Positions 1 to 64,000 of a stretch of DNA of 64,000 nt are shown here, in pieces. Where the stretch lies: contig NZ_JAYMGZ010000002.1 in the NCBI RefSeq assembly GCF_037078405.1, positions 496,001-560,000 on the forward strand. The letters are read 5' to 3'. How positions within the stretch are numbered: position 1 is the stretch's first letter; each line of letters opens with the position of its first letter. The translations under genes were made by a program, and so were the position numbers. The DNA comes from Haloarcula sp. DT43. Its GTDB lineage: Archaea > Halobacteriota > Halobacteria > Halobacteriales > Haloarculaceae. The notes beneath the pieces are model-generated. The model saw only the letters and a list, made by a program, of their open reading frames with translations. It did not search any database and was not told where the DNA came from.

Positions 1-429
1 CGTCAGCAGTTCGTAGCAGACGAACAGCGTCAGCAGGTTCGACGCGAACGCGACGCCGACCGCCGACGCGAGGCTGGCGGCGAAGGCGGCGAAGTAGCGC
101 GTCTGGGCGTGTTCGTCCAGCCCGCGCATGTAGCCGATGCTGTAGAAGCTCGTCACTATCCACAGCAGGCTCGCAAGCAGGCCAAAGAGGAGCCCCAGCG
201 GGTCGACGCGGAACGCGAGTTCGATGCCGGTGGCGAACTGTCCGACGACGAACCCGTACTCCGTCCCGCCGAGGACGCCGGGGACCATGCTCGCGATGAT
301 ACCGAACTTCGCGAACGCGACGGTCAGGGTCACCCCCTCTCGCAGATTCGGCCGGCCCTTGAGCGAGAGAATCACGGGGATAGCCGCCGCCGAAACCAGG
401 ATTGCCAGGATGGGTCGTAACTCAGTCAT
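1..429 (-). CDS. Mrp/Mnh antiporter subunit D-like protein (second copy, C-terminus outside window)
   Basis: This is the 5' part (143 codons) of an integral membrane protein whose remainder lies left of the window. The visible N-terminus carries hydrophobic helices and the stretch FRVDPLGLLFGLLASLLW, which matches the N-terminal part of proton-translocating D/NuoL-type subunits. Its ATG overlaps the stop of the preceding antiporter gene (ATGA), so it is the last visible gene of the Mrp operon. The Mrp complex exchanges cytoplasmic Na+ for external H+ in the cell membrane. Haloarchaeal operons often carry more than one D-like gene, and one of them may stand in for the long MrpA N-terminal domain. 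Whether this copy is A-like or D-like cannot be settled without its C-terminus. Confidence 0.85.
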   Translation of the reverse strand, partial: MTELRPILAILVSAAAIPVILSLKGRPNLREGVTLTVAFAKFGIIASMVPGVLGGTEYGFVVGQFATGIELAFRVDPLGLLFGLLASLLWIVTSFYSIGYMRGLDEHAQTRYFAAFAASLASAVGVAFASNLLTLFVCYELLT

Positions 430-1919
430 TGGTTTAGAAGGGGTGGAAGCGTCTCTTCGAGCACTCTCTGCAACTCCGGTACGGCTGCGGTCAGTGCGAC
501 CGCGAGGGCGGCCGCGACGACGATGACGGCGACCATCCCGAACGAGACTGCCTGTCCGCTCCCGTCCGCGACGGTCGTCTCGTCGGCCTCCGCGTGGATG
601 GTCGGCTCGGCGAAGTAGAGCCGCTCGACGAGGCGGGCGAAGTACGCCAGCGTCAGCAGCGTACTCGCGAGCAACACGACCACGACGGGCCAGTTCTCGG
701 CGTTGACCGCGCCGAGGACGATGTACCACTTGCCGACGAAGCCGACCGCCGGCGGGACGCCGACCATCGCCAGCGAGAGGACGGCAAAGGAGAAGGCGGG
801 GAGCGGGACGCGGCTCGCCATCCCGGCGTAGCCGTTGACGGTCGTCGCACCCGTCTTCCGCTCGATTACCCCCGTCGCGGCGAACAGCCCGCCCTTCATC
901 ACCGCGTGGCCGAGCAGGTGAACCGTCGCGCCGACGACGGCCAGCGGGGTCGCGATGGCGAACCCGGCGACGACGAGGCCGAACTGCGACACCGAGGAGT
1001 ACGCGAGCATCCGCTGGACGCTGTCCTGCGAGACGGCGAGCGCGCTCCCGGCGACGATGCTCACACAGGCCAGGCCGACCAGTGCCCACCGGGCGACGGG
1101 CACGGCCGTCAGGAACTCGACGGTGAACACGGAAAACAGCAGGCGGGCCAGCGCGTACGCCGAGACCGTCGAGACGAGCGCCGAGATGAACGCGCTCACC
1201 GTGTCCGGGGCGTTCGCGTAGGCGTCGGGCTGCCAGGTGTGGAGCGGGAACAGGGCGACTTTCACCGTCAGCCCGCCGACCATCAGCCCGAAGGCGGTCA
1301 GCACGAGCGTCGAGTCGTAGGCCGCCATCTCACCGAGTTTCGTCGCCAGGTCGGCCATGTTGAGCGTCCCCGTCGCCGCCAGCAGGTAGCCGACGCCGAG
1401 CAGGTACAGCGAGGCCCCCACGGTCCCGATGATGAGGTACTTCAGCGCCGCGACGGCGGCGCTGGCGTCGCGCCCGCTCGCCACGAGGCCGTAGGCCGCA
1501 AGCCCCGTGATTTCGAGGAACACGTAGAGGTTGAACACGTCGCCGGTGACGGTCATGCCCGTCAGCCCGGCGACCAGCAGCAGGAACAGGCCGTAGAAGG
1601 TGTTCGAGTGCGGGCCGGCCTGCCGGGCGTACGCGAGCACGCCCAGGGACACGACGGCCACGAGCACGGCGACGGCCCCCGAGAGCCCGTCGACCACGAG
1701 TTCGATGCCGTACGGGGCGGCGAAGCCGCCGACCGCGTAGGAGACGGTCCCGCTCGTGCTGACGGTCCAGGCGAGCAGTCCGGCCAGGCCGACCTGACCG
1801 ACGAGCGTCAGCGTCGCGACGGGCCAGCCGGCCCGGTCGCTCACGAGGCTGGCGACCAGCGGCACCGCGCCGCCGACTATCGGCAGGACCACCAGCAACA
1901 CAGGGAGTTGTTCAATCAT
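426..1919 (-). CDS. mnhD: Na+/H+ antiporter subunit D (MrpD/MnhD)
   Basis: A 497-residue polytopic protein of the NuoL/M/N family, the expected length for MrpD. It has about 14 hydrophobic helices. The conserved helix with a buried glutamate (YVFLEITGLAAYGL, about residue 130) and the lysine helix (GLTVKVALFPLHTWQPDAY, about residue 220) are both present; in this family these residues carry the proton path. It starts 8 bases inside the C-subunit gene and ends in an ATGA overlap with the next D-like gene, so translation is probably coupled along the operon. Role: proton-conducting subunit of the multisubunit Na+/H+ antiporter for Na+ extrusion and pH homeostasis. Confidence 0.95.
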   Translation of the reverse strand: MIEQLPVLLVVLPIVGGAVPLVASLVSDRAGWPVATLTLVGQVGLAGLLAWTVSTSGTVSYAVGGFAAPYGIELVVDGLSGAVAVLVAVVSLGVLAYARQAGPHSNTFYGLFLLLVAGLTGMTVTGDVFNLYVFLEITGLAAYGLVASGRDASAAVAALKYLIIGTVGASLYLLGVGYLLAATGTLNMADLATKLGEMAAYDSTLVLTAFGLMVGGLTVKVALFPLHTWQPDAYANAPDTVSAFISALVSTVSAYALARLLFSVFTVEFLTAVPVARWALVGLACVSIVAGSALAVSQDSVQRMLAYSSVSQFGLVVAGFAIATPLAVVGATVHLLGHAVMKGGLFAATGVIERKTGATTVNGYAGMASRVPLPAFSFAVLSLAMVGVPPAVGFVGKWYIVLGAVNAENWPVVVVLLASTLLTLAYFARLVERLYFAEPTIHAEADETTVADGSGQAVSFGMVAVIVVAAALAVALTAAVPELQRVLEETLPPLLNQ

Positions 1920-2268
1920 AGTAGAGCTGTTTGAGTTTGTCTTCGTCCAGCGTCCCGTACTCAGTGTAGATGCGGATGATGAGCGCCAGCGCCACCGCGG
2001 TCAGGCTCACCCCGACGACGATAGCGGTCAGGATGAGGACGTGCGGCAGCGGGCTGACGTAGGGGCCGCCCCCGTCCTCGATTATTGGCGGGTTCCCGCC
2101 CGCCCGGAACGCGAGCGTGATGAAAAACAGGAAGATGCCCGTCTGGAAGATGTTCATCCCGATGACCTTCTTCACGAGGTTCCGGGACTCGATGAGCATG
2201 TAGAGGCCGATACCCAGCAGGAGCATCACCGCGAAGTAGTTGTAGTGCGTATCCAGCAGTTCAAGCAT
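1912..2268 (-). CDS. mnhC: Na+/H+ antiporter subunit C (MrpC/MnhC)
   Basis: A 118-residue three-helix membrane protein homologous to NuoK, with the typical YFAVMLLLGIGLYMLIESRN start and the NLVKKVIGMNIFQTG segment after helix 1. The size fits MrpC. The ATG (2266-2268) overlaps the TAA of subunit B by one base, and the 3' end overlaps subunit D. It packs against MrpD in the antiporter. The insert between helices 2 and 3 (about residues 60-75, GGNPPIIEDGGGPYVSPLPH) is the usual external loop of the family. Confidence 0.95.
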   Translation of the reverse strand: MLELLDTHYNYFAVMLLLGIGLYMLIESRNLVKKVIGMNIFQTGIFLFFITLAFRAGGNPPIIEDGGGPYVSPLPHVLILTAIVVGVSLTAVALALIIRIYTEYGTLDEDKLKQLYYD

Positions 2269-2747
2269 TAGCTCTCACCCTCCGGGGAGTCGACGGCGTG
2301 GCCGAACCCGGCCGCGAGCAGGAAAAAGAGGCCGATGGCGACGCTGGCGACGATGCCACCGATGCCCAGCTCGACGAGTTCGATGCCGTAGGCGGTCGCG
2401 TGCGAGAGGAACTGTTCGTACAGGTGATACTCCAGGAAGTTCCCGCCCAGGAGCATCGTACCCAGGCCGATAGCGGCGAACAGGAGCACGCCGCCGGAGG
2501 CGAGCGCGGCGACGACGCGGACGTCGAGCCACTCGCGGGCCGCGTCGATGCCGTAGGCGAACGCGAGCATCATCACGACCGACCCGGCGATGACCCCGCC
2601 CTGGAAGCCGCCGCCGGGGGAGTTCGCCCCGTGGAACATCACGAACAGGGCGAACGTGAGTACGAACGGCGAGACGACTCGGACCGTCGTCATGATGATG
2701 GTGCTCTCGACGTACAGTCCGGTCCGCTCCCGCTCGTCGCTGCTCAT
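2268..2747 (-). CDS. mnhB: Na+/H+ antiporter subunit B (MrpB/MnhB)
   Basis: A 159-residue protein with four predicted helices. It contains the MrpB hallmark HGANSPGGGFQGG (about residues 38-50) followed by a glycine- and alanine-rich helix. The ATG at 2747 was chosen because a strong Shine-Dalgarno sequence (AGGAGGTG) lies just upstream, inside the end of the DUF4040 gene, and because the homology begins here. An open frame continues further upstream but there it is only the shadow of the DUF4040 gene. Part of the Mrp complex; overlaps both neighbours by 1-4 bases. Confidence 0.94.
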   Translation of the reverse strand: MSSDERERTGLYVESTIIMTTVRVVSPFVLTFALFVMFHGANSPGGGFQGGVIAGSVVMMLAFAYGIDAAREWLDVRVVAALASGGVLLFAAIGLGTMLLGGNFLEYHLYEQFLSHATAYGIELVELGIGGIVASVAIGLFFLLAAGFGHAVDSPEGES

Positions 2748-3289
2748 GCGAACACCTCCTGTCTGAGGACGGTCAGCGCCGCCACGCCGGCCGAGAAGAC
2801 CACCACCGCTTCGCCCAGCGTGTCGAACCCGCGGTAGGCCGCGAGCACGGCCGTCACCGCGTTGTGGACCTCCGTGTCCGCGTACGCGTTCTCGATGTAG
2901 TACTGCGTCACCTCGCCGCTGACGACGGGGTTCGCCGCCCCGTCGGCCCCGATGGCGGGCAGCGACGGGACCGTCGCGAGCATGACGACGACGAACGCGC
3001 CGACGAGGACGACGGTCCGGACGTGTATCGACTCGAACAGGCCGTCCTCCTGTGGCCGCACGGTGTTTGCCAGCGCCAGGATGAACAGAATCGTCATGAT
3101 GCCGGCACCGACGGCCGCCTCCGTCAGCCCGACGTCGGGCGCTTCGAGCATCACCCAGATGATAGAGACGCCGAGGCTGTAGGCGGCAAACGCCATCAGC
3201 GACGCCAGCACGTCCCGGAGGACGGCCGCGCCGAGCGCACAGCCCAGCACGAACACCAGCAGCGCCGCCTCGATGAGCGAGAGCGTCAC
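2744..3289 (-). CDS. DUF4040 membrane subunit of the Mrp antiporter (MrpA C-terminal/MbhD-like)
   Basis: A 181-residue membrane protein with about five helices. The segment LEAPDVGLTEAAVGAGIMTILFILAL (about residues 47-72) is the DUF4040/MbhD signature, equivalent to the C-terminal part of bacterial MrpA. In bacteria this domain is fused to the large A subunit; here it is a free-standing gene between G and B. Translation starts with GTG at 3289, overlapping the stop of the G subunit (GTGA). It is expected to link the antiporter module to the B subunit in the membrane. Confidence 0.9.
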   Translation of the reverse strand: MTLSLIEAALLVFVLGCALGAAVLRDVLASLMAFAAYSLGVSIIWVMLEAPDVGLTEAAVGAGIMTILFILALANTVRPQEDGLFESIHVRTVVLVGAFVVVMLATVPSLPAIGADGAANPVVSGEVTQYYIENAYADTEVHNAVTAVLAAYRGFDTLGEAVVVFSAGVAALTVLRQEVFA

Positions 3290-3606
3290 GGCTCGCCCTC
3301 CTTGTCATCGGCAGTCCACGGCTCGATGCCCTGGTCCTGTGCCGCCCGGGCGATGGCGTGGGCGGCGGTCGGGTTCGTCAGGAACATGAACACCAGCAGG
3401 AAGACGGCCTTGACCGTCGCCAGGTCCGTCTGAATCGCGAACGCGGCGGCGGCGATAGTGAGGACGGCTCCCAGCGTGTCGCTTTTCGACGCCGCGTGCG
3501 TGCGGGTGTACACGTCCGGCAGCCTGACGATGCCGATGGAGGCGACGCCGCCGAAGAACGCCCCGACCAGCGCGAGCGCGACGATGGCCCACTCCGTCGG
3601 GGTCAT
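3286..3606 (-). CDS. mnhG: Na+/H+ antiporter subunit G (MrpG/MnhG)
   Basis: A 106-residue three-helix protein of the MnhG/PhaG family. The loop after helix 1 carries the conserved GIVRLPDVYTRTHAASKSDTLG (about residues 25-46), diagnostic of the family. Its ATG overlaps the stop of the F subunit (ATGA) and its stop overlaps the GTG of the DUF4040 gene. The short C-terminal tail after helix 3 is charged. Structural subunit of the Mrp complex. Confidence 0.94.
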   Translation of the reverse strand: MTPTEWAIVALALVGAFFGGVASIGIVRLPDVYTRTHAASKSDTLGAVLTIAAAAFAIQTDLATVKAVFLLVFMFLTNPTAAHAIARAAQDQGIEPWTADDKEGEP

Positions 3607-3878
3607 AGCACACCTCCGTGCTCGACGTTGAACTTCGAGAACGCTATCGACAGCAGGAAGTTCAGCAGGGCGTACACGAGGGCGATATCCAGGAACAGCG
3701 GCTTATCGAGCGCGCCGGAGACGAGCGCGATGGCGATGACGGTGTTGGTCCCCATCACGTTGACCGCGATGACCCGGTCGTGGTCCGTCGGACCGGCGAA
3801 CACGCGGTACAGCGCCACGACGGCGAAGACGACGAACGCGCCGGCGATACCCAGCAGCGCCGTCTCGAACTCAATCAT
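3603..3878 (-). CDS. mnhF: Na+/H+ antiporter subunit F (MrpF/MnhF)
   Basis: A 91-residue three-helix protein with the MrpF motif RVFAGPTDHDRVIAVN (about residues 25-40). Length and helix layout match MrpF. The start overlaps the end of the E-subunit gene by 8 bases, the stop overlaps the ATG of subunit G. It lies between E and G, the order seen in most Mrp operons. Confidence 0.94.
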   Translation of the reverse strand: MIEFETALLGIAGAFVVFAVVALYRVFAGPTDHDRVIAVNVMGTNTVIAIALVSGALDKPLFLDIALVYALLNFLLSIAFSKFNVEHGGVL

Positions 3879-4959
3879 CGTCGCCCACCTCCGGGTCGGC
3901 GATGTCGCTCTCTATGGGCTCGTCGTTCCCCTGTCCGCGCTCGCGGGGCGATGGAATCGCCGCCGCCTCCCGGCCGTAGAAGACGAACCGGACGGCCCGT
4001 TCGAGGCCGCCCTCGAACAGGTCCTCGCGCGCACTGCCGGTCAGCGAGTGGATGTCGAACGCCTGTTCGGAGACGTTGACGGTGAGCGTCCCGGGCGTCA
4101 GCGTGATGCTGTTTGCCAGCGTCGTCACCGGGGCGTCGCCCCAGATGGCCGCCTCCAGTTCGACCATCTCCGGGTCGATTGGCAGCGACGGGTGCAAGAC
4201 GACGTAGGCGATGCCGAGGTTCGCCACGGCGATTTCCTTCAGGAGGTACGGGACGAAAATCGCCATTCGGGCGAGCTGTCCGGGAATCCGCGTCAGCGAC
4301 GGCTGGCGGCTGAACGCGATGGGGGCGAGCAACGCGGTGACGATGGTCGCCGTTATCGCGCCCGTGAGGAAGTCCAGCGGCTTGTACGTGCTCAAAAGCA
4401 GGTAAAACAAGTAGGAGGAGCCGAAGACGGTGAGGTACTTCGGGAGCGTCGCGGCGCGAGCGAGCGCGGTCGACCGCGCCGGCCGCTCGACGGGCGCGGT
4501 TTCGACTTCGACGTCGCCCCGGACGAGTTCGACTTCGAGCGGCCGGAGCATCGGCGTCGTCCCGCCGGGGTTGAACTCCGGGTCGAGGACGACCCGTTCG
4601 ATGCTGTGGTCGTCAGCGTAGGCCAGGATGGCGTCGGCGTAGTCACCGGGGCTGAACAGGTAGCGGTCGGCGCCGATGACGCCCAGTTCCACGTCGAGGT
4701 TCGACGGCGGGTCGTCGCCCAGGTCCTCGTCGAGCCAGACCTCGATTCGGTCGAGCAGGTCCTTGGCCTGGCCGAGTTCCGTCTGGGCGTCGGGGTCGAT
4801 GGCGCGCGTGCTTGCGACGGCGACGAGGTGCAGCGACACCCGCTGCTGTCCCTCTCTGGCCGCTGATTCGGCCTGTTCGACGGCGTAGGCGACGGTGTTA
4901 CGGACCGTCACCGAATCGGCTACTGGCACGAGCAGGCGACGGGGTGGTGGTGCAGTCAC
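3871..4959 (-). CDS. mnhE: Mrp antiporter subunit E fused to an N-terminal universal-stress-like domain
   Basis: A 362-residue protein and the first gene of the antiporter operon. Residues about 7-140 look like a universal-stress-protein (UspA) fold: it starts RRLLVPVADSVTVRNTV and is acidic and soluble. Residues about 175-360 are MrpE: two or three helices (FYLLLSTYKPLDFLTGAI), then the conserved GTLTVNVSEQAFDIHSL (about 300-316). A typical MrpE is only about 160 residues, so the N-terminal half is an added domain. The start is GTG at 4959; a downstream GTG (4929) is possible because an A/T-rich TATA-like stretch (4967-4976) sits very close to 4959. The USP half might sense nucleotide or energy state; that is inference. 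Confidence 0.9.
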   Translation of the reverse strand: MTAPPPRRLLVPVADSVTVRNTVAYAVEQAESAAREGQQRVSLHLVAVASTRAIDPDAQTELGQAKDLLDRIEVWLDEDLGDDPPSNLDVELGVIGADRYLFSPGDYADAILAYADDHSIERVVLDPEFNPGGTTPMLRPLEVELVRGDVEVETAPVERPARSTALARAATLPKYLTVFGSSYLFYLLLSTYKPLDFLTGAITATIVTALLAPIAFSRQPSLTRIPGQLARMAIFVPYLLKEIAVANLGIAYVVLHPSLPIDPEMVELEAAIWGDAPVTTLANSITLTPGTLTVNVSEQAFDIHSLTGSAREDLFEGGLERAVRFVFYGREAAAIPSPRERGQGNDEPIESDIADPEVGDDD

Positions 4960-5051
4960 AGTCTCTGTTTAAAAACTCCGAATAGGCAGTTCGTCGGGCA
5001 GTACTGTCGTTATCGGACCGGAGCAACGGAACACGCAAAACTATTTCGTAA

Positions 5052-6224
5052 TCAGTTACCGGCGCGACTGGACAGATGGGCACCGAGTTCGTCGGCGACA
5101 CGGCCGCCGAGCCCCTGTTTGTCCCCGACGTACTCCGCCGCCGTCCCGTCGTCGACGAGCAGCGCCCGCGTCTCCTCGGCACCCATCACGCTCGCGTCGT
5201 TTGCGACCACGAAGGCCAGCCCGGCCCGTTCGCGTATCTCACGGGCGCGCTCGACCAGCGTCTCGTCGTCGCCCGCGGTCTCGACCTTGAAGCCGACGAT
5301 GGGGAGGTCCGGGTGGTCAGACCGAACGGTGTCGATGAGCTTCGGTGTCGGTTCGAGCGTCAGCGTCAGCTCCGCCTGCCCGCTCTTGATTTTCTCGGGG
5401 GCCTGCTCGACGGTGTAATCCGAAATCGCCGCCGCCGAGACCAGCGCGTCGGCCGCGTCGGCGACCCGACGGGTAGCTGCCGTCATCTCCGCGGCCGACT
5501 CGACCTGCTCGACGGTCGCGTAGGGAACGTCGGGGCCGTCGTGGACGAGCGTCACGTCGGCCCCGCGGGCGTAGCAGGCCCGCGCGACGGCCCGCCCGGT
5601 CCGCCCCGAGGACCGGTTCGAGAGCGTCCGCACGGGGTCGACCGACTCCGTGGTCGCCCCCGCAGTCACGATGACGTGCTCGCCTGCAAGCGGTCGGTCG
5701 CCCGCGGCCCGGGCGGTCGCCGTGACGATGGCCTCCTCGGTGGCGATTTTGGCCTTCCCCTCCTCGATTCGCGGGTCGACGAACTCGACGCCCCAAGACT
5801 CGACGCGGTCGATCGCCGACAGCACGCCGGGGTGGTCGTACATCGGCTCGTGCATCGCTGGCGCGACCACGACCGGCACGTCCGCGCCGAGGGCGGTCGT
5901 CGCACACGTCGTCACGGGCGTGTCGTCGATTGCCGCGGCGACCTTCCCGACGGTGTTTGCCGTCGCCGGCGCGAGCACGAACACGTCACCCCAGCCCGAC
6001 CGCCCACAGAGCTCGACGTGCTCGACGCTCCCCGTAATCTCGGTGATCACGTCGTCGTCCGTCGCAAACGAGAGCGCCCACGGATGGATGATACCCGTCG
6101 CGCTGTCGGTCATCACCGCCCGGACGGACGCCCCCTGTCGTCGGAGTTCGTGTGCGAGCTCCACCGTCTTGACGGCCGCGATGGACCCCGACACCCCCAG
6201 AACGACGTTGACTCCGGTCAGCAT
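5052..6224 (-). CDS. coaBC: bifunctional phosphopantothenoylcysteine decarboxylase/phosphopantothenate-cysteine ligase
   Basis: A 390-residue CoaBC (Dfp) enzyme catalysing two steps of coenzyme A synthesis: CTP- or ATP-dependent joining of phosphopantothenate to cysteine, then FMN-dependent decarboxylation. The N-terminal CoaC flavoprotein (about 1-180) has GVSGSIAAVKTVELAHELR, the histidine segment SVEHVEL and the APAMHEPMYDHP loop. The C-terminal CoaB domain has TAGATTESVDPVRTLSNRSS (about residues 188-207) and the lysine-containing EPTPKLIDTV. The ATG at 6224 was preferred to upstream starts because family similarity begins at LTGVNVVLGVSGSIAA. It lies alone on the minus strand; the gap of about 90 bases before the Mrp operon holds no gene. 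Confidence 0.95.
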   Translation of the reverse strand: MLTGVNVVLGVSGSIAAVKTVELAHELRRQGASVRAVMTDSATGIIHPWALSFATDDDVITEITGSVEHVELCGRSGWGDVFVLAPATANTVGKVAAAIDDTPVTTCATTALGADVPVVVAPAMHEPMYDHPGVLSAIDRVESWGVEFVDPRIEEGKAKIATEEAIVTATARAAGDRPLAGEHVIVTAGATTESVDPVRTLSNRSSGRTGRAVARACYARGADVTLVHDGPDVPYATVEQVESAAEMTAATRRVADAADALVSAAAISDYTVEQAPEKIKSGQAELTLTLEPTPKLIDTVRSDHPDLPIVGFKVETAGDDETLVERAREIRERAGLAFVVANDASVMGAEETRALLVDDGTAAEYVGDKQGLGGRVADELGAHLSSRAGN

Positions 6225-6270
6225 ACCCGCCGGTTCGCGGTGCGTGGGTAAAAGCCCCTGTCTCTCGGCT

Positions 6271-7011
6271 TCAGTCCGACTTCTGATCGACGCTCGGGTG
6301 CATCGTCGGCTCACCGGGCATCGGCTCCTCGAAGTACCGCCGCATGACCTCAAGTGACTCCTGTTCGCGTTTCTTGCGTTCTACCTCGTCGATTTCCTCA
6401 CAGCCCGGCGGGACCGGCCGGCCGCGGTCGGTGAAGTACCCCTCCGGCGCGGTCCAGTCGTGATAGAAGTCGGCGTCCGAATCCTCGAGCAACGTGAGCC
6501 CGACCTGTGCGCCGTGGCCCGCGGCGACGATTGTCTGGTGGTGTTGCTCTGCCAGCCGGCCGGCCGCGTACAGTCCCTCCACGTCGGTCCGGCCCTGTTC
6601 GTCGGTCGAGATGAACTGCTTCGACCCCCGGTCGACGAGCGAGATGTCCAGCCCGTCGAGATACGACGGGTCCGACCAGGAGGCGGCGATGAGGTACGTC
6701 GCGTCGAAGGCCTCGCCGTCGGTACAGGTCACCTCGAAGCCGTCCTCGGTCCGCTCGACCGTCTCGGCCTCGCCGTCGATGAACCAGGCACCGGCCCGCC
6801 GCGCCTGCGCACGCATCAGTTCGAGCAGGAGCCGGGGGTTGATTCCAGCCGGGAACCCGGGGTAGTTCTCCAGGTGAGCGTTGCGGTTCAGTATCGACTC
6901 GCCGGTCGAGACGATTCGGGTCGACAGGTCGGCGCGGGCGGTGTAAATCGCCGCCGAGAGCCCGGCGACGCCGCCGCCCACGATGATGACTTCCTCGCGG
7001 TCGGTTGGCAT
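6271..7011 (-). CDS. minimal FAD-dependent oxidoreductase, thioredoxin-reductase-like without redox cysteines
   Basis: A 246-residue flavoprotein. The N-terminus has the FAD Rossmann motif IIVGGGVAGLSAAIYTARA (about 8-26), then NAHLENYPGFPAGI as in thioredoxin reductases, and the C-terminal FAD motif GLYAAGRLAEQHHQTIVAAG (about 165-184). A normal thioredoxin reductase has about 320 residues, with an inserted NADPH domain holding a CxxC. Here that insert is mostly gone and no CxxC is present, so disulfide reductase activity is unlikely. The C-terminal 45 residues are charged and family-specific. The electron donor and substrate cannot be deduced. Not co-transcribed with PAN, which starts divergently 155 bases away. 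Confidence 0.85.
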   Translation of the reverse strand: MPTDREEVIIVGGGVAGLSAAIYTARADLSTRIVSTGESILNRNAHLENYPGFPAGINPRLLLELMRAQARRAGAWFIDGEAETVERTEDGFEVTCTDGEAFDATYLIAASWSDPSYLDGLDISLVDRGSKQFISTDEQGRTDVEGLYAAGRLAEQHHQTIVAAGHGAQVGLTLLEDSDADFYHDWTAPEGYFTDRGRPVPPGCEEIDEVERKKREQESLEVMRRYFEEPMPGEPTMHPSVDQKSD

Positions 7012-7145
7012 GGGCGGGTGTTCCCGGCGGGGGCCAAGAAACGTGCCGGTTCGGGATTCGCCGACGGGGAGCGGCCAGTAACGCCTCCCTCAGGGCTCAC
7101 GCCGGGCGATACACGTTCTGGGACTACCCGAAGCCTCATAACGGT

Positions 7146-7162
7146 ACACCTACTAAAGGTGT
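7146..7162. promoter_or_regulatory. perfect 6-bp inverted repeat just upstream of the PAN start codon
   Basis: ACACCT-ACTAA-AGGTGT, ending four bases before the ATG at 7167. The right arm contains the only Shine-Dalgarno-like GGTG of the gene, so an RNA hairpin here could hide it; as DNA it could be an operator. A TATA-like CATAACGG lies at about 7136. Function is inferred from position only. Confidence 0.4.
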
Positions 7163-7166
7163 CGTA

Positions 7167-8381
7167 ATGACCGACACCGTCGACGAGGTCGACATGCCGT
7201 ACGACGATGACGCGTCTCAACAACAGAAAATCGAGGCGCTGCAGGAGCGGCTGGAGGTGCTCGAAGCCCAGAACGAGGAGATGCGCGACAAACTGCTGGA
7301 CGCGAACGCGGAGAACAACAAGTACCAGCAGAAGCTCGAACGGCTCACCCACGAGAACAAGAAGCTCAAGCAGTCGCCGCTGTTCGTCGCCACAGTGCAG
7401 GAACTGTCCAGCGACGGCGTGATTATCAAACAGCACGGCAACAACCAGGAGGCCCTGACGGAGGTCACCGACGAGATGCGCGAGGACCTGGAACCCGACG
7501 ACCGCGTCGCCGTCAACAACTCCCTGTCTATCGTCAAGCAACTGGACGACGAAACTGACGTGCGCGCCCGCGTGATGCAGGTCGACCAGTCGCCGGACGT
7601 CACCTTCGCCGACATCGGCGGCATCGAGGAGCAGATGGAAGAGGTCCGCGAGACCGTCGAGATGCCCCTGAAGAGCCCCGAGATGTTCGAGGACGTGGGC
7701 ATCGACCCGCCGAGCGGCGTCCTGCTGCACGGCCCGCCCGGCACCGGGAAGACGATGCTGGCGAAAGCGGTCGCCAACGAGACCGACGCGACGTTCATCA
7801 AGATGGCCGGCTCCGAGCTGGTCCACAAGTTCATCGGCGAGGGCGCGAAGCTCGTCCGGGACCTGTTCGAACTGGCCCGTCAGGAGGAGCCCGCCGTCGT
7901 CTTCATCGACGAAATCGACGCCATCGCAGCGAAGCGAACGGAGTCGAAGACCTCCGGCGACGCCGAGGTCCAGCGGACGATGATGCAACTGCTCTCGGAG
8001 ATGGACGGCTTCGACGACCGCGGCGACATCCGCATCATCGCGGCGACGAACCGCTTCGACATGCTCGACCGGGCCATCCTCCGCCCCGGCCGCTTCGACC
8101 GCCTCATTGAGGTCCCCAACCCCGACCTGGAGGGGCGCAAGCAGATATTCCAGATTCACACCCGCAGCATGAACGTCTCCGACGACGTGGACTTCGAGGC
8201 GCTGGCCGAGGAGATAACGGACGCCTCCGGTGCCGACGTGAAGGCCATCTGTACGGAGGCCGGGATGTTCGCCATCCGCGACGACCGGACCGAGGTCACG
8301 ATGGCGGACTTCCACAACGCCTGGGAGAAGATTCAGCAGGAAGAGACCGACGACGAGGACGTCTCCCGGACCTTCGCCTGA
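7167..8381 (+). CDS. pan: proteasome-activating nucleotidase (PAN)
   Basis: A 404-residue AAA+ ATPase that unfolds proteins and feeds them into the 20S proteasome. Residues about 18-70 form the N-terminal coiled coil (heptads such as KIEALQERLEVLEAQ), followed by an OB domain. The AAA module has Walker A GPPGTGKT (about 188-195), Walker B VVFIDEID (about 244-251), and arginine-finger and sensor segments (NRFDMLDRAILRPGRFDR). The C-terminus ends R-T-F-A. The usual HbYX tail that docks on the 20S ring would have tyrosine where this has phenylalanine. The ATG at 7167 was chosen over upstream in-frame starts because PAN proteins begin just before the coiled coil. It is separated from the next gene by 116 bases. 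Confidence 0.97.
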   Translation: MTDTVDEVDMPYDDDASQQQKIEALQERLEVLEAQNEEMRDKLLDANAENNKYQQKLERLTHENKKLKQSPLFVATVQELSSDGVIIKQHGNNQEALTEVTDEMREDLEPDDRVAVNNSLSIVKQLDDETDVRARVMQVDQSPDVTFADIGGIEEQMEEVRETVEMPLKSPEMFEDVGIDPPSGVLLHGPPGTGKTMLAKAVANETDATFIKMAGSELVHKFIGEGAKLVRDLFELARQEEPAVVFIDEIDAIAAKRTESKTSGDAEVQRTMMQLLSEMDGFDDRGDIRIIAATNRFDMLDRAILRPGRFDRLIEVPNPDLEGRKQIFQIHTRSMNVSDDVDFEALAEEITDASGADVKAICTEAGMFAIRDDRTEVTMADFHNAWEKIQQEETDDEDVSRTFA

Positions 8382-8497
8382 TTTCGGCGACCTGATTCTC
8401 CGTTGCGTACTGAGCCAGCGGCCGCTCCGGCTCGCAATCCGCCGCCGTTCTCGCCCGTTTCAGAACACAGTTACCACTCCGGGCCTGAACTGCTTGC

Positions 8498-9079
8498 ATG
8501 GCCGTCGCAGACACTCTCCAGTCGCGTGCCCGCGCTCGCCCGCGGCTCGTCACCGCTGTCGTCTCGGTCGTTGGCTACGCGCTCGTGTTCGGCGCGTTCG
8601 GCGGCGTGTTGCCCCTGCCCGAGTTCTCACGGGACGTCGTCATCCTGCTCGGCGACGCAATCGCCGTCGTCAACAGCGTCGCCCTGCTGGCAATCGTCGC
8701 CGGCGTCTACTTCATCAAGAACGACCAGGTCCAGAAACACCGCGCGGCGATGCTGACCGCGTTTACCCTCATCATGGTGTTCCTGACGCTGTACATCCTC
8801 AAGGTCGGCGGCGGCTTCGAGAAGGAAATCGTCGCCGAGGGCGTCGTCTGGACGGCGTACATCGTGATGCTGGCTATCCACATCCTGCTGTCTGCGGTGT
8901 CCGTGCCCGTCGTCGTCCACGCGGTCGTCCTCGGGCTGACCCACTCCCCGGCGGAACTCAGGGAGACGGTGCATGCCCGCGTCGGTCGCATCGCCGTCTC
9001 CGCCTGGGGACTGAGCCTGTTCCTCGGGCTCGTGACCTACGTGATGCTGAACCACATCTACGGCTGGGTGCCCCGGTAG
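8498..9079 (+). CDS. DUF420 membrane protein
   Basis: A 193-residue protein with about five transmembrane helices and the DUF420 (YozB-like) pattern: FIKNDQVQKHRAAMLTAF in the second loop (about residues 73-90), histidines within helices (LAIHILLSAVSVPVVVHAV), and the C-terminal HARVGRIAVSAWGLSLFLGLV. DUF420 genes are often near cytochrome oxidase or heme genes in bacteria and archaea, and the in-membrane histidines might bind heme or metal. Here the oxidase genes are 45 kb away, so the role stays open. Confidence 0.85.
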   Translation: MAVADTLQSRARARPRLVTAVVSVVGYALVFGAFGGVLPLPEFSRDVVILLGDAIAVVNSVALLAIVAGVYFIKNDQVQKHRAAMLTAFTLIMVFLTLYILKVGGGFEKEIVAEGVVWTAYIVMLAIHILLSAVSVPVVVHAVVLGLTHSPAELRETVHARVGRIAVSAWGLSLFLGLVTYVMLNHIYGWVPR

Positions 9080-9144
9080 GCGACTGCGCGTTCGCCGCGG
9101 ACGGTGGCGAACGATTTTGCCGGCCGCCGCCGTAGGCCCGGGCA

Positions 9145-10368
9145 ATGACCACAATCAAGGACAGCGTCCACGACCACATCGAGGTCCAGGGCGTCGCGGC
9201 GGCGTTGCTCGACACGCCGCCGGTCCAGCGGCTCAGACACATCTCACAGCTCGGCACCGTGACGCTCGTCTACCCCTCGGCGAACCACACCCGGTTCGAG
9301 CACTCGCTTGGCGTCTACCACCTCGCCGACCGGGCGCTCTCTCATCTCGGCATCGAGGGCCAGCAGGCCGAACGGGTCCGTGCCGCGGCCCTGCTCCACG
9401 ACGTGGGGCACTCGCCGTACAGCCACAACGTCGAGGCGCTCATCCACCGCCGAACGGGGAAGTACCACGACGACGTGGACGAACTGCTCGGCGACGGCCC
9501 GGTCGCGCGGGTGCTGTCCGAGCACGGTCTCAACCCCGACCGCGTGGCCGGCCTGGTCGCCGGGGAGGGCGAACTGGGCCAACTGGTCTCCGGCGAACTG
9601 GACGTCGACCGGATGGACTACCTGGTCCGCGACGCCCACCACACGGGCGTTCCATACGGGACCATCGACCACGAGCGCCTGGTCCGGGAACTGAGCTTCG
9701 TCGACGGTGAACTCGTCCTCGACGAGGGGAACGTCCAGACGGCCGAGTCGCTCCTGCTCGCGCGGGCGCTGATGAACCCGACGGTCTACCAGCACCACGT
9801 CGCCCGCATCGCCAAGTCGATGCTGCGCCGCGGGACCGAGGAACTGCTCGCCGCGACCGACACGACCGCCGAGACGCTGCGCCGGTGGGACGACAGCGAC
9901 CTGCTCGTGGCGCTGCGACAGTGCGAGGCGACGGCGGCCTACGCCCGGCGGCTGAGCCAGCGGGACCTGTACAAACGCGCCGTCTGGGCGGAATGGGGGG
10001 CCGTCCCCGACGAGGTGCTGTCGGCCGACCACGAGGCGGTCGGCGCGATGGAACGGGCCATCGCCGACGCGGCGAACGTCGACAGCGACGCCGTCATCCT
10101 CGACGTGCCGCCCGAGCCGTCGATGACCGAGTCGAGCAGCCGCGTCCTCGTCAACGGCGAGGTCCGGCGGCTCGGCGAGCAGTCGACACTGGTCAACGCC
10201 ATCCGCGCCGCCCAGCGCGACCAGTGGCGGCTCGGCGTCTACGCGCCGGACGGCGAGAGCGAGCGGGTCGGCGCGGCGGCCATCCGCGAACTGGGGCTGG
10301 ACCTCGACGGGGCCAGAGTCCGGGACGTGCGGCCCGGCCTCCACGCGACCCTCGATGAGTTTAACTGA
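9145..10368 (+). CDS. HD-domain phosphohydrolase (dGTPase/SAMHD1-like)
   Basis: A 407-residue metal-dependent phosphohydrolase. The HD metal site is complete: the histidine of TRFEHSLGVYHLADRAL (about 50-66), the HD pair in LLHDVGHSPYSHNVE (about 84-98) and the aspartate in ELDVDRMDYLVRDAHHTG (about 150-167). This set is typical of the dNTP triphosphohydrolase/SAMHD1 clade, which also includes uncharacterised archaeal proteins. The substrate is likely a nucleotide but is not shown by the sequence. The ATG at 9145 directly precedes the IKDSVHDHIEV segment conserved in the family. The downstream amidohydrolase starts 21 bases later and is probably co-transcribed. Confidence 0.92.
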   Translation: MTTIKDSVHDHIEVQGVAAALLDTPPVQRLRHISQLGTVTLVYPSANHTRFEHSLGVYHLADRALSHLGIEGQQAERVRAAALLHDVGHSPYSHNVEALIHRRTGKYHDDVDELLGDGPVARVLSEHGLNPDRVAGLVAGEGELGQLVSGELDVDRMDYLVRDAHHTGVPYGTIDHERLVRELSFVDGELVLDEGNVQTAESLLLARALMNPTVYQHHVARIAKSMLRRGTEELLAATDTTAETLRRWDDSDLLVALRQCEATAAYARRLSQRDLYKRAVWAEWGAVPDEVLSADHEAVGAMERAIADAANVDSDAVILDVPPEPSMTESSSRVLVNGEVRRLGEQSTLVNAIRAAQRDQWRLGVYAPDGESERVGAAAIRELGLDLDGARVRDVRPGLHATLDEFN

Positions 10369-10389
10369 GAGACCCGGCGAACAGAGAGT

Positions 10390-11415
10390 ATGATTCTCGA
10401 AGGGACGATTCTGACGGGGCGGTCGTTCGAGGCCGTCGAGGGCCGCGTCGTCGTCGAGGACGGGGAGATAGCCGCCATCGAGGAGACCGCGGTCGACAGC
10501 GACGACATCGTGGTGCCGTCGTTCGTCAACGCCCACACCCACATCGGCGACTCGATTGCGAAAGAGGCCGGCGAGGGGCTCTCGCTTACGGAACTGGTCG
10601 CGCCGCCGGACGGCCTGAAACACCGGCTGCTCCGGGAGGCCGACCGGGACGAACTGGTGGCCGCGATGGCGCGGTCGCTGTCGTTCATGGAGCGGTCCGG
10701 GACCGGCGCGTTCGTCGAGTTCCGCGAGGGCGGCGTCGCGGGTGTCGAGGCGATTCGAGACGCGCTGTCGGACTCGCTGCTGGAGAGCGTGATTCTCGGG
10801 CGCGAGACGACCGACGCGATGGAACTGGCCGACGGGTTCGGCGCGAGCGGGGCCAACGACAGCGAGTTCGGGGCGGAGCGCCGCGCTACCAGCGAGGCCG
10901 GGAAGCTGTTCGGCATCCACGCCGGCGAGGTCGACAGCTCCGACATCAACCCCGCGCTCGACCTGGAGCCGGACTTCCTCGTCCACATGGTCCACGCCGA
11001 GCCGCTGCACCTCCAGCGGGTCGCCGACAGCGAAATCCCGGTCGTCGTCTGCCCGCGGTCGAACATCGTCACCGACGTGGGCCGCCCGCCGGTCGAGGAA
11101 CTGGCCGAGCGGACGACGGTCGCGCTCGGGACGGACAACGTCATGCTCAACAGCCCCTCGATGTTCCGCGAGATGGAGTTCACCGCGAAGCTGTACGACC
11201 TCTCGGCCCGCGAAGTGCTGCGGATGGCGACGGTCAACGGGGCCGAAATCGCGGGCCTCGGCGGTGGACTCGTCGAGCCCGGCTACCCGGCACGCCTCCT
11301 CGTGCTCGACGGCGACTCCGACAACCTCTCCGGAGCGCGAAACCCCGTGCGGGCCGTCGTCCGCCGGGCGGGTACGGCCGACGTCCGGCGGGTCGTCCAC
11401 CCCGGGGCGAAGTAG
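10390..11415 (+). CDS. amidohydrolase-superfamily protein (cytosine/S-adenosylhomocysteine deaminase-like)
   Basis: A 341-residue TIM-barrel hydrolase. Metal ligands are visible: the HxH of VPSFVNAHTHIGDS (His49 and His51), a histidine in LFGIHAGEVDSSD, another in LVHMVHAEPLHL, and the aspartate in VALGTDNVMLN. The C-terminal strand set (RLLVLDGDSDNLSG) belongs to the composite beta-sandwich of this superfamily. It is shorter than typical deaminases (about 430 residues). It follows the HD phosphohydrolase by 21 bases, so both may act on nucleoside derivatives; that link is inferred from position. Confidence 0.88.
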   Translation: MILEGTILTGRSFEAVEGRVVVEDGEIAAIEETAVDSDDIVVPSFVNAHTHIGDSIAKEAGEGLSLTELVAPPDGLKHRLLREADRDELVAAMARSLSFMERSGTGAFVEFREGGVAGVEAIRDALSDSLLESVILGRETTDAMELADGFGASGANDSEFGAERRATSEAGKLFGIHAGEVDSSDINPALDLEPDFLVHMVHAEPLHLQRVADSEIPVVVCPRSNIVTDVGRPPVEELAERTTVALGTDNVMLNSPSMFREMEFTAKLYDLSAREVLRMATVNGAEIAGLGGGLVEPGYPARLLVLDGDSDNLSGARNPVRAVVRRAGTADVRRVVHPGAK

Positions 11416-11490
11416 CCCCCGCGCGAGTCGGTCCCGGGCGACGCTTCCCGCGCACGACACGTCAGTGGTGTATGCTATCTTTTACCAAAC

Positions 11491-11496
11491 TATATC
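11491..11496 (+). promoter_or_regulatory. TATA box of the universal-stress-protein gene
   Basis: TATATC in an A/T-rich stretch, about 27 bases before the ATG at 11521. This is the spacing expected if transcription starts at or next to the start codon (leaderless mRNA). Confidence 0.6.
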
Positions 11497-11520
11497 ACGT
11501 CAGACAGTCAATACTACGGC

Positions 11521-11994
11521 ATGTACGACAAGATACTGGTGCCGACGGACGGATCGCCGGGGACACGAGACGTGCTCACACACGCCGAGGCGCTCGCGGC
11601 GACACACGGCAGCGAGGTGCACGCGCTGTACGTCGTCGATACCGGCCGGTTCTCGACGCTCCCGAACGAACCGACGTGGGAGCGCGTCACCGACTCGCTC
11701 CACCGCGAGGGCGAGCGGGCGCTGGACACGGTCGAGCGACTCGTCGCCGATACCGTGTCCGTCGTGCGAGCCACGGCCGAGGGGCATCCGAGCCGGGAAA
11801 TCGTCGACTACGCGAACCAGCACGGCTGTGACCTCGTCGTGATGGGGACCCACGGGCGCGGCGGCATCGACCGCTTGCTGCTGGGGAGCGTCGCCGAGCG
11901 AGTCGTCCGGTCGGCGAGCGTCCCGGTCGTCACCGTCCCGGTGGAGACAACCCGGCCCGATGTGGCAGATGAGCGCCCCGCCGTCCCGCAGTAA
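11521..11994 (+). CDS. universal stress protein (UspA family)
   Basis: A 157-residue single-domain USP. It begins MYDKILVPTDGSPGTRDVL, with the conserved aspartate for the nucleotide phosphates, and ends with the ATP-binding signature VMGTHGRGGIDRLLLGSVAE (about 107-126, the G-x2-G-x9-G(S/T) pattern). It is therefore of the ATP-binding type. A clear TATA box lies 27 bases upstream. It is monocistronic and convergent with the biotin ligase gene, from which it is separated by 10 bases. Confidence 0.93.
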   Translation: MYDKILVPTDGSPGTRDVLTHAEALAATHGSEVHALYVVDTGRFSTLPNEPTWERVTDSLHREGERALDTVERLVADTVSVVRATAEGHPSREIVDYANQHGCDLVVMGTHGRGGIDRLLLGSVAERVVRSASVPVVTVPVETTRPDVADERPAVPQ

Positions 11995-12004
11995 CTCGCG
12001 CCCG

Positions 12005-12958
12005 TCACTCCGTGACCGGGCGAAGATGCTCGCAATCGCCCGCCGAAACGACCTCCCTGCCGGCGTCCGTCTTGACGACGAGCGCACCCGGGAACTGGAT
12101 GTCGACGGCCTCGCCCTCGATGGTTCCGCCGGGCGTCTCGACCCGGACCCGTTTCCCCAGGGTCGTCGCGTACTCGCGCCACGCCTCGACGACGCTCTCG
12201 GGGTTCCGTCGCAGCGCGTGGAACTCCTCCAGCAGCCGCTGGGTGAACAGTCGTCGGTCAACCGGGTCGCCCCGCTCCGCGAGCAGGCTCGTCGGGTTCG
12301 CCGCCGCGGGCAAGTCCGCCGGGTCGACGTTCGCGTTGACGCCGATGCCGACGACGACCCACGAGACGCGGTCGGCCTCGCCCTCCATCTCGGTGAGGAT
12401 GCCGACCAGCTTCCGCTCCGCGTCGCCGCGCCGGACGAGCACGTCGTTGGGCCACTTGATGCTCGCCTCGACGCCGGCCTCGCGTGCCGCTCGGGTCACC
12501 GCGACGGCGGCCGCGAGGGTGAACACCGGCGCGTGGGCCATCGGAACGTCGGGCCGGAACAGCACTGAGAGCCAGACCCCGCCGCTGGGTGAGTGCCACT
12601 CGCGGTCGAGCCGTCCCCGGCCGCCGGTCTGCTCGTCGGCCAGGACCACCACCTCCGACGCGCCGTCACCGGCCAAGTCACGTGCCCGCGCGTTCGTGCT
12701 CGGGATGCTGTCGTGGTACTCGACGGCAAACGGTGCGTCCAGGCCGTACTCGACCGCGCTCCCCCCGAACTCCGGCACCGAATCGAGGACGTAGCCGCCG
12801 TCGCCGCTCCCGATTTCGAACCCCTCCTCGCGGAGGGCTTCGACGTGCTTCCAGACCGCGGAACGGGAGATGTCCAGTTCGTCGGCGAGGGCCGGCCCCG
12901 AGACGGGACCGTCGGCGAGCGCGTCGAGCACCCGGTGGCGCGTCTCGTTCATACGCAC
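12005..12958 (-). CDS. birA: biotin-[acetyl-CoA-carboxylase] ligase with N-terminal winged helix (BirA)
   Basis: A 317-residue bifunctional BirA. Residues about 1-60 form a winged helix-turn-helix (LADELDISRSAVWKHVEALR). The catalytic domain carries the biotinyl-AMP loop GGRGRLDREWHSP (about 112-124) and KWPNDVLV (about 175-182). The C-terminal SH3-like domain ends the protein. It biotinylates the AMKM lysine of the carrier domain of the carboxylase encoded directly upstream, 65 bases away on the same strand. The winged helix suggests that it also represses genes of biotin metabolism; no operator is recognised here. Confidence 0.94.
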   Translation of the reverse strand: MRMNETRHRVLDALADGPVSGPALADELDISRSAVWKHVEALREEGFEIGSGDGGYVLDSVPEFGGSAVEYGLDAPFAVEYHDSIPSTNARARDLAGDGASEVVVLADEQTGGRGRLDREWHSPSGGVWLSVLFRPDVPMAHAPVFTLAAAVAVTRAAREAGVEASIKWPNDVLVRRGDAERKLVGILTEMEGEADRVSWVVVGIGVNANVDPADLPAAANPTSLLAERGDPVDRRLFTQRLLEEFHALRRNPESVVEAWREYATTLGKRVRVETPGGTIEGEAVDIQFPGALVVKTDAGREVVSAGDCEHLRPVTE

Positions 12959-13023
12959 GGCTTCGACCGGCCGGAATAAAAGGCGTCTGCAGACGGCGAG
13001 ACGGCGCGGTGCTCCCCGCTAGC

Positions 13024-14868
<1,845 letters not shown>

Positions 14869-15008
14869 ACGCCCTCATACTGAGAGTCGGCCCATAAAAC
14901 TATGCGCAGATAGCGGCCAATCTTACACATATTATCATGTTAGTATGGAACACACCGGGAAATCCAGCCACGGCGTCGCCGAGAGACTCGCGGGAGACCT
15001 GTCCGCGG

Positions 15009-15314
15009 TCAGAACCGTTCGGCGCGGCCGGCGGCGCTCCAAGGGTCGGTCGGCGCGTCCGAGCGGACCCGGACGGACCGTCTCTGCGTGGCTTCCACGC
15101 GCCCGGAGAACGACCACTGCCTGCCGTTCCACGAGTCCCCGTCGTCCGCCGCCGCGGCCGCCGCGGCCGCTGCCGCCGCGCGCTGGCGGTCGGTGAGATG
15201 GGCCCCGACGGCGACGGCGATGGCGGCCGCCTCGTCGGCCGAGGCGTCGTCGAGCTGCGTTGCGATTTCCGCGACCAGTTCGGCGTCGACCGTGGTGTCC
15301 GTGTCGGCCGCCAT
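15009..15314 (-). CDS. pccX: PccX-like small subunit of the acyl-CoA carboxylase
   Basis: A 101-residue acidic protein right behind pccB. It contains the segment [21 protein letters not shown] (about 10-30), a run of about eleven alanines (about 50-61), and ends in a basic tail with [18 protein letters not shown], resembling the epsilon-like PccX subunit known from the Haloferax mediterranei propionyl-CoA carboxylase. The pccB stop and this start are two bases apart (TGACTATG); an alternative GTG at 15320 would overlap the stop. Small subunits of this kind are needed for full activity of the complex. The alanine run is encoded by mixed GCN codons (GCC and GCG), so it is not a simple triplet repeat. 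Confidence 0.85.
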
Positions 15315-15316
15315 AG

Positions 15317-16867
15317 TCACAGTGGGATGTTGCCGTGCTTGCGGTCGGGCTGGTCCTTGCGCTTGCCCCGCAGGAGGTCCAGGTCGTCGATGAGCCGCGG
15401 TCTGGTCTCCTGGGGTTCGATGACGTCGTCGACGAAGCCGCGCTCGGCGGCCGTGTAGGGGTTGGCGAAGGCGTCGCGGTACTCGTCGATGAGCTGCTGG
15501 CGGCGGGCCTCCACGTCGTCGGCGTCTTCCAGTTCGTCGTCGTAGAGGACGTTCACCGCGCCCTGTGGCCCCATCACGGCGATTTCGGCGGTCGGCCAGG
15601 CGTAGTTCATGTCCGCGCCGATGTGCTTCGATGCCATCACGTCGTAGGCCCCGCCGTAGGCCTTCCGCGTGATGACGGTCACCAGCGGCACCGTCGCCTC
15701 GGAGTAGGCGTACAGGAGCTTCGCGCCGTGGTTGATGATGGCGTTTCGCTCCTGGTCCTTGCCGGGCATGAAGCCGGGCACGTCCACGAACGTCAGGATG
15801 GGGATGTTGAACGCGTCACAGAAGCGGACGAAGCGCGCGCCCTTCCGCGAGGCGTCGATGTCGAGCGTCCCGGCGTTGACCCGCGGCTGGTTGCCGACGA
15901 CGCCGACGCTGTGGCCGTCCATGCGGGCGAACCCGATGACGATGTTGCGCGCGAAGTCCTCGGCGACCTCGAAGAAGGAGTCCTCGTCGACGATGCGCCC
16001 GACGACGTCCGTCATGTCGTAGGGTTTCTGTGGCGCGTCCGGCACCGCGGTCTTCAGCGCCTCGTCCCGGCGCTCGGGGTCGTCCCAGGGCTCGACGCGG
16101 GGCGGGTCCTCGACGTTGTTCTGTGGCAGGAAGGACAGCAGGTAGCGGATGTCGTCCATCGCGTCTTTCTCGTCCGCGGCCGTGAAGTGGGCCACCCCGG
16201 ACTCGGAGGCGTGGGTCTTCGCGCCGCCGAGTTCGTCGAAGCCGACCTCTTCGCCGGTCACCGTCTCGATGACATCCGGCCCGGTGATGAACATGTGGCT
16301 GGTCTCCTCGACCATGTAGACGAAGTCCGTGATGGAGGGCGAGTACACCGCGCCGCCGGCACACGGCCCCATGATGGCCGAAATCTGGGGAACGACGCCG
16401 CTGGCCTGCTGGTTTCGGTGGAAGATGTCGGCGTAGCCGGCGAGCGAGTCGATACCCTCCTGGATGCGCGCGCCGGCGGAGTCGTTCAGCCCGATGATTG
16501 GTGCGCCGGTCTCGATGGCCTTGTCCATCACCTTACAGACCTTCTGGGCGAAGGCCTCGCCCAGCGAGCCCCCGAAGACGGTGAAGTCGTGGGCGAAGAC
16601 GTACACCTGCCGGCCGTCGACTTTCCCGTAGCCGACGACGACGCCGTCGCCGGGTACCTTCTTCTCGGCCATGTCGAAGTTCGTCGAGCGGTGCTCGCGC
16701 AGCGAGTCGATTTCGACGAAGGTGTCGTCGTCGAGAAAGTAGTCGATGCGTTCGCGGGCGGTGAGCTTCCCGCGGTCGTGCTGGGCCTGGATGCGTTCCT
16801 CGCCGCCGCCCCGCTGGGCCTCGGCCTTTCGTTCTCGAAGGTCCTCGACACGGTCGTCGTGGCTCAC
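15317..16867 (-). CDS. pccB: acyl-CoA (propionyl-CoA) carboxylase carboxyltransferase subunit
   Basis: A 516-residue carboxyltransferase that moves CO2 from carboxybiotin to acetyl- or propionyl-CoA. It has the two crotonase-like halves: [20 protein letters not shown] (about 125-144) with the [13 protein letters not shown] oxyanion loop, then [12 protein letters not shown] and [12 protein letters not shown] (about 365-376) with the second oxyanion loop [13 protein letters not shown]. An aspartate or isoleucine after the PGF motif controls acyl-CoA preference in this family, but the residue that decides cannot be assigned here by eye. It starts with GTG at 16867 and is coupled to pccX. Confidence 0.94.
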
Positions 16868-17008
16868 GCCACATCACTTCTCCCGGACCGGAACATATCC
16901 GACTCCTTGCGGGCATCCGAGAAAAGCGTTGTCAAACTTAACCATTATTTCCCGTATTTGGTGGCCGAAACCGGCGGAGTTTTGACCGGCGGCCTGCTGC
17001 TATCGCGC

Positions 17009-17632
17009 GTGAAGAACGTCACGGCCCGCCAGCACAACCCCTTCGGCTTCGACGCCCCGTGTGAGCCGTTCGTGCCGGGGTACGGCGACGCCAACGCCCA
17101 CTTCCACGTCATCGGCGACCACCCCGGCGTCCACGGCGGCGCGGCCTCGGGCATCCCGTTTACCGACAGCGTGGCGGGCGAGCGCCTCCAGCGTGCGCTC
17201 GTCGCCGCCGGGCTCCTGACCGACGCCGGCACCCCGCCGACCGTCGACAAGACGTACCTGTCGTACCTGTACATGTGCGGCGGCGACCCACCGACGGACG
17301 CGGACTACGAGGCCCAGGAACCGCTGTTCGACACGGAACTCCGGGCCATCACCGCGCACGTGCTCCTGCCCGTCGGCGAACGCGCCACGCGCCACGTGTT
17401 CGCGAACACGACGGCCGAGTCGACCGAGTCGGTGGACATGGACGCGCTGCACGCCACCGAGGTGCCCGGCAGCGGCTGGCTCGTCTACCCTATCAAGGAG
17501 CCGGCGGAATGGAGCAACGACGACGAGGCCGCCCTCGTCGACGCGCTGACGGCGCTGCTTGCGACTGACTACCGCCGGGAGGCGGACCTCGGGCGGTTCC
17601 TGCCCGGCGACGACCCGTATCTCGTCCGGTAG
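17009..17632 (+). CDS. uracil-DNA glycosylase family-like protein
   Basis: A 207-residue protein with the layout of haloarchaeal UDG-superfamily members. It has an N-terminal NPFGFDAPCEPFVPGYGD, then HFHVIGDHPGVHGGAASGIP (about 31-50), resembling the uracil-binding GxxPG loop, and a later HATEVPGSGWLVYPI (about 150-164) in the place of the HPS loop. The motifs are divergent, so glycosylase activity is not assured. The GTG at 17009 was chosen because the family start (VKNVT..NPF) lies there; a long upstream in-frame extension is only the antisense shadow of pccB. It converges with the FilR1-type regulator. Confidence 0.7.
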   Translation: MKNVTARQHNPFGFDAPCEPFVPGYGDANAHFHVIGDHPGVHGGAASGIPFTDSVAGERLQRALVAAGLLTDAGTPPTVDKTYLSYLYMCGGDPPTDADYEAQEPLFDTELRAITAHVLLPVGERATRHVFANTTAESTESVDMDALHATEVPGSGWLVYPIKEPAEWSNDDEAALVDALTALLATDYRREADLGRFLPGDDPYLVR

Positions 17633-17659
17633 TAGCGCCGGTCGCTCTCCCGGTACGCG

Positions 17660-18445
17660 TCACAGCGCCCCCGACAGCGGTTCGGCCGATTCCCAGTAGG
17701 TGTCGAACGTCTCGACCGCCCACTCGCGGACGGCCGGCGCGGTCGTATCCAGGGACGCCCGCAGGACGCCGCTGTCGTCCCGCAACAGCATGTGGACCAC
17801 GTCGTCGGCGACCATCACGGCGAGCGGCACGCCGTCGCTCCGCACCCGGACTGACGCAGCCGGTTCGGCGAGCAGCGACTCCAGTTGCGCCCGGAGCCGG
17901 TCGTCGGCCGTCAGGGCGTCTATCGCGCCGGGGGAGAACACGCCCGAGAACTGCTGGTCGCCGGCGCTGACCCGCTCCTGGACGACCCGAATCGTCTGGT
18001 CGTTGAACGCGTGCGAGAACGTCCGGACCGTCTCGGCGTCCCGGAGCAGGTCCAGCAAGCGCTGGAGCGGCGCGTTCGGGCGCGTCTGGCTCGGGACGGT
18101 TATCGTGGCGTCGGCTAGGTGCCGCAGGTCGAAGTCCATCGCGTCGGTGGGAAGGTACTCCACGATGTCGCGCAGCCCCCGCTCGGTTTCGAGGCTGTCG
18201 AGCAGGTCGGTAAACCCGTCGGCGACGATGCGCCCCGTCGCCGTGGCGACGTACTCCCCGGCCGTTCGCCGAATCCAGGACCGCTCCTCGAAGTCGGCGA
18301 TGATGCGGCCGAGCGTCGCCTGGGACGCGCCGGTCTCGGCCGCGAGTTCGCCGCGCGTGTGGGGCCCTGACGCCAGGAGCCGCAACACCTCGACTCGGTT
18401 CGAGGAGAGTGCGAGGAACTCTATCTCTTCGAGCGCCGATTCCAT
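17660..18445 (-). CDS. winged-helix regulator with FilR1-type middle domain
   Basis: A 261-residue transcription factor. Residues about 5-75 are a winged helix: LALSSNRVEVLRLLASGPHT followed by the recognition helix GASQATLGRIIADFEER. Residues about 120-250 match the FilR1/DUF1724 domain (VRTFSHAFNDQTIRVVQERV, LAVMVADDVVHMLLRDDSG), found in haloarchaeal and methanogen regulators. It diverges from an EamA transporter gene; the 224-base space between them holds a perfect inverted repeat at 18487-18501. It may repress itself, the exporter, or both. The ligand is unknown. Confidence 0.87.
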   Translation of the reverse strand: MESALEEIEFLALSSNRVEVLRLLASGPHTRGELAAETGASQATLGRIIADFEERSWIRRTAGEYVATATGRIVADGFTDLLDSLETERGLRDIVEYLPTDAMDFDLRHLADATITVPSQTRPNAPLQRLLDLLRDAETVRTFSHAFNDQTIRVVQERVSAGDQQFSGVFSPGAIDALTADDRLRAQLESLLAEPAASVRVRSDGVPLAVMVADDVVHMLLRDDSGVLRASLDTTAPAVREWAVETFDTYWESAEPLSGAL

Positions 18446-18486
18446 ACCGCCGCGTTAGGCGGTCCGTGCTAAAGCGCTTTCGCAGC

Positions 18487-18501
18487 GTGAAAAAGTTTCA
18501 C
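18487..18501. promoter_or_regulatory. operator-like inverted repeat between divergent regulator and transporter
   Basis: GTGAAA-AAG-TTTCAC, 42 bases upstream of the regulator start and 169 bases before the transporter start. Perfect 6-bp arms with a 3-base spacer suit a dimeric winged-helix protein. A very similar 6-3-6 site lies at 23986-24000. Confidence 0.4.
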
Positions 18502-18669
18502 ACCGTGAAGGTCCACCACGGCTGTTCGGTCGTTTCGCGTCATGTAAGAATTTCTAAACGGACCTATAACCGTCGGTGCCGTACCGTAGAGTACGATGAT
18601 TCGGGTCTCTCCGTCTGTTCTCTCCCTCGGCTGTGCAGTCGTTTCAGAAATCACTCACGAGGTGGCGCG

Positions 18670-19650
18670 ATGATTTCGCGCCGCACGCTCGCGTTCGGGG
18701 CGGTCGCCAGCGTCCTGTTCGGCGGCACGTTCGTCGGCGCGAAGGCCGGGCTCTCTTATCTCCCGCCGCTCCTGTTCGTCGCCCTGCGGTTCGACATCGC
18801 CGCCGTCGCCCTGCTCGGCTACGTCGCCGTGACGCGCTCGCGGGCCGACCTGCTCCCGCGGACCCGCGGCGACGTGCTGGCGATTCTCTCGACGGGGCTG
18901 TTCGCGCTCGGCCTGGCGAACGCGCTGATATTCGTTGGCCAGCAGTCGGCCACCAGCGCCGTCGCGGCCATCGTCTTCAGCCTCAATCCCATCCTGACGC
19001 CGGTGTTTGCCGCCATCTTGCTCTCCGACGAGCGGCTCTCGGCCCGCGGCGGCCTCGGGATGGTCGTCGGCCTGCTCGGCGTCGGCCTGGTCGTCAGCCC
19101 CGACCCGGCGATGCTCCTGAGCGGGGGCATCGGCAAGCTCGTTCTGTTCGCCGGCGCGACCAGCGCCGCGCTGGGCAGCGTCCTCATCCGGTGGTCCGAC
19201 GGCGGCCTGTCGAGCACGGTCCGGACCGCGTGGGCGCTCCCCGTCGCCGCCGCGCTCTGTCACGCGCTGAGCGTCGGGACGGGCGAATCGGTCGCCGCGG
19301 CGGTCTGGTCCCCGACGGCGATAGCGGCCCTGCTGTACGTCGGCATCTTCGCCGGAGCCATCGCCTACATCGCCTACTTCGGCCTGCTCGACACGACGGG
19401 CGCGATTCGCGCGAACCTCGTCTTCTACGTGGTCCCCGTCGTGTCGACGCTCGGGGGCTGGGCCCTGCTCGGCGAGGCCATCACCCCGACGGCGGTCGCA
19501 GGCTTTCTGACCATCTTCGCGGGGTTCGCGGTGCTGGGCACCGAGTCGGTCGACCTCCGCGGACTGCTCTCGGACCGCACCGAGGACGCCGACGCCGTGG
19601 CCGACAGTCTCGGCTTCGCAGACGAACCGCGCGGGTTCGAGTCCGACTGA
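18670..19650 (+). CDS. EamA-family (DMT) transporter
   Basis: A 326-residue membrane protein with ten hydrophobic helices in two EamA repeats (first from about residue 5, FGAVASVLFGGTFVGAKAGL; second from about 150, LVLFAGATSAALGSVLIRW). This is the drug/metabolite transporter fold used to export amino acids or other metabolites. The ATG at 18670 follows a GAGGTG ribosome-binding site. The C-terminal 30 residues are acidic and cytoplasmic. It is divergent from the FilR1-type regulator. The substrate is unknown. Confidence 0.9.
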   Translation: MISRRTLAFGAVASVLFGGTFVGAKAGLSYLPPLLFVALRFDIAAVALLGYVAVTRSRADLLPRTRGDVLAILSTGLFALGLANALIFVGQQSATSAVAAIVFSLNPILTPVFAAILLSDERLSARGGLGMVVGLLGVGLVVSPDPAMLLSGGIGKLVLFAGATSAALGSVLIRWSDGGLSSTVRTAWALPVAAALCHALSVGTGESVAAAVWSPTAIAALLYVGIFAGAIAYIAYFGLLDTTGAIRANLVFYVVPVVSTLGGWALLGEAITPTAVAGFLTIFAGFAVLGTESVDLRGLLSDRTEDADAVADSLGFADEPRGFESD

Positions 19651-19671
19651 GCTGGAACCGGACGCGGAGCG

Positions 19672-21009
19672 CTACACCGGCGGGACGATTGCGGGGTCTT
19701 CAGCGAGGAACAGCGTCTCCAGTCCGAGCGCCAGCGTCAGGACGACGCCGAGGATGACCACCGTTCGGACCATCCAGAGCCAGGCCGGGCCGAAAGTACC
19801 GAGCCCGCCCGTCCCCTGTCGGAGTTCCTCGACGGCCTCCGCGGACAGGACCCAGCCGACGAACACCAGAATCAGCAGTACCGAGAGCGGCAGGAACAGT
19901 TTGTACGCGAGCGTGTCGAACCAGCCGAACCACGACAGGCTCCAGGCCGACGGGAGGCCGAGCACGAACAGGGCGACCCCGACCGCCGCCGACAGCGACA
20001 CCCGCGAGTACGCGGTGTTGTCGACGCCGTAGGAGACCACCACTTCGAGCAGGCTGATGGCCGAGGACACGGCTGCGATGAGGACGACGCCGAAGAACAG
20101 CACGCCGAGGAGTCGCCCCGCCGGGAGCTGGGGGAACGCCGACGCCATGGCGACGAATATCGCCGACGGGCCGCTGGTGTCCGGGCTGACACCGATAGCG
20201 AACAGAATCGGGAACACGACCAGCCCCGCCAGCACGCCGATGAGCGTGTTCGTCACGACGATGATGCCGCCGTCGGTCGGCAGGCTCTCGTCGTCACCGA
20301 TGTACGAGGAGTAGGTTATCATGGCCGCCATCCCCAGCGAGAGGGTGAAAAACGCCTGCCCGACGGCGAACGGAATCAGGTCGCCGGCGTTGGCCGCAAG
20401 CGTCGAGAAGTCCGGCGTGAGGAAGTAGCTGTAGCCGGCCCCCGCCCCGTCGAGCGTGGTGACCCAGGCCGCCATCCCGAGCATGAGGACGACGATGCTG
20501 GGGACCATCACCTTCGTCGCCTTCTCGATGCCGTCCTCGATGCCCAGCGCGACGATGCCGACACAGACCAGCAGGAACAGCGCCTGGCCGGCGACGGCCT
20601 CCGGCCCGGTGGAGATGGCTCCGAAGTACTCCGCGGGGCTGCCGAAGTACGCGCCCGTCGCGCTGCCGAGGATGTACCGCATGACCCACCCTCCGACGAC
20701 GTTGTAATAGGAGAGAATCCAGAAGCCGGTGACGACACCGAGGCCGCCGACGACCCGCCACTGCCTGTGTCCGAGTTCGGTGAACGCGTCGACGGCGTTG
20801 CGGTTCGTCCGCCGGCCGATGATGAACTCCGCCAGCATCGCCGGGAAGCCGATGAGCAACACGGCGGCGAGATAGAACACGAGGAACACCGCGCCGCCGT
20901 TCGTCGCGGTCTTGAACGGGAACTGCCAGATGTTCCCGAGACCGACTGCGCTACCGATGGCTGCGAGAATGAACCCCAGCCGCGAGGCCCACGTCTCTCT
21001 GTCACTCAT
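19672..21009 (-). CDS. sodium-dependent symporter, neurotransmitter:sodium symporter (SNF/NSS) family
   Basis: A 445-residue transporter with about eleven helices. The start TWASRLGFILAAIGSAVGLGNIWQFPF (about 6-32) is the NSS signature containing the unwound part of helix 1 that binds Na+ and substrate. Like other prokaryotic NSS proteins it likely imports an amino acid with Na+. The downstream helix 6 region (LSLGMAAMITYSSYIGDDES, about 225-244) also fits. It is transcribed alone, converging with the EamA gene and diverging from the histidine kinase. Confidence 0.93.
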   Translation of the reverse strand: MSDRETWASRLGFILAAIGSAVGLGNIWQFPFKTATNGGAVFLVFYLAAVLLIGFPAMLAEFIIGRRTNRNAVDAFTELGHRQWRVVGGLGVVTGFWILSYYNVVGGWVMRYILGSATGAYFGSPAEYFGAISTGPEAVAGQALFLLVCVGIVALGIEDGIEKATKVMVPSIVVLMLGMAAWVTTLDGAGAGYSYFLTPDFSTLAANAGDLIPFAVGQAFFTLSLGMAAMITYSSYIGDDESLPTDGGIIVVTNTLIGVLAGLVVFPILFAIGVSPDTSGPSAIFVAMASAFPQLPAGRLLGVLFFGVVLIAAVSSAISLLEVVVSYGVDNTAYSRVSLSAAVGVALFVLGLPSAWSLSWFGWFDTLAYKLFLPLSVLLILVFVGWVLSAEAVEELRQGTGGLGTFGPAWLWMVRTVVILGVVLTLALGLETLFLAEDPAIVPPV

Positions 21010-21171
21010 TGTGACGCCGCGTATTCTTCTGCCGAATAAAATTGCCCTGATTCCCGGCTGCGGTACCAGCCGGTGGTACCGGGGACGTCACCGCTCCGGC
21101 GGTCGAACAGTATCAACTGAGAGAATTGCACTGTTACTTTTTTGGCGACCCTTCCCGGACGAACCGTACAC

Positions 21172-22227
21172 GTGACTACGAAACGCATTCTCGGCTGCGG
21201 GACGCTCACGCTGACCGGCGGGGGCCTGGCGGTGGTGTCGGCACGGCAACTACTCGGCGGCACGAACGGCGTCGTCGAGACGGTCATCGCGGCCTTCGGC
21301 CTGCTCATCGGCCTCGGCTTTCTCGCCGGGAGCGGCGTGCTTCTCCGAAGCGACCTCCGGACGAAACACGTCCTCAGGGTCGCCGGCTGGAACCTCCTGG
21401 GCGTCGTCGCAACGTCGGCCGTCCTGGTCCTGATACTGCTGTACCAGCGGGCGAGCGGGGGGACGCTCCTCGCGCCGCTTTTCAGCGGGACCATCGTCGT
21501 CGGCGTCAGCGCCACGGCTCACGTGCTCATCGGCGTCAACGACGTCCGGCGGATACGGGCCCGGAACCTCGCGCGCCAGCGCGAGAAGACGACCGTGATG
21601 AACCGCCTCATCCGCCACGACCTGAAACACAGCGCGCAGGTGCTGCTGGGACTCGGGGACGTCCTCTCAGGGACCCCGGACCCGGACGTGGACGACATCG
21701 GCGACCGCGTGCGAACGGTCGGGTCGGACCTCGCCGAGATAGACAGCCAGGTCGGGACGGTGACCGACCTCATCGAATCGGAGGACATTGAGCGCGAACC
21801 GGTGGCGGTCGACTCCCTCGTCGAGGCCAGCGCCGCGGAGCTTCGACCACAGTTCCCCGACGCGGCAGTCAGCGTGCGCGCCGACGACGGTGTCCGCGCG
21901 CTGGCCGGCGACCCGCTCGAAATCGCGGTCAGCGAACTGCTGGAGAACGCGCTGGTCCACGGCGGCGACCCGGCGACCGTAACCGTACGCGTCGACGCCG
22001 AGCCACGGACGGTCACGGTGTCGGTCAGCGACGCGGGCCCCGGCATCCCGGAGACCGAGCGCGAACTGGTCAGCGGCGACCAGTCGGTCACGCAGCTGAC
22101 ACACAGCAACGGGCTCGGGCTGTGGCTGTCCAAGTGGGTCGTCGAGGCCTACGGGGGGACGCTCGAGTTCGAAGCCCCCGACGGCGACGGCGCGACGGTC
22201 ACGCTCCGGCTCGACAGGGCGGACTGA
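21172..22227 (+). CDS. membrane-bound sensor histidine kinase
   Basis: A 351-residue kinase counted from GTG 21172; an in-frame TTG at 21142 is less likely. Residues 1-110 contain about four transmembrane helices (MASE-like sensor, no large external loop). The H-box is MNRLIRHDLKHSAQVLLGLG (about 133-152), with the phospho-acceptor in RHDLKH. The ATPase domain has LLENALVHGGDPATV, DAGPGIPETE and SNGLGLWLSKWVVEAYGG (about 310-327). It has no fused receiver and no response regulator beside it, as is common for haloarchaeal kinases. The signal is unknown. Confidence 0.92.
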   Translation: MTTKRILGCGTLTLTGGGLAVVSARQLLGGTNGVVETVIAAFGLLIGLGFLAGSGVLLRSDLRTKHVLRVAGWNLLGVVATSAVLVLILLYQRASGGTLLAPLFSGTIVVGVSATAHVLIGVNDVRRIRARNLARQREKTTVMNRLIRHDLKHSAQVLLGLGDVLSGTPDPDVDDIGDRVRTVGSDLAEIDSQVGTVTDLIESEDIEREPVAVDSLVEASAAELRPQFPDAAVSVRADDGVRALAGDPLEIAVSELLENALVHGGDPATVTVRVDAEPRTVTVSVSDAGPGIPETERELVSGDQSVTQLTHSNGLGLWLSKWVVEAYGGTLEFEAPDGDGATVTLRLDRAD

Positions 22228-22234
22228 GCCCTGG

Positions 22235-22945
22235 TCAGGCCTCGCCGTACACCGGGACCGCCGCGCCACTGGTGACCGTGGCGGCGTCCGAACAGAGGAA
22301 CAGCATCACGGCCGCGATGTCCTTCGGGTCGACCCACGACTCGAAGTCCGACTCGGGCATCATCTCCCGGTTCATCGGGGTGTCGATGACGCTCGGCATG
22401 ACGGCGTTTGCCCGCACGGTCCCGAGGTTCTCCTCGGCGATGGTCTCGGTCAGGAGCCGGACGCCGGCCTTCGTGGCCCGGTAGATGCCATCGCCCTCGC
22501 CGCCCTCCAGCGACGCCCGCGCGGAGACGGAGACGATTGCACCCTCCGTCTCCCGGAGGTGCGAAACCGCGTGTTTCGACGCCAGGAACATCGTCTTCAG
22601 GTTCACGTCGAACAGGAAATCGAACGTGTCCGCGTCCGTCTCGTGAATCGGCGTGCCCCCGCGCCAGGTGCCGGCGACGTTCAGCAGGTAGTCGAGCCGT
22701 CCGTGGTCGTCGACGACCGCCTCGACCGTCTCGGCCACGTCAGTCTCGTCGCTGAAATCCGCCTGGTAGAAGTCGACGCGCTCGGGCTCGGCCAGCAGGA
22801 AGTCCTCGGTGTTCGGTTCGATGATATCGCTGCCACAGACGGTCGCGCCGGCCTCGAGGAAGGCGTCCGCGACCGCGCTCCCCAGCGCCCCGCCGACGCC
22901 CGTGATTAGCGCTACCTCGCCGTCGAAGTCGAACTCGACTGACAT
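22235..22945 (-). CDS. short-chain dehydrogenase/reductase (SDR)
   Basis: A 236-residue classical SDR. The NAD(P)-binding motif TGVGGALGSAVADAF (about 15-29) and the catalytic serine, tyrosine and lysine (SVSARASLEGG then YRATKAG, about 136-155) are present. An acidic residue follows the second strand (CGSDIIEPN), which usually favours NAD(H). The substrate is unknown. It lies in the same direction as the MDR oxidoreductase at 23007-23963, with 61 bases between them, so the two may be co-transcribed. Confidence 0.92.
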   Translation of the reverse strand: MSVEFDFDGEVALITGVGGALGSAVADAFLEAGATVCGSDIIEPNTEDFLLAEPERVDFYQADFSDETDVAETVEAVVDDHGRLDYLLNVAGTWRGGTPIHETDADTFDFLFDVNLKTMFLASKHAVSHLRETEGAIVSVSARASLEGGEGDGIYRATKAGVRLLTETIAEENLGTVRANAVMPSVIDTPMNREMMPESDFESWVDPKDIAAVMLFLCSDAATVTSGAAVPVYGEA

Positions 22946-23006
22946 GGCTATGCCAACGGCTAGCAGGGAAATAAATGTCCGTCCGCGGGACTCGGGAGCC
23001 GCCGAC

Positions 23007-23963
23007 CTACGGTGTGACGACGAGCTTGCCGAGGAAGCTGTCGTTCAGCACGTCGTCGTGGGCGGCCGCCACCTCGTCCAGGTCGTAGCGGCGGGCGATG
23101 ACCGGCGACAGGTCGCCGTCGGCCATGAGCGTCGCCAGTCGGTCGAGTACCGCGCCGAACTCGGGCGTGTTGAACATCGAAACGTGGTGGAAGCTGAGTG
23201 CCTTCGCCCGGCAGCGCGGGACGTTCTCGAACGTCGCCGCGAGGTCGGTGTTCCCGATGGCGGCGATGCGAGCGCCCTGGGCGGCGACCTCGGCGTCGAA
23301 CGCGAGGTAGTCGTCGAGCCGGTGGTCGAGAATCACGTCCGGCGCGCCGGCCTCGACCACGGCGTCGCCGAGGTCGTCACGGCGGTAGTCGAACACGTCG
23401 TCCGCGCCGAGGTCGGCCAGCCGGTCGTGGTAGTCCGGCGACGCCGTCGTCGTCACCTGCGCTCCGTTCGCCGCGGCCAGCTGGACCGCGACGTGGCCGA
23501 CGCCGCCGCTCCCGCCGTGAACCAGCGCCCGCTCGGCCGGCTCCAGCGAACAGGCCGCGACGAGCGTCTGCCAGGCGGTGACGCCGACGAGTGCGACGGC
23601 CGCGCCAGCCTCGGCGGAGACGCCCTCGGGGAGCCGCGCCAGGTGCGACTCGGGGACGGTGACGTACTCCGCGCAGGTCCCCTGGAGCCAGTTGCCCAGC
23701 CCGGTCGCAAACGCCCGGTCGCCCTCGGCGAAGTCGGCCACGTCCTCGCCGGTCGCGGCGACGGTCCCGGCGCAGTCGGAGCCGGGGACCCAGGGCAGTT
23801 CGCCGGGCTCGTAATCACCCGTCCGGAAGTACGTATCGACCGGATTGACCGCCGCTGCCTCGACTTCGAGCAGGACCTCCTCGGGCCCCGGTGTGGGTCG
23901 TTCGACGTCGTCGACGCGGAGCACGTCCGTCCCGCCGTACTCGTGGAATCTTACAGCGCGCAT
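23007..23963 (-). CDS. NADPH:quinone-reductase-like MDR oxidoreductase
   Basis: A 318-residue medium-chain dehydrogenase of the zinc-independent quinone oxidoreductase type. It begins MRAVRFHEYGGTDVLRVDDV, has the family stretch AAAVNPVDTYFRTGDY (about 33-48) and the nucleotide motif VHGGSGGVGHVAVQLAAANG (about 140-159). The structural zinc cysteines of alcohol dehydrogenases are absent. The ATG at 23963 was chosen because homology begins there. The 234 bases upstream contain an operator-like repeat at 23986-24000. Confidence 0.92.
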   Translation of the reverse strand: MRAVRFHEYGGTDVLRVDDVERPTPGPEEVLLEVEAAAVNPVDTYFRTGDYEPGELPWVPGSDCAGTVAATGEDVADFAEGDRAFATGLGNWLQGTCAEYVTVPESHLARLPEGVSAEAGAAVALVGVTAWQTLVAACSLEPAERALVHGGSGGVGHVAVQLAAANGAQVTTTASPDYHDRLADLGADDVFDYRRDDLGDAVVEAGAPDVILDHRLDDYLAFDAEVAAQGARIAAIGNTDLAATFENVPRCRAKALSFHHVSMFNTPEFGAVLDRLATLMADGDLSPVIARRYDLDEVAAAHDDVLNDSFLGKLVVTP

Positions 23964-23985
23964 TGGCGTATGGTCCGGCGGTACC

Positions 23986-24000
23986 GGGAAAACGTTTCCC
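23986..24000. promoter_or_regulatory. operator-like inverted repeat upstream of the MDR oxidoreductase
   Basis: GGGAAA-ACG-TTTCCC, 23 bases before the start codon (minus strand at 23963), which would place it over the core promoter of a leaderless transcript. The architecture equals that of the site at 18487-18501 (G-N-GAAA, 3 bases, TTTC-N-C). Confidence 0.4.
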
Positions 24001-24167
24001 CACGGGGCCGAGCACAGCCCCGCAGCGGCCAACGCGGCGCTGCCGCGAGCGGGTTGAGCTGGCGACGGCGAGGCGTGCCGGGAAACTGGATTCGTTTCGG
24101 GGTTCCAGCGCTCCGGTACCACAGTCGGCCACAGCGCTTATCACACGTGAAAATTGCGCAACAACCC

Positions 24168-24175
24168 TTTATTAG
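24168..24175 (+). promoter_or_regulatory. TATA box of the transducer/sensory rhodopsin operon
   Basis: TTTATTAG about 27 bases before the ATG at 24198, suggesting a leaderless mRNA for both genes. No second TATA box is seen before the rhodopsin gene, which begins two bases after the transducer stop. Confidence 0.6.
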
Positions 24176-24197
24176 CATGTTTCCGTAGCACTGAGTG

Positions 24198-26519
24198 ATG
24201 GAATCAGAAAGGGACTCGCCGCTTCCGAGTGTTATTGCTGGCAGTTACGCTGCCAGACTCGGAGTGGCGCTTTCGTTGGCGATACTCGTCATTATCGCCG
24301 TCGGTGTCCTGACGAGCGTCCAGGCGTCCGCGACACTGGAGGAAGATGTCGCGGACGACATCACGGCGCTGTCGGAGACACATGCCGCACAGTTAGACGA
24401 CTGGCTGACCACGTCGCGGCGGGACGTCCGGTCGACGTCGCGCCTCCCCGTGTTCACTGAGGGGACAGACACGGAGAAACAGCAGCGCCTGGAGCAGCTA
24501 CGGACCAACGAGGAACTACCGCCCGGGGTGGTGGCGGTCCACTACTTCGACACCGAGACCAACGAGATACGCGCCAGTTCGAACCGGGAGTTCATCGGTG
24601 TCGACGCCGCCGACCAGGGCGCGCCCTTCGCCACCGACCCGCCGCAGTTCGACGACCCCGATGACACGCACGTGACCGAGCCGTTTTCGGTGTCGGTCGT
24701 CGACCACCCGATAATCGCTGTCGTCTCGCCGGTTCCCGGCGATGAGGACCGGGCGCTCGTGTACATGATCGACCTCAGCCAGAAGGCCGACCAGATATCC
24801 GACCAGCGTGAGGGGTCGTTCACCACCGTCGTCAGCACCGACGGCGAGTTCGTCTCGCACCCCAACGCCTCGATGATAGGGTCGACGGCACCGATTTCGC
24901 AGATGGAGTCGGACCCCCTGGGCACGCTCGAACCCGGACAGAGCGCGTTCCACGAGACCGATAGCATGCTGATGGGGATGAGCCGCCTCGAATCACACGG
25001 CTGGGTCGTCATGGTCCACTCCGACCCGTCGGCCGCCTACGCTCTGAGCGACCAGATAAACTCCGACCTCATCGGGCTCATCCTGCTTGCCGTCGTCAAC
25101 CTCGGGCTCATCGGTGTCACTATCGGCGGCAACACTATCGCGTCGCTCCGCCGCCTCTCCGTGAAGGCGGAGGCGATAGCGGACGGTGACCTCGACGTCG
25201 ACCTCGACACGTCTCGGGAAGACGAGTTCGGCACGCTGTATGCGGCCTTCGACAACATGCGGACGAACCTCCGAACGCAAATTTCCGAGGCCGAAACCGC
25301 CCGCCAGGAGGCCGAGGAGGCGAAAGAGCAGGCACAGGCCGCCCGCGAGGAAGTCGAGGCCGAACGCAACGAGATGGAGGCACTGACGGGCCACCTCGAA
25401 CTCAAGGCCCAGCAGTACAGCGACGCGCTGGAGGCCGCCGCCGACGGCGACCTCACCGCGCGGGTGGACACGGACAGCATGAACGAGGCGATGGCCGAGG
25501 TCGGCGAGGACATCAACACGACGCTGGACGCGCTGGAAGACACCATCGCGGACATGAAGGCGTTCGCGGCGAACGTCATCCAGTCCAGCGACCGCGTCAA
25601 CTCGAACGCGGAGCGGGTCGACCAGGCCAGCAAGCAGGTGTCGAAGTCCATCAACGAGATTTTCGAGGGGACGACCGAGCAAAACGAGGGGCTCGAATCG
25701 GCGGCCGCGGAGATGCAGAACCTCTCGGCGACCGCCCAGCAGGTCGCCTCCTCGGCTCAGCAGGTCGCCGACACCTCCCAGTCGGCCGCGGACGTCGGCG
25801 AGGACGGCCGCGAGGCCGCACAGGAGGCCATCGCGGAAATGAGCGCCATCGAGGAGGAGACCGGCGAGACCGTCGAGGAGATAAACGCCCTCGACGACGA
25901 ACTCGACGAAATCGGCGAAATCGTCGGCGTAATCACCAGCATCGTCGAACAGACGAACATGCTCGCCCTGAACGCCTCCATCGAGGCCGCCCACGCCGAC
26001 GGGGACGGGGACGGGTTCGCCGTCGTCGCCGACGAAATCAAGGGCCTCGCGGAGGAGACCAAGGAGGCCGCCGCCGACATCGAACAGCGCATCGAGGCCA
26101 TCCAGGAGCAGGCGGGCGACACGGTCGAGACGATGGAGTCGACCAGCACCCGAATCACCGAAGGCGTCGCCACGGTCGAGGAGACCGTCGACGCGCTGGA
26201 GACCATCGTCGAGTACACGGAGGAGGTCGACACCGGCATCCAGGAAATCGACCGGGCGACCGAGGAACAGGCCCGGACCGCACAGGACGTGATGGGGACA
26301 ATCGACGACCTGACGACCATCAGCCAGCAGACGGCGACGGAGGCCGACACCGTGGCCGGCGCGGCACAGGACCAGTCCGCCTCTATCGACGAAGTGTCGG
26401 AGTCCGCGACGGAACTCCGACAGCGGGCTGACGACCTCGAATCGCTACTGGACCGCTTTACCGTCGAGAGCTCCGCCGGCGCGGGTGTCGACGGCACGGC
26501 CGCGGTGGGGGACGACTGA
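24198..26519 (+). CDS. htrII: transducer protein for sensory rhodopsin II (HtrII-like methyl-accepting protein)
   Basis: A 773-residue membrane transducer. TM1 is about 20-40, a large external domain of about 245 residues follows (dCache-like, for example FTTVVSTDGEFVSHPNASM), and TM2 is about 291-315. One HAMP (about 316-370) and a second HAMP-like segment (EAAADGDLTARVDTDSM) precede the signalling hairpin, with tip [17 protein letters not shown] (about 583-599). Glu/Gln-rich methylation helices flank it. Immediate co-transcription with a sensory rhodopsin identifies it as the photosensory transducer; the external domain may also bind a small molecule, as Halobacterium HtrII does for serine. 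A GTG directly before the ATG is an equal alternative start. Confidence 0.92.
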   Translation: MESERDSPLPSVIAGSYAARLGVALSLAILVIIAVGVLTSVQASATLEEDVADDITALSETHAAQLDDWLTTSRRDVRSTSRLPVFTEGTDTEKQQRLEQLRTNEELPPGVVAVHYFDTETNEIRASSNREFIGVDAADQGAPFATDPPQFDDPDDTHVTEPFSVSVVDHPIIAVVSPVPGDEDRALVYMIDLSQKADQISDQREGSFTTVVSTDGEFVSHPNASMIGSTAPISQMESDPLGTLEPGQSAFHETDSMLMGMSRLESHGWVVMVHSDPSAAYALSDQINSDLIGLILLAVVNLGLIGVTIGGNTIASLRRLSVKAEAIADGDLDVDLDTSREDEFGTLYAAFDNMRTNLRTQISEAETARQEAEEAKEQAQAAREEVEAERNEMEALTGHLELKAQQYSDALEAAADGDLTARVDTDSMNEAMAEVGEDINTTLDALEDTIADMKAFAANVIQSSDRVNSNAERVDQASKQVSKSINEIFEGTTEQNEGLESAAAEMQNLSATAQQVASSAQQVADTSQSAADVGEDGREAAQEAIAEMSAIEEETGETVEEINALDDELDEIGEIVGVITSIVEQTNMLALNASIEAAHADGDGDGFAVVADEIKGLAEETKEAAADIEQRIEAIQEQAGDTVETMESTSTRITEGVATVEETVDALETIVEYTEEVDTGIQEIDRATEEQARTAQDVMGTIDDLTTISQQTATEADTVAGAAQDQSASIDEVSESATELRQRADDLESLLDRFTVESSAGAGVDGTAAVGDD

Positions 26520-26521
26520 CA

Positions 26522-27232
26522 ATGGCAACGATAACGACCTGGTTCACGCTGGGACTACTCGGCGAACTGCTCGGGACGGCGGTGCTGGCGTACGGCTACA
26601 CGCTCGTCCCCGAAGAGACGCGAAAGCGGTACCTGCTGCTGATAGCGATTCCGGGCATCGCCATCGTCGCCTACGCCCTGATGACGCTGGGTTTCGGCGC
26701 GATACAGACGGACGGGCACGTGGTGTACGCAGTTCGCTACGCCGACTGGCTGCTGACGACCCCGCTCAACGTCCTGTTCCTGGCGCTGCTGGCCGGGGCG
26801 AACCGACGGGACACGGTGACACTCGTCGTCCTGCAGGCGCTGACTATCGTCTTCGGGTTCGCCGGTGCGGTCTCGCCGTCGCCGGTCAGCTACGCCCTGT
26901 TCGCGGTCGGTGCGACGCTGTTCCTCGGTGTCATCTACCTCCTCTACCGGAACATCGCGGGGGCCGCGGCGTCGACCCTGTCGGACATCGAGATGAGCCT
27001 GTACCGCACGCTCCGGAACTTCGTCGTCGTCCTCTGGATGGTGTACCCGGTCGTGTGGCTGCTCGGTGTGCCGGGTCTGGGGCTGCTGGACGTGGAGACG
27101 GCGTCGCTCGTGGTCGTCTACCTCGACGTGGTCACGAAGGTCGGCTTCGGCCTCATCGCCCTGCTGGCGATGATGGACCTCGGTTCGGTCGGGGAGGCCA
27201 CTGACGAGGCGACGCCAGTGGCAGGGGACTAA
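26522..27232 (+). CDS. sopII: sensory rhodopsin II-like photoreceptor
   Basis: A 236-residue seven-helix retinal protein. Retinal would bind Lys206 in YLDVVTKVGFG. The counterions are Asp75 (in VRYADWLLTTP) and Asp202, with Arg72. The proton-donor position of bacteriorhodopsin (Asp96) is Phe86, as in sensory rhodopsin II, so it should not pump protons efficiently when bound to its transducer. Tyr175 and Thr205, the hydrogen-bonding pair needed for SRII signalling, are present. The gene starts two bases after the transducer stop. Expected role: avoidance of blue-green light through CheA. The absorption maximum cannot be deduced. Confidence 0.93.
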   Translation: MATITTWFTLGLLGELLGTAVLAYGYTLVPEETRKRYLLLIAIPGIAIVAYALMTLGFGAIQTDGHVVYAVRYADWLLTTPLNVLFLALLAGANRRDTVTLVVLQALTIVFGFAGAVSPSPVSYALFAVGATLFLGVIYLLYRNIAGAAASTLSDIEMSLYRTLRNFVVVLWMVYPVVWLLGVPGLGLLDVETASLVVVYLDVVTKVGFGLIALLAMMDLGSVGEATDEATPVAGD

Positions 27233-27352
27233 GCGAGGGGCGTGACCGCAGGGAGCGGCCCTCGACTACGGCGAACGGCGGAGCTGTGAGCCGCGGACAT
27301 AGAGCGACCCTGTCTTTTCGAGCGACTCGTGCACGGCAGCGGTAGCGTCCGC

Positions 27353-27679
27353 TCAGGCCCGGTCCTCGCTGCCGCCCGTCTCCGCGTCGCCGGCCGTATC
27401 GCTCGTCTCGGACTCGTCGGCGGTATCGAGGGCGTCGGGGAGTCGGGTCTCGACGAGCCAGAACGTCAGCCGGTAGACGCCGTAGCCGAGCGCGACGAAC
27501 AACACCAGGTCGATGAGGTACAGTTCGAGGAACTCGACCAGCGAGATGTCGCTGAGCGCGAGGTCGCCCGTCAGGATGAGAAACTCAAGGGTGGCGACGA
27601 CGAACAGCGCCGGCGCGAACAGAATCACGAGGCCGATGACCAGACGTGCGAGCCGTTTCTGCGAGGGGGAGACGGGCAT
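27353..27679 (-). CDS. small two-helix membrane protein, function unknown
   Basis: A 108-residue protein with two hydrophobic helices (LVIGLVILFAPALFVVATLEF, about 11-31, and LYLIDLVLFVALGYGVYRL, about 53-71) and an acidic tail of about 30 residues ending GGSEDRA. The start at 27679 (MPVSPSQKR) is preferred to an upstream in-frame ATG because the hydrophobic part begins right after it. No family is recognised. It is convergent with the rhodopsin gene and separated from it by 120 bases. Confidence 0.6.
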   Translation of the reverse strand: MPVSPSQKRLARLVIGLVILFAPALFVVATLEFLILTGDLALSDISLVEFLELYLIDLVLFVALGYGVYRLTFWLVETRLPDALDTADESETSDTAGDAETGGSEDRA

Positions 27680-27802
27680 ACGTACAGTATCGATGGCCGG
27701 ACAGATAGCTCTACGCGCCACTCGCTCACATCGGTGGGTCTGAGTGGCAGTACGGCCGGAAAACGGGAAGAAATCGCTGCTACGCCAGGCAGGGACGACC
27801 GG

Positions 27803-28762
27803 TCAGTGGATGCCCATCGCTTCGATCTGTTCCTGGTACCGGTTCCGGATGGTGACCTCCGTCACCTGGGCCACGTCGGCGACCTCGCGCTGGGTCTTCT
27901 TCTCGTTGCACAGCAGCGAGGCGGCGTAGATGGCTGCGGCGGCGTACCCCGTGGGCGACTTGCCCGAGAGCAGGCCCTGCTCGGCGGTGGTGTCGATTAT
28001 CTCGTTGGCCTTCGACTGGACCTCTTCGGAGAGTTCCAACTCCGAGGCGAACCGGGGGACGTACTGCTTGGGGTCGACCGGCTCCATCTTCAGTTCGAGT
28101 TCCTGGGCGACGTACCGATACGTCCGCCCGATTTCCTTCTGTTCGACCCGGGAGACGTCCGAGACTTCTTCGAGGCTCCGGGGGATGCCCTCCTGTCGAC
28201 AGGCCGCGTACAGGCAGGCGGTAGCGACGCCCTCGATGGAGCGTCCGCGGATGAGGTCCTCGTTGAGCGCGCGCCGGTAGATGACCGAGGCGACCTCCCG
28301 GACCGAGCGGGGGACGCCGAGTGCGCTGGCCATGCGGTCGATTTCCGACAGCGCGAACTGCAGGTTCCGCTCGCCGGCGTCCTTGGTCCGGATGCGCTCC
28401 TGCCACTTCCGCAGTCGGTGCATCTGGCTCCGCTTCTCGGAGGAGAGCGACCGACCGTAGGCGTCCTTGTCCTTCCAGTCTATCTGTGTGGTCAGCCCCT
28501 TGTCGTGCATCGTCTGGGTCGTGGGGGCTCCGACGCGTGACTTGGACTGGCGCTCGGAGTGGTTGAACGCCCGCCACTCCGGCCCGCGGTCGATGTTCTC
28601 GTCCTCGATGACGAGGCCACAGTCCTCACAGACGAGTTCACCGCCGCCGTCGCTGGATATGGACTCCGACTCACACTCGGGGCAGGTCTGCTGGCCCGTG
28701 TTCTCGGACTCCTCCTCGCGTTCCTCCTGGTCAGACTCCCGCTGGCGCGTCGGCCGTTCCAT
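27803..28762 (-). CDS. tfb: transcription initiation factor IIB (TFB)
   Basis: A 319-residue TFB that bridges TBP-TATA complexes and RNA polymerase. A charged N-terminus is followed by a zinc ribbon (CPECESESI then CEDCGLV, about 28-50), the B-reader/linker ([20 protein letters not shown], about 60-79) and two cyclin folds (about 125-310, repeats beginning LNEDLI and LLSGKSP). Haloarchaea encode several TFB paralogues that select promoter sets; which one this is cannot be told. Its own TATA box (28792-28799) suggests a very short leader. Confidence 0.96.
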
Positions 28763-28791
28763 GTGTTCTTTTACGGAGAAAAGCCAATCAC

Positions 28792-28799
28792 GTATAAAT
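28792..28799 (-). promoter_or_regulatory. TATA box of the tfb gene
   Basis: On the minus strand ATTTATAC, about 33 bases from the ATG at 28762, in an otherwise GC-rich region. Good match to the haloarchaeal TATA consensus. Confidence 0.6.
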
Positions 28800-29024
28800 G
28801 TTTGGGCGGTCCCGGCAGTTTTGCCCGATTCGGACCCCCATTACGGGCGTGCGCTGGAATAATCATGTTAAATTCCGCTAGAACTGTCTATATTTCGGAC
28901 GGCTGCCAGATGGAAACGCCCGCCACGCCCGTCTCGCGCTCCGGGACGACGACGGAGCGAAGGGTCGGCGTCGTCCGACCGCCACATCGCGCTCTTTTAG
29001 TCCGGGAGTCCCTCACGCCCACGT

Positions 29025-29549
29025 ATGAGCAAGGTCAACATCGGGCTCCGGGGCTGGCGCTTCGACGAGGACGTGCTCGGACCCGACGGGCGGGTCCAGC
29101 CGCTCAAGACGCTGGAGCCGGAGACACGGCAGCGGCTGCTGGTGCTCGCAGAGCGGGTGGTCGACCCCTGTGACGCCTGCTGGCTGATTCACGGCGACGC
29201 GGACATCGAGCAGTGCAACGTCGCCGACGCCATCTACGGGGAGCCGATGGGCGAGGTGGTCCTCTGTTCGGACCACGAGACGGACTTCATCTACTGGTTC
29301 CGCGAGGACGGCGGCGAGGCCTACGCCGGCGAGACGGACCTCGCTTCGGCGTTTCACGAGTGGTTCGCCGACGGGAACCGCGCCCCAGACGGGTACGTCG
29401 GCCTCGAACACGTCGAGGAGGACCCGACGGCCCTGCCGGAGGCCCCCGACAGGGACGAGGCGATTCCGGGCCTGGAGGAGGAAGTCGAGCAGATGGACCA
29501 GGAGGACCTCGACGCGCTCGACATAGACCTCAGCGACCTGGACGTATGA
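29025..29549 (+). CDS. conserved haloarchaeal protein of unknown function with Cys/His cluster
   Basis: A 174-residue acidic protein. Four cysteines and a histidine lie in one 37-residue stretch (about residues 46-83) in the order CX2C-X11-C-X16-CX2H (CDAC, EQC, LCSDH), which suggests a metal site. The C-terminal 45 residues are strongly acidic ([19 protein letters not shown]). The ATG at 29025 gives an [13 protein letters not shown] start typical of a complete protein. It overlaps the start of trmJ (ATGA), so it is likely co-translated with an RNA methyltransferase and may act with it. No known domain is recognised. Confidence 0.7.
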
Positions 29550-30271
29550 TTTCGGTCGCCGTCGTCGACGCGGAGACGCCGGGCAACGTCGGCACCATCG
29601 CCCGGTCGATGAAGAACTTCGGCCTGTCGGAGCTGTTGCTCGTCGACCCGCCGGAACTCGACCCCGACGGCGAGGCCTACGGCTTCGCCGGGCAGGCCCG
29701 TGAGGACATCCTCCCGAACGCCCGGACGGTGACCTTCGACCACCTCGTCGAGAACTACCACACCGTCGCCTGCACGGCGACGACGAACGAGGACCCCGCC
29801 AACCACGTCCGGTACCCGGCGACGACGCCGGCCGACCTGGCCGACTCGCTCCGGGGCGTCGAGGGCGACGTCTGCGTCGTCTTCGGCCGCGAGCGGGTCG
29901 GGCTCTCGAACGACGAACTCGCCCGGCTGGACCGCATCTGCTCTATCCCCGCGAGCGAATCCTACCCCGTCCTGAACCTCGGACAGGCGGCCACCATCGT
30001 GCTCTACGAACTCCGCGAGCTGACCGTCGACGCGACCCAGCACCCCGAGGAGCTACACGCCCTCGCCGAGAAGCCGGCCGTCGAGGGGCTGCACGAGGAG
30101 TTCGACCGGTTCCTGCACGCTATCGGCCATCCCGAGGAGAAACAGCACAAGGCCCGGCGGCTGTTCCGCCGGGTGCTCGGCCGTGCGGGACCGACCGGGC
30201 GGGAGGCGAAGACGCTTCGTGGGCTGTTCCGGCGGGCCCGGCAGCGCATCGACCGCGCCGGGGACGAGTGA
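29546..30271 (+). CDS. trmJ: SPOUT-family RNA 2'-O-methyltransferase (TrmJ-like)
   Basis: A 241-residue trefoil-knot methyltransferase. SPOUT motifs are clear: [20 protein letters not shown] (about 12-31), [15 protein letters not shown] (about 110-124) and [20 protein letters not shown] (about 139-158), the SAM-binding knot. The last 70 residues form the extra helical domain found in TrmJ, which methylates position 32 in the tRNA anticodon loop. The ATG at 29546 overlaps the stop of the upstream gene. Confidence 0.9.
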
Positions 30272-30273
30272 AC

Positions 30274-32733
30274 TCAGTCGGGGTCCCCGAACCCGGTCGC
30301 CGTATCGAACAGCCCACCGATGACCGCGTCGTGGGCCTTCCGCAGCCGGTAGTGTAGCGTCGGCGCGGAGATGTCGAGCGTCTCGGCCAGTTCCTCGGCG
30401 GAACTCTTCCGCGGCCAGTCGTAGTACCCGCGCGCGTAGGCGGTCTTGAGCGCGGCGGCCTGTTTCGGCGTCAGCCGGTCGCGTAGCCGCGTCTGGAAGT
30501 CCGTGGCCGTCGAGACCGGTCGGTCGACGTACTGCTTGCTCCGCAGTTCCGTCCCGGGGGCCGTCTCTCGGACGGTCTCGACGACGGCCCGGACGTCGAC
30601 GTCTGGTGCCATCTCCGCGGCGAATCGCAGGTCGCCGTCCGCCGCGACGGCCTTCGTCACGGCACCGCCGTAGTCCGCGAGCGCGTCGAGGGGCGACGCC
30701 GACACCTCGTCGAGCGCGACTTCGAGCAGTGGCCCCCGGTCCGCCGCCGGCTCGACGACGGCGCAGGACGCGACCGACGGCGTCTCGGTGAGCGCCCGAC
30801 ACACCCGGTCGGTGTCCGCGCCGCTGACCCGAACGTAGTAGAGGCAGTCCCCGTCGCTGGTCGGGACGCGTCGGTCGAGCGTGAACGAGCAGTCGAGCGC
30901 GGCGGAGACGTCGGCGAGGACGCCGCCCGACTCGGGCGTCAGGAACTCCAGTTCGACGGCTGTCGCCGCCTGCAACGACTGCTGACTGTGGATGCGCTGG
31001 ACGGAGAGCGCGATGAGCCGGCCCAGGTCGGCCAGGATGGCCGACTCGCGACAGCCGATTGTGGCTCCGGTCGGCGCGTACACCACCAGTACGCCGTAGG
31101 TGGTCTCGCCGGTCGTGAGTGGGACTGCCGCGACGGCCGAAGCGCCCGGGACCAGCGGCCCGTCCGACTGTGCCGCCGCGCCGGCGATGTCCTCGACGAC
31201 CTGCACCTCGCCGGTGGTGATGGCGTTCGCGGCGAGGCTGTGCTCGGCGGCCGAAAGCCGCTCCTGTGTCGCCTCCTCGATTCCCGCTGCTGTACGCAGC
31301 GTCACCGTCGTCGCGTTCTCCCGGCTCCCGACCCACACGGCCCGGTACAGGTCAGAGTCGGTGAGGTGCGTACACACTTCGGATTCGATTCCCTCGCGGG
31401 TCTGTGTGTCCTGGAGCGCTTTCGCAATCTCCCGGCCCAGGACGTTGAGCCGCTGTGCCTGTTCGAGCTCGTCGCGCTGGCGTTCGAGTTCCGCCTGCCG
31501 GTCCTTGTGGGCGGTGATGTCGCGGGCGACGAAGACGACGGTGTCGAGGTCGTACGCCCGACGCTCCAGGGGCGCGACCCGCGCCTCGAACCAGCGCTCG
31601 CCGCCGGGAGCCCCCAGTTTGTACTCCACGGACTGGAACGTCCCGGTCCGGAGGGCCGCACGGACGGTCGCGAGCAGCGAGTCGGCGGTGTCCGCCGACA
31701 GCGCCCCGTGGAGCGTCTGCCCGACGAGCGTGTCCGTATCGTCTACCTCGACCATCGCCTCCGGGTCCGTCAGGCAGTCGATGAACCGCCCTTCCGCGTC
31801 GATGACGAAACTGGGGTCCGGCAGGGCGGTGTTCAGCGCGTGGCGCTGTTCCGCGTGGCGCTGCCGTTCGAGCTCGTACCCCACCCAGTCCGAGAGCAGG
31901 CGGACGAACGTCAGGTCCCACTGCGTGTACGCCGCCGCGCGCGGTTCCAGCCCGTAGAAGCAGAACGTCCCGTACACGGCCCCGTCGACGACGACGGGCG
32001 CGCCGATGTAGTTCTCGATTCCCCACGCCGGGTCGGCCAGCGCCGGCGCTTCCGCCTCGACGTCGCTGAGTGCGAGCGGCTCGCGGTACTCGACGACGTG
32101 GCCGCAGTTCGGCAGGTCGTCGATGCTCGCCGTCCGGCCGGCTTCGAGGGCCGCGGTCGGCGGCGTCACCACCGCCTCGAACACGTACTCGTCACCGTGG
32201 ACCCGGGACAGCGTCCCGAACGGCGTTCCCAGCGTCTCACAGCCGTGTGCCAGCAGTGCGTCGAGTTGCTCCGCGAACGTCCGGTTCGCGTCGGTACAGA
32301 TGGCGTACGCCGATTCGAGCGCCGCCTCCCGCTCTTTCCGGGCCGTGACGTCGATGTGTGTGACCGACGCATACGTCGCCCCGTCGAGCGTGAACGCCGC
32401 GGCGTACAGCCGGAACCATCGGTTCGTCGACGGGGAGTGACACGGGTATTCGAGCTCGAAGGTCGGTCGCTCACCGTCGAGGACCGCCCTGATTCCGTCG
32501 GCCGCCTGGGGCCCGGTCGCGTCGTCGGCCGCCGCGGCGACGTCGAGGTAGTTCGCGCCCAGCGTCTCCGGTGCCAGGTCCGTCCCGTTCGCCCGACCGA
32601 ACTCGTCCCACGTCTCGTTCGTCGAGAGAATCACCCCGGACTCGTCGACGATTGCGAACATGAACGGTAGCGTGTCGATGGCCGGCCCGTACAGTGCCGG
32701 GACGCCGTGGCCATCCATGCTACTCGGAGCCAT
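30274..32733 (-). CDS. Bat-like (bacterio-opsin activator) PAS/GAF transcriptional regulator
   Basis: An 819-residue cytoplasmic regulator. Order: PAS (about 15-125, FMFAIVDESGVILSTNETWD), GAF (about 135-285, NYIGAPVVVDGAVYGTFCFYG), PAS (about 295-405), short coiled coil, GAF (about 425-575), bat domain (about 590-750) and C-terminal HTH_10 (LTPKQAAALKTAYARGYYDWP, about 758-778, then LAETLDISAPTLHYRLRKAH). Haloarchaeal Bat homologues sense light, redox or oxygen and control genes such as bop. The ATG at 32733 was chosen; MDGHG at 32718 is also possible. Its target is unknown; the rhodopsin genes are 3 kb away but are separated by unrelated operons. Confidence 0.9.
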   Translation of the reverse strand: MAPSSMDGHGVPALYGPAIDTLPFMFAIVDESGVILSTNETWDEFGRANGTDLAPETLGANYLDVAAAADDATGPQAADGIRAVLDGERPTFELEYPCHSPSTNRWFRLYAAAFTLDGATYASVTHIDVTARKEREAALESAYAICTDANRTFAEQLDALLAHGCETLGTPFGTLSRVHGDEYVFEAVVTPPTAALEAGRTASIDDLPNCGHVVEYREPLALSDVEAEAPALADPAWGIENYIGAPVVVDGAVYGTFCFYGLEPRAAAYTQWDLTFVRLLSDWVGYELERQRHAEQRHALNTALPDPSFVIDAEGRFIDCLTDPEAMVEVDDTDTLVGQTLHGALSADTADSLLATVRAALRTGTFQSVEYKLGAPGGERWFEARVAPLERRAYDLDTVVFVARDITAHKDRQAELERQRDELEQAQRLNVLGREIAKALQDTQTREGIESEVCTHLTDSDLYRAVWVGSRENATTVTLRTAAGIEEATQERLSAAEHSLAANAITTGEVQVVEDIAGAAAQSDGPLVPGASAVAAVPLTTGETTYGVLVVYAPTGATIGCRESAILADLGRLIALSVQRIHSQQSLQAATAVELEFLTPESGGVLADVSAALDCSFTLDRRVPTSDGDCLYYVRVSGADTDRVCRALTETPSVASCAVVEPAADRGPLLEVALDEVSASPLDALADYGGAVTKAVAADGDLRFAAEMAPDVDVRAVVETVRETAPGTELRSKQYVDRPVSTATDFQTRLRDRLTPKQAAALKTAYARGYYDWPRKSSAEELAETLDISAPTLHYRLRKAHDAVIGGLFDTATGFGDPD

Positions 32734-32962
32734 ACAGTCAGTGTGACGGCGAGCCACTTAACGCCCCGAGTCTAGTTAGAAAGGCAACAATCGGTGGGTG
32801 TGTCGGGAGAGCTGAGAGTGCGGCGTATTCGCCGCTGTGGCTGCCAATTCGTCGGGAACTAACGGCTTCGGGCTGGCGGGCGGGCCACGACACGTCCGGA
32901 TACTAACCGATTACTGTTCGACCCGGATATATCAGCCACCTCTCCGGTTCCCCGCCGCTCGT

Positions 32963-32976
32963 TCTAGGGGCCTAGA
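32963..32976. repeat. short palindrome TCTAGG-GG-CCTAGA in the upstream region of the HTH gene
   Basis: A perfect 6-bp inverted repeat with two CTAG tetranucleotides, which are rare in haloarchaeal DNA. It sits 56 bases before the start at 33032. The rest of the space 32734-33031 holds the Bat-like gene's promoter region and no gene that I can support. Confidence 0.25.
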
Positions 32977-33031
32977 GAGAGTGCTTAGGGCGGTGACCGC
33001 TGTAGCGACGCACAGATACCCACACGTCACC

Positions 33032-33520
33032 ATGGACTCTACTCCCACTCCGGTTCGCGTCGAACTGTTCGTCCGGTCCCTGTGCCCGGAGGGCGCAACG
33101 CGCCACCAGAACTACGTGCTGGACCGGCTACAGGCGCTCGAAGAAGCGGGTGCCATCGAGGACCTGTCGGTACTCATCTGGGGGAACCGGATAGAGCCGG
33201 ACATCGCACGGCGGACTCCGGAGGGGCGACGCCTGCTCGCGCGGCTCTCTAGGTTCCGGAAGTGGGCGCGCGATGCCGACGCCTCCTTGGACGCCTTCGA
33301 CTGGGGGCACCCGGTCACGAACGTGGCCTCCGACGAGTCGCTCAGCGTCATCACCCTGCCGACGCTCGCGCTCGCCGAGTACGTCGACGACGACCTCCAG
33401 CACGTCGCCCCCTGTACGCGCGACGGGGTCGCCCACCGCGTCACTGACCGGGTGGACCGCCTCGCGGACGCCACGCGCCCGACAGACGAACCGGAGCGCG
33501 AACACACCGTGGTACAGTAA
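33032..33520 (+). CDS. small haloarchaeal HTH-type protein
   Basis: A 162-residue protein whose N-terminal half (VRVELFVRSLCPEGATRHQN, about 7-26, then VLDRLQALEEAGAIEDLSVLIWGNRI) belongs to a haloarchaeal family described as HTH-domain proteins. The C-terminal part has a run of acidic and hydrophobic residues (ITLPTLALAEYVDDDLQHVAPC). The ATG at 33032 directly follows CACCATG. No ligand or target is apparent. It is followed by a DUF7344 gene 108 bases downstream, another small regulator. Confidence 0.7.
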   Translation: MDSTPTPVRVELFVRSLCPEGATRHQNYVLDRLQALEEAGAIEDLSVLIWGNRIEPDIARRTPEGRRLLARLSRFRKWARDADASLDAFDWGHPVTNVASDESLSVITLPTLALAEYVDDDLQHVAPCTRDGVAHRVTDRVDRLADATRPTDEPEREHTVVQ

Positions 33521-33628
33521 CGCCGGGACGCTTCGGATCGGTCCCGTCACGCGGCACGCGAACCACCCGGGCAGGCGGCGACCGCGTCCGAACCGCCCGG
33601 CGACACCCCCTGAACACACCCGAGACAC

Positions 33629-34045
33629 ATGAACACGGAACAAACTGACACCCCCGACTCGCTCCCGCTGGACGACCGACTCTCGCTCCTTTCCTCGCAG
33701 TACCGGCGCTACCTCCTGTACGGGCTTTCGAAGTACACGACGCCGGTCTCGCTCGCGGTGCTCACCGACACGGTCACCGAAATCGAGTACGGGACGCCCG
33801 CCGACCAGTACCGCGACGAGCGCCTCAGGATTTACACGGCCCTCTATCACAACCACGTCCCGCGGCTGGTCGATGCCGGCGTCGTCCGGTACGACCAGGC
33901 CGACGACGCGGTCGACGTCGGCCCGAACGCGCCGGCGCTCGCCCCGCTGCTCGAACTGACGGTCGACTACGACCTGTCCGCGAACGGCGACGGCCTGTCA
34001 CGGGAGCCCGTCGATGTCGACGCCCTGTACCCCGACCGGAGCTAG
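33629..34045 (+). CDS. DUF7344-type winged-helix-like protein
   Basis: A 138-residue protein with the pattern of haloarchaeal DUF7344 proteins: LLSSQYRRYLLYGLSKYTTP (about 20-39), YRDERLRIYTALYHNHVPRL (about 62-81) and VDAGVVRYDQADDAVDVGP (about 82-100). These proteins look like stand-alone winged helices and are presumed regulators. The stop codon shares a CTAG with the stop of the convergent gatE gene, so the two coding regions overlap by four bases. Confidence 0.8.
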   Translation: MNTEQTDTPDSLPLDDRLSLLSSQYRRYLLYGLSKYTTPVSLAVLTDTVTEIEYGTPADQYRDERLRIYTALYHNHVPRLVDAGVVRYDQADDAVDVGPNAPALAPLLELTVDYDLSANGDGLSREPVDVDALYPDRS

Positions 34046-35913
34046 GCCCGCTTCTGTATCTCCGAGCGCAACACGTCGCTCACCGTATCGCCGTCGGCCT
34101 TACCGCGGAGCGCGCCCATGCACTCGCCCATCAGCGCCGAGAACGCGCCCATCCCCTCCGCTTCGACCTGGTCCTCGTGACGCTCGACGACCTCGACGAC
34201 GGCCTCCCTGACCTCCGACTCGTCGACGCCGCCGAGGTCCTCCTGCTCGACCGCCGCCTCGGCCGAGAGCGACGGGTCCTCGGCCAGTGCCGTCAGCAGG
34301 TCCTCGATGCCCTCGCGGGGCACGTCGCCGCCGTCGACCAGGAGAACCGCCGCTCGAAGGTGCTCGTCGGTGAGGTTCCCGACGGGGACGTCGTCGCGGC
34401 GGAGTTCGGTCAGCGTCGACTCGAGCGTGCCGGCGGCCAGCGTCGGGTCGACGCCCTCGCCCTCGACCAGCGCCTCGAACAGTGGCCACCGCTGGCCGTA
34501 GGCGACCTGTTCCGCGAGCCCCGAGCCGAGGCCGAACTCGCTCTCGTACCGGTCGACCTTCTCGGTGAGCAGTTCCGGCGTCTCCACTTCGGTCACGTCC
34601 GGCTCGACCGGCGGCACGTCCGTCTCGGGGTACATCCGCGCCGCGCCCGGGAGTGGGCGGAGGTACCGCGAGGTGGCGTCCTCGTTGGCGTCACGGGTCT
34701 CCTCCGGGACGCCGTCGAGGGCCGTCTCCGCGCGCTCGGCGACGGCGTCGATGGCGAGTTCGGCGGTTTCGGGGTCGTCGGCGACGATGGCGACGGCGTC
34801 CTCGGGACCCGCGTCGACGGCGTCCCGCAGGGCCTCGACCTCCGCTTCGGTGACGCCATAGGCCGGCAGTTCGTCGGTGTGGAAGATGCCGCCCGCGCCG
34901 TGGCGCTTGGCGTGGTCCGAGAGCTCCGTGCCGAGTCGGCGGTCGGGCTGAATCTCGCGGCCGACGAGGCCGTCGAAGCCCTCCAGCCGGAGGGCCTGCA
35001 CCCGCCCGCCGCTGTCGAGCGCGCCGGCGATGACTCCCGAGTCCGTGTCCGCGAACACGTCGGTCACGTCCCGTGGCTCGCCGACGCTGGCCTCGCGCTC
35101 GCCGAGTTCCGCGGCGATGTCCAGCAGTTCGACCTGCCGGCGGACCTCGTTGCGGACCAGGTCGTCGATGTCGTCGAGGCTCTGGACGCCCTTCAGTTCG
35201 ATGCGCGCGCCCTCGGCGATGGAGACGTTCACGTCCTGGCGGATGGTCCCGAGGCCGCGCTTGACCTTCCCGGTCGAACGGAGGAGCATCCCGATGCGCT
35301 CGGCGGCCTCGCGGGCCTGCTCGGGCGAACTGATGTCGGGCTTGGTCCCGATTTCGACCAGCGGGATGCCCAGGCGGTCGAGCGAGAAGCGCACGCCGTC
35401 GTCGGTCTCTTCGACGCGCTGGCAGGACTCCTCCTCCAGGAGCATGTCCTCGACGCCGACCGGGCCGTCGCTGGTCTCGATTTCGCCGTCGTTGGCGACC
35501 AGCATCGACCGCTGGAACCCCGTCGTGTTCGAGCCGTCGACGACGATTTTTCGCATGACGTTCACCTGGTCGACGACGTTCATGTCCAGTAGCTGGGCGA
35601 TTTCGAGCGCCGTCTCCGTCGCCTCGCGGTCGACGCGGTGGGGCGGCTCGTCGTCCTCCTCGACGAGGCAGGTGGTGTCGTAGGCCAGGTACTCGAACTC
35701 CCGGTCGACCATGCTCTCCTCCAGGGCGGCCTCGTCGATTTCGCCCAGTTCGCTCTTGGTCGGGTGGAGATAGCGGGTAAAGGAGCGTCCGGACTCCTCG
35801 GGTTCGCGGGTCGTCGTCGGACAGTCACAGAACAGTTTCGTCGCGGTATCGAGTTGCTGGTGAATCTCAAGGCCGGCGACCAGCCCCAGCTCCTCGTAGT
35901 CGTACTCGGTCAT
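34042..35913 (-). CDS. gatE: Glu-tRNA(Gln) amidotransferase subunit E
   Basis: A 623-residue GatE. With GatD it converts Glu-tRNA(Gln) to Gln-tRNA(Gln) in archaea. It begins MTEYDYEELGLVAGLEIHQQ, the GatB/E start, and continues through the catalytic cradle (IPLVEIGTKPDI, GTIRQDVNVSI and IELKGVQSLDDI, about 190-250). A GAD-type insertion domain (about 275-400) distinguishes GatE from bacterial GatB, and the C-terminal YqeY-like domain ends EIQKRA. The ATG at 35913 was chosen by homology; an upstream extension of 26 residues is unsupported. GatD is not in this window. Confidence 0.96.
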   Translation of the reverse strand: MTEYDYEELGLVAGLEIHQQLDTATKLFCDCPTTTREPEESGRSFTRYLHPTKSELGEIDEAALEESMVDREFEYLAYDTTCLVEEDDEPPHRVDREATETALEIAQLLDMNVVDQVNVMRKIVVDGSNTTGFQRSMLVANDGEIETSDGPVGVEDMLLEEESCQRVEETDDGVRFSLDRLGIPLVEIGTKPDISSPEQAREAAERIGMLLRSTGKVKRGLGTIRQDVNVSIAEGARIELKGVQSLDDIDDLVRNEVRRQVELLDIAAELGEREASVGEPRDVTDVFADTDSGVIAGALDSGGRVQALRLEGFDGLVGREIQPDRRLGTELSDHAKRHGAGGIFHTDELPAYGVTEAEVEALRDAVDAGPEDAVAIVADDPETAELAIDAVAERAETALDGVPEETRDANEDATSRYLRPLPGAARMYPETDVPPVEPDVTEVETPELLTEKVDRYESEFGLGSGLAEQVAYGQRWPLFEALVEGEGVDPTLAAGTLESTLTELRRDDVPVGNLTDEHLRAAVLLVDGGDVPREGIEDLLTALAEDPSLSAEAAVEQEDLGGVDESEVREAVVEVVERHEDQVEAEGMGAFSALMGECMGALRGKADGDTVSDVLRSEIQKRA

Positions 35914-36002
35914 TGTCGAGGTGTCCGGGACCGGGGGCCAAAAAACGCTCCCTTCCGCCGCCTCGGCGCTGTCCTTTTGCGTCTCTGCCACTCAGGACCG
36001 AT

Positions 36003-36791
36003 ATGCGCTGGCTGTCGACGGTCGCAATCGCCGCCCTGTTCCTGACGGCCGGCTGTAACGCGTTCGTTGGGGCCGATACCACCGAGCGCGAGACGCTCAC
36101 GCCGGCCCCGGTACCGACCGCGACGGCGACGGCCGCGACCGCCGCCCCGCCCGGCGTGACGACCGACGGCCTCGACAACGTCGCCCTGCTGTCGGCCGCC
36201 CACCGACAGCGGCTCAACGGGACGAGCTACACGCTGCACGAGCGCTACGCCCAGTACAGCACTGGCCGGAACGACACGAGTTCGGTCCGCCGGGCCGAAA
36301 CCGTCACCGTCGAATCGGCCACCCGGTACCGCGACGAACTGACCCGTGTCTCGACCGACGCGAACGGGAGCTTCGCGCGCTACGAGCAGTCGACCTACGC
36401 CGACGGCACCCGCTGGTACGAGCGGCGTGACAACGGCACCGTCGAGCGACAGCGCGGGGCGGTCCGGTTCGGCCGCGACAAGTACGCGTACCGCACCGCG
36501 TTCTACCTGAACCGCTACGCCGTCGTCGGCCGGAGCTCGACGAGCGTTACCACCCGCAACGGGACCCGCGTCTACCGCGTCCGCGGCTCCGGCGGAGAAC
36601 TTCCGACCACGGAGCGGTTGACGGCGTACCGCGTCGAACTTCTGGTCGAACCCGACGGCTTCGTCCGGCGGTTCTCGGTCCGGTACCGGTCCGAGGCCCA
36701 CGTGGTCAGGTACCGCTTCTGGTACGAACACGTGGGCGAGTCGGCCGTCACTCGGCCGGCGTGGGTGAACGAGTCCACCCCGGCTGGCTGA
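36003..36791 (+). CDS. predicted membrane-anchored lipoprotein, function unknown
   Basis: A 262-residue exported protein. The signal MRWLSTVAIAALFLTAGC has the lipobox LTAGC with Cys18 as lipid site, followed by a Thr/Ala/Pro-rich linker (about 30-55). The mature domain (about 58-262) is rich in Tyr, Arg and Thr and has several N-glycosylation sequons (NGT, NDT, NGS). It resembles the many haloarchaeal outer-face lipoproteins with an uncharacterised beta-rich domain. Divergent from gatE, 89 bases apart. The substrate or partner is unknown. Confidence 0.75.
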   Translation: MRWLSTVAIAALFLTAGCNAFVGADTTERETLTPAPVPTATATAATAAPPGVTTDGLDNVALLSAAHRQRLNGTSYTLHERYAQYSTGRNDTSSVRRAETVTVESATRYRDELTRVSTDANGSFARYEQSTYADGTRWYERRDNGTVERQRGAVRFGRDKYAYRTAFYLNRYAVVGRSSTSVTTRNGTRVYRVRGSGGELPTTERLTAYRVELLVEPDGFVRRFSVRYRSEAHVVRYRFWYEHVGESAVTRPAWVNESTPAG

Positions 36792-36875
36792 CACCTCGCA
36801 GGCACCGCGCCCCCGCGGCTCCTCGCGTCGCCGCTCCGGCCCTCGCGTTCCGCGACTCATCGCCGTTCGCGTTAT

Positions 36876-36904
36876 CGAGGGCCGCTCACTTCGTTCGACC
36901 CTCG
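36876..36904. terminator. hairpin between convergent lipoprotein and fumarase genes
   Basis: CGAGGG (36876-36881) pairs with CCCTCG (36899-36904) around a 17-base loop containing GCTCACTTCGTTCG, a motif very common in haloarchaeal intergenic DNA. It lies directly at the fumC stop and about 90 bases after the lipoprotein stop, and could end transcripts from both sides. Confidence 0.4.
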
Positions 36905-38311
36905 CTACTCGTCTCCGAGAATCCCGCGCTCGGTCATCTTCGCGGGGTCCAGCACCTCGTCGACCTCGTCCTCGTCGAGATACCCCTCTTCGAGGACGAC
37001 TTCGCGGATGGTCTTGTCCTCGGCGAGGGCCTTCTTGGCGACCTTGCTGGCCTTGTCGTAGCCGATGGCAGGGTTGAGCGCCGTCGCCAGCGCCATGCTC
37101 TGCTGGACGCGCTCGGCGCAGTGGTCGGCGTCGGCTTCGAGTTTGGCGACGAACTTCTCGCCGAACACCGCGCTGCTGTTGGCGATGAGCTTGGCCGACT
37201 GCAGGAAGTTCGAGGCCAGCACGGGCTTGTAGAGGTTCAGGTCTATCTGGCCCTCGGCCGCGCCGGCCGAGACGGCGGCGTCGTTACCGACGACCTGCTT
37301 GTGGACCTGATTGACCGCCTCGGCGACGACGGGGTTGATCTTCCCGGGCATGATGGAGGAGCCGGGCTGGTTCTCCGGCTGGTCTATCTCGCCGAGGCCG
37401 TTGCGCGGGCCGGAGGCGAGCAGGCGGAGGTCGTTGGCTATCTTGTTCAGCGAGCCGGCGACGGTCCGGAGCGCGCCGTGGGCTTCCGACATCGCGTCGT
37501 GGGCGGCCTGGGCTTCGAAGTGGTTGTCCGCCTCGCGGAAACTGAGGTCCGTTTCCTCGCTGATGTACTCGGCGGCTTTCGCCGGGAACTCGGGATGGGT
37601 GTTCAGGCCGGTCCCGACGGCGGTGCCGCCCAGCGCGAGTTCGGCCAGGCGGCCGTGGGTGTCCTGCACGCGGGAGATGCCCTTCTCGACCTGCGTGCGG
37701 TAGCCCGAGAACTCCTGGCCCAGCGTCACCGGCGTCGCGTCCTGGAGGTGCGTGCGGCCGGTCTTGACCACGTCGGCGAACTCGTCTTCCTTGGCTTCGA
37801 GCTCGTCACGCAGCGTCTTCAGGCCCGGAATCACGTCCTTCTCGACCGCTTCGAGGGCGGCGACGTGCATCGCCGTCGGAATCACGTCGTTGCTCGACTG
37901 GCCGAAGTTGACGTGGTCGTTCGGGTGAATCTCGCGGGTCCCGATTTCGCCGCCGTACAGCTCCGTCGCACGGTTCGAGATGACCTCGTTCGCGTTCATG
38001 TTCGAGGACGTGCCCGACCCGGTCTGGAACACGTCGACGGGGAACTGGTCGTCGTGCTCGCCGGCGATGACCTCGTCGGCGGCCTCGATTATACAGTCGG
38101 CCTTGTCCTCCGGAACCGTCCCGAGGTCGCGGTTGGCCTGTGCGGCCGCCTTCTTGACGACGCCCAGCGCCCGGATGAACCGCCGTCCGAACGTCACGTC
38201 GCTGATGGGGAAGTTCTCGACGGCGCGCTGGGTCTGGGCCCCCCAGTACGCGTCGGCTGGCACCTGCATCTCACCGAGGCTGTCCTGCTCTGTCCGGTAC
38301 TCGTCGGTCAT
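36905..38311 (-). CDS. fumC: class II fumarate hydratase
   Basis: A 468-residue FumC for the TCA cycle (fumarate to malate). Diagnostic regions: GSGTSSNMNANEVISNRA (about 98-115), HVNFGQSSNDVIPTAMH (about 132-148), TGRTHLQDATPVTLGQEF (about 180-197) and the active-site loop GSSIMPGKINPVVAEAV (about 310-326). Oxygen-insensitive and cofactor-free, unlike class I. The ATG at 38311 follows a TATA-like TTTTACG on the minus strand (about 38337-38344), consistent with a leaderless transcript. Confidence 0.96.
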   Translation of the reverse strand: MTDEYRTEQDSLGEMQVPADAYWGAQTQRAVENFPISDVTFGRRFIRALGVVKKAAAQANRDLGTVPEDKADCIIEAADEVIAGEHDDQFPVDVFQTGSGTSSNMNANEVISNRATELYGGEIGTREIHPNDHVNFGQSSNDVIPTAMHVAALEAVEKDVIPGLKTLRDELEAKEDEFADVVKTGRTHLQDATPVTLGQEFSGYRTQVEKGISRVQDTHGRLAELALGGTAVGTGLNTHPEFPAKAAEYISEETDLSFREADNHFEAQAAHDAMSEAHGALRTVAGSLNKIANDLRLLASGPRNGLGEIDQPENQPGSSIMPGKINPVVAEAVNQVHKQVVGNDAAVSAGAAEGQIDLNLYKPVLASNFLQSAKLIANSSAVFGEKFVAKLEADADHCAERVQQSMALATALNPAIGYDKASKVAKKALAEDKTIREVVLEEGYLDEDEVDEVLDPAKMTERGILGDE

Positions 38312-38863
38312 ACGTCCGGGGGGTGGGTCGCACGGTCGTAAAACCCACCGGTACGAGTCGGGACACCATCCGCCACAGGTCCACAACGCCGCGGCGGCCG
38401 ACCGGTCGCTCCGGTCCCGTCCAACGGTGGAGACCGCGGGGCTCAGAACCCGTGACCTGGATAAATGTGTATTATCATTCGGAAATATTAAGTAGAATCT
38501 CTATCCACTTACCATGAGTTCGACGCCACAGAGACGTTCATGACTGACACCCCGGCGACGCCGGTTGCGGCGGCGTGGTGCCGTCGTTCTCGGGTCCCGG
38601 GGCTCGATTGGGTACCGACGGACGTGACACCCCGCGAACGCTCGCAACCGGTGTACCCGCCGTGTTGCAACCGCTCGCCCGCTCGGCACGACGACGGGAT
38701 GGCACACCCGTCGCGCCGGCGCGCCCGCCAGCCTGTGTTGGTGCGACAGACTGGTCCGGACGCGGTCGGCGCGCGCGTGTCGGCCGGCGAGGCAGTGTGA
38801 CTGACGACACATCCGTCGGGCCGATGGACGGCGAACTCACGTCGGCGAACGACTGACACAACC
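38312..38863 (+). other. 552-base gap before the ABC transporter: promoter plus probable decayed binding-protein gene
   Basis: No intact gene is supported. A good TATA box (AATATTAAG, 38484-38492) lies 27 bases before an ATG at 38514, the ideal distance for a leaderless gene. The frame from that ATG stops after nine codons. From about 38575 another frame runs open to 38856, ending in an acidic GPMDGELTSAND seven bases before the permease ATG. The codon use in the middle of the gap is mixed and unlike neighbouring genes. The simplest reading is a gene that lost its centre. The first 150 bases of the gap hold the fumC promoter. Confidence 0.5.
38514..38543 (+). pseudogene. nine-codon remnant resembling a Tat signal start of a lost substrate-binding protein
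   Basis: The codons read MSSTPQRRS and then TGA. A polar N-terminus with two arginines and a serine is how many haloarchaeal ABC binding proteins begin (Tat motif RRxFL). Its promoter is intact (38484-38492). The downstream operon encodes two permeases and an ATPase but no binding protein. The assignment is inference: nine residues cannot prove homology. Confidence 0.35.
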
Positions 38864-39928
38864 ATGCGCGAGATACTCAGCAGACTCCTCGCCACCGGGG
38901 GCCGGCTCCGGTCGGCGGTATCGAGAGACGAATCGGACGGAGACCAACTGGCAACAGACGGGGGTGCGACGGTGCAGACGACCCGGGGCGACTCGCTCCG
39001 GAACTCGCTGCCGGTCGAGTGGGAACTCGTCGAATCCGCCCCGTTCTGGCTGCCGCCAGTCCTGTTTGCGGGCTTTTTCGTCTACGGCGCTATCGCCTGG
39101 AACTTCCTCCTGTCGCTGACCGACTACAGCGGTCTCGGCGGTGCACAGTACGAGAACTTCGATTTCAGCATGTACAGCCGCATGCTGAGCGACGGGACGT
39201 TCTGGCAGGCGGCACAGAACACGGTGGTGTTGCTCGTCGTGTTCACCGTCCTCTGCCTGGCGCTTGGCCTGTTCGTGGCCATCCTCATCGACCAGCAGAT
39301 ACGCTTCGAGAACACCTTCCGGACCATCTACCTGCTGCCGATGAGCCTCTCGTTCGTCGTCACGGCGACGATGTGGGCGTGGGTGTACAATGCCCGCAAC
39401 GGCGTGCTCAATCAGCTGTTCCGGCTGTTCAATCTCGAAGGCGCGCTGGTCGGCCTGCTCCGCCCGGCGGGGGTCAGCGCGCAGGTGATACAGTGGCTCT
39501 CCTGGAACACGACCGCCCTGGCTGCGGTCATCTTCGCTCTCATCTGGCAGTTCAGCGGTTACGCGATGGTCGTGTTCCTCGCCGGCCTCCGGGCGATTCC
39601 CACCGAACACTACGAGGCGGCGCGGGTCGACGGCGCGTCGACGGTCCGGATGTACGCGCGGGTCATCATCCCGCAACTCCGGGCCTCCGCGGTGTCGGCG
39701 TCGGTGGTGTTGATGGTGTTTGCGCTGAAGGCGTTCGACTTCATCTACGCGCTGCGGGGCTCACAGCCGGGGGCGAACATGGACATCCTGGCGACGATGA
39801 TGTACCGCGTCGCCTTCGACAGCCTCCAGTGGGCGTACGGGTCCGCCGTCGCCATCGTGCTGTTCGTGCTCGCCCTGCTCGTCATCGGACCGTATCTCTA
39901 CAGCGAATACCGACGGGGTGAACTATGA
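38864..39928 (+). CDS. carbohydrate-type ABC transporter permease (MalF/UgpA-like)
   Basis: A 354-residue permease with an N-terminal soluble stretch of about 55 residues and six or more helices. The EAA loop that contacts the ATPase is HYEAARVDGASTVRMYARVI (about 247-266). The subfamily of short sugar permeases (MalF/UgpA/ThuF type) fits, with about 300 residues plus the extension. It overlaps the next permease by four bases (TATGA). A promoter is seen only upstream at 38484-38492, ahead of the decayed first gene. Confidence 0.9.
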   Translation: MREILSRLLATGGRLRSAVSRDESDGDQLATDGGATVQTTRGDSLRNSLPVEWELVESAPFWLPPVLFAGFFVYGAIAWNFLLSLTDYSGLGGAQYENFDFSMYSRMLSDGTFWQAAQNTVVLLVVFTVLCLALGLFVAILIDQQIRFENTFRTIYLLPMSLSFVVTATMWAWVYNARNGVLNQLFRLFNLEGALVGLLRPAGVSAQVIQWLSWNTTALAAVIFALIWQFSGYAMVVFLAGLRAIPTEHYEAARVDGASTVRMYARVIIPQLRASAVSASVVLMVFALKAFDFIYALRGSQPGANMDILATMMYRVAFDSLQWAYGSAVAIVLFVLALLVIGPYLYSEYRRGEL

Positions 39929-40854
39929 GTACTGGAGACGGCGGCTTCCTCGACGGGCTTCGGAACACGGAGAGCAGTCGTATCGGCCTGTATGCCCTCC
40001 TGCTCGCGGGCATCGCCTTCTACCTCTTCCCGGTGGAGACGGCCGTGATGACGATGTTCAAGACCGAGAGCGCGTTCGCCCGGACGCTCCCGTTCGCGCC
40101 GCCGGGTGCCGACGGCTTCACGCTCGACGCGCTCGCCACCGCCTGGAACACGCTTCGGCCGGGACTGCTGAACTCGCTGCTGATGGCGATTCCGGCGACG
40201 ATTATGTCGGCGCTGCTGGGGAGCCTGACTGCCTACGGGCTGACGACGCTGAGCTGGCGCGGCCAAGTCGGCGTGGTCGTCCTCATCATCGCGGGCATCT
40301 TCATCCCCTACCAGGCCGTGCTGGTCCCGCTGGCACAGTTCTGGTTCCAGGTGCTCCCCGGTATCGTCGAGGGCTTTATCAACACGCTCTTTGGCTTCCT
40401 CACCGGTGGGAACTGGGAGTACCCGAGCCGCAACGGTTACGTGCAGCTGCTGCAGCTGTCGGTCACTCACGCGGCCTACGGGATTCCCATCTGTACGCTG
40501 CTGTTCCGGTCGTACTACCAGAGCATCTCGGACGAGATGATAGAGGCCGCTCGCCTCGACGGCGCGAGCGCGTTCAGCATCTACCGCAACATCATCCTCC
40601 CGCTGTCGCTGCCGATGTTCGCGGTGACGCTCATCTACCAGTTCACGCAGGTGTACAACGACCTGCTGTTCGCGCTGGTGCTCATCAACGAGCCGGCCTC
40701 GCAGGTGGCGACCCAGCGCCTCGCGGCGCTGACCGGCGGGGTCGTCCAGTCGTTCAACACCACGATGGCGGGGGCCATCGTCGCAGCACTTCCGACGCTG
40801 CTCGTCTACATCGTGTTCGGCGAACAGTTCGCGAAAGGCGTCGCTGGAGAGTAA
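39925..40854 (+). CDS. carbohydrate-type ABC transporter permease (MalG/UgpE-like)
   Basis: A 309-residue permease with six helices. The EAA loop is MIEAARLDGASAFSIYRNII (about 205-224). An external segment with a Gly/Asn-rich loop (FLTGGNWEYPSRNGYVQLL, about 155-173) is longer than in MalG. It pairs with the upstream permease; 17 bases separate its stop from the ATPase gene. Confidence 0.9.
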   Translation: MSTGDGGFLDGLRNTESSRIGLYALLLAGIAFYLFPVETAVMTMFKTESAFARTLPFAPPGADGFTLDALATAWNTLRPGLLNSLLMAIPATIMSALLGSLTAYGLTTLSWRGQVGVVVLIIAGIFIPYQAVLVPLAQFWFQVLPGIVEGFINTLFGFLTGGNWEYPSRNGYVQLLQLSVTHAAYGIPICTLLFRSYYQSISDEMIEAARLDGASAFSIYRNIILPLSLPMFAVTLIYQFTQVYNDLLFALVLINEPASQVATQRLAALTGGVVQSFNTTMAGAIVAALPTLLVYIVFGEQFAKGVAGE

Positions 40855-40871
40855 TCACGGAGGCATTCACT

Positions 40872-42008
40872 ATGGCACAACTCACACTGGACGAGGTAAC
40901 GAAGACGTTCCAAGACGACGACGGCGAAATCATCGCTGTAGACCGGGTATCAGCCGACATCGAGGACGGCGAGTTCCTCTGTGTCGTCGGCCCGTCGGGC
41001 TGTGGGAAGTCGACGACCCTGCGGATGATCGCTGGCCTCGAAGACATCACGAGCGGCGAAATCCGACTCGACGGACAGGTAATCAACGACCAGCCGCCGG
41101 CCCGGCGGAACGTGGCGATGGTGTTCCAGTCCTACGCCCTGTATCCCCACATGACCGTGCGGGAGAACATGGCCTTCGGGCTGGAGGAGTCGACGGACAT
41201 GCCCGACGACGAGATAAACGAGCGCGTCGAGCAGGCGTGCAAGGACATGGGCATCTACGAGCTCATCGACCGCAAGCCCGGCGAACTCTCGGGCGGCCAG
41301 CAACAGCGGGTGGCGCTGGGCCGAGCAATCGTCCGGGACCCCGAAGTGTTCCTGATGGACGAGCCGCTGGCGAACCTGGACGCGAAGCTCAAAGCCGAGA
41401 TGCGGACCGAGCTCCAGGAGCTCCAGCAGGAACTGGACGTGACGACGGTGTACGTCACCCACGACCAGACGGAGGCGATGACGATGAGCGACCGCATCGC
41501 CATCCTCAACGACGGCGTCCTCCAGCAGTGTGCGACGCCGCTCGAGTGTTACCACGAGCCGAACAACCTCTTCGTCGCCGGTTTCATCGGCGAGCCGTCG
41601 ATGAACTTCTTCCCGACTACCCTGGAGGGGTCGACGCTCAAAGGCGACTGGTTCGAGTACGAACTCAGCGACGAGACGCTCGCCGAAATCGAGGGGACGA
41701 CCGACGTCACGCTGGGCATCCGGCCCGAGGACATCGAGTTCGTCGACAGCGACGACCCGAACGTGTTCGACGCGTCGGTCAACGTCGTCGAACCGCGAGG
41801 CAACGAGAACACCGCCCACCTGCAGTTCGACGAGTCGATGGACGAGCAGTTCACCGCGACCGTCGGCGGGATGAAACGGCTCGACGCCGGCCAGCGCGTC
41901 AGGGTCCGGTTCCCAGAGGAAGCAATTCACCTCTTCGATACGGCCAGCGGCGAGGCCGTCCGGAACCGGGAACTCGGCGAGGTCGAAGCGGTCGAATCGG
42001 TCGTCTGA
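40872..42008 (+). CDS. ABC transporter ATP-binding protein (MalK/UgpC-like)
   Basis: A 378-residue ATPase. Walker A GPSGCGKSTT (about 39-48), signature LSGGQQQRVALGRAI (about 138-152), Walker B VFLMDEPLANLD (about 158-169), and the switch histidine in YVTHDQTEAM. The last 140 residues are the TOBE/OB regulatory domain typical of sugar importers (GIRPEDIEFVDSDDPN). Its architecture is that of a solute importer, which makes the absence of a binding protein in the operon notable. Confidence 0.93.
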   Translation: MAQLTLDEVTKTFQDDDGEIIAVDRVSADIEDGEFLCVVGPSGCGKSTTLRMIAGLEDITSGEIRLDGQVINDQPPARRNVAMVFQSYALYPHMTVRENMAFGLEESTDMPDDEINERVEQACKDMGIYELIDRKPGELSGGQQQRVALGRAIVRDPEVFLMDEPLANLDAKLKAEMRTELQELQQELDVTTVYVTHDQTEAMTMSDRIAILNDGVLQQCATPLECYHEPNNLFVAGFIGEPSMNFFPTTLEGSTLKGDWFEYELSDETLAEIEGTTDVTLGIRPEDIEFVDSDDPNVFDASVNVVEPRGNENTAHLQFDESMDEQFTATVGGMKRLDAGQRVRVRFPEEAIHLFDTASGEAVRNRELGEVEAVESVV

Positions 42009-42083
42009 GTCGGTATCACCGCTGATATTTTCCGCGGAGCGTTTTTCAACCGGTCCCGGACTACTACGCGTACATAGCCGTTT

Positions 42084-44540
42084 ATGCCTCAGCAACCTGA
42101 CAGCAGACCGACCGTTCTCGTCGTCGGGTCGCTGGACCCCGTGGCACAGCGTCTGCGCGACCGTGGCGTAACCGTCTCGCGGGTCTCGGGAACGACGGCG
42201 GCCGTCGAACGGGTCGACGGGGGCGGCGTCGACTGCGTCGTCGCGGCGTATCGGACAGCACCGCTCACCGGCGTCGAACTCGCCGGGTCCGTCCAGTCGC
42301 AGGCCGACGTGCCGACCGTAGTCGTCGGGGACGCCCCCGACGGCGCGAACGACGTACCGGGCGTCCACCGGGTGGTGGCAGACGCCGGGCCAGAGGACGT
42401 CGCCGACGCGGTTTTGCGGGCCGTCGAGTCACGGACCGACGGGCTCGACCCGGAGCCGGCGGCGCTGACCGGGTCGTCCGACGTGTACGAGACGATTCTC
42501 GGGACGGCCGCCGACGGCATCTACTTGCTCGACGCCGACGGCCGCGTGCAAACGGTCAACGACGCGCTGCTTTCGAAGACGGGCTACGACCGGACGGAAC
42601 TGCTCGGCGAGCACGTCTCCGTGCTGATATCCGAGGAGGACGTCGCCCGCGGCGAGCGGCGAATCGCCGAGGAGCTCCGGAAGCCGGAGCCGAGCGTCGT
42701 CTCGCTGCCGGTCACGCTCGAACGCGCGGACGGAACGACCTGCCCCATCGAGTGCCGCATCGGCCTCCTGACAGCGGACGGGACGCTCCGCGGGACCGTC
42801 GGCGTCTGCCGGGACGCCAGCGACCAGCGGAGCCACGAGGAGACGCTGACTGAACTCCACGACAGCAGCCGGGCACTGCTGGCCGCGGAGTCGAGCCACG
42901 AGGTCAGCGACGCCGTCGTCGAGGCGGCCGAGACTATCCTCGATATCGAGGTGGCGAGCGTATACCGGTTCGACGAGGCGGCGAACGCGCTCCGACCGCA
43001 GACGTGGTCCGAACAGACGGCCGTCCTGCTCGGGGACCCCCCGACCTTTCGCGCGGGGGAGGGCATCGCCTGGGAGGTGTTCGTGAGCGGGACCTCCCGC
43101 ATGTACGACGACGTGTCGCAAGCGCCGGCGGCGTACAACCCGCAGACGCCGATACGCGCCGAGGTCTGCGTCCCGGTCGGGGACCACGGAGTCTTGCTGT
43201 TCGGCTCGACGACCGCCGGAGAGTACGACGACCGAACCGTCGAACTGGCCGAAATCCTGGCCGCGAACGCCGAGGCCGCTTACGACCGGATGGAACGGGA
43301 CGCCCGGCTCCACGAGCGCGACCGGGAGCTACGCGAGCAGAACCGGCGGCTCACCCAGCTGGAGGAAATCAACGACCGGGTGCGCCAGATAGCCCACGAA
43401 CTGGTCGGGGCGACGACCAGGGCCGACATCGAGCGCATCGTCTGTGACCGGCTGGCCTCGCTGGAGGACCACGAGTTCGTCTGGATAGGCGACGCCGACA
43501 CCGTCGGGTCGACTGTGACGCCGCGGTTCTGGGCCGGGACGAAACGCGGCTATCTCGATGCCGTCACCGTCGACGCCGAGGCGACGGCCCCGGAGCCGAC
43601 GGCCCGGGCCGCCCAGACGCAGGGGCCGGTGGTGACACGGGTAAGCGACGAGCTCCGGAGCGGGCGCTGGCAGCGGGAGGCGCTGACCCGGGACTACCGG
43701 TCGGTGGCCAGCTTCCCGCTCCGGCACGGCGGGGTCCCGTACGGGACGCTGTCCGTGTACGCCAGCCGCGTCGACGCCTTCGAGGGGGAGACCGAAGCCG
43801 TGCTGACCCAACTCGCCCGGACGGTCGGTCACGCAATCGCCACGGTCACCCAGCGACGGGCGCTGCTCGCTGACACCCGGGCGGAACTGGTTTTCGGCAT
43901 CGAACAGCAGGCGACGGTGCTGTTCACGCTGGCCGATGCCCTCGACTGCGAGCTGTCGGTCACCCGCCTGCTGCCACAGTCCGGCCGGACCTCGCTCGCG
44001 TTCGGCACGGCGACGGGCGTCACTACGGCGACGTTCCGGACGGTCTGTGAGGACAGCCACGGGGTCGAACGGGCGCGCGTACTGCAGGCCGACGGCGACG
44101 AGATCCGGTTCGAACTGCGGGTCGACGGCCCCTCGGTCGTCGACCCGGTCGGCGACCACGGGGGATCCCTCGAACGGCTCGTCATCGACGACGGGGCCGG
44201 TCTGCTCGAACTGACGGTCCCGGCCGCCGGCGACGTGTCGGCGTTCGTCAACACGTTCGTCGAGCGGTTCCCCGGGACGGAACTGCTCGCGCGACGGGAA
44301 AAGGACCACCGCGAGGAGTCCATCGAGCGGGCGCTGGACTCGCTGACCGAGCGCCAGCGCGAGGTGCTGGAAGTCGCACACAGGCACGGCTACTACGAGT
44401 GGCCCCGGGACAGCACGAGCGAGGTGGTCGCCGAGTCGCTCGACATCTCGGTGCCGACCCTCACCGAACACCTGCGGCGTGCGGAAGCGAAACTGGTCGC
44501 GGCCGTGGTGTCCTCGACCGACGAGCCCGCGGCGAGATAG
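42084..44540 (+). CDS. Bat-like regulator with N-terminal pseudo-receiver, PAS and two GAF domains
   Basis: An 818-residue regulator. Residues about 8-115 have the outline of a response-regulator receiver (PTVLVVGSLDPVAQRL) but the phospho-acceptor aspartate is replaced: the strand reads VDCVVAAYRTAPLTGVEL. Then PAS (about 135-245), GAF (about 250-405), coiled coil, GAF (about 430-590), bat domain (about 595-745) and HTH_10 (LTERQREVLEVAHRHGYYEWP, about 753-773). It is separated by a T-rich terminator from the soluble transducer gene that follows. It may control chemosensory genes; that is only inferred from position. Confidence 0.9.
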   Translation: MPQQPDSRPTVLVVGSLDPVAQRLRDRGVTVSRVSGTTAAVERVDGGGVDCVVAAYRTAPLTGVELAGSVQSQADVPTVVVGDAPDGANDVPGVHRVVADAGPEDVADAVLRAVESRTDGLDPEPAALTGSSDVYETILGTAADGIYLLDADGRVQTVNDALLSKTGYDRTELLGEHVSVLISEEDVARGERRIAEELRKPEPSVVSLPVTLERADGTTCPIECRIGLLTADGTLRGTVGVCRDASDQRSHEETLTELHDSSRALLAAESSHEVSDAVVEAAETILDIEVASVYRFDEAANALRPQTWSEQTAVLLGDPPTFRAGEGIAWEVFVSGTSRMYDDVSQAPAAYNPQTPIRAEVCVPVGDHGVLLFGSTTAGEYDDRTVELAEILAANAEAAYDRMERDARLHERDRELREQNRRLTQLEEINDRVRQIAHELVGATTRADIERIVCDRLASLEDHEFVWIGDADTVGSTVTPRFWAGTKRGYLDAVTVDAEATAPEPTARAAQTQGPVVTRVSDELRSGRWQREALTRDYRSVASFPLRHGGVPYGTLSVYASRVDAFEGETEAVLTQLARTVGHAIATVTQRRALLADTRAELVFGIEQQATVLFTLADALDCELSVTRLLPQSGRTSLAFGTATGVTTATFRTVCEDSHGVERARVLQADGDEIRFELRVDGPSVVDPVGDHGGSLERLVIDDGAGLLELTVPAAGDVSAFVNTFVERFPGTELLARREKDHREESIERALDSLTERQREVLEVAHRHGYYEWPRDSTSEVVAESLDISVPTLTEHLRRAEAKLVAAVVSSTDEPAAR

Positions 44541-44556
44541 CCGACTGTCCCCCGTG

Positions 44557-44562
44557 TTTTTT
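44557..44562 (+). terminator. T-tract terminator after the Bat-like gene
   Basis: Six T residues 17 bases after the stop, preceded by CCCCCGTG. T-rich tracts without a hairpin are the usual archaeal termination signal. A short palindrome CCCGC-TT-GCGGG at 44597-44608 lies further down. Confidence 0.45.
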
Positions 44563-44664
44563 CGACTGATAATTCTGACCCTCTGATGTTAGGCCACCCG
44601 CTTGCGGGCCCCTATGCTGTTTGGCACACTCTGTATGTGGGTCTGTGTCAATGGTGCTGATACA

Positions 44665-46269
44665 ATGTTGTCTCTACTGGCGTCAGCAGTCGGAGACGGT
44701 ACCACCACCCGGCAATCGGCCCCGACCGACGGCGACGAGGGCCGGACCGACGAGGCGGCCGCGATGCTCGACAGCGTCCTCGATGGGCTGGCGAAACCGA
44801 CGTTCGTGACCGACGACGCCGGGACGATTACCCACGTCAACAGCCAGGCGCTGGACCTGTTCGGCGTGACCCGCGACGCGGCGCTCGGGGCCCGGCCGAT
44901 TGACCTCCACGACGGGTCGAGCGCGGATTTGGTCGCCGAGGCGCTGGAGTCCCGGCGCGACATACAGGAACGCGAACTGACAATCGACATCGGCACCGAG
45001 ACCGTGCCGGTGAGCAAGACGGTGACGCTCCTGTTCGACGACGGCGACGTCTGCCGCGGCGCGCTCGAAGTCGTCGACGACATCTCCGAGCGGAAAGCCA
45101 AAGCGCGGAAGGTCGACGCCCTCGACCGGTACCGCCGGGACGCCCTCGACGACCTGCAGGGGAAACTCCGGAAACTCGCCGAGGGCGACCTGACCATCGA
45201 CCCGACGGTCCCGGCCTCCGAGTCGGAGTTCGAGGAGGTCCGGGCCATCTACGAGGAGTTCGAGTCGATGAACGCGGACCTCACGGCGGCCGTCGACAAC
45301 ATCCGGGCGGTCATCGAGTCCCTGACCGCGCAGTCGGACGACCTCGCCGACAGCGGCGAGGACCTCTCCGCCTCGGCGGAGGAGGTAACCGCCTCGATTC
45401 AGCAGATAGACGCCTCCTCGACGGAGCTGACCGACGGCGCCGAGAGCCTCGCCGAGGAGACCCAGCAGGCGACGGCCAGCGTCGACGACCTCTCGGCGTC
45501 AATCGAAGAGATTACCGCCACCGTCCAGCAGATAGACGCCCGGTCAGCCGAGGCCGAAGCCCTCGCCGAGGACGGCGTCGCGGAAATCGACCGGACGGTC
45601 GGCCAGATTCGGAACGCGACCGACGCGACCAGTTCCGTCGCGTCCGAGATAGACTCCCTCGAAGCGAAGATGGGCCGGGTCGGCGACATCGTCGAGATGA
45701 TAGCCGACATCGCCGAGCAGACGAACATGCTGGCGCTGAACGCGAACATCGAAGCCGCCCGCGCCGGCGAGGATGGACAGGGCTTTGCGGTCGTCGCAAA
45801 CGAGGTCAAGAGCCTGGCCGAGGAGTCCCAGGAGTCCGCCGACGACATCGCGGCCATCATCGCGGAAGTCCAGGACCAGACCGACGAGGTCGTCAGCAGT
45901 ATCCGCGAGGCAAACACCGAAGTCGAGGAGGGGGCCGACGCGGTCGAGCGGGTCGGGAGTCAGCTCGACGACATCAAGGCGCGGGTCGAACAGACCAGCG
46001 ACGGCGTGACCGAGATTACCGATGCCGTCGAACGCCAGGCCGAGAACGCCGAGCAGGTCGCGTCGCTGGTCGAGAACAGCTCCGGCCTCGCCGAGGAAAT
46101 CACCGCTTCGGTCCAGCAGATTTCCGCCGGCCTGGACGAGCAGTCGGCCGCGATGGACCAGGTCGCCGCAAGCTCCCAGCAGCTCAACAGGATGAGCGAG
46201 GACCTCTACGAGCAAATCGACCGGTTTCGGCTCCACAGCGACGAGAACGCGAACCTCGACGGCGTGTAA
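44665..46269 (+). CDS. soluble methyl-accepting chemotaxis transducer with N-terminal PAS domain
   Basis: A 534-residue transducer without convincing transmembrane helices, so cytoplasmic. A PAS domain (about 35-130, [20 protein letters not shown]) is followed by a HAMP-like segment ([16 protein letters not shown]), methylation helices and the signalling tip [20 protein letters not shown] (about 350-369). The ATG at 44665 has a GGTG eight bases upstream and was chosen; the ATG at 44614 would add 17 residues including Cys-rich LCMWVC and cannot be excluded. The PAS pocket may bind heme, flavin or a metabolite; the ligand is not visible. It should signal to CheA. Confidence 0.9.
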
Positions 46270-46281
46270 CGGCCGGTCCCG

Positions 46282-47262
46282 TCAGGTCCACTGGTCCAGC
46301 CCGGTCTGGACGAGCGACTCGTCGATGCGCTCGAACCCGCGGGCGACCTCGTCGGCGTCGACCTCCCACTGCTCGGTGACGAACGCGCGGGCGGCGTCGA
46401 TGTCCGGGTCGAGGCTGTCCGGAATCTCGTAGTCGTCGGTGACGGCGGGGTCGAGAAACAGGTCCCGGATGCGGTCGGCGTGGTCGATGTGGTCACCGCG
46501 GGCCTTGAGGACGGCGTAGAGGTCGCCGTGTTCGCGGAGTTCTTTGACCGCAGTCTTCGGTCCGATGCCGGAGATGCCCTCGTTGAAGTCCGTGCCCATC
46601 AGGATGGCGGCGTCGACCAGTTGCTCCCAGGTGAGGTCGTGCCGGTCGAGCGTGGCCTCGAAGTCCATCAGTTCGGGGTCGCCTTTCGACGTGAGTTGGC
46701 GGAGCGTCAGCGGCGCGCCGAAGAGCAGGGCGTCGTAGTCCTCGGTCCCGACGTAGTCCACGTCGCCCCGTCTGGCCATCACCGACGCCTGCCCCTCGCC
46801 TTCCGCCGGGGCGTCGACGATAGGGACGTCGAGCAGTTCCAGCAGGTCCCGCGTCGTATCGACGATGGTGTCGGTCAGCCGCTGGGTCCGGGAGTCGAGC
46901 TTGGCGACGCGGGTGGTGTCGCCCGCGGCACGCGCTTCTTCGAGTTCGGACTCGTACTTCTCGCGCTGTTCGCGTCGCTTCTCGACCTCGTCGTCCTTGA
47001 GGTCCGTGACCGCGCCGTCGAAGACGAACACCGGCGTCATGTCGTGTTCGAAGAACTTCGGCAGGCCCTGGACGACGCCGATGAGGTTCGCCACCTCCTC
47101 GCCGTCGCCCGTCGTGTATTTCGATTCGCCGGTGAACTTCACCGTCGTCGTCAGATAGCGATAGAGCCAGTTGTGGGCGTCAACGGCGACGACGCTCCCG
47201 CCGAGGTCGGCGAACGGCACGTCTTCGAGCGCCGCGAGCGAGCGGAGGTCTGCGTTTCCCAT
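46282..47262 (-). CDS. fen: flap endonuclease 1
   Basis: A 326-residue FEN1 for Okazaki-fragment processing and repair. N-domain: [19 protein letters not shown] (about 19-37) and [16 protein letters not shown]-domain: [20 protein letters not shown] (about 150-169) and [12 protein letters not shown]-like catalytic acids; helix-hairpin: [13 protein letters not shown]. The C-terminus ends QTGLDQWT, a PCNA-interacting (PIP-type) tail with Trp as the last aromatic. The ATG at 47262 gives the canonical MGNADLRSL start. Confidence 0.96.
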
Positions 47263-47311
47263 TGGCAGTCGTTGGGGGGACAGCGGTTTGAATCTCCCGG
47301 AGCGGGGTGGA

Positions 47312-47860
47312 TTACTCGGACGATGCGGCTGGCCGCTCACTCCAGGAGTCGAGGACCGCTGGGGGAGCTGTGTCTGCCTTCGCCGCCAGGAACGACTCCT
47401 CCTCGGACGAGAGGTCGCGCTCGCGGAACCGGTTGAGGCCGTCCTGATACCGCTCGGTGCTCCGGTCGCCCGGCCAGCCCAGGTCGAGTTCGGCCATTCC
47501 CGACTCGGTGCCGCTGAAACAGAACCCAGCTCGGTAGGCGGCCTGGTAGGAGAAGGGGTTGTTGACGCCGATGGTGACGCGGTCGAAGCCCCGCTCAGTG
47601 GCCCGCTCCCGGACGAACCGGAGGAGGCGCGCCCCGAGTCGCTCGCCCTGCCGGTCCTGCCGAACGGTGATGTACCGGACACAGAGCGTGTCGGGGTCGG
47701 TTCGGTCGGCGTCGAACGCGGCCGCGGCCACGACGCCGTCGTCCCCGACGACTGCCTTCCCCGTCGAGGTCATCACGAACTTGCCCGCGTACGCGAACTG
47801 CTCGTAGTCCAGCCGGAGCCGGTGGCCGTCATCGGGCCAGCCCAGCAGCGCGAACTCCAT
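47312..47860 (-). CDS. GNAT-family acetyltransferase
   Basis: A 182-residue N-acetyltransferase. The acetyl-CoA loop is [20 protein letters not shown] (about 97-116), followed by [25 protein letters not shown], the usual motif B. It starts [19 protein letters not shown]. The acceptor is unknown. It lies 49 bases upstream of fen on the same strand and may share its transcript. Confidence 0.88.
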
Positions 47861-47978
47861 GGCTCACCGGACGGCCCCTGGCCTGTAATCAGTGCTGGTC
47901 CGCGCCGGCCGACCGCGTCCGACCGCTCGCCGCCGTCGAATCCGGGAGAGGGAAGTGGTCGGAGCGGGAACCCCCTGT

Positions 47979-48392
47979 ATGAGCGTTTCGACGGTGGGGA
48001 ACGGTCGTGTCGAACTGTCCGCCCGGACGGCGCTGGTCGCCGTCGGTGACCTGCTGGCGATTGCGCTGTTCGTCGGCGTCGGCGAGGTGACCCACGGCAT
48101 CAATCCGATACTCAACCCGGGCCGGTTCGCCGGGACGCTGACGCCGTTCTACGTCGGCTGGCTCCTCGTCGCGGGTGTCGGGGGGCTGTACACCGCCGCC
48201 GCGACCGGGACCGTGCGGGCGGCGGTCGGCCGCGCGTTCGCCGGGTGGGTCGTAGCGGTCGGGATTGCCCAGGGGCTCCGGTCGACGGCGCTGTTTCCCG
48301 GCAACGCGGCGGTGACGTTCGCGCTCGTGTCCGTGCTCGTCGGCGGCACGCTGCTGGTGCTCTGGCGCGGCGCGTTCGCAGTCGTAAAATAG
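47979..48392 (+). CDS. DUF3054 membrane protein
   Basis: A 137-residue protein with four helices and the DUF3054 pattern: LVAVGDLLAIALFVGVGEVTHG (about 20-41), the FYVGWLLVAGVGGLYT helix, and AGWVVAVGIAQGLRS. Similar proteins are found in actinobacteria and haloarchaea without known role. The ATG at 47979 gives MSVSTVGNG. It is divergent from the GNAT gene. Confidence 0.82.
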   Translation: MSVSTVGNGRVELSARTALVAVGDLLAIALFVGVGEVTHGINPILNPGRFAGTLTPFYVGWLLVAGVGGLYTAAATGTVRAAVGRAFAGWVVAVGIAQGLRSTALFPGNAAVTFALVSVLVGGTLLVLWRGAFAVVK

Positions 48393-48420
48393 GCGTCTCC
48401 GGCGCGGGCGCAGTCGACGA

Positions 48421-48588
48421 CTACCGTTGGTCGTCGAGTTCGAGCGACTCTGTCGACTGAATCCACGCCTGGTGGTTCTCCCGGTCGTAGATTACGAACT
48501 CCTCGTCGCCGATGTTCAGTTCGGCGTACCGTCGTTCTTGGTCGTCGGTCGCAGCGCCCGTCGTGTCGTCCGTTGCGTTCGTGCTCAT
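48421..48588 (-). CDS. small acidic haloarchaeal protein, function unknown
   Basis: A 55-residue protein starting MSTNATDDTTGAATDDQERR. The C-terminal half (YAELNIGDEEFVIYDRENHQAWIQS, about 22-46) alternates polar and hydrophobic residues as in a small beta-domain. It resembles short haloarchaeal DUF7331-type proteins, which is a weak match by eye. The start at 48588 is supported by protein composition: the upstream in-frame stretch is basic and out of character. A TATA-like CTTATTAGG lies about 60 bases upstream. Confidence 0.6.
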   Translation of the reverse strand: MSTNATDDTTGAATDDQERRYAELNIGDEEFVIYDRENHQAWIQSTESLELDDQR

Positions 48589-48683
48589 TGTCTCGTTTGG
48601 AAGCGGCCTTACCGTCTTTCTCCGGCTTACCGTATCCCGGCGCACCTAATAAGCACACGGACCCAGTTATCACAGGAGAAAAC

Positions 48684-48712
48684 AGGGTGCATTACCACTC
48701 CACGTGCACCCT
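48684..48712. repeat. 8-bp inverted repeat/hairpin
   Basis: AGGGTGCA (48684-48691) and TGCACCCT (48705-48712) around a 13-base loop. It lies about 100 bases upstream of the small acidic protein gene on the opposite strand. It could be a transcript end, part of a small RNA, or an operator. Confidence 0.4.
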
Positions 48713-49022
48713 CATCTAGTTCTCAAAATCTGAAAACAGTGGGGTAGGGCGCGCTGTCCCGAGAAACGGAGCGCCGGGACAACCGTCAGCACATCTCGGA
48801 CGCCAATCCACGCTCCAGTCCCCGTTCGCATGCCACCGCGCCCGCGGGCCAGCACAACATCGCGGACCGGTCCCGACCTTATATTGTGAGCCAGTCTCAC
48901 GAACCAGGGTATATTAACTTTGCCCCACTATCCAACTCATAACTTATAGAGATGTTCCGTAGCGGGTACCTGGCAAATTCGTAGGGGCCATCGAATGTAT
49001 TACGACGCATTTTAGGGAAACG

Positions 49023-49030
49023 TTTATATA
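49023..49030 (+). promoter_or_regulatory. TATA box of the small membrane protein gene
   Basis: TTTATATA about 31 bases before the ATG at 49059. One of the best TATA boxes in the window, suggesting strong transcription with a leaderless or nearly leaderless mRNA. Confidence 0.65.
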
Positions 49031-49058
49031 CCAAACTCCCATAGTATAATTCATACTT

Positions 49059-49292
49059 ATGACGGGTTACTACGACATCATTCTCGGACTCATCCCGCTC
49101 GCAATGGCCGGCATCACCGCGACCCTGTTCGTCGGCGGCTTCGAACTGACGACGGCGATTCCGATGGCCTCCGTCGTGGCTGTCGGCCTCATCGGTCACG
49201 CGATGTTCGTCCGCGCACCCGTCGACCCGGTCCCGAGCGAAGCGCCGACCCAGGGGAGCGCGCAGTCGGACCCGCTCCAGACGGCGGACTGA
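49059..49292 (+). CDS. small two-helix membrane protein, function unknown
   Basis: A 77-residue protein with two hydrophobic helices (IILGLIPLAMAGITATLFVGG, about 7-27, and TAIPMASVVAVGLIGHAMFV, about 32-51) and a polar tail rich in Pro, Gln and Ser. It is preceded by a strong TATA box, so it is probably highly expressed. Similar small membrane proteins occur widely in haloarchaea. The role is unknown. Confidence 0.75.
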   Translation: MTGYYDIILGLIPLAMAGITATLFVGGFELTTAIPMASVVAVGLIGHAMFVRAPVDPVPSEAPTQGSAQSDPLQTAD

Positions 49293-49405
49293 GCGCCCTC
49301 TCACCCGTCTTTTCGACGCTTTTCAGCAGGTACCAGTGACCGCGGCCGTCCCGAACCATCGTCGCTGCCGGACAGTATAAGGGCCGGTCGGCCGAACGTC
49401 GGGGT

Positions 49406-50413
49406 ATGACAACGGATGCGACAGCGCTGTTCCTGCAGAGCGACGAGGTCGCCGACCTCGCCGACCCCGCCGAGTACGTCGACGCCGTCCGGGAGGGGTA
49501 CCGCCAGCGCGGCGAGGGTGCCCCGGCGACCCCCAGAACGACGCTGTTCTCGGACGAGCCGGCCGGCATGCTGACCGGCTATCTCGCGATTCTCCCCGAC
49601 ACCGGCGCGATGGGTGGGTACACCTACGCGGCCGGCTTCGGCGGACGGGACGCACATTTCACGCTCCCCATCTTCGACGCCGACAGCGGCGCCCCGCTCG
49701 CCGTCCTCGACGGCGCGAGCATGAACCCACACAAGACCGGCGCGGCCGGGGCCGTCGGCGTCGACGCGCTGGCCCGCCGCGACGCCAGCGACCTCGCGGT
49801 CATCGGCAGCGGGGCACAGGCCCGCGGACAGGTCCGGGCGACGGCGACGGTTCGGGACTTCGACCGCATCGAGGTGTACTCCCCGACGGCCGACCACCGG
49901 GAGTCCTTCGCCGCGGAGATGAACGACGCTCTGGACCCGACGGTCGCGGCCGTCGCCTCGCCCGCCGCGGCAATCGAGGGGGCCGACGTCGTCATCACGG
50001 CGACCGACGCGAGCGAACCGGTGTTCGACGGCGACCTGCTCGAACCGGGGACCCACGTGACCGCGATGGGGCAGTACCACCCCGAGAAGAACGAACTGGA
50101 CGCGACGACGATAGAGCGGGCCACGTACGTCCCGGACCTGCGCGAGCGGGTGACACAGGACGCCGGGTCGTTCATCAACGCCCTCGAGGAGGGCGTCGTC
50201 GACGAGGACCACGTCCACGCCGAACTCGGCGACATCGTCGCCGGCAACGCCCCCGGGCGGCAGTCGCCCGAGGAGATAACGGTGTTCGACTCCGGCGGCA
50301 CGGCCATCGAAACCGTCGCTGCGGGCCACATGCTGTACGAGCGGGCCGCGGCCGAGGGCCGCGGCGAGGAAATCGACTTCGCGCCCGCGAGCGAGGCCCT
50401 GACCGGCCGCTAG
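49406..50413 (+). CDS. ornithine cyclodeaminase/archaeal alanine dehydrogenase family protein
   Basis: A 335-residue member of the OCD/mu-crystallin family. The substrate part includes PRTTLFSDEPAGMLTGYLA and ASMNPHKTGAAGAVGVDAL (about 107-125); the NAD-binding motif is LAVIGSGAQARGQVRATA (about 131-148). The family includes ornithine cyclodeaminase, alanine dehydrogenase and ketimine reductases, and these cannot be told apart here. It shares its TAG stop, through CTAG, with the convergent presenilin-type gene (four-base overlap). Confidence 0.9.
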   Translation: MTTDATALFLQSDEVADLADPAEYVDAVREGYRQRGEGAPATPRTTLFSDEPAGMLTGYLAILPDTGAMGGYTYAAGFGGRDAHFTLPIFDADSGAPLAVLDGASMNPHKTGAAGAVGVDALARRDASDLAVIGSGAQARGQVRATATVRDFDRIEVYSPTADHRESFAAEMNDALDPTVAAVASPAAAIEGADVVITATDASEPVFDGDLLEPGTHVTAMGQYHPEKNELDATTIERATYVPDLRERVTQDAGSFINALEEGVVDEDHVHAELGDIVAGNAPGRQSPEEITVFDSGGTAIETVAAGHMLYERAAAEGRGEEIDFAPASEALTGR

Positions 50414-51486
50414 AGGTACGGCCCGAGGCCGAGGGCGTCGACCAGGCTGATGCCGGCGGCGAGCGCGCCGACGATGTATCCGGCGATGGTCCCGCCGTTC
50501 AGGAGCGGGAGTCCCGCGTGCGCGCGCCCCTTCAGAACCATCCACAGCAGTATCGTCAGGCCGACGTAGGACCCGACCATCGCGGTCAGGGCCGGCAGCG
50601 GGACGCCGAACACCGACAGCGCGTCCGTCGAGGCGAAGAAGGCGGCGCTGGCGACGAGTATCGACGGGATGATGGCGTCGCCGAGCCCGATAAACAGCGC
50701 GTCCCGGTCCAGCGGGTCGGCGTGGCTGCCGTTGGACTCGTCGGCCGTATCGGCACCGTCTGCCGACTGGCTCCCGTCCGCACTTGCCGGGCCGTCCACG
50801 TCGACGTCCGTGGGTGTCGGTTCCTCAGTCTGCGTCGAGTCGTCGCCCGTGTCGGCTTCCGCCGCGGGGTCCGGCGTCGTCGCGTCGAGATACGAGTACG
50901 ACAGCGTCATCGGAATCACGAGGACGACCGGCACCTTGAGGTCCATCACGCCGGAGGCCAGCGTGAGCATGTGTTCGGTCCCGTAGACGCTGATGGCGTC
51001 GTACACCGCGAGCACGGTCAGCAGGACCAGCGCCGGCAACACGCCGAAACTGATGCCGAACAGGCCGGCGGCGGCCGCTCCCATCACCGCACCGGCAGCG
51101 TCGATGACGTACCACTCGGGATAGACCAACAGCGCCGCCCCCAGGCCGAGCGCCGACAGGACGGCGACGACGTTGAGCCCGGCGTACGTGACCACCGGCG
51201 GGATTAGCACCTGAAACACGTACAGCGAGAGCCAGGCCGCCGAGAAGACGATGAGCCCGCGGATGAGCTGGTCCACCTCGTAGCGGAAGGCGAGCAACAT
51301 CACCGCGGTCGCGACCAGAATCGCCCCGACGTACATGAGGCTGTTCGTCGGGTCGGAGGGGTCGTCGACGGCCTGGTAGCCGGCCGACTCGAAGGGCTGG
51401 ACGAGCGCCAGCGCGCCGAGTTGGACGAACAGGAAGATACCAGCGATAAGGCCACAACCGCCGAGGATTCGCCACCGTCGCTCCAT
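50410..51486 (-). CDS. presenilin/signal-peptide-peptidase family intramembrane aspartyl protease
   Basis: A 358-residue protein with about nine helices. The catalytic aspartates are in VLAVYDAISVYGTEHM (helix 6, about 175-190) and LFIGLGDAIIPSILVASA (helix 7, about 268-285). The C-terminal PAL-type motif is GLPLLNGG (about 330-337), in which the alanine is leucine. Between helices 6 and 7 lies an acidic, low-complexity loop of about 70 residues. Archaeal homologues (PSH) cleave membrane-spanning helices; the natural substrate is unknown. The ATG at 51486 gives MERRWRILGGCG. Confidence 0.9.
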   Translation of the reverse strand: MERRWRILGGCGLIAGIFLFVQLGALALVQPFESAGYQAVDDPSDPTNSLMYVGAILVATAVMLLAFRYEVDQLIRGLIVFSAAWLSLYVFQVLIPPVVTYAGLNVVAVLSALGLGAALLVYPEWYVIDAAGAVMGAAAAGLFGISFGVLPALVLLTVLAVYDAISVYGTEHMLTLASGVMDLKVPVVLVIPMTLSYSYLDATTPDPAAEADTGDDSTQTEEPTPTDVDVDGPASADGSQSADGADTADESNGSHADPLDRDALFIGLGDAIIPSILVASAAFFASTDALSVFGVPLPALTAMVGSYVGLTILLWMVLKGRAHAGLPLLNGGTIAGYIVGALAAGISLVDALGLGPYL

Positions 51487-51551
51487 GCACGTACCTCCTG
51501 CAGGAACGCGTTTGAGCGTTACGAAGCGCGTACGGGCGGCGAATCGGCCAG

Positions 51552-51779
51552 CTACCGCGCGTACAGGACCGCACCAACCAGCGCCGGGAGGTGGACGTCG
51601 TCGTCCGGCGAGACGGCGAGATACGGACGCTCGACCGGGCCGAACACGTCGACGACGGAGCCGACCGACTGGAGCTCTTCGTCGACGACGGCGGTTCCCA
51701 CGGAGGCGTACTCCTCGTCGGGGGCCCGGACGACGGCCAGTCCCTGTGCGACCCGCGTGACGGTGCCGATGCGTTTCAT
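51552..51779 (-). CDS. gar1: H/ACA ribonucleoprotein subunit Gar1
   Basis: A 75-residue Gar1, the small beta-barrel protein of H/ACA snoRNP-like complexes that guide pseudouridylation. The typical sequence is [20 protein letters not shown], then [29 protein letters not shown]. The size is normal for archaea. Its ATG overlaps the stop of srp19 by four bases (ATGA), a conserved archaeal gene pair. Confidence 0.94.
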
Positions 51780-52054
51780 TCACGCAGCGCCTGCATGTAG
51801 GCCGCCACGGCCCCGAGCAGGTCGCTTTTCGTCGCGTCGTCCGCGTCCTTGACGACGACCCGTCCGCGGGCCTCGTACTCGCGTGGGTACGTCTTGTCCC
51901 GCTCGATGACGGCGTCGTACCCGACCTGCTGGACGGCTTTGGCTATCTCGTCGACGGTCGGCTCTTCGACGGCCAGGTCCAGCGACACGCGACGCCCGTC
52001 GCTGCGCGAGCGGTCGGCGTCGAGCGCCACCGGCCAGATAACGTTCTCGACCAT
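51776..52054 (-). CDS. srp19: signal recognition particle subunit SRP19
   Basis: A 92-residue SRP19 that binds 7S RNA and prepares it for SRP54. Typical start [19 protein letters not shown] (about 5-23), followed by [19 protein letters not shown] and the basic [18 protein letters not shown]. The ATG at 52054 is the first codon giving the family start. The 7S RNA gene itself is not in this window. Confidence 0.95.
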
Positions 52055-52178
52055 ACCGGGAGTGGCCGCCCGCGGCATATATGGGTTACCGTCACCGCCG
52101 ACGCTGGACGAGGTGATAACTAGCTGACGTATATGAAGAATCAAACTTACATACCCCAGTAGTCTATCCGTGACCAGT

Positions 52179-52946
52179 ATGGCAAAGAAAGGGCTACTCG
52201 CTATCGCTGTCGTGGTGCTTCTCGTGGTTCTGGGGACGGGGGTGCTCATCGGCGCACAGTTCGCGGGCGGGACGTCGGACACGCCGGCACAGACGACCGA
52301 CCCACAGAGCGACGACAGCGGCGGTAGTTCGACGCCGACGGCGACACCGGGGGCCACTCCCACACCGACCCCGACGCCGGCGGCGGACACGGCCACTCCG
52401 ACCGAGACGGCGACGCCGCAACAGAGGTCGATTCCGGCCCGGGAGTTCAACGAACAGAACGTCTCGGACTACGTGCGTCAGTTCCTCAACGAGGAACGCG
52501 AGGCCGCGGGCGTCCCGCCGTTCGAATCGGGGCTCCAGACGGAGGAGGAACTCAACGAGATGGCCAAGAGCCACAGCGAGCAGATGGCCACTGCGGGGCA
52601 GGCGATTCACGAGATAGACGGCGTCTCAAGCAAGGACCGCTACGAGAACAGCGGCCTCTACGACCGATGTACGTTCAAGTCCGCGGAGGGTGATTACATC
52701 GAGACCCCGGACGGTACCGATTTCGAGGCAGTCGAAAAAACCGTCGCGGGACAGACCTATGAGGAGGACGGCCAGGAGCGGTTCCACGCGACTGACGGGG
52801 AAGTGGCCCGGAAAATCGTCGACGACTGGATGGCGTGGCCGGACTACCGCGAACGGCTCACGCTCCGCAACGCCAACATCGTCGGTATCGGCGTGGAGAT
52901 AACCGACACCGGCAACGTGTACGTGACTGCCAACATCTGCGGCTAG
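52179..52946 (+). CDS. exported CAP (SCP/PR1)-domain protein
   Basis: A 255-residue protein with an N-terminal membrane anchor ([20 protein letters not shown], about 3-22), a Ser/Thr/Pro/Asp-rich linker (about 32-90, repeated TPTPTP and TATP, likely O-glycosylated) and a CAP domain (about 100-255) with [27 protein letters not shown] and the C-terminal [22 protein letters not shown]. Two cysteines could form a disulfide. CAP proteins are secreted or surface proteins of uncertain chemistry. An alternative GTG at 52170 adds three residues. Confidence 0.88.
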
Positions 52947-53126
52947 ACCAGGGCGACTGACGCGGCGGGTCTACGAGCGCTGTGTCTCCACTGCATTCCT
53001 GCCTTTTCTTCCGTATCTCCCCGTGCGGATTCCACGCTTGTGTATGGTCCACTGCCGCTGGTCTGTCGCCGAGTCAGCCGTCGTGTACCTCACAAAGCAC
53101 TTACGTGCTCGATTGCACCGGTTGGT

Positions 53127-53591
53127 ATGCAACGCCGACGGTTTCTCTCACTATCGGCGCTTGCCGCTGCCCTCTCGGGATGCCTCGTCGGTGATTTCGG
53201 TGACCGAAGCGGAGGGACCGCTCGAACGGCAGACGCGGCAGGAACAGCGACGACGGGGGATGCTGCTACTGACACCGAGCCACCGCCGTCCGAGGTACCG
53301 ACACCGGAGTGTTGGCCGTCGATGTGTGCAGGGTCGATACTCGTGGACGCCCGGGTCGCCGGCGGTTTCTCGGGCGACGTCGTGCTACTCGCCGCCTGTC
53401 AGAGTAAAGAAGTCCCAGTTCCACCGGGGGAGTCGGTCCGGATTGCCCGCGAGGTCGACGCCCAGGTCTGTGACATCGGCTTAGTCGTCGACGGTGAGCA
53501 AGTGTTCCGTGGGAGGGTCAGCAGTCACCAGAGCCTGCGTCTGACAGTGGATTCAAGCGGCGACGTAACCGACAGATGGGTCGTTCAGTAA
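53127..53591 (+). CDS. Tat-exported lipoprotein, function unknown
   Basis: A 154-residue protein. The start MQRRRFLSLSALAAALSGC combines a twin-arginine motif (RRRFLSL) and a lipobox (LSGC, Cys19), so it should be folded before export and lipid-anchored outside. A Thr/Ala linker leads to a small domain with four cysteines (TPECWPSMCAGS, LLAACQS, AQVCDIGL). The ATG at 53127 was chosen for the signal; upstream in-frame sequence is not signal-like. A TATA-like CACTTACGTG lies about 25 bases upstream. Confidence 0.72.
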   Translation: MQRRRFLSLSALAAALSGCLVGDFGDRSGGTARTADAAGTATTGDAATDTEPPPSEVPTPECWPSMCAGSILVDARVAGGFSGDVVLLAACQSKEVPVPPGESVRIAREVDAQVCDIGLVVDGEQVFRGRVSSHQSLRLTVDSSGDVTDRWVVQ

Positions 53592-53714
53592 CGGTCGACT
53601 CGGCGTTCTCACCCGACTCGTGACCATCTCTCCTATCCCCGTGCTGCCGGACGGGGTCGTACTCAGTAATCGGTCGGCGCTCGAAGGGCGAAAAAAGGTG
53701 CGTCGGTGGTCGCG

Positions 53715-54479
53715 CTACTCGCCGCCGTTGCCGGAGCCGTCTCCGCCGCTTTTCTGCTCTGCCAGCCAGTCCTCGTACTCGTCCTGCGGGACGACTTCCA
53801 CGGTCCCGAGCATCTGGGAGTGGCCCGAGCCGCAGTACTCGGCACAGTAGAGCTGGTAGGTGCCGGTGCTGTCCACGTTCGTCCGAATCCTGTTGTACTG
53901 GCCGGGGAACGCGTCGGATTTCAGCCCGAGTCCCGGGACGTGGAAGGCGTGGAGCCAGTCGGTCGACGTCACCCGCAAGGACACGTCCTGGTTGGCCGGT
54001 ACCTTCAGGTTCGTCGTGGTGCTCACCGCGGCCTCACCGCTCCAGCTCGATTCGTTGTAGTAGAACGTCCAGCCGTATCGCTGAGCCTCGACGGTGATGA
54101 GCTCGGTGTCCTGTTCCTGTAGTGCGGCCTGGTCACCGGCCTCGGCGGTGACGTACGGGCTGGCCATCACCTGGTAGGAGGCGATGCCGACGAACAGGAG
54201 GATGATGGCCGTCGCGATGGTCCAGGTGACTTCGAGTCGGCGGTTCTCCTGTGTCGGGAGCGCCTCCTCCTGATTACGGAACCGCCAGACGGTGTAGATG
54301 AGAATCCCCTCGACGAGGACCGTAATCGGGATAGCGACGTACAGGAGGTTCAAGTTCAGCCCCCAGATGAGGCTCTCCGTCGTCGAGTCCTGAATCTGTG
54401 CGGCGGCGGCCGGCTCGGCGGCGAGCGCGAGCAACGCAGCACCGAACAGCGCGACCAGACCGGCGCGTTTCCGGGTCAT
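53715..54479 (-). CDS. coxB: cytochrome c oxidase subunit II
   Basis: A 254-residue subunit II of a heme-copper oxidase. A signal peptide (about 1-26), two helices (about 40-62 and 85-107, LNLLYVAIPITVLVEGILIY and WTIATAIILLFVGIASYQVM) and an external cupredoxin domain. The CuA site is complete: the His of WLHAFHVPGLG and CAEYCGSGHSQM (two Cys, His, Met, about 213-224). It diverges from the CtaA/CtaB fusion gene, which makes the heme. Subunit I is not in this window. Confidence 0.95.
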   Translation of the reverse strand: MTRKRAGLVALFGAALLALAAEPAAAAQIQDSTTESLIWGLNLNLLYVAIPITVLVEGILIYTVWRFRNQEEALPTQENRRLEVTWTIATAIILLFVGIASYQVMASPYVTAEAGDQAALQEQDTELITVEAQRYGWTFYYNESSWSGEAAVSTTTNLKVPANQDVSLRVTSTDWLHAFHVPGLGLKSDAFPGQYNRIRTNVDSTGTYQLYCAEYCGSGHSQMLGTVEVVPQDEYEDWLAEQKSGGDGSGNGGE

Positions 54480-54502
54480 GGATGCGGGTTAGGATTTCGG
54501 GG

Positions 54503-54510
54503 ATAAATAA
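54503..54510 (-). promoter_or_regulatory. TATA box of coxB
   Basis: On the minus strand TTATTTAT, about 27 bases from the ATG at 54479, consistent with a leaderless transcript. Confidence 0.6.
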
Positions 54511-54621
54511 CTGCTGTCTTCGCCGCAGGCACCCGATTTCCAGCGATAGGGCGGCGAACCTACGCCCGACGCAGACAGCGGAATCGCGGGGTCTAAGTGG
54601 ACAGCATCGAAGGATATACTA

Positions 54622-56013
54622 ATGGCAGAGAGCCGGACCTTCACCGGACTGCTCGCCGCGACCGCCGTCGGCGTGTACTTGCTCGTCCTCGCCGGCGCGA
54701 CGACCACGCTCACGGACGCGGCGGCAGCCTGTACTACCTGGCCGCTGTGTGACGGACCAGTCGCGGTGACGAACACGGCCCTGCTGGTCGCCTGGGGCCA
54801 TCGGCTCGTCGCGGCCGCCGTCGGTCTCCTCGTTGTCGCCACGGCCGTCGCCGGGCTCCGCTCCGACTGTCGCGGCCGCGTCACGGCGGCCGTCCTGCTG
54901 GGGGCCGTCCTGTACCCGGTCCAGATAGCGCTCGGTGCCCTGGTCGCGACGACCACGGCGGCGACGCTCCCCGGTGCCCACCTCGCGCTGGGCATGGGCA
55001 TCTTCGGTGCGTTCGTGCTGGCCCTGGCGTGGCACCTCGAAGCCGAGACGGGCAGCGACGACGAATCCCCCGTCAAGAACCCGACGCCCGCGCCGGAGCC
55101 GACCGGGGACGACAGCCCCGACCCGACGCCGTCGCTCAGTCTCCGTGACCGCCTCGTCGGGACCGCCGCGGCGTACTTCCGCCTGATGAAGCCCCGGCTC
55201 ATGTGGCTCCTGTGTCTGGTCGCCGCGGCCGGGATGGCACTCGCCGCCGGGCAGACGCTCGCCGTTCGGACCGTGTTGCTCACGCTGGGCGGCGGCGTCC
55301 TCTCTATCGGCGCGTCGGGGACGTTCAACCACGTCCTCGAGCGTGACATCGACAAGCGAATGGACCGGACCTCCGACCGCCCCATCGCCACCCACCAGAT
55401 TCCGGTCCGGAACGCGCTGGCTTTCGGCCTGCTCCTGTCGTTCGCCTCGCTGTGGCTGTTCTGGCAAGTGAACGCGCTCGTGGCGCTGCTCGGGCTGACC
55501 GCAATCGTGTTCTACAGCGTCATCTACACGCTCGTGTTGAAGCCCAACACCGTCCAGAACACCGTCATCGGCGGGGCGGCCGGCGCGCTGCCGGCGCTCA
55601 TCGGCTGGGTCGCCGCCGACGGGTCGGTCGGCCTCCCGGGCGTCGTCCTCGCCGTCGTCATCTTCCTGTGGACGCCGGCGCACTTCTACAACCTCGCGCT
55701 CGCGTACAAGGACGACTACGAGGCCGGCGGCTTCCCGATGATGCCGGTCGTCCGCGGCGAGACCGAGACCCGAAAGCACATCGTCTACTACCTCGGGGCG
55801 ACGCTCGTCTCGGCGGGCGTCCTCGGCGTCCTCACGTCGCTCGGCTGGCTGTTCGCCGCCACGTCGGTGCTGCTCGGGGCGGTGTTCCTCTGGGCCGTCG
55901 TCCGGCTCCACCACGAGCAGACCGAGGCGGCGGCGTTCCGGGCGTTCCACGCGTCGAACGCCTACTTGGGGGCCGTCCTGCTCGCCATCGTCGTCGACGC
56001 ACTCGCACTATGA
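54622..56013 (+). CDS. ctaB: heme o synthase (CtaB) with N-terminal CtaA-like four-helix domain
   Basis: A 463-residue fusion. Residues about 1-145 have four helices with WPLCDGP, LLVAWGHRLVAAAVGLLVV and LPGAHLALGMGIFG; these match half of heme A synthase (CtaA/COX15), including a histidine in each of two helices. An acidic, Pro-rich linker (about 150-175) leads to the UbiA-type CtaB (about 190-463), with FNHVLERDIDKRMDRTSDRP (about 235-254) and LALAYKDDYEAGGFPMMPVV. CtaB farnesylates heme B to heme O. The extra half may form a dimeric heme A synthase-like unit or a heme-binding site. The next gene overlaps it (ATGA). Confidence 0.93.
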   Translation: MAESRTFTGLLAATAVGVYLLVLAGATTTLTDAAAACTTWPLCDGPVAVTNTALLVAWGHRLVAAAVGLLVVATAVAGLRSDCRGRVTAAVLLGAVLYPVQIALGALVATTTAATLPGAHLALGMGIFGAFVLALAWHLEAETGSDDESPVKNPTPAPEPTGDDSPDPTPSLSLRDRLVGTAAAYFRLMKPRLMWLLCLVAAAGMALAAGQTLAVRTVLLTLGGGVLSIGASGTFNHVLERDIDKRMDRTSDRPIATHQIPVRNALAFGLLLSFASLWLFWQVNALVALLGLTAIVFYSVIYTLVLKPNTVQNTVIGGAAGALPALIGWVAADGSVGLPGVVLAVVIFLWTPAHFYNLALAYKDDYEAGGFPMMPVVRGETETRKHIVYYLGATLVSAGVLGVLTSLGWLFAATSVLLGAVFLWAVVRLHHEQTEAAAFRAFHASNAYLGAVLLAIVVDALAL

Positions 56014-56711
56014 GCGCCCCGACAGCGACGCTGAGAGAAGTGATACCGGACACGCGTTCGCTGGTGACCTGGGCAGCCGTGTTGAACGCGGAGTTCATCC
56101 TTATCCTGGGCTACGTCGTCAACACGGCCCAACCCGCGACGGACCCGTTCCTGCTGGTGTTCCCGTTCGTCTGGCTCAACATCGCCGGCTTCGTCCTCCT
56201 GCGGGTGCGCCCTGAGTTGCCCGGCCGCCGGCGGACGCTCGTCGGCGCGGCCGTCGCCGTCGGCTACCTGCTCGTGCTGGGGTACGTCGGCGGCGTGTAC
56301 GGAACGGGCGGTCGGGGGACCGGCCTCCGACTGGTCACGCAGGCCCCGCCCGGGTTCTCGCCGACGGTCGTGTTCAGCGGGGCGACCCTCAGCATGGTGC
56401 TCATCCCGTGGAAGGTCGCCGGCTACCTGGCGCTGTCGTACCTGGTGTTCGTGACCGTCATCGACGCCAGCGGCGGCGCGCTGGGCGGCGTCGTCGGCCT
56501 GTTCTCGTGTGTCTCCTGTGTCCTCCCGATTATCGCGTCCGTTCTGGGCGGGTTCGTCGGCATCGGCGCGACGCTGTCCCAGGCGGCCCTGGCCCAGTCC
56601 TATGGCCTCTCGACGGCCGTGTTCGTCACCTCCGTGGCACTGCTGTACGGCGTCCACCGATTCGACGTGACCGTCGTCGGGCGGCTCCGAGCGCTGGTCG
56701 GCCGGCCATAG
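56010..56711 (+). CDS. polytopic membrane protein downstream of heme o synthase, function unknown
   Basis: A 233-residue protein with about six helices. One helix holds a CxxC (VVGLFSCVSCVLPIIASVLGG, about 165-185), unusual inside a membrane and a possible metal or redox site. The ATG at 56010 overlaps the ctaB stop by four bases, so it is co-translated with the heme enzyme and may serve oxidase assembly, for example copper or heme handling. That function is inferred only. No family is recognised. Confidence 0.75.
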   Translation: MSAPTATLREVIPDTRSLVTWAAVLNAEFILILGYVVNTAQPATDPFLLVFPFVWLNIAGFVLLRVRPELPGRRRTLVGAAVAVGYLLVLGYVGGVYGTGGRGTGLRLVTQAPPGFSPTVVFSGATLSMVLIPWKVAGYLALSYLVFVTVIDASGGALGGVVGLFSCVSCVLPIIASVLGGFVGIGATLSQAALAQSYGLSTAVFVTSVALLYGVHRFDVTVVGRLRALVGRP

Positions 56712-56742
56712 AGCTTTGGGACTGAGGGGCGTCGAGGCAGGT

Positions 56743-56982
56743 ATGAGCACTGTCGAAATCGAATACTGCGTACCGTGTGGGTTCCGCGGACGGGCACTGG
56801 ACGTCCAGCGGGCGATTCTGTCGGGGCTCGAACGCGAACTCGACAGCGTCAGGCTGGTCATGGGCGACCACGGCGTGTTCAGGGTCAGCGTCGACGACGA
56901 GGTGGTCTACGACAAAGCCGACGCCGGCGACGAGTTCGACGTGGACGCCATCGTGCGTGCGGTCCGCTCGCAGGCCGTGTAG
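56743..56982 (+). CDS. Rdx (SelW/SelT/SelH-like) thioredoxin-fold protein
   Basis: A 79-residue protein of the Rdx family. The redox site CVPC is at residues 9-12 (VEIEYCVPCGFRGRALDVQ), where animal homologues have CxxU. The remainder fits the short thioredoxin-like fold (VRLVMGDHGVFRVSVDDEVVY). The ATG at 56743 is chosen for the family start. The role of archaeal Rdx proteins is not established; a thiol-redox function is likely. Confidence 0.85.
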   Translation: MSTVEIEYCVPCGFRGRALDVQRAILSGLERELDSVRLVMGDHGVFRVSVDDEVVYDKADAGDEFDVDAIVRAVRSQAV

Positions 56983-57038
56983 GGCCCTGCTGTCGGCGGG
57001 TCACCGCGGTAACTTTCGTGCATGCCAAAGTGTACCAC

Positions 57039-57057
57039 ACAACAAACTATTTGTTGT
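57039..57057. promoter_or_regulatory. perfect 8-bp inverted repeat over the promoter of the zinc-ribbon gene
   Basis: ACAACAAA-CTA-TTTGTTGT. The centre CTATTTG lies about 30 bases before the ATG at 57080, at the TATA position, so a protein bound here would compete with TBP. Followed six bases later by a second repeat (57063-57080). Confidence 0.5.
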
Positions 57058-57062
57058 TCTGC

Positions 57063-57080
57063 TTTGACATTTGTGTCAAA
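57063..57080. promoter_or_regulatory. perfect 7-bp inverted repeat overlapping the start codon of the zinc-ribbon gene
   Basis: TTTGACA-TTTG-TGTCAAA; its last base is the A of the ATG at 57080. If the mRNA is leaderless, the repeat covers the transcription start. It could be an operator or, in a leadered RNA, a hairpin at the start codon. Confidence 0.5.
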
Positions 57081-57187
57081 TGGCGACGAAAACCGAGTTC
57101 TGTGACCACTGTGGGGAGACCAACCCGGTCGTCGTGGACAAGCCGTGGCTTCCGGCGGTCTGTCTGCAGTGCGGTCGGAACGTGTAA
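57080..57187 (+). CDS. 35-residue zinc-ribbon microprotein
   Basis: The frame encodes 35 residues with two CxxC knuckles: CDHCG (Cys8, Cys11) and CLQCG (Cys28, Cys31), 16 residues apart, so one zinc could be bound. The middle is NPVVVDKPWLPAV. Haloarchaea encode many such small zinc-finger proteins, several of which act in stress or signalling. Support for a real gene: third positions mostly G or C, the conserved zinc spacing, a TATA-like element about 30 bases upstream, and two perfect inverted repeats exactly at the promoter and start. It lies 55 bases before an ABC exporter operon in the same direction. The function is unknown. Confidence 0.75.
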   Translation: MATKTEFCDHCGETNPVVVDKPWLPAVCLQCGRNV

Positions 57188-57241
57188 CGCCGGTCGCCCG
57201 AGAACGGAACTGCTTTCGGCCACCCGACCGGACGGGGGCGC

Positions 57242-58183
57242 ATGGACGAGGTACTGGTCGCGTCGGACGTGCGGCGACGCTACGGCGACACGGTCGCGCT
57301 CGACGGCGTCTCGCTGACGGCGACCGCCGGGGAGGTGCTCGCGCTGGTCGGTCCAAACGGGGCCGGCAAGACCACGCTCGTGCGGGCGTTGACCGGCACG
57401 ACGGACGCGACCGGCGAGGTGCGGCTGTTCGGCCAGTCGCCCAGGGCGGTCGCCCGCGACCGAATCGGGCTGTTGCCACAGTCGTTTGCGCCCCACGAGC
57501 GGCTGACCGCGCGGGAACTGCTTGCGTACTACGCCGGCCTCTACGACGAGACCCGGGACGTCGAGGCCGTGCTCGATGACGTGGGTCTGGCCGACACCGC
57601 CGGCACGACCTACGAGAACCTCTCGGGCGGCCAGCAGCGGCGGACCTGCGTCGCCACGGCGCTCATCAACGACCCGGACCTCCTCGTGCTAGACGAGCCG
57701 ACCACCGGCATCGACCCGGCCGGTCGGCGCGATCTCTGGCGGCTGCTCGAGGGGCTGGCCGACCGCGGCGTGACGATACTCGTCACGACACACTACATGG
57801 AGGAGGCCCAGCGCCTGGCGGACCGCGTCGGCCTTCTCGCCGACGGGTCGCTCGTCGCCCTCGATTCGCCGGACCGACTCGTCGCCGAGCACGGCGGCGA
57901 CAGCCGCCTCGTCGTGGACGGGACCTTCGACGAGGCCGCCGTCTCGGCCATCGACTACCCGGCGGAGACGGCACTTCAAAACGGCCGGCTGGTCGTCTAC
58001 GGTATCCGCCCGGAGTCTATCGGCAGCGTCACGGAGCAACTCACACAGGCGGGCATCGAGTACGACAGCCTCACCTGGAAACAGCCCGACCTGGAGGACG
58101 TGTACCTCGAACTCACTGGCACGGCCGTCGGCCAGCGCGGCGAGCCACGCCGGACAGAGCCAGCAGCGGGTGGTGTCCGATGA
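57242..58183 (+). CDS. ABC exporter ATP-binding protein (DrrA/NatA-like)
   Basis: A 313-residue ATPase of the multidrug/lipid exporter type. Walker A GPNGAGKTT (about 37-45), signature NLSGGQQRRTCVATAL (about 125-140), Walker B LLVLDEPTTGIDP (about 147-159), and the switch region TTHYMEEAQRLADRV. The C-terminal 90 residues form the extra domain of DrrA-type proteins. The last base of its stop overlaps the start of the permease gene (ATGA). It may export a toxic compound or lipid; the substrate is unknown. Confidence 0.93.
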   Translation: MDEVLVASDVRRRYGDTVALDGVSLTATAGEVLALVGPNGAGKTTLVRALTGTTDATGEVRLFGQSPRAVARDRIGLLPQSFAPHERLTARELLAYYAGLYDETRDVEAVLDDVGLADTAGTTYENLSGGQQRRTCVATALINDPDLLVLDEPTTGIDPAGRRDLWRLLEGLADRGVTILVTTHYMEEAQRLADRVGLLADGSLVALDSPDRLVAEHGGDSRLVVDGTFDEAAVSAIDYPAETALQNGRLVVYGIRPESIGSVTEQLTQAGIEYDSLTWKQPDLEDVYLELTGTAVGQRGEPRRTEPAAGGVR

Positions 58184-58920
58184 GCCGGCTCGGCCGCCTC
58201 ACCTCGGAGACCCGCGCCGCGTCGCTGGCCTTCCTCCGGCGGCGAACGGCCGTCTTCTTCACGTTCTTCTTCCCGGTCATCATCGTCGTCATCTTCGGCG
58301 TGCTGGTCCAGACTCAGCCGGGCGGCGGCGGGCTGTTCACCGAGCCGCCGAGCTTCTACGCGCCGGGGTACCTGGCCGTCGTCGTCCTGTTTACGCCGCT
58401 GTCCCGGGTCGGCAGCGAGGTGGCCCGCCACCGGGACGGGAACCGCTTCGAGAAACTGGCGACGACGCCGCTTACCCGCACCGAGTGGCTGCTCGCACAG
58501 ACCCTTGTCAACGTCGTCATCATCGGCATCGCCGGCCTCCTGATTCTGGGCCTGATGGTGTGGCTCACCGGCGCGACCATCCGACCGTCGGTCCTGTTGC
58601 TCCCCTTCGTCGGCCTCGGCGTCGCGCTGTTCTGTGCCGTCGGCGCGATGCTCGGCAGTCTCGCGGACTCACAGGACGGCGTCATCGCGGCGAGCAACGG
58701 CCTCGCGCTCCCGCTGCTTTTCCTCTCGGAGACGTTCGTCCCACAGACGCTCCTGCCCGCGTGGCTGCCGACGTGGCTGTCGCCGCTGACGTACTTCTCG
58801 CGGGGCGTGCGGGCGGCGACCACGGGGACCGGCGAACCGCTCGGACCGCTCGCCGTTCTCGCGGCCTGTGCCGTCGTCGGCTTCGTCGTCGGCGCGCGGC
58901 TCCTCCCGCGGACGGACTGA
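58180..58920 (+). CDS. ABC-2 type exporter permease
   Basis: A 246-residue membrane protein with six helices, typical of ABC-2 permeases (DrrB/NodJ). Features: the N-terminal amphipathic stretch RRRTAVFFTFFFPVIIVVIF (about 21-40), the cytoplasmic loop VARHRDGNRFEKLATTPLTR (about 82-101), and the late LSETFVPQTLLPAWLPTWLSPLTYFSRGVR. It is translationally coupled to the ATPase (overlap ATGA). Confidence 0.92.
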   Translation: MSRLGRLTSETRAASLAFLRRRTAVFFTFFFPVIIVVIFGVLVQTQPGGGGLFTEPPSFYAPGYLAVVVLFTPLSRVGSEVARHRDGNRFEKLATTPLTRTEWLLAQTLVNVVIIGIAGLLILGLMVWLTGATIRPSVLLLPFVGLGVALFCAVGAMLGSLADSQDGVIAASNGLALPLLFLSETFVPQTLLPAWLPTWLSPLTYFSRGVRAATTGTGEPLGPLAVLAACAVVGFVVGARLLPRTD

Positions 58921-58923
58921 CCG

Positions 58924-59463
58924 TCACAACCGCGCGACGGAAGCGAGTAGGTCTGTCAGCTCTTCTTCGGTCGCGTTCCCCGCCTTGACGGCGTCTTCGG
59001 GGTCACGACCCATCTCCTGGACGGCCTCGATAGCACGGTCGGGCCCGTAGTCGTAGTGATACACCAACCACGCGGCCAGCACTTGCCCGGTGCGGCCGAT
59101 GCCGGCGAGGCAGTGGACGACGACCCGCTCTTCGTTCTCACAGGCGTCGACGAGGAAGGGGAGGATGTCGTCGTGGAGGCGGTCTTCGGGGACGAGTCGG
59201 TGGTCGGGGACCGGTACGTGGCGGACTGACGACGCGCCGAAAGCCTCCCGGTACCGCTGGACGTTCGCTCCAGCCTCGTCGAGTTGCGGTCCGGGAAGCA
59301 GACAGCATATCCGCTCGATGTCGTGTGCCTGCATGTGTGTGACCCAGTCGTCGATAGCGTCCTGGTGCGTGGCGGCCGTGTGCCAGCCCGGCGCACAGGA
59401 CCCGTAGACGCACTCTTCGCTGGAGGTTGCAGGCGCGAAGCGGTGTGGATTCACGATGGGCAT
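58924..59463 (-). CDS. dual-specificity/tyrosine protein phosphatase family protein
   Basis: A 179-residue phosphatase. The P-loop is VVVHCLAGIGRTGQVLAAWL (about 113-132, HCx5R-T type) with catalytic Cys and Arg; the general acid may be the aspartate in VPVPDHRLVPEDRL. It starts MPIVNPHRFAPATSSEECVYG (ATG at 59463). Related archaeal enzymes act on phosphoproteins or small phospho-compounds. It converges with the ABC exporter; the two stops are five bases apart. Confidence 0.9.
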   Translation of the reverse strand: MPIVNPHRFAPATSSEECVYGSCAPGWHTAATHQDAIDDWVTHMQAHDIERICCLLPGPQLDEAGANVQRYREAFGASSVRHVPVPDHRLVPEDRLHDDILPFLVDACENEERVVVHCLAGIGRTGQVLAAWLVYHYDYGPDRAIEAVQEMGRDPEDAVKAGNATEEELTDLLASVARL

Positions 59464-59569
59464 AGCACCCGTTACCGTGGCTATCCTACCGACCCCCTTC
59501 ATTCTACCCGCCCAGTTCTCAGCTGTGATTCTCCGAACAGGACGGTGTCGACCGGTTTCAGTGGCCACG

Positions 59570-59577
59570 TTTATACC
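59570..59577 (+). promoter_or_regulatory. TATA box of the cofD cluster
   Basis: TTTATACC about 27 bases before the ATG at 59601, the expected position for a leaderless transcript covering the four overlapping genes downstream. Confidence 0.6.
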
Positions 59578-59600
59578 GTCAGTTCCCCCTACGTCGTGAC

Positions 59601-60593
59601 ATGGTGACGTTTCTTGCCGGCGGGACGGGAACCCCGAAGCTCCTCGCCGGTGCCGACGACGTGTTCTCGCCGGCGGCGACGACCGTCGTCGCCAACACCG
59701 GCGACGACATCGAACTCGGGGGCCACCTGGTCTGTCCTGACCTCGATACCGTGCTGTTCCTTGAGGGGAGCGTCCTCGATCGGGAAAGATGGTGGGGTAT
59801 CGACGGCGATACCGCCGAGACACACGCCGAACTGACACGGCTCGCGGACGCGGCCGGGCTGGACGGCGGGCCGCGATACCTCCCCGACGACGCACAGACA
59901 GCGGGGCGTGACATCGCCCGCTGGCGGCGCTTCTCCGGCGTCGTGGAGTTCATGCACATCGGCGACCGCGACCGCGCGGTCCACGTCACGCGCACCTCCC
60001 TGCTCGACGAAGGGCGGTCACTGACCGAAGTGACGCGTACGCTCGCCGACGCGTTCGGCCTGGAGCGGTCGCTGCTCCCGATGAGCGACGACCCCGTCGC
60101 GTCCATCGTCCACACGCCCGACGGCCCGATGCACTTCCAGGAGTGGTGGGTCGGTCACGGCGGGGAGCCGACGGTCGAAGACGTCGAGTTCCGCGGGGCC
60201 GAGGCGGCCGACGCGACGGACGCCGTCCTGACCGCGCTCGACGACGCCGTCGTCGTCGGGCCGTCGAACCCGGTGACTTCGCTGGGGCCGATGCTCGCCG
60301 TCGACGCCATCGAGCAGGCGCTGCACGAGACCCCGGTCGTCGCCGTCTCGCCGTTCATCGAGGACACCGTGTTCTCGGGACCGGCGGCGGACCTGATGGC
60401 CGGCGTCGGGCTGGAACCGAGCACTGCCGGGGTGGCCGAGGCCTATCCGTTCGCCGACGCGTTCGTGCTGGACGACGGCGACTCGACGCCGCTCGACGTG
60501 CCGGTCGTCCGGACCGACACTACGCTCGACGACGCGGCCGACGCCGAGCGGGTGAACCGCGCCGTCGAGACGGCGCTCTCGGAGGTGACCTGA
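59601..60593 (+). CDS. cofD: 2-phospho-L-lactate transferase (coenzyme F420 biosynthesis)
   Basis: A 330-residue CofD. It transfers a phospholactate-type moiety to the deazaflavin FO to give F420-0. The start [20 protein letters not shown] (about 2-21) is the nucleotide loop, then [20 protein letters not shown] (about 32-51) and the late [18 protein letters not shown] (about 214-231). Haloarchaea do contain F420. The stop overlaps the next start by one base. Confidence 0.95.
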
Positions 60594-61339
60594 TGTTCGA
60601 ACCGCGAGTCGCCCTGGCGAGTCTGAGCGGTGAGGCCGACGCGTCGTGGGCCCGCGCGGTCGAGTCCCACGTCGGGTGTGCGTTCCTCGGCGGCATCGCA
60701 CTCGACGGCGCGACGCGCGACGCCGCCCGGGCGATGACCGACCGCGACCGCTCGGAGTTCCTGCCCGAAGACCCGGTCGCGTTCATCGACGGCCAGCTCG
60801 ACGCGCTCGCCGGCGCGCCGTTGCGCCCGGCGTTCAACGTCCGGAGCGCGACGATAGCGCCCGTTGAGCGGGCCGCGGCCGTCTGTCAGCGCCACGGCGC
60901 AATCGTCGAAATCAACGCCCACTGTCGCCAAGACGAGATGTGCGCCGCCGGTGCCGGCGAGTCGCTGCTCCGGGAGCGCGACCGGCTGGCCGAGTTCGTG
61001 TCGGCCGCGGCGGCGACGGGAGCGACCGTTTCGGTGAAGGGACGGGCCGAACTCGCCGGCGTCTCGCTCCCCGACGTCGCTCGCACCATCGAAGCAGCCG
61101 GCGGGGACGTCTTCCACGTCGACGCGATGGACTCGGAGTCCGTCGTCGCCGACGTGGCCGATGCAACCGACCTGTTCGTCGTCGCGAACAACGGCGTTCG
61201 AGGCCGCGAGACGGCGGAAGAGTACCTCGGCTACGGTGCGGACGCGGTCAGCGTGGGGCGTCCGAGTGATAAGCCGGAGATACTCCGCGCGGTTCGGGCG
61301 GGGACCGACGAGTGGTTCGCGTCGGAGGTGTCGCCGTGA
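60593..61339 (+). CDS. archaeal dihydrouridine-synthase/TIM-barrel-like protein
   Basis: A 248-residue TIM-barrel flavoprotein-like protein. It starts [20 protein letters not shown], and includes the Dus-like segments FNVRSATIAPVERAA, IVEINAHCRQDEMC (about 103-116, with the Cys where Dus has its proton donor) and the phosphate-binding VSVGRPSDKPEI near the C-terminus. It is shorter than bacterial Dus (about 320 residues) and lacks the C-terminal tRNA-binding helical domain. It overlaps cofD by one base and the next gene by four, so it may have been recruited to a cofactor pathway rather than tRNA. Confidence 0.8.
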   Translation: MFEPRVALASLSGEADASWARAVESHVGCAFLGGIALDGATRDAARAMTDRDRSEFLPEDPVAFIDGQLDALAGAPLRPAFNVRSATIAPVERAAAVCQRHGAIVEINAHCRQDEMCAAGAGESLLRERDRLAEFVSAAAATGATVSVKGRAELAGVSLPDVARTIEAAGGDVFHVDAMDSESVVADVADATDLFVVANNGVRGRETAEEYLGYGADAVSVGRPSDKPEILRAVRAGTDEWFASEVSP

Positions 61340-62175
61340 GCGAGCGGTCGGTCGGACAGAACGCCCAACTGGCGCTGCTACTAGAGGTCTCCGGCACGCC
61401 GAAACCCGGCAACGTCGACCGCGAGCGAGAGTACGACGACCTCCGGTTCGAGCACTTCGTCGCCGGCGCTGTCGGAGCGCGACCGGGGCTCGACCGCGCG
61501 GCCGCGGGCGACCCCATCGGTCCCGCGTTCGAGGCCGCGGTCGACGGGATGGCGGGACAGTCCGGCGGCAACACCCAGTTCGGCGCTCTGCTGGTGCTCA
61601 CGCCGCTCGCGGCCGCGGCCGCGGACGAGCGACTGTCGCCGTCGGGCGTCGACGCCGTGGTCCGTGAGACGACTGTCGAGGACGCGGCGGCGTTCTACCG
61701 CGCTTTCGAACACGTCGACGTGGCCGTCGACGACCCGCCCGACGGGCTGGAACCGCTCGACGTTCGCCGCGGGAGCGACGCCGTTCCGGACCTCCGTGCG
61801 CGCGGGCTGACGCTGTTCGACGTCATGGAGTCAAGCGCCGACGTCGACGGCGTGGCCGCGGAGTGGGTCTCCGGCTTCGAACGCGTGTTCGACGCCAGCG
61901 AGACGCTACTGACTGGCTCTGGCCCGGTCGCCGACCGCGCGTCTGACGCCTTCCTCGAACTGCTCGCGGCGGACGTGGATACCTTCGTCGTCACCCGACA
62001 GGACCGCGAGACTGCCGCTGAGGTACAGCGCCGGGCACGGGCGGTTCTCGACGGTGAAGAGGACGCCACGGACCTGGCCGAGGAGTTCGTCGAGCGGGAC
62101 ATCAACCCCGGAACGACCGCCGACATCGTCGCGGGCGCGCTGTTTGTCGCGCTGGAACGGGGGCTCGAAGTGTGA
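61336..62175 (+). CDS. triphosphoribosyl-dephospho-CoA synthase (CitG)-like protein
   Basis: A 279-residue all-helical protein of the CitG/MdcB family. The nucleotide- or phosphate-binding signature is EVSGTPKPGNVDREREYDD (about 17-35), followed by GGNTQFGALLVLTPLAAAAA (about 75-94), and the C-terminal DINPGTTADIVAGALFVALE. Haloarchaea lack the citrate lyase that bacterial CitG serves, so the reaction is probably different, perhaps transfer of a ribosyl or phosphate group in cofactor synthesis. GTG start at 61336 overlapping the upstream stop. Confidence 0.85.
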   Translation: MSERSVGQNAQLALLLEVSGTPKPGNVDREREYDDLRFEHFVAGAVGARPGLDRAAAGDPIGPAFEAAVDGMAGQSGGNTQFGALLVLTPLAAAAADERLSPSGVDAVVRETTVEDAAAFYRAFEHVDVAVDDPPDGLEPLDVRRGSDAVPDLRARGLTLFDVMESSADVDGVAAEWVSGFERVFDASETLLTGSGPVADRASDAFLELLAADVDTFVVTRQDRETAAEVQRRARAVLDGEEDATDLAEEFVERDINPGTTADIVAGALFVALERGLEV

Positions 62176-62789
62176 CTGGGGAGTCGTCGGCAGGTGACGG
62201 GCTGGACTCCGAGACGGCGTGGCCCGTCGCGCTCGCCGGCGTCACCGAGACGGTCGTGACCACGCTGGGGCCGAACGAGCGCTGGAACGTCGCCGCGCTG
62301 GGTGTCCACGCGCCCGACGGCGACGGGCCGGTCACGGCGACGACGTGGGGCCGGACCCGGACCTGGCGGAACTTCCGGGAGCGTGGCGGCGGCTACGTCC
62401 AGTTCACCCGGGACCCGGTGGACTTCGCCGAGGCGGCGCTGTCGGTTCGGGAAGCGGACGACCCCGTCCTCGACAGCGCGGACGCGTGGGTCGAAGTGAA
62501 CGTCGTCCGGCGAGACGCCGGCACGGAGGGCGACACCCAGTGGGTCGAGTGGGCGCTCGAACCCATCGACAGCGCCGTCGAGCGGCGGGTCGTGCCGGCG
62601 ACGAACCGCGGCCACGCCGCCGTCGTCGAGGCGACCGTCGCGGCCTCACGGCTGGACGTGCCGAGCTACGACCGCGACCCGCTGCTGGACCGGCTCGCGT
62701 ACTTCGAGTCAGTCGCCGAAACCGCCGGTAGCGAGCGCGAGCGGGCGGCATTCGAGCGCATCCGCGACCTGGTCGACGTCGAGTGGTAG
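62172..62789 (+). CDS. DUF447 protein
   Basis: A 205-residue protein of the DUF447 family found in archaea. After an acidic start (MTGESSAGDGLDSE) the core reads VALAGVTETVVTTLGPNERWNVAALGVH (about 19-46), TWGRTRTWRNFRERGGGYVQFT (about 58-79) and, at the C-terminus, LDRLAYFESVAETAGSERERAAF. Members resemble flavin-binding split-barrel proteins. GTG start at 62172, overlapping the CitG-like gene by four bases. The four-gene cluster implies a shared pathway. Confidence 0.82.
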   Translation: MTGESSAGDGLDSETAWPVALAGVTETVVTTLGPNERWNVAALGVHAPDGDGPVTATTWGRTRTWRNFRERGGGYVQFTRDPVDFAEAALSVREADDPVLDSADAWVEVNVVRRDAGTEGDTQWVEWALEPIDSAVERRVVPATNRGHAAVVEATVAASRLDVPSYDRDPLLDRLAYFESVAETAGSERERAAFERIRDLVDVEW

Positions 62790-62963
62790 GTGGGGCAAAC
62801 AGGCGACACACGCTGGGTCGTGACAGGCTGTGTCGCACTCCCGCGGGACCTGCCACGGCGACGGTCAGCGCACGGTCCCGGGTCGCCCCCTTCCTCCTGA
62901 TAAACGTTCGCGTGCGTGGTCCGTTCCGAACCCTTTTTGAGTGCGACCAAGCAAGTAGCGCGC

Positions 62964-63155
62964 ATGGCAATCAAACCCGCCTACGTCAAGAAGACCGGGA
63001 CGCTCCTCATGGAGCGATACCCCGACGCCTTCGGTGCTGACTTCGAACACAACAAGGACGTCGTCGAGGAACTGACCAACATCGAGTCCAAGGGTGTCCG
63101 CAACCGCATCGCCGGCTACGTCACCCGGAAGATGAACAACCCCGTCGAAGCCTGA
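62964..63155 (+). CDS. rps17e: 30S ribosomal protein S17e
   Basis: A 63-residue S17e. Typical sequence: [20 protein letters not shown], then [20 protein letters not shown] and [12 protein letters not shown]. The ATG at 62964 gives the canonical start; an in-frame upstream ATG belongs to intergenic DNA. The 174 bases before it hold only a T-rich stretch and no gene. S17e belongs to the archaeal/eukaryotic-specific proteins of the small subunit. Confidence 0.97.
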
Positions 63156-63210
63156 GCCGGTTCTTTCTCTCTGTCTCCAGCGGTGAGCGAGCGGCCGCTC
63201 TCTCCAGCCG

Positions 63211-64000
63211 TTACTGCTCGGGCTGGGCGGGCTGGCTGTCGCTCCGGCGCTTCCGGTGGATGATGCCCTGCATGTTAGCGGTGCGGGCGGCGATGTCACG
63301 GAACGACTCGCCGACGTCGCTGTCCTCGTCGAGGACCAGCGGCTCCCCGGTCGCGCCCCCTTCTCTGACTTCGGGGTCGAGCGGAATCTCGCCGAGGAAC
63401 GGCATCTCCGTCTCGTCGGCGAACTCGCGGCCGCCGCCGCTGCCGAAGATGTCGTGCTCGCCGCCACAGTCCGGGCAGACGAACGACGACATGTTCTCGA
63501 CGATGCCCAGCACGGGTGTCTCGTGGCGGCCGAACATCCGGAGTCCCTTGCGGGCGTCGTCGAGCGCGACCTCTTCGGGCGTCGTGACGATGACGGCCCC
63601 GGAGACGGGGACCTGCTGGAGCATGGTCAGCTGCGTGTCGCCGGTCCCCGGCGGCAGGTCCACGACCATGTAGTCGAGTTCGCCCCAGAGCACGTCGTCC
63701 CACAGCTGGGTGAGGACGTTGTCGACCATCGGCCCGCGGAAGATGACGGGGTCGTCCTTGCCGACCAGGAAGTCCATGCTCATCAGTTTCATCCCGTGTT
63801 TCTCGACGGGGATTATTTCCTCGTCCTCGGTCGCGCGGGGCTGTTCGTCGGCGTCGAGCATCCGCGGGACGTTCGGTCCGTACACGTCGGCGTCGAACAG
63901 GCCGACGCGGGCACCGAGCCGCGAGAGCCCGGCGGCGAGGTTCACTGCGACGGTGGACTTGCCGACGCCGCCCTTGCCGGAGGCAACCGCGATGACGTTC
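63211..64000 (-). CDS. Mrp/NBP35-family iron-sulfur cluster carrier ATPase (5' end outside window)
   Basis: The visible 262 codons encode the ATPase core of a Mrp/ApbC protein: the deviant Walker A SGKGGVGKSTVAVNLAAG at the window edge, the switch DADVYGPNVPRML, and DLPPGTGDTQL (about 100 residues later). The CxxC for cluster binding is SSFVCPDCGGEHDIFG. An N-terminal DUF59-type domain of about 90 residues is expected beyond 64000. Role: carrying or assembling Fe-S clusters. It is convergent with rps17e. Confidence 0.93.
   Translation of the reverse strand, partial: NVIAVASGKGGVGKSTVAVNLAAGLSRLGARVGLFDADVYGPNVPRMLDADEQPRATEDEEIIPVEKHGMKLMSMDFLVGKDDPVIFRGPMVDNVLTQLWDDVLWGELDYMVVDLPPGTGDTQLTMLQQVPVSGAVIVTTPEEVALDDARKGLRMFGRHETPVLGIVENMSSFVCPDCGGEHDIFGSGGGREFADETEMPFLGEIPLDPEVREGGATGEPLVLDEDSDVGESFRDIAARTANMQGIIHRKRRSDSQPAQPEQ

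Follow-up and report, generated by a model that had tools for sequence, protein, structure and literature searches.

A 35-codon frame lies directly behind two perfect inverted repeats and ahead of an ABC exporter operon in the window, the whole stretch of 64,000 nt of Haloarcula DNA that was analyzed. The locus raises three questions: whether so short a frame is a gene, whether the repeats control it, and whether its product serves the exporter. The earlier note on this DNA had read tight regulation from the two palindromes and proposed a regulatory or sensing role for the exporter, with an independent microprotein as the alternative.

Zinc-ribbon frame and predicted protein

The frame is at positions 57080–57187 (+ strand) and translates to MATKTEFCDHCGETNPVVVDKPWLPAVCLQCGRNV followed by a stop codon. 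The product has 35 residues and four cysteines in the spacing CxxC-x16-CxxC, as the earlier note described. The two cysteine patterns are CDHCG and CLQCG, with 16 residues between the CxxC motifs, which gives the signature CxxC-x16-CxxCG. Orthologues are present in 16 of the 31 other Haloarcula genomes, with identities of 71–91%. All four cysteines and the stretch DKPWLP are unchanged in 17/17 Haloarcula sequences, i.e., the window and the 16 congeners. Most substitutions fall at third codon positions, and the pN/pS ratio of 0.22 indicates purifying selection. Because 16 congeners hold orthologues and pN/pS is 0.22, the ORF is far beyond chance, and by these sequence comparisons it is judged to be a genuine, conserved gene.

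The product is probably a metal-binding protein. An AlphaFold2 model of the 35-mer shows a compact two-stranded ribbon with a mean pLDDT of 88. A study of H. volcanii cautions that AlphaFold2 models do not settle whether a metal is bound, and it found no zinc in 5 of its 14 purified C(P)XCG proteins (PMC11241148). A Foldseek search of the PDB with the model gave no significant match, and the mechanism therefore rests on analogy. The best Pfam match of the window protein, DZR, fails with 19.5 bits against a cut-off of 27.3, every NCBIfam match is under its cut-off, and none of the zinc-ribbon families DZR, Zn_Ribbon_1, HVO_2142, HVO_0416 and S27e reaches its curated cut-off. PRDM9 zinc fingers appeared among PDB sequence-profile matches; no single stretch passes alone, and these were treated as repeat artefacts.

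A search of a plasmid collection with the 35-mer gave one distant match, in Halarchaeum (51% identity). This relative is on a plasmid of Halarchaeum sp. CBA1220 (locus L094, positions 5001–5105), where no gene is listed, and it is directly followed by an AIM24-family gene. The phage search returned only a weak partial match, in two records of a single Lactobacillus phage, and the PHROGs search gave no useful result.

Promoter-like block

Alignment of the 15 syntenic orthologues reveals a conserved promoter-like block of 32 nt at positions 57038–57069 (+ strand; −42 to −11). The mean identity in the block is 95.6%, compared with 70.7% immediately before it and 76.7% in the ten bases that follow, and 22 of its 32 columns are invariant. 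The block is read as a BRE, a TATA (CTATTTRTT) and a TGTGACA element; in order, it has ACAACAAA at the BRE position, CTATTTATT as the TATA and then GTTYTGSTGTGACA. The sequence TTAT (TTGT in the window) is centered 27–28 nt ahead of the ATG. The haloarchaeal consensus sequences are CGAAA for the BRE and TTWT for the TATA, and 72% of protein-coding transcripts in H. volcanii are leaderless (PMC4983044). Since the geometry of the block matches these published promoters, the simplest reading is that positions 57038–57069 are probably a leaderless promoter with the start at the ATG.

The TGTGACA element between the TATA and the start codon (TTTGACA in the window, positions 57063–57069) is kept in 15/15 syntenic orthologues. 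This conservation exceeds the needs of a BRE and TATA, so a gene-specific regulation through the element is possible. A search of 32 genomes with the TATA-to-TGTGACA block, with 3 mismatches, found no gene besides the zinc ribbon and one stray site, in genome G016.

Inverted repeats

Repeat 1 has an 8-3-8 arrangement, ACAACAAA-CTA-TTTGTTGT, at positions 57039–57057 (arms 57039–57046 and 57050–57057, + strand) and extends over the BRE and TATA. Repeat 2 is 7-4-7, TTTGACA-TTTG-TGTCAAA, at positions 57063–57080 (arms 57063–57069 and 57074–57080, + strand), and its last base is the A of the ATG. The arms of both are 100% complementary in the window, and to this extent the first description of the repeats holds.

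The symmetry does not extend to the relatives. Repeat 1 is perfect in 2 of the 15 syntenic species, and 11 of the 15 have at least 7/8 Watson-Crick pairs. The fifth pair is C-A in 13/15 species, where an A in the right arm breaks the symmetry (TTTATTGT form in 11 of those 13); the window has a G in place of that A, as does G021, inside the TATA box. Repeat 2 is perfect in the window species only, and the other 14 score from 2/7 to 6/7. With G-T counted as paired, 87.5% of the cells are paired in repeat 1 and 66.7% in repeat 2. The true register of repeat 1 pairs far better than slid registers, and the covariation of partner bases shows no excess, as 50 of 500 column shuffles reach it. The repeats are absent in G014 and G020, two congeners that have the gene elsewhere. 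A 32-genome search with repeat 1 (2 mismatches) found only the zinc-ribbon gene and one stray site, again in G016.

Dinucleotide shuffling of the 66-nt promoter region yields one or more perfect 8-nt arms (loop 0–10) in 4.6% of cases, one or more 7-nt arms in 14%, and both in 0.6%. By these rates the repeat pair is unusual at any one promoter and unremarkable across the several thousand genes of a genome; if the 66-nt region is typical, a couple of dozen promoters per genome should have such a pair, a frequency measured on the window and local shuffles only. The palindromes were rejected as operators, being perfect in 2/15 and 1/15 promoters with covariation equal to that of shuffles. By alignment, the repeats appear for the most part to be an ordinary promoter, symmetric by chance in the window species. 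The proposal of tight regulation from two perfect palindromes is thus not sustained, and it is the promoter-like block that is conserved instead. A striking palindrome of a single genome dissolves once orthologous promoters are aligned.

Gene neighborhood and history

The upstream neighbor is an Rdx (SelT/SelW/SelH-like) gene at positions 56743–56982 (+ strand). Downstream are an ABC exporter ATPase gene at positions 57242–58183 (+ strand), whose best NCBIfam match, DrrA, is below cut-off, and an ABC-2 type exporter permease gene at positions 58180–58920 (+ strand) with a weak DrrB match. The exporter operon is in the same direction as the zinc ribbon, and the distance to it is as claimed, with a gap of 54 bases to the ATPase start. 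The ATPase gene has a promoter-like block of its own, GAGAACGGAACTGCTTTCGG, at positions 57200–57219 (+ strand), 23–42 bases ahead of its start. This block is near-invariant in 27 Haloarcula loci and is present with or without the zinc ribbon, 12 of the loci having no such gene at the site. It reads GAGAACGGAAC[T/G]GCTTTCGG in most loci, and its distance to the start codon is that of the zinc-ribbon block. Farther upstream, positions 54622–56013 hold a single ORF of 463 residues with a weak CtaA/COX15 match in the N-terminal part and a strong heme O synthase (CtaB) match in the C-terminal part; this ORF overlaps the start of the DUF7546 membrane protein.

The order CtaA/B, DUF7546, Rdx, zinc ribbon, ABC ATPase is found in 15 species. 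In 12 congeners the zinc ribbon is missing between the DUF7546/Rdx region and the ATPase gene; no orthologue was found in 11 of these, and G014 has the gene elsewhere. The exporter is distant from the zinc-ribbon gene in both G014 and G020, where the adjoining gene is one that we take to be trmY. A tree of CtaB and DUF7546 unites the 15 syntenic carriers in a single clade (100/100), with G014 and G020 as its sister (99/95). This pattern is consistent with a single acquisition in the genus and a single move, in either direction, and the gene is by these comparisons clade-specific within Haloarcula. Its absence from relatives that keep the flanking genes speaks against the exporter link and does not refute the gene itself, because the gene is clade-specific. 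The presence of the zinc-ribbon gene is independent of the exporter and the link between them is weak, so that the suggested tie is not upheld: 12 congeners keep the exporter without the gene, the exporter has its own block, and two congeners carry the gene in another context. The synteny beside the exporter is stable in 15 species, and transcription may run on from the zinc-ribbon gene into the ABC genes. The independent microprotein, the alternative of the earlier note, is borne out in that the frame is zinc-ribbon-like, real, and has its own promoter-like block.

A family of PW-motif ribbons

A family profile was built from the Haloarcula orthologues and distant matches, and 391 genomes of the haloarchaeal class were sampled in the scan. 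Matches at E <= 1e-5 occur in 81 of the 391, although those near the threshold are weak and unrelated ribbons are possibly among them. Most members read from the DNA have 35–53 aa, the spacing CxxC-x16-CxxCG, and PW[L/Q] ahead of the third cysteine. The window protein has the same fixed x16 spacing, PW before the third cysteine and CG after the fourth Cys pattern. No Pfam or NCBIfam model is matched at cut-off among the family members scanned. A pattern scan shows carriers in Haloarcula, Natrinema and Haloterrigena. The gene neighbors of distant members vary, and homologous frames stand in unrelated contexts; the gene calls around them were made with a simple script and are approximate.

Some haloarchaea have several PW-motif ribbons per genome, with six matches in G363 and three in G380, some of them clustered (loci L095–L098, from G363, G380, G144 and G403). 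Family matches in G039 and G144 have an in-frame stop and may be decayed. In several distant genomes (loci L087, L095, L097 and L098) the ribbon is near an ORF that resembles, as judged by eye, a small membrane protein, and most of these loci also have one that resembles a DUF457-like hydrolase.

Interpretation of the locus

The explanation that we consider probable is a one-gene cassette for a zinc-ribbon adaptor or regulator that is leaderless, acts in trans and is not dedicated to the exporter. The cassette would be about 200 bp, consisting of its own promoter block and the 35-residue frame, with the Rdx gene on one side and the exporter operon's promoter on the other, in one Haloarcula clade. 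Its product would be one zinc ribbon and belong to the CPxCG-related small zinc-finger class of haloarchaea. The leaderless mRNA probably starts at the ATG or within a few bases of it, and the repeats would coincide with the BRE/TATA region and with the bases from there to the start site, made symmetric in the window species by sequence drift. Most likely, a single metal ion organizes the fold of the protein, which would act in trans as a small adaptor or regulator with a nucleic acid or a protein as its binding partner. The trans-acting role is considered most likely because of the analogy with Brz and with the microproteins of H. volcanii.

A different role would be that of a local regulator in the manner of Brz. 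Here the target of the microprotein would be the ABC exporter operon next to it and, by way of the repeat that overlaps the TATA, perhaps its own gene as well. The stable gene order and strand relative to the exporter in 15 species and the conserved TGTGACA agree with such a role, and so does the precedent of Brz, whose leaderless gene codes for a small zinc finger, directly precedes bop, regulates it, and has an imperfect inverted repeat over its own TATA (PMC2253796). Yet congeners without the zinc ribbon keep the exporter and its promoter-like block, G014 and G020 keep the gene away from the exporter, the repeat/TATA block occurs nowhere else in 32 genomes apart from the stray G016 site of each search, and the repeat symmetry is not maintained. 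We regard a local role as unlikely, and retain it because Brz regulates its neighbor from a leaderless gene with an imperfect TATA repeat. Much the same doubt applies to an independent microprotein whose TATA-overlapping repeat is a true operator, where another factor represses by blocking TBP/TFB. The pairing of repeat 1 in most species, its superior register and the 22 invariant block positions would be expected of an operator, but the C-A fifth pair, a covariation no better than shuffles and the lack of a second site in 32 genomes except the one with 2 mismatches in G016 are not, and conservation of the BRE/TATA alone explains the kept bases. That the ORF is spurious, and the conservation that of an RNA or DNA element, is very improbable. 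Chance ORFs are many in high-GC genomes and the frame has only 35 codons, but the pN/pS value, the dominance of third-position changes, the invariant cysteines and the homologous frames in unrelated contexts all argue against it.

Beyond the trans-acting cassette favored here, a broader proposal is speculative and rather doubtful. The PW-motif ribbons would be a distinct, uncatalogued haloarchaeal family of minimal trans-acting regulators, mobile as single-gene promoter-plus-ORF cassettes; one cassette would have settled between two housekeeping genes in a Haloarcula clade, with its unusually constrained promoter (TGTGACA) under a dedicated regulator.

Comparison with known small zinc finger proteins

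CPxCG-related small zinc fingers are defined by two Cys/His patterns 7–40 residues apart, at least one of them CPxCG-like (CPxCG, CPxCx or CxxCG), in fewer than 100 residues (PMC2253796). The window protein, with its pattern spacing, its CxxCG and a length of 35 residues, fits this published class by sequence. With the proteins of the class (PMC2253796; PMC6562870; PMC11241148) it shares a length of <100 aa, a spacing of 16 residues between two CxxCG patterns, a haloarchaeal origin and a single ribbon. It differs in belonging to a sub-family with fixed x16 spacing and PW[L/Q], which is unmodelled in the searched libraries. The weak sub-threshold profile matches of the zinc ribbons of ribosomal protein eS27 and the adenylate kinase lid over the window ribbon are far under the cut-offs and represent only a generic ribbon resemblance.

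Deletions of small zinc-finger genes in H. volcanii gave a phenotype in 12 of 16 cases (PMC6562870), and loss of HVO_0758 or HVO_2753 alters swarming, biofilm and the transcriptome (PMC10716476). These two proteins are small CxxC ribbons like the window protein (PMC10716476), but HVO_0758 has an N-terminal charged helix whereas the window protein is a bare ribbon. Brz of Halobacterium salinarum (OE3104F) regulates transcription, and its gene is leaderless, with the TATA box some 25 bp ahead of the start (PMC2253796). The window gene likewise encodes a putative small zinc finger and precedes a possible target on the same strand. Its transcript would be leaderless too, with the TATA-like block centered 27–28 nt ahead of the ATG. 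An inverted repeat overlaps this TATA as in Brz, but it is perfect in only 2 of 15 orthologous promoters and shows no excess covariation. In size, ligands and layout, Brz has 60 aa and Cys/His ligands, and the window protein 35 aa and four cysteines. The neighbor of the window gene is an exporter that persists without the zinc ribbon, which argues against a requirement of the Brz type for the neighbor's transcription. The locus gives an archaeal microprotein class with very few known targets a further member that is well conserved and testable, as well as a clear signature for a sub-family.
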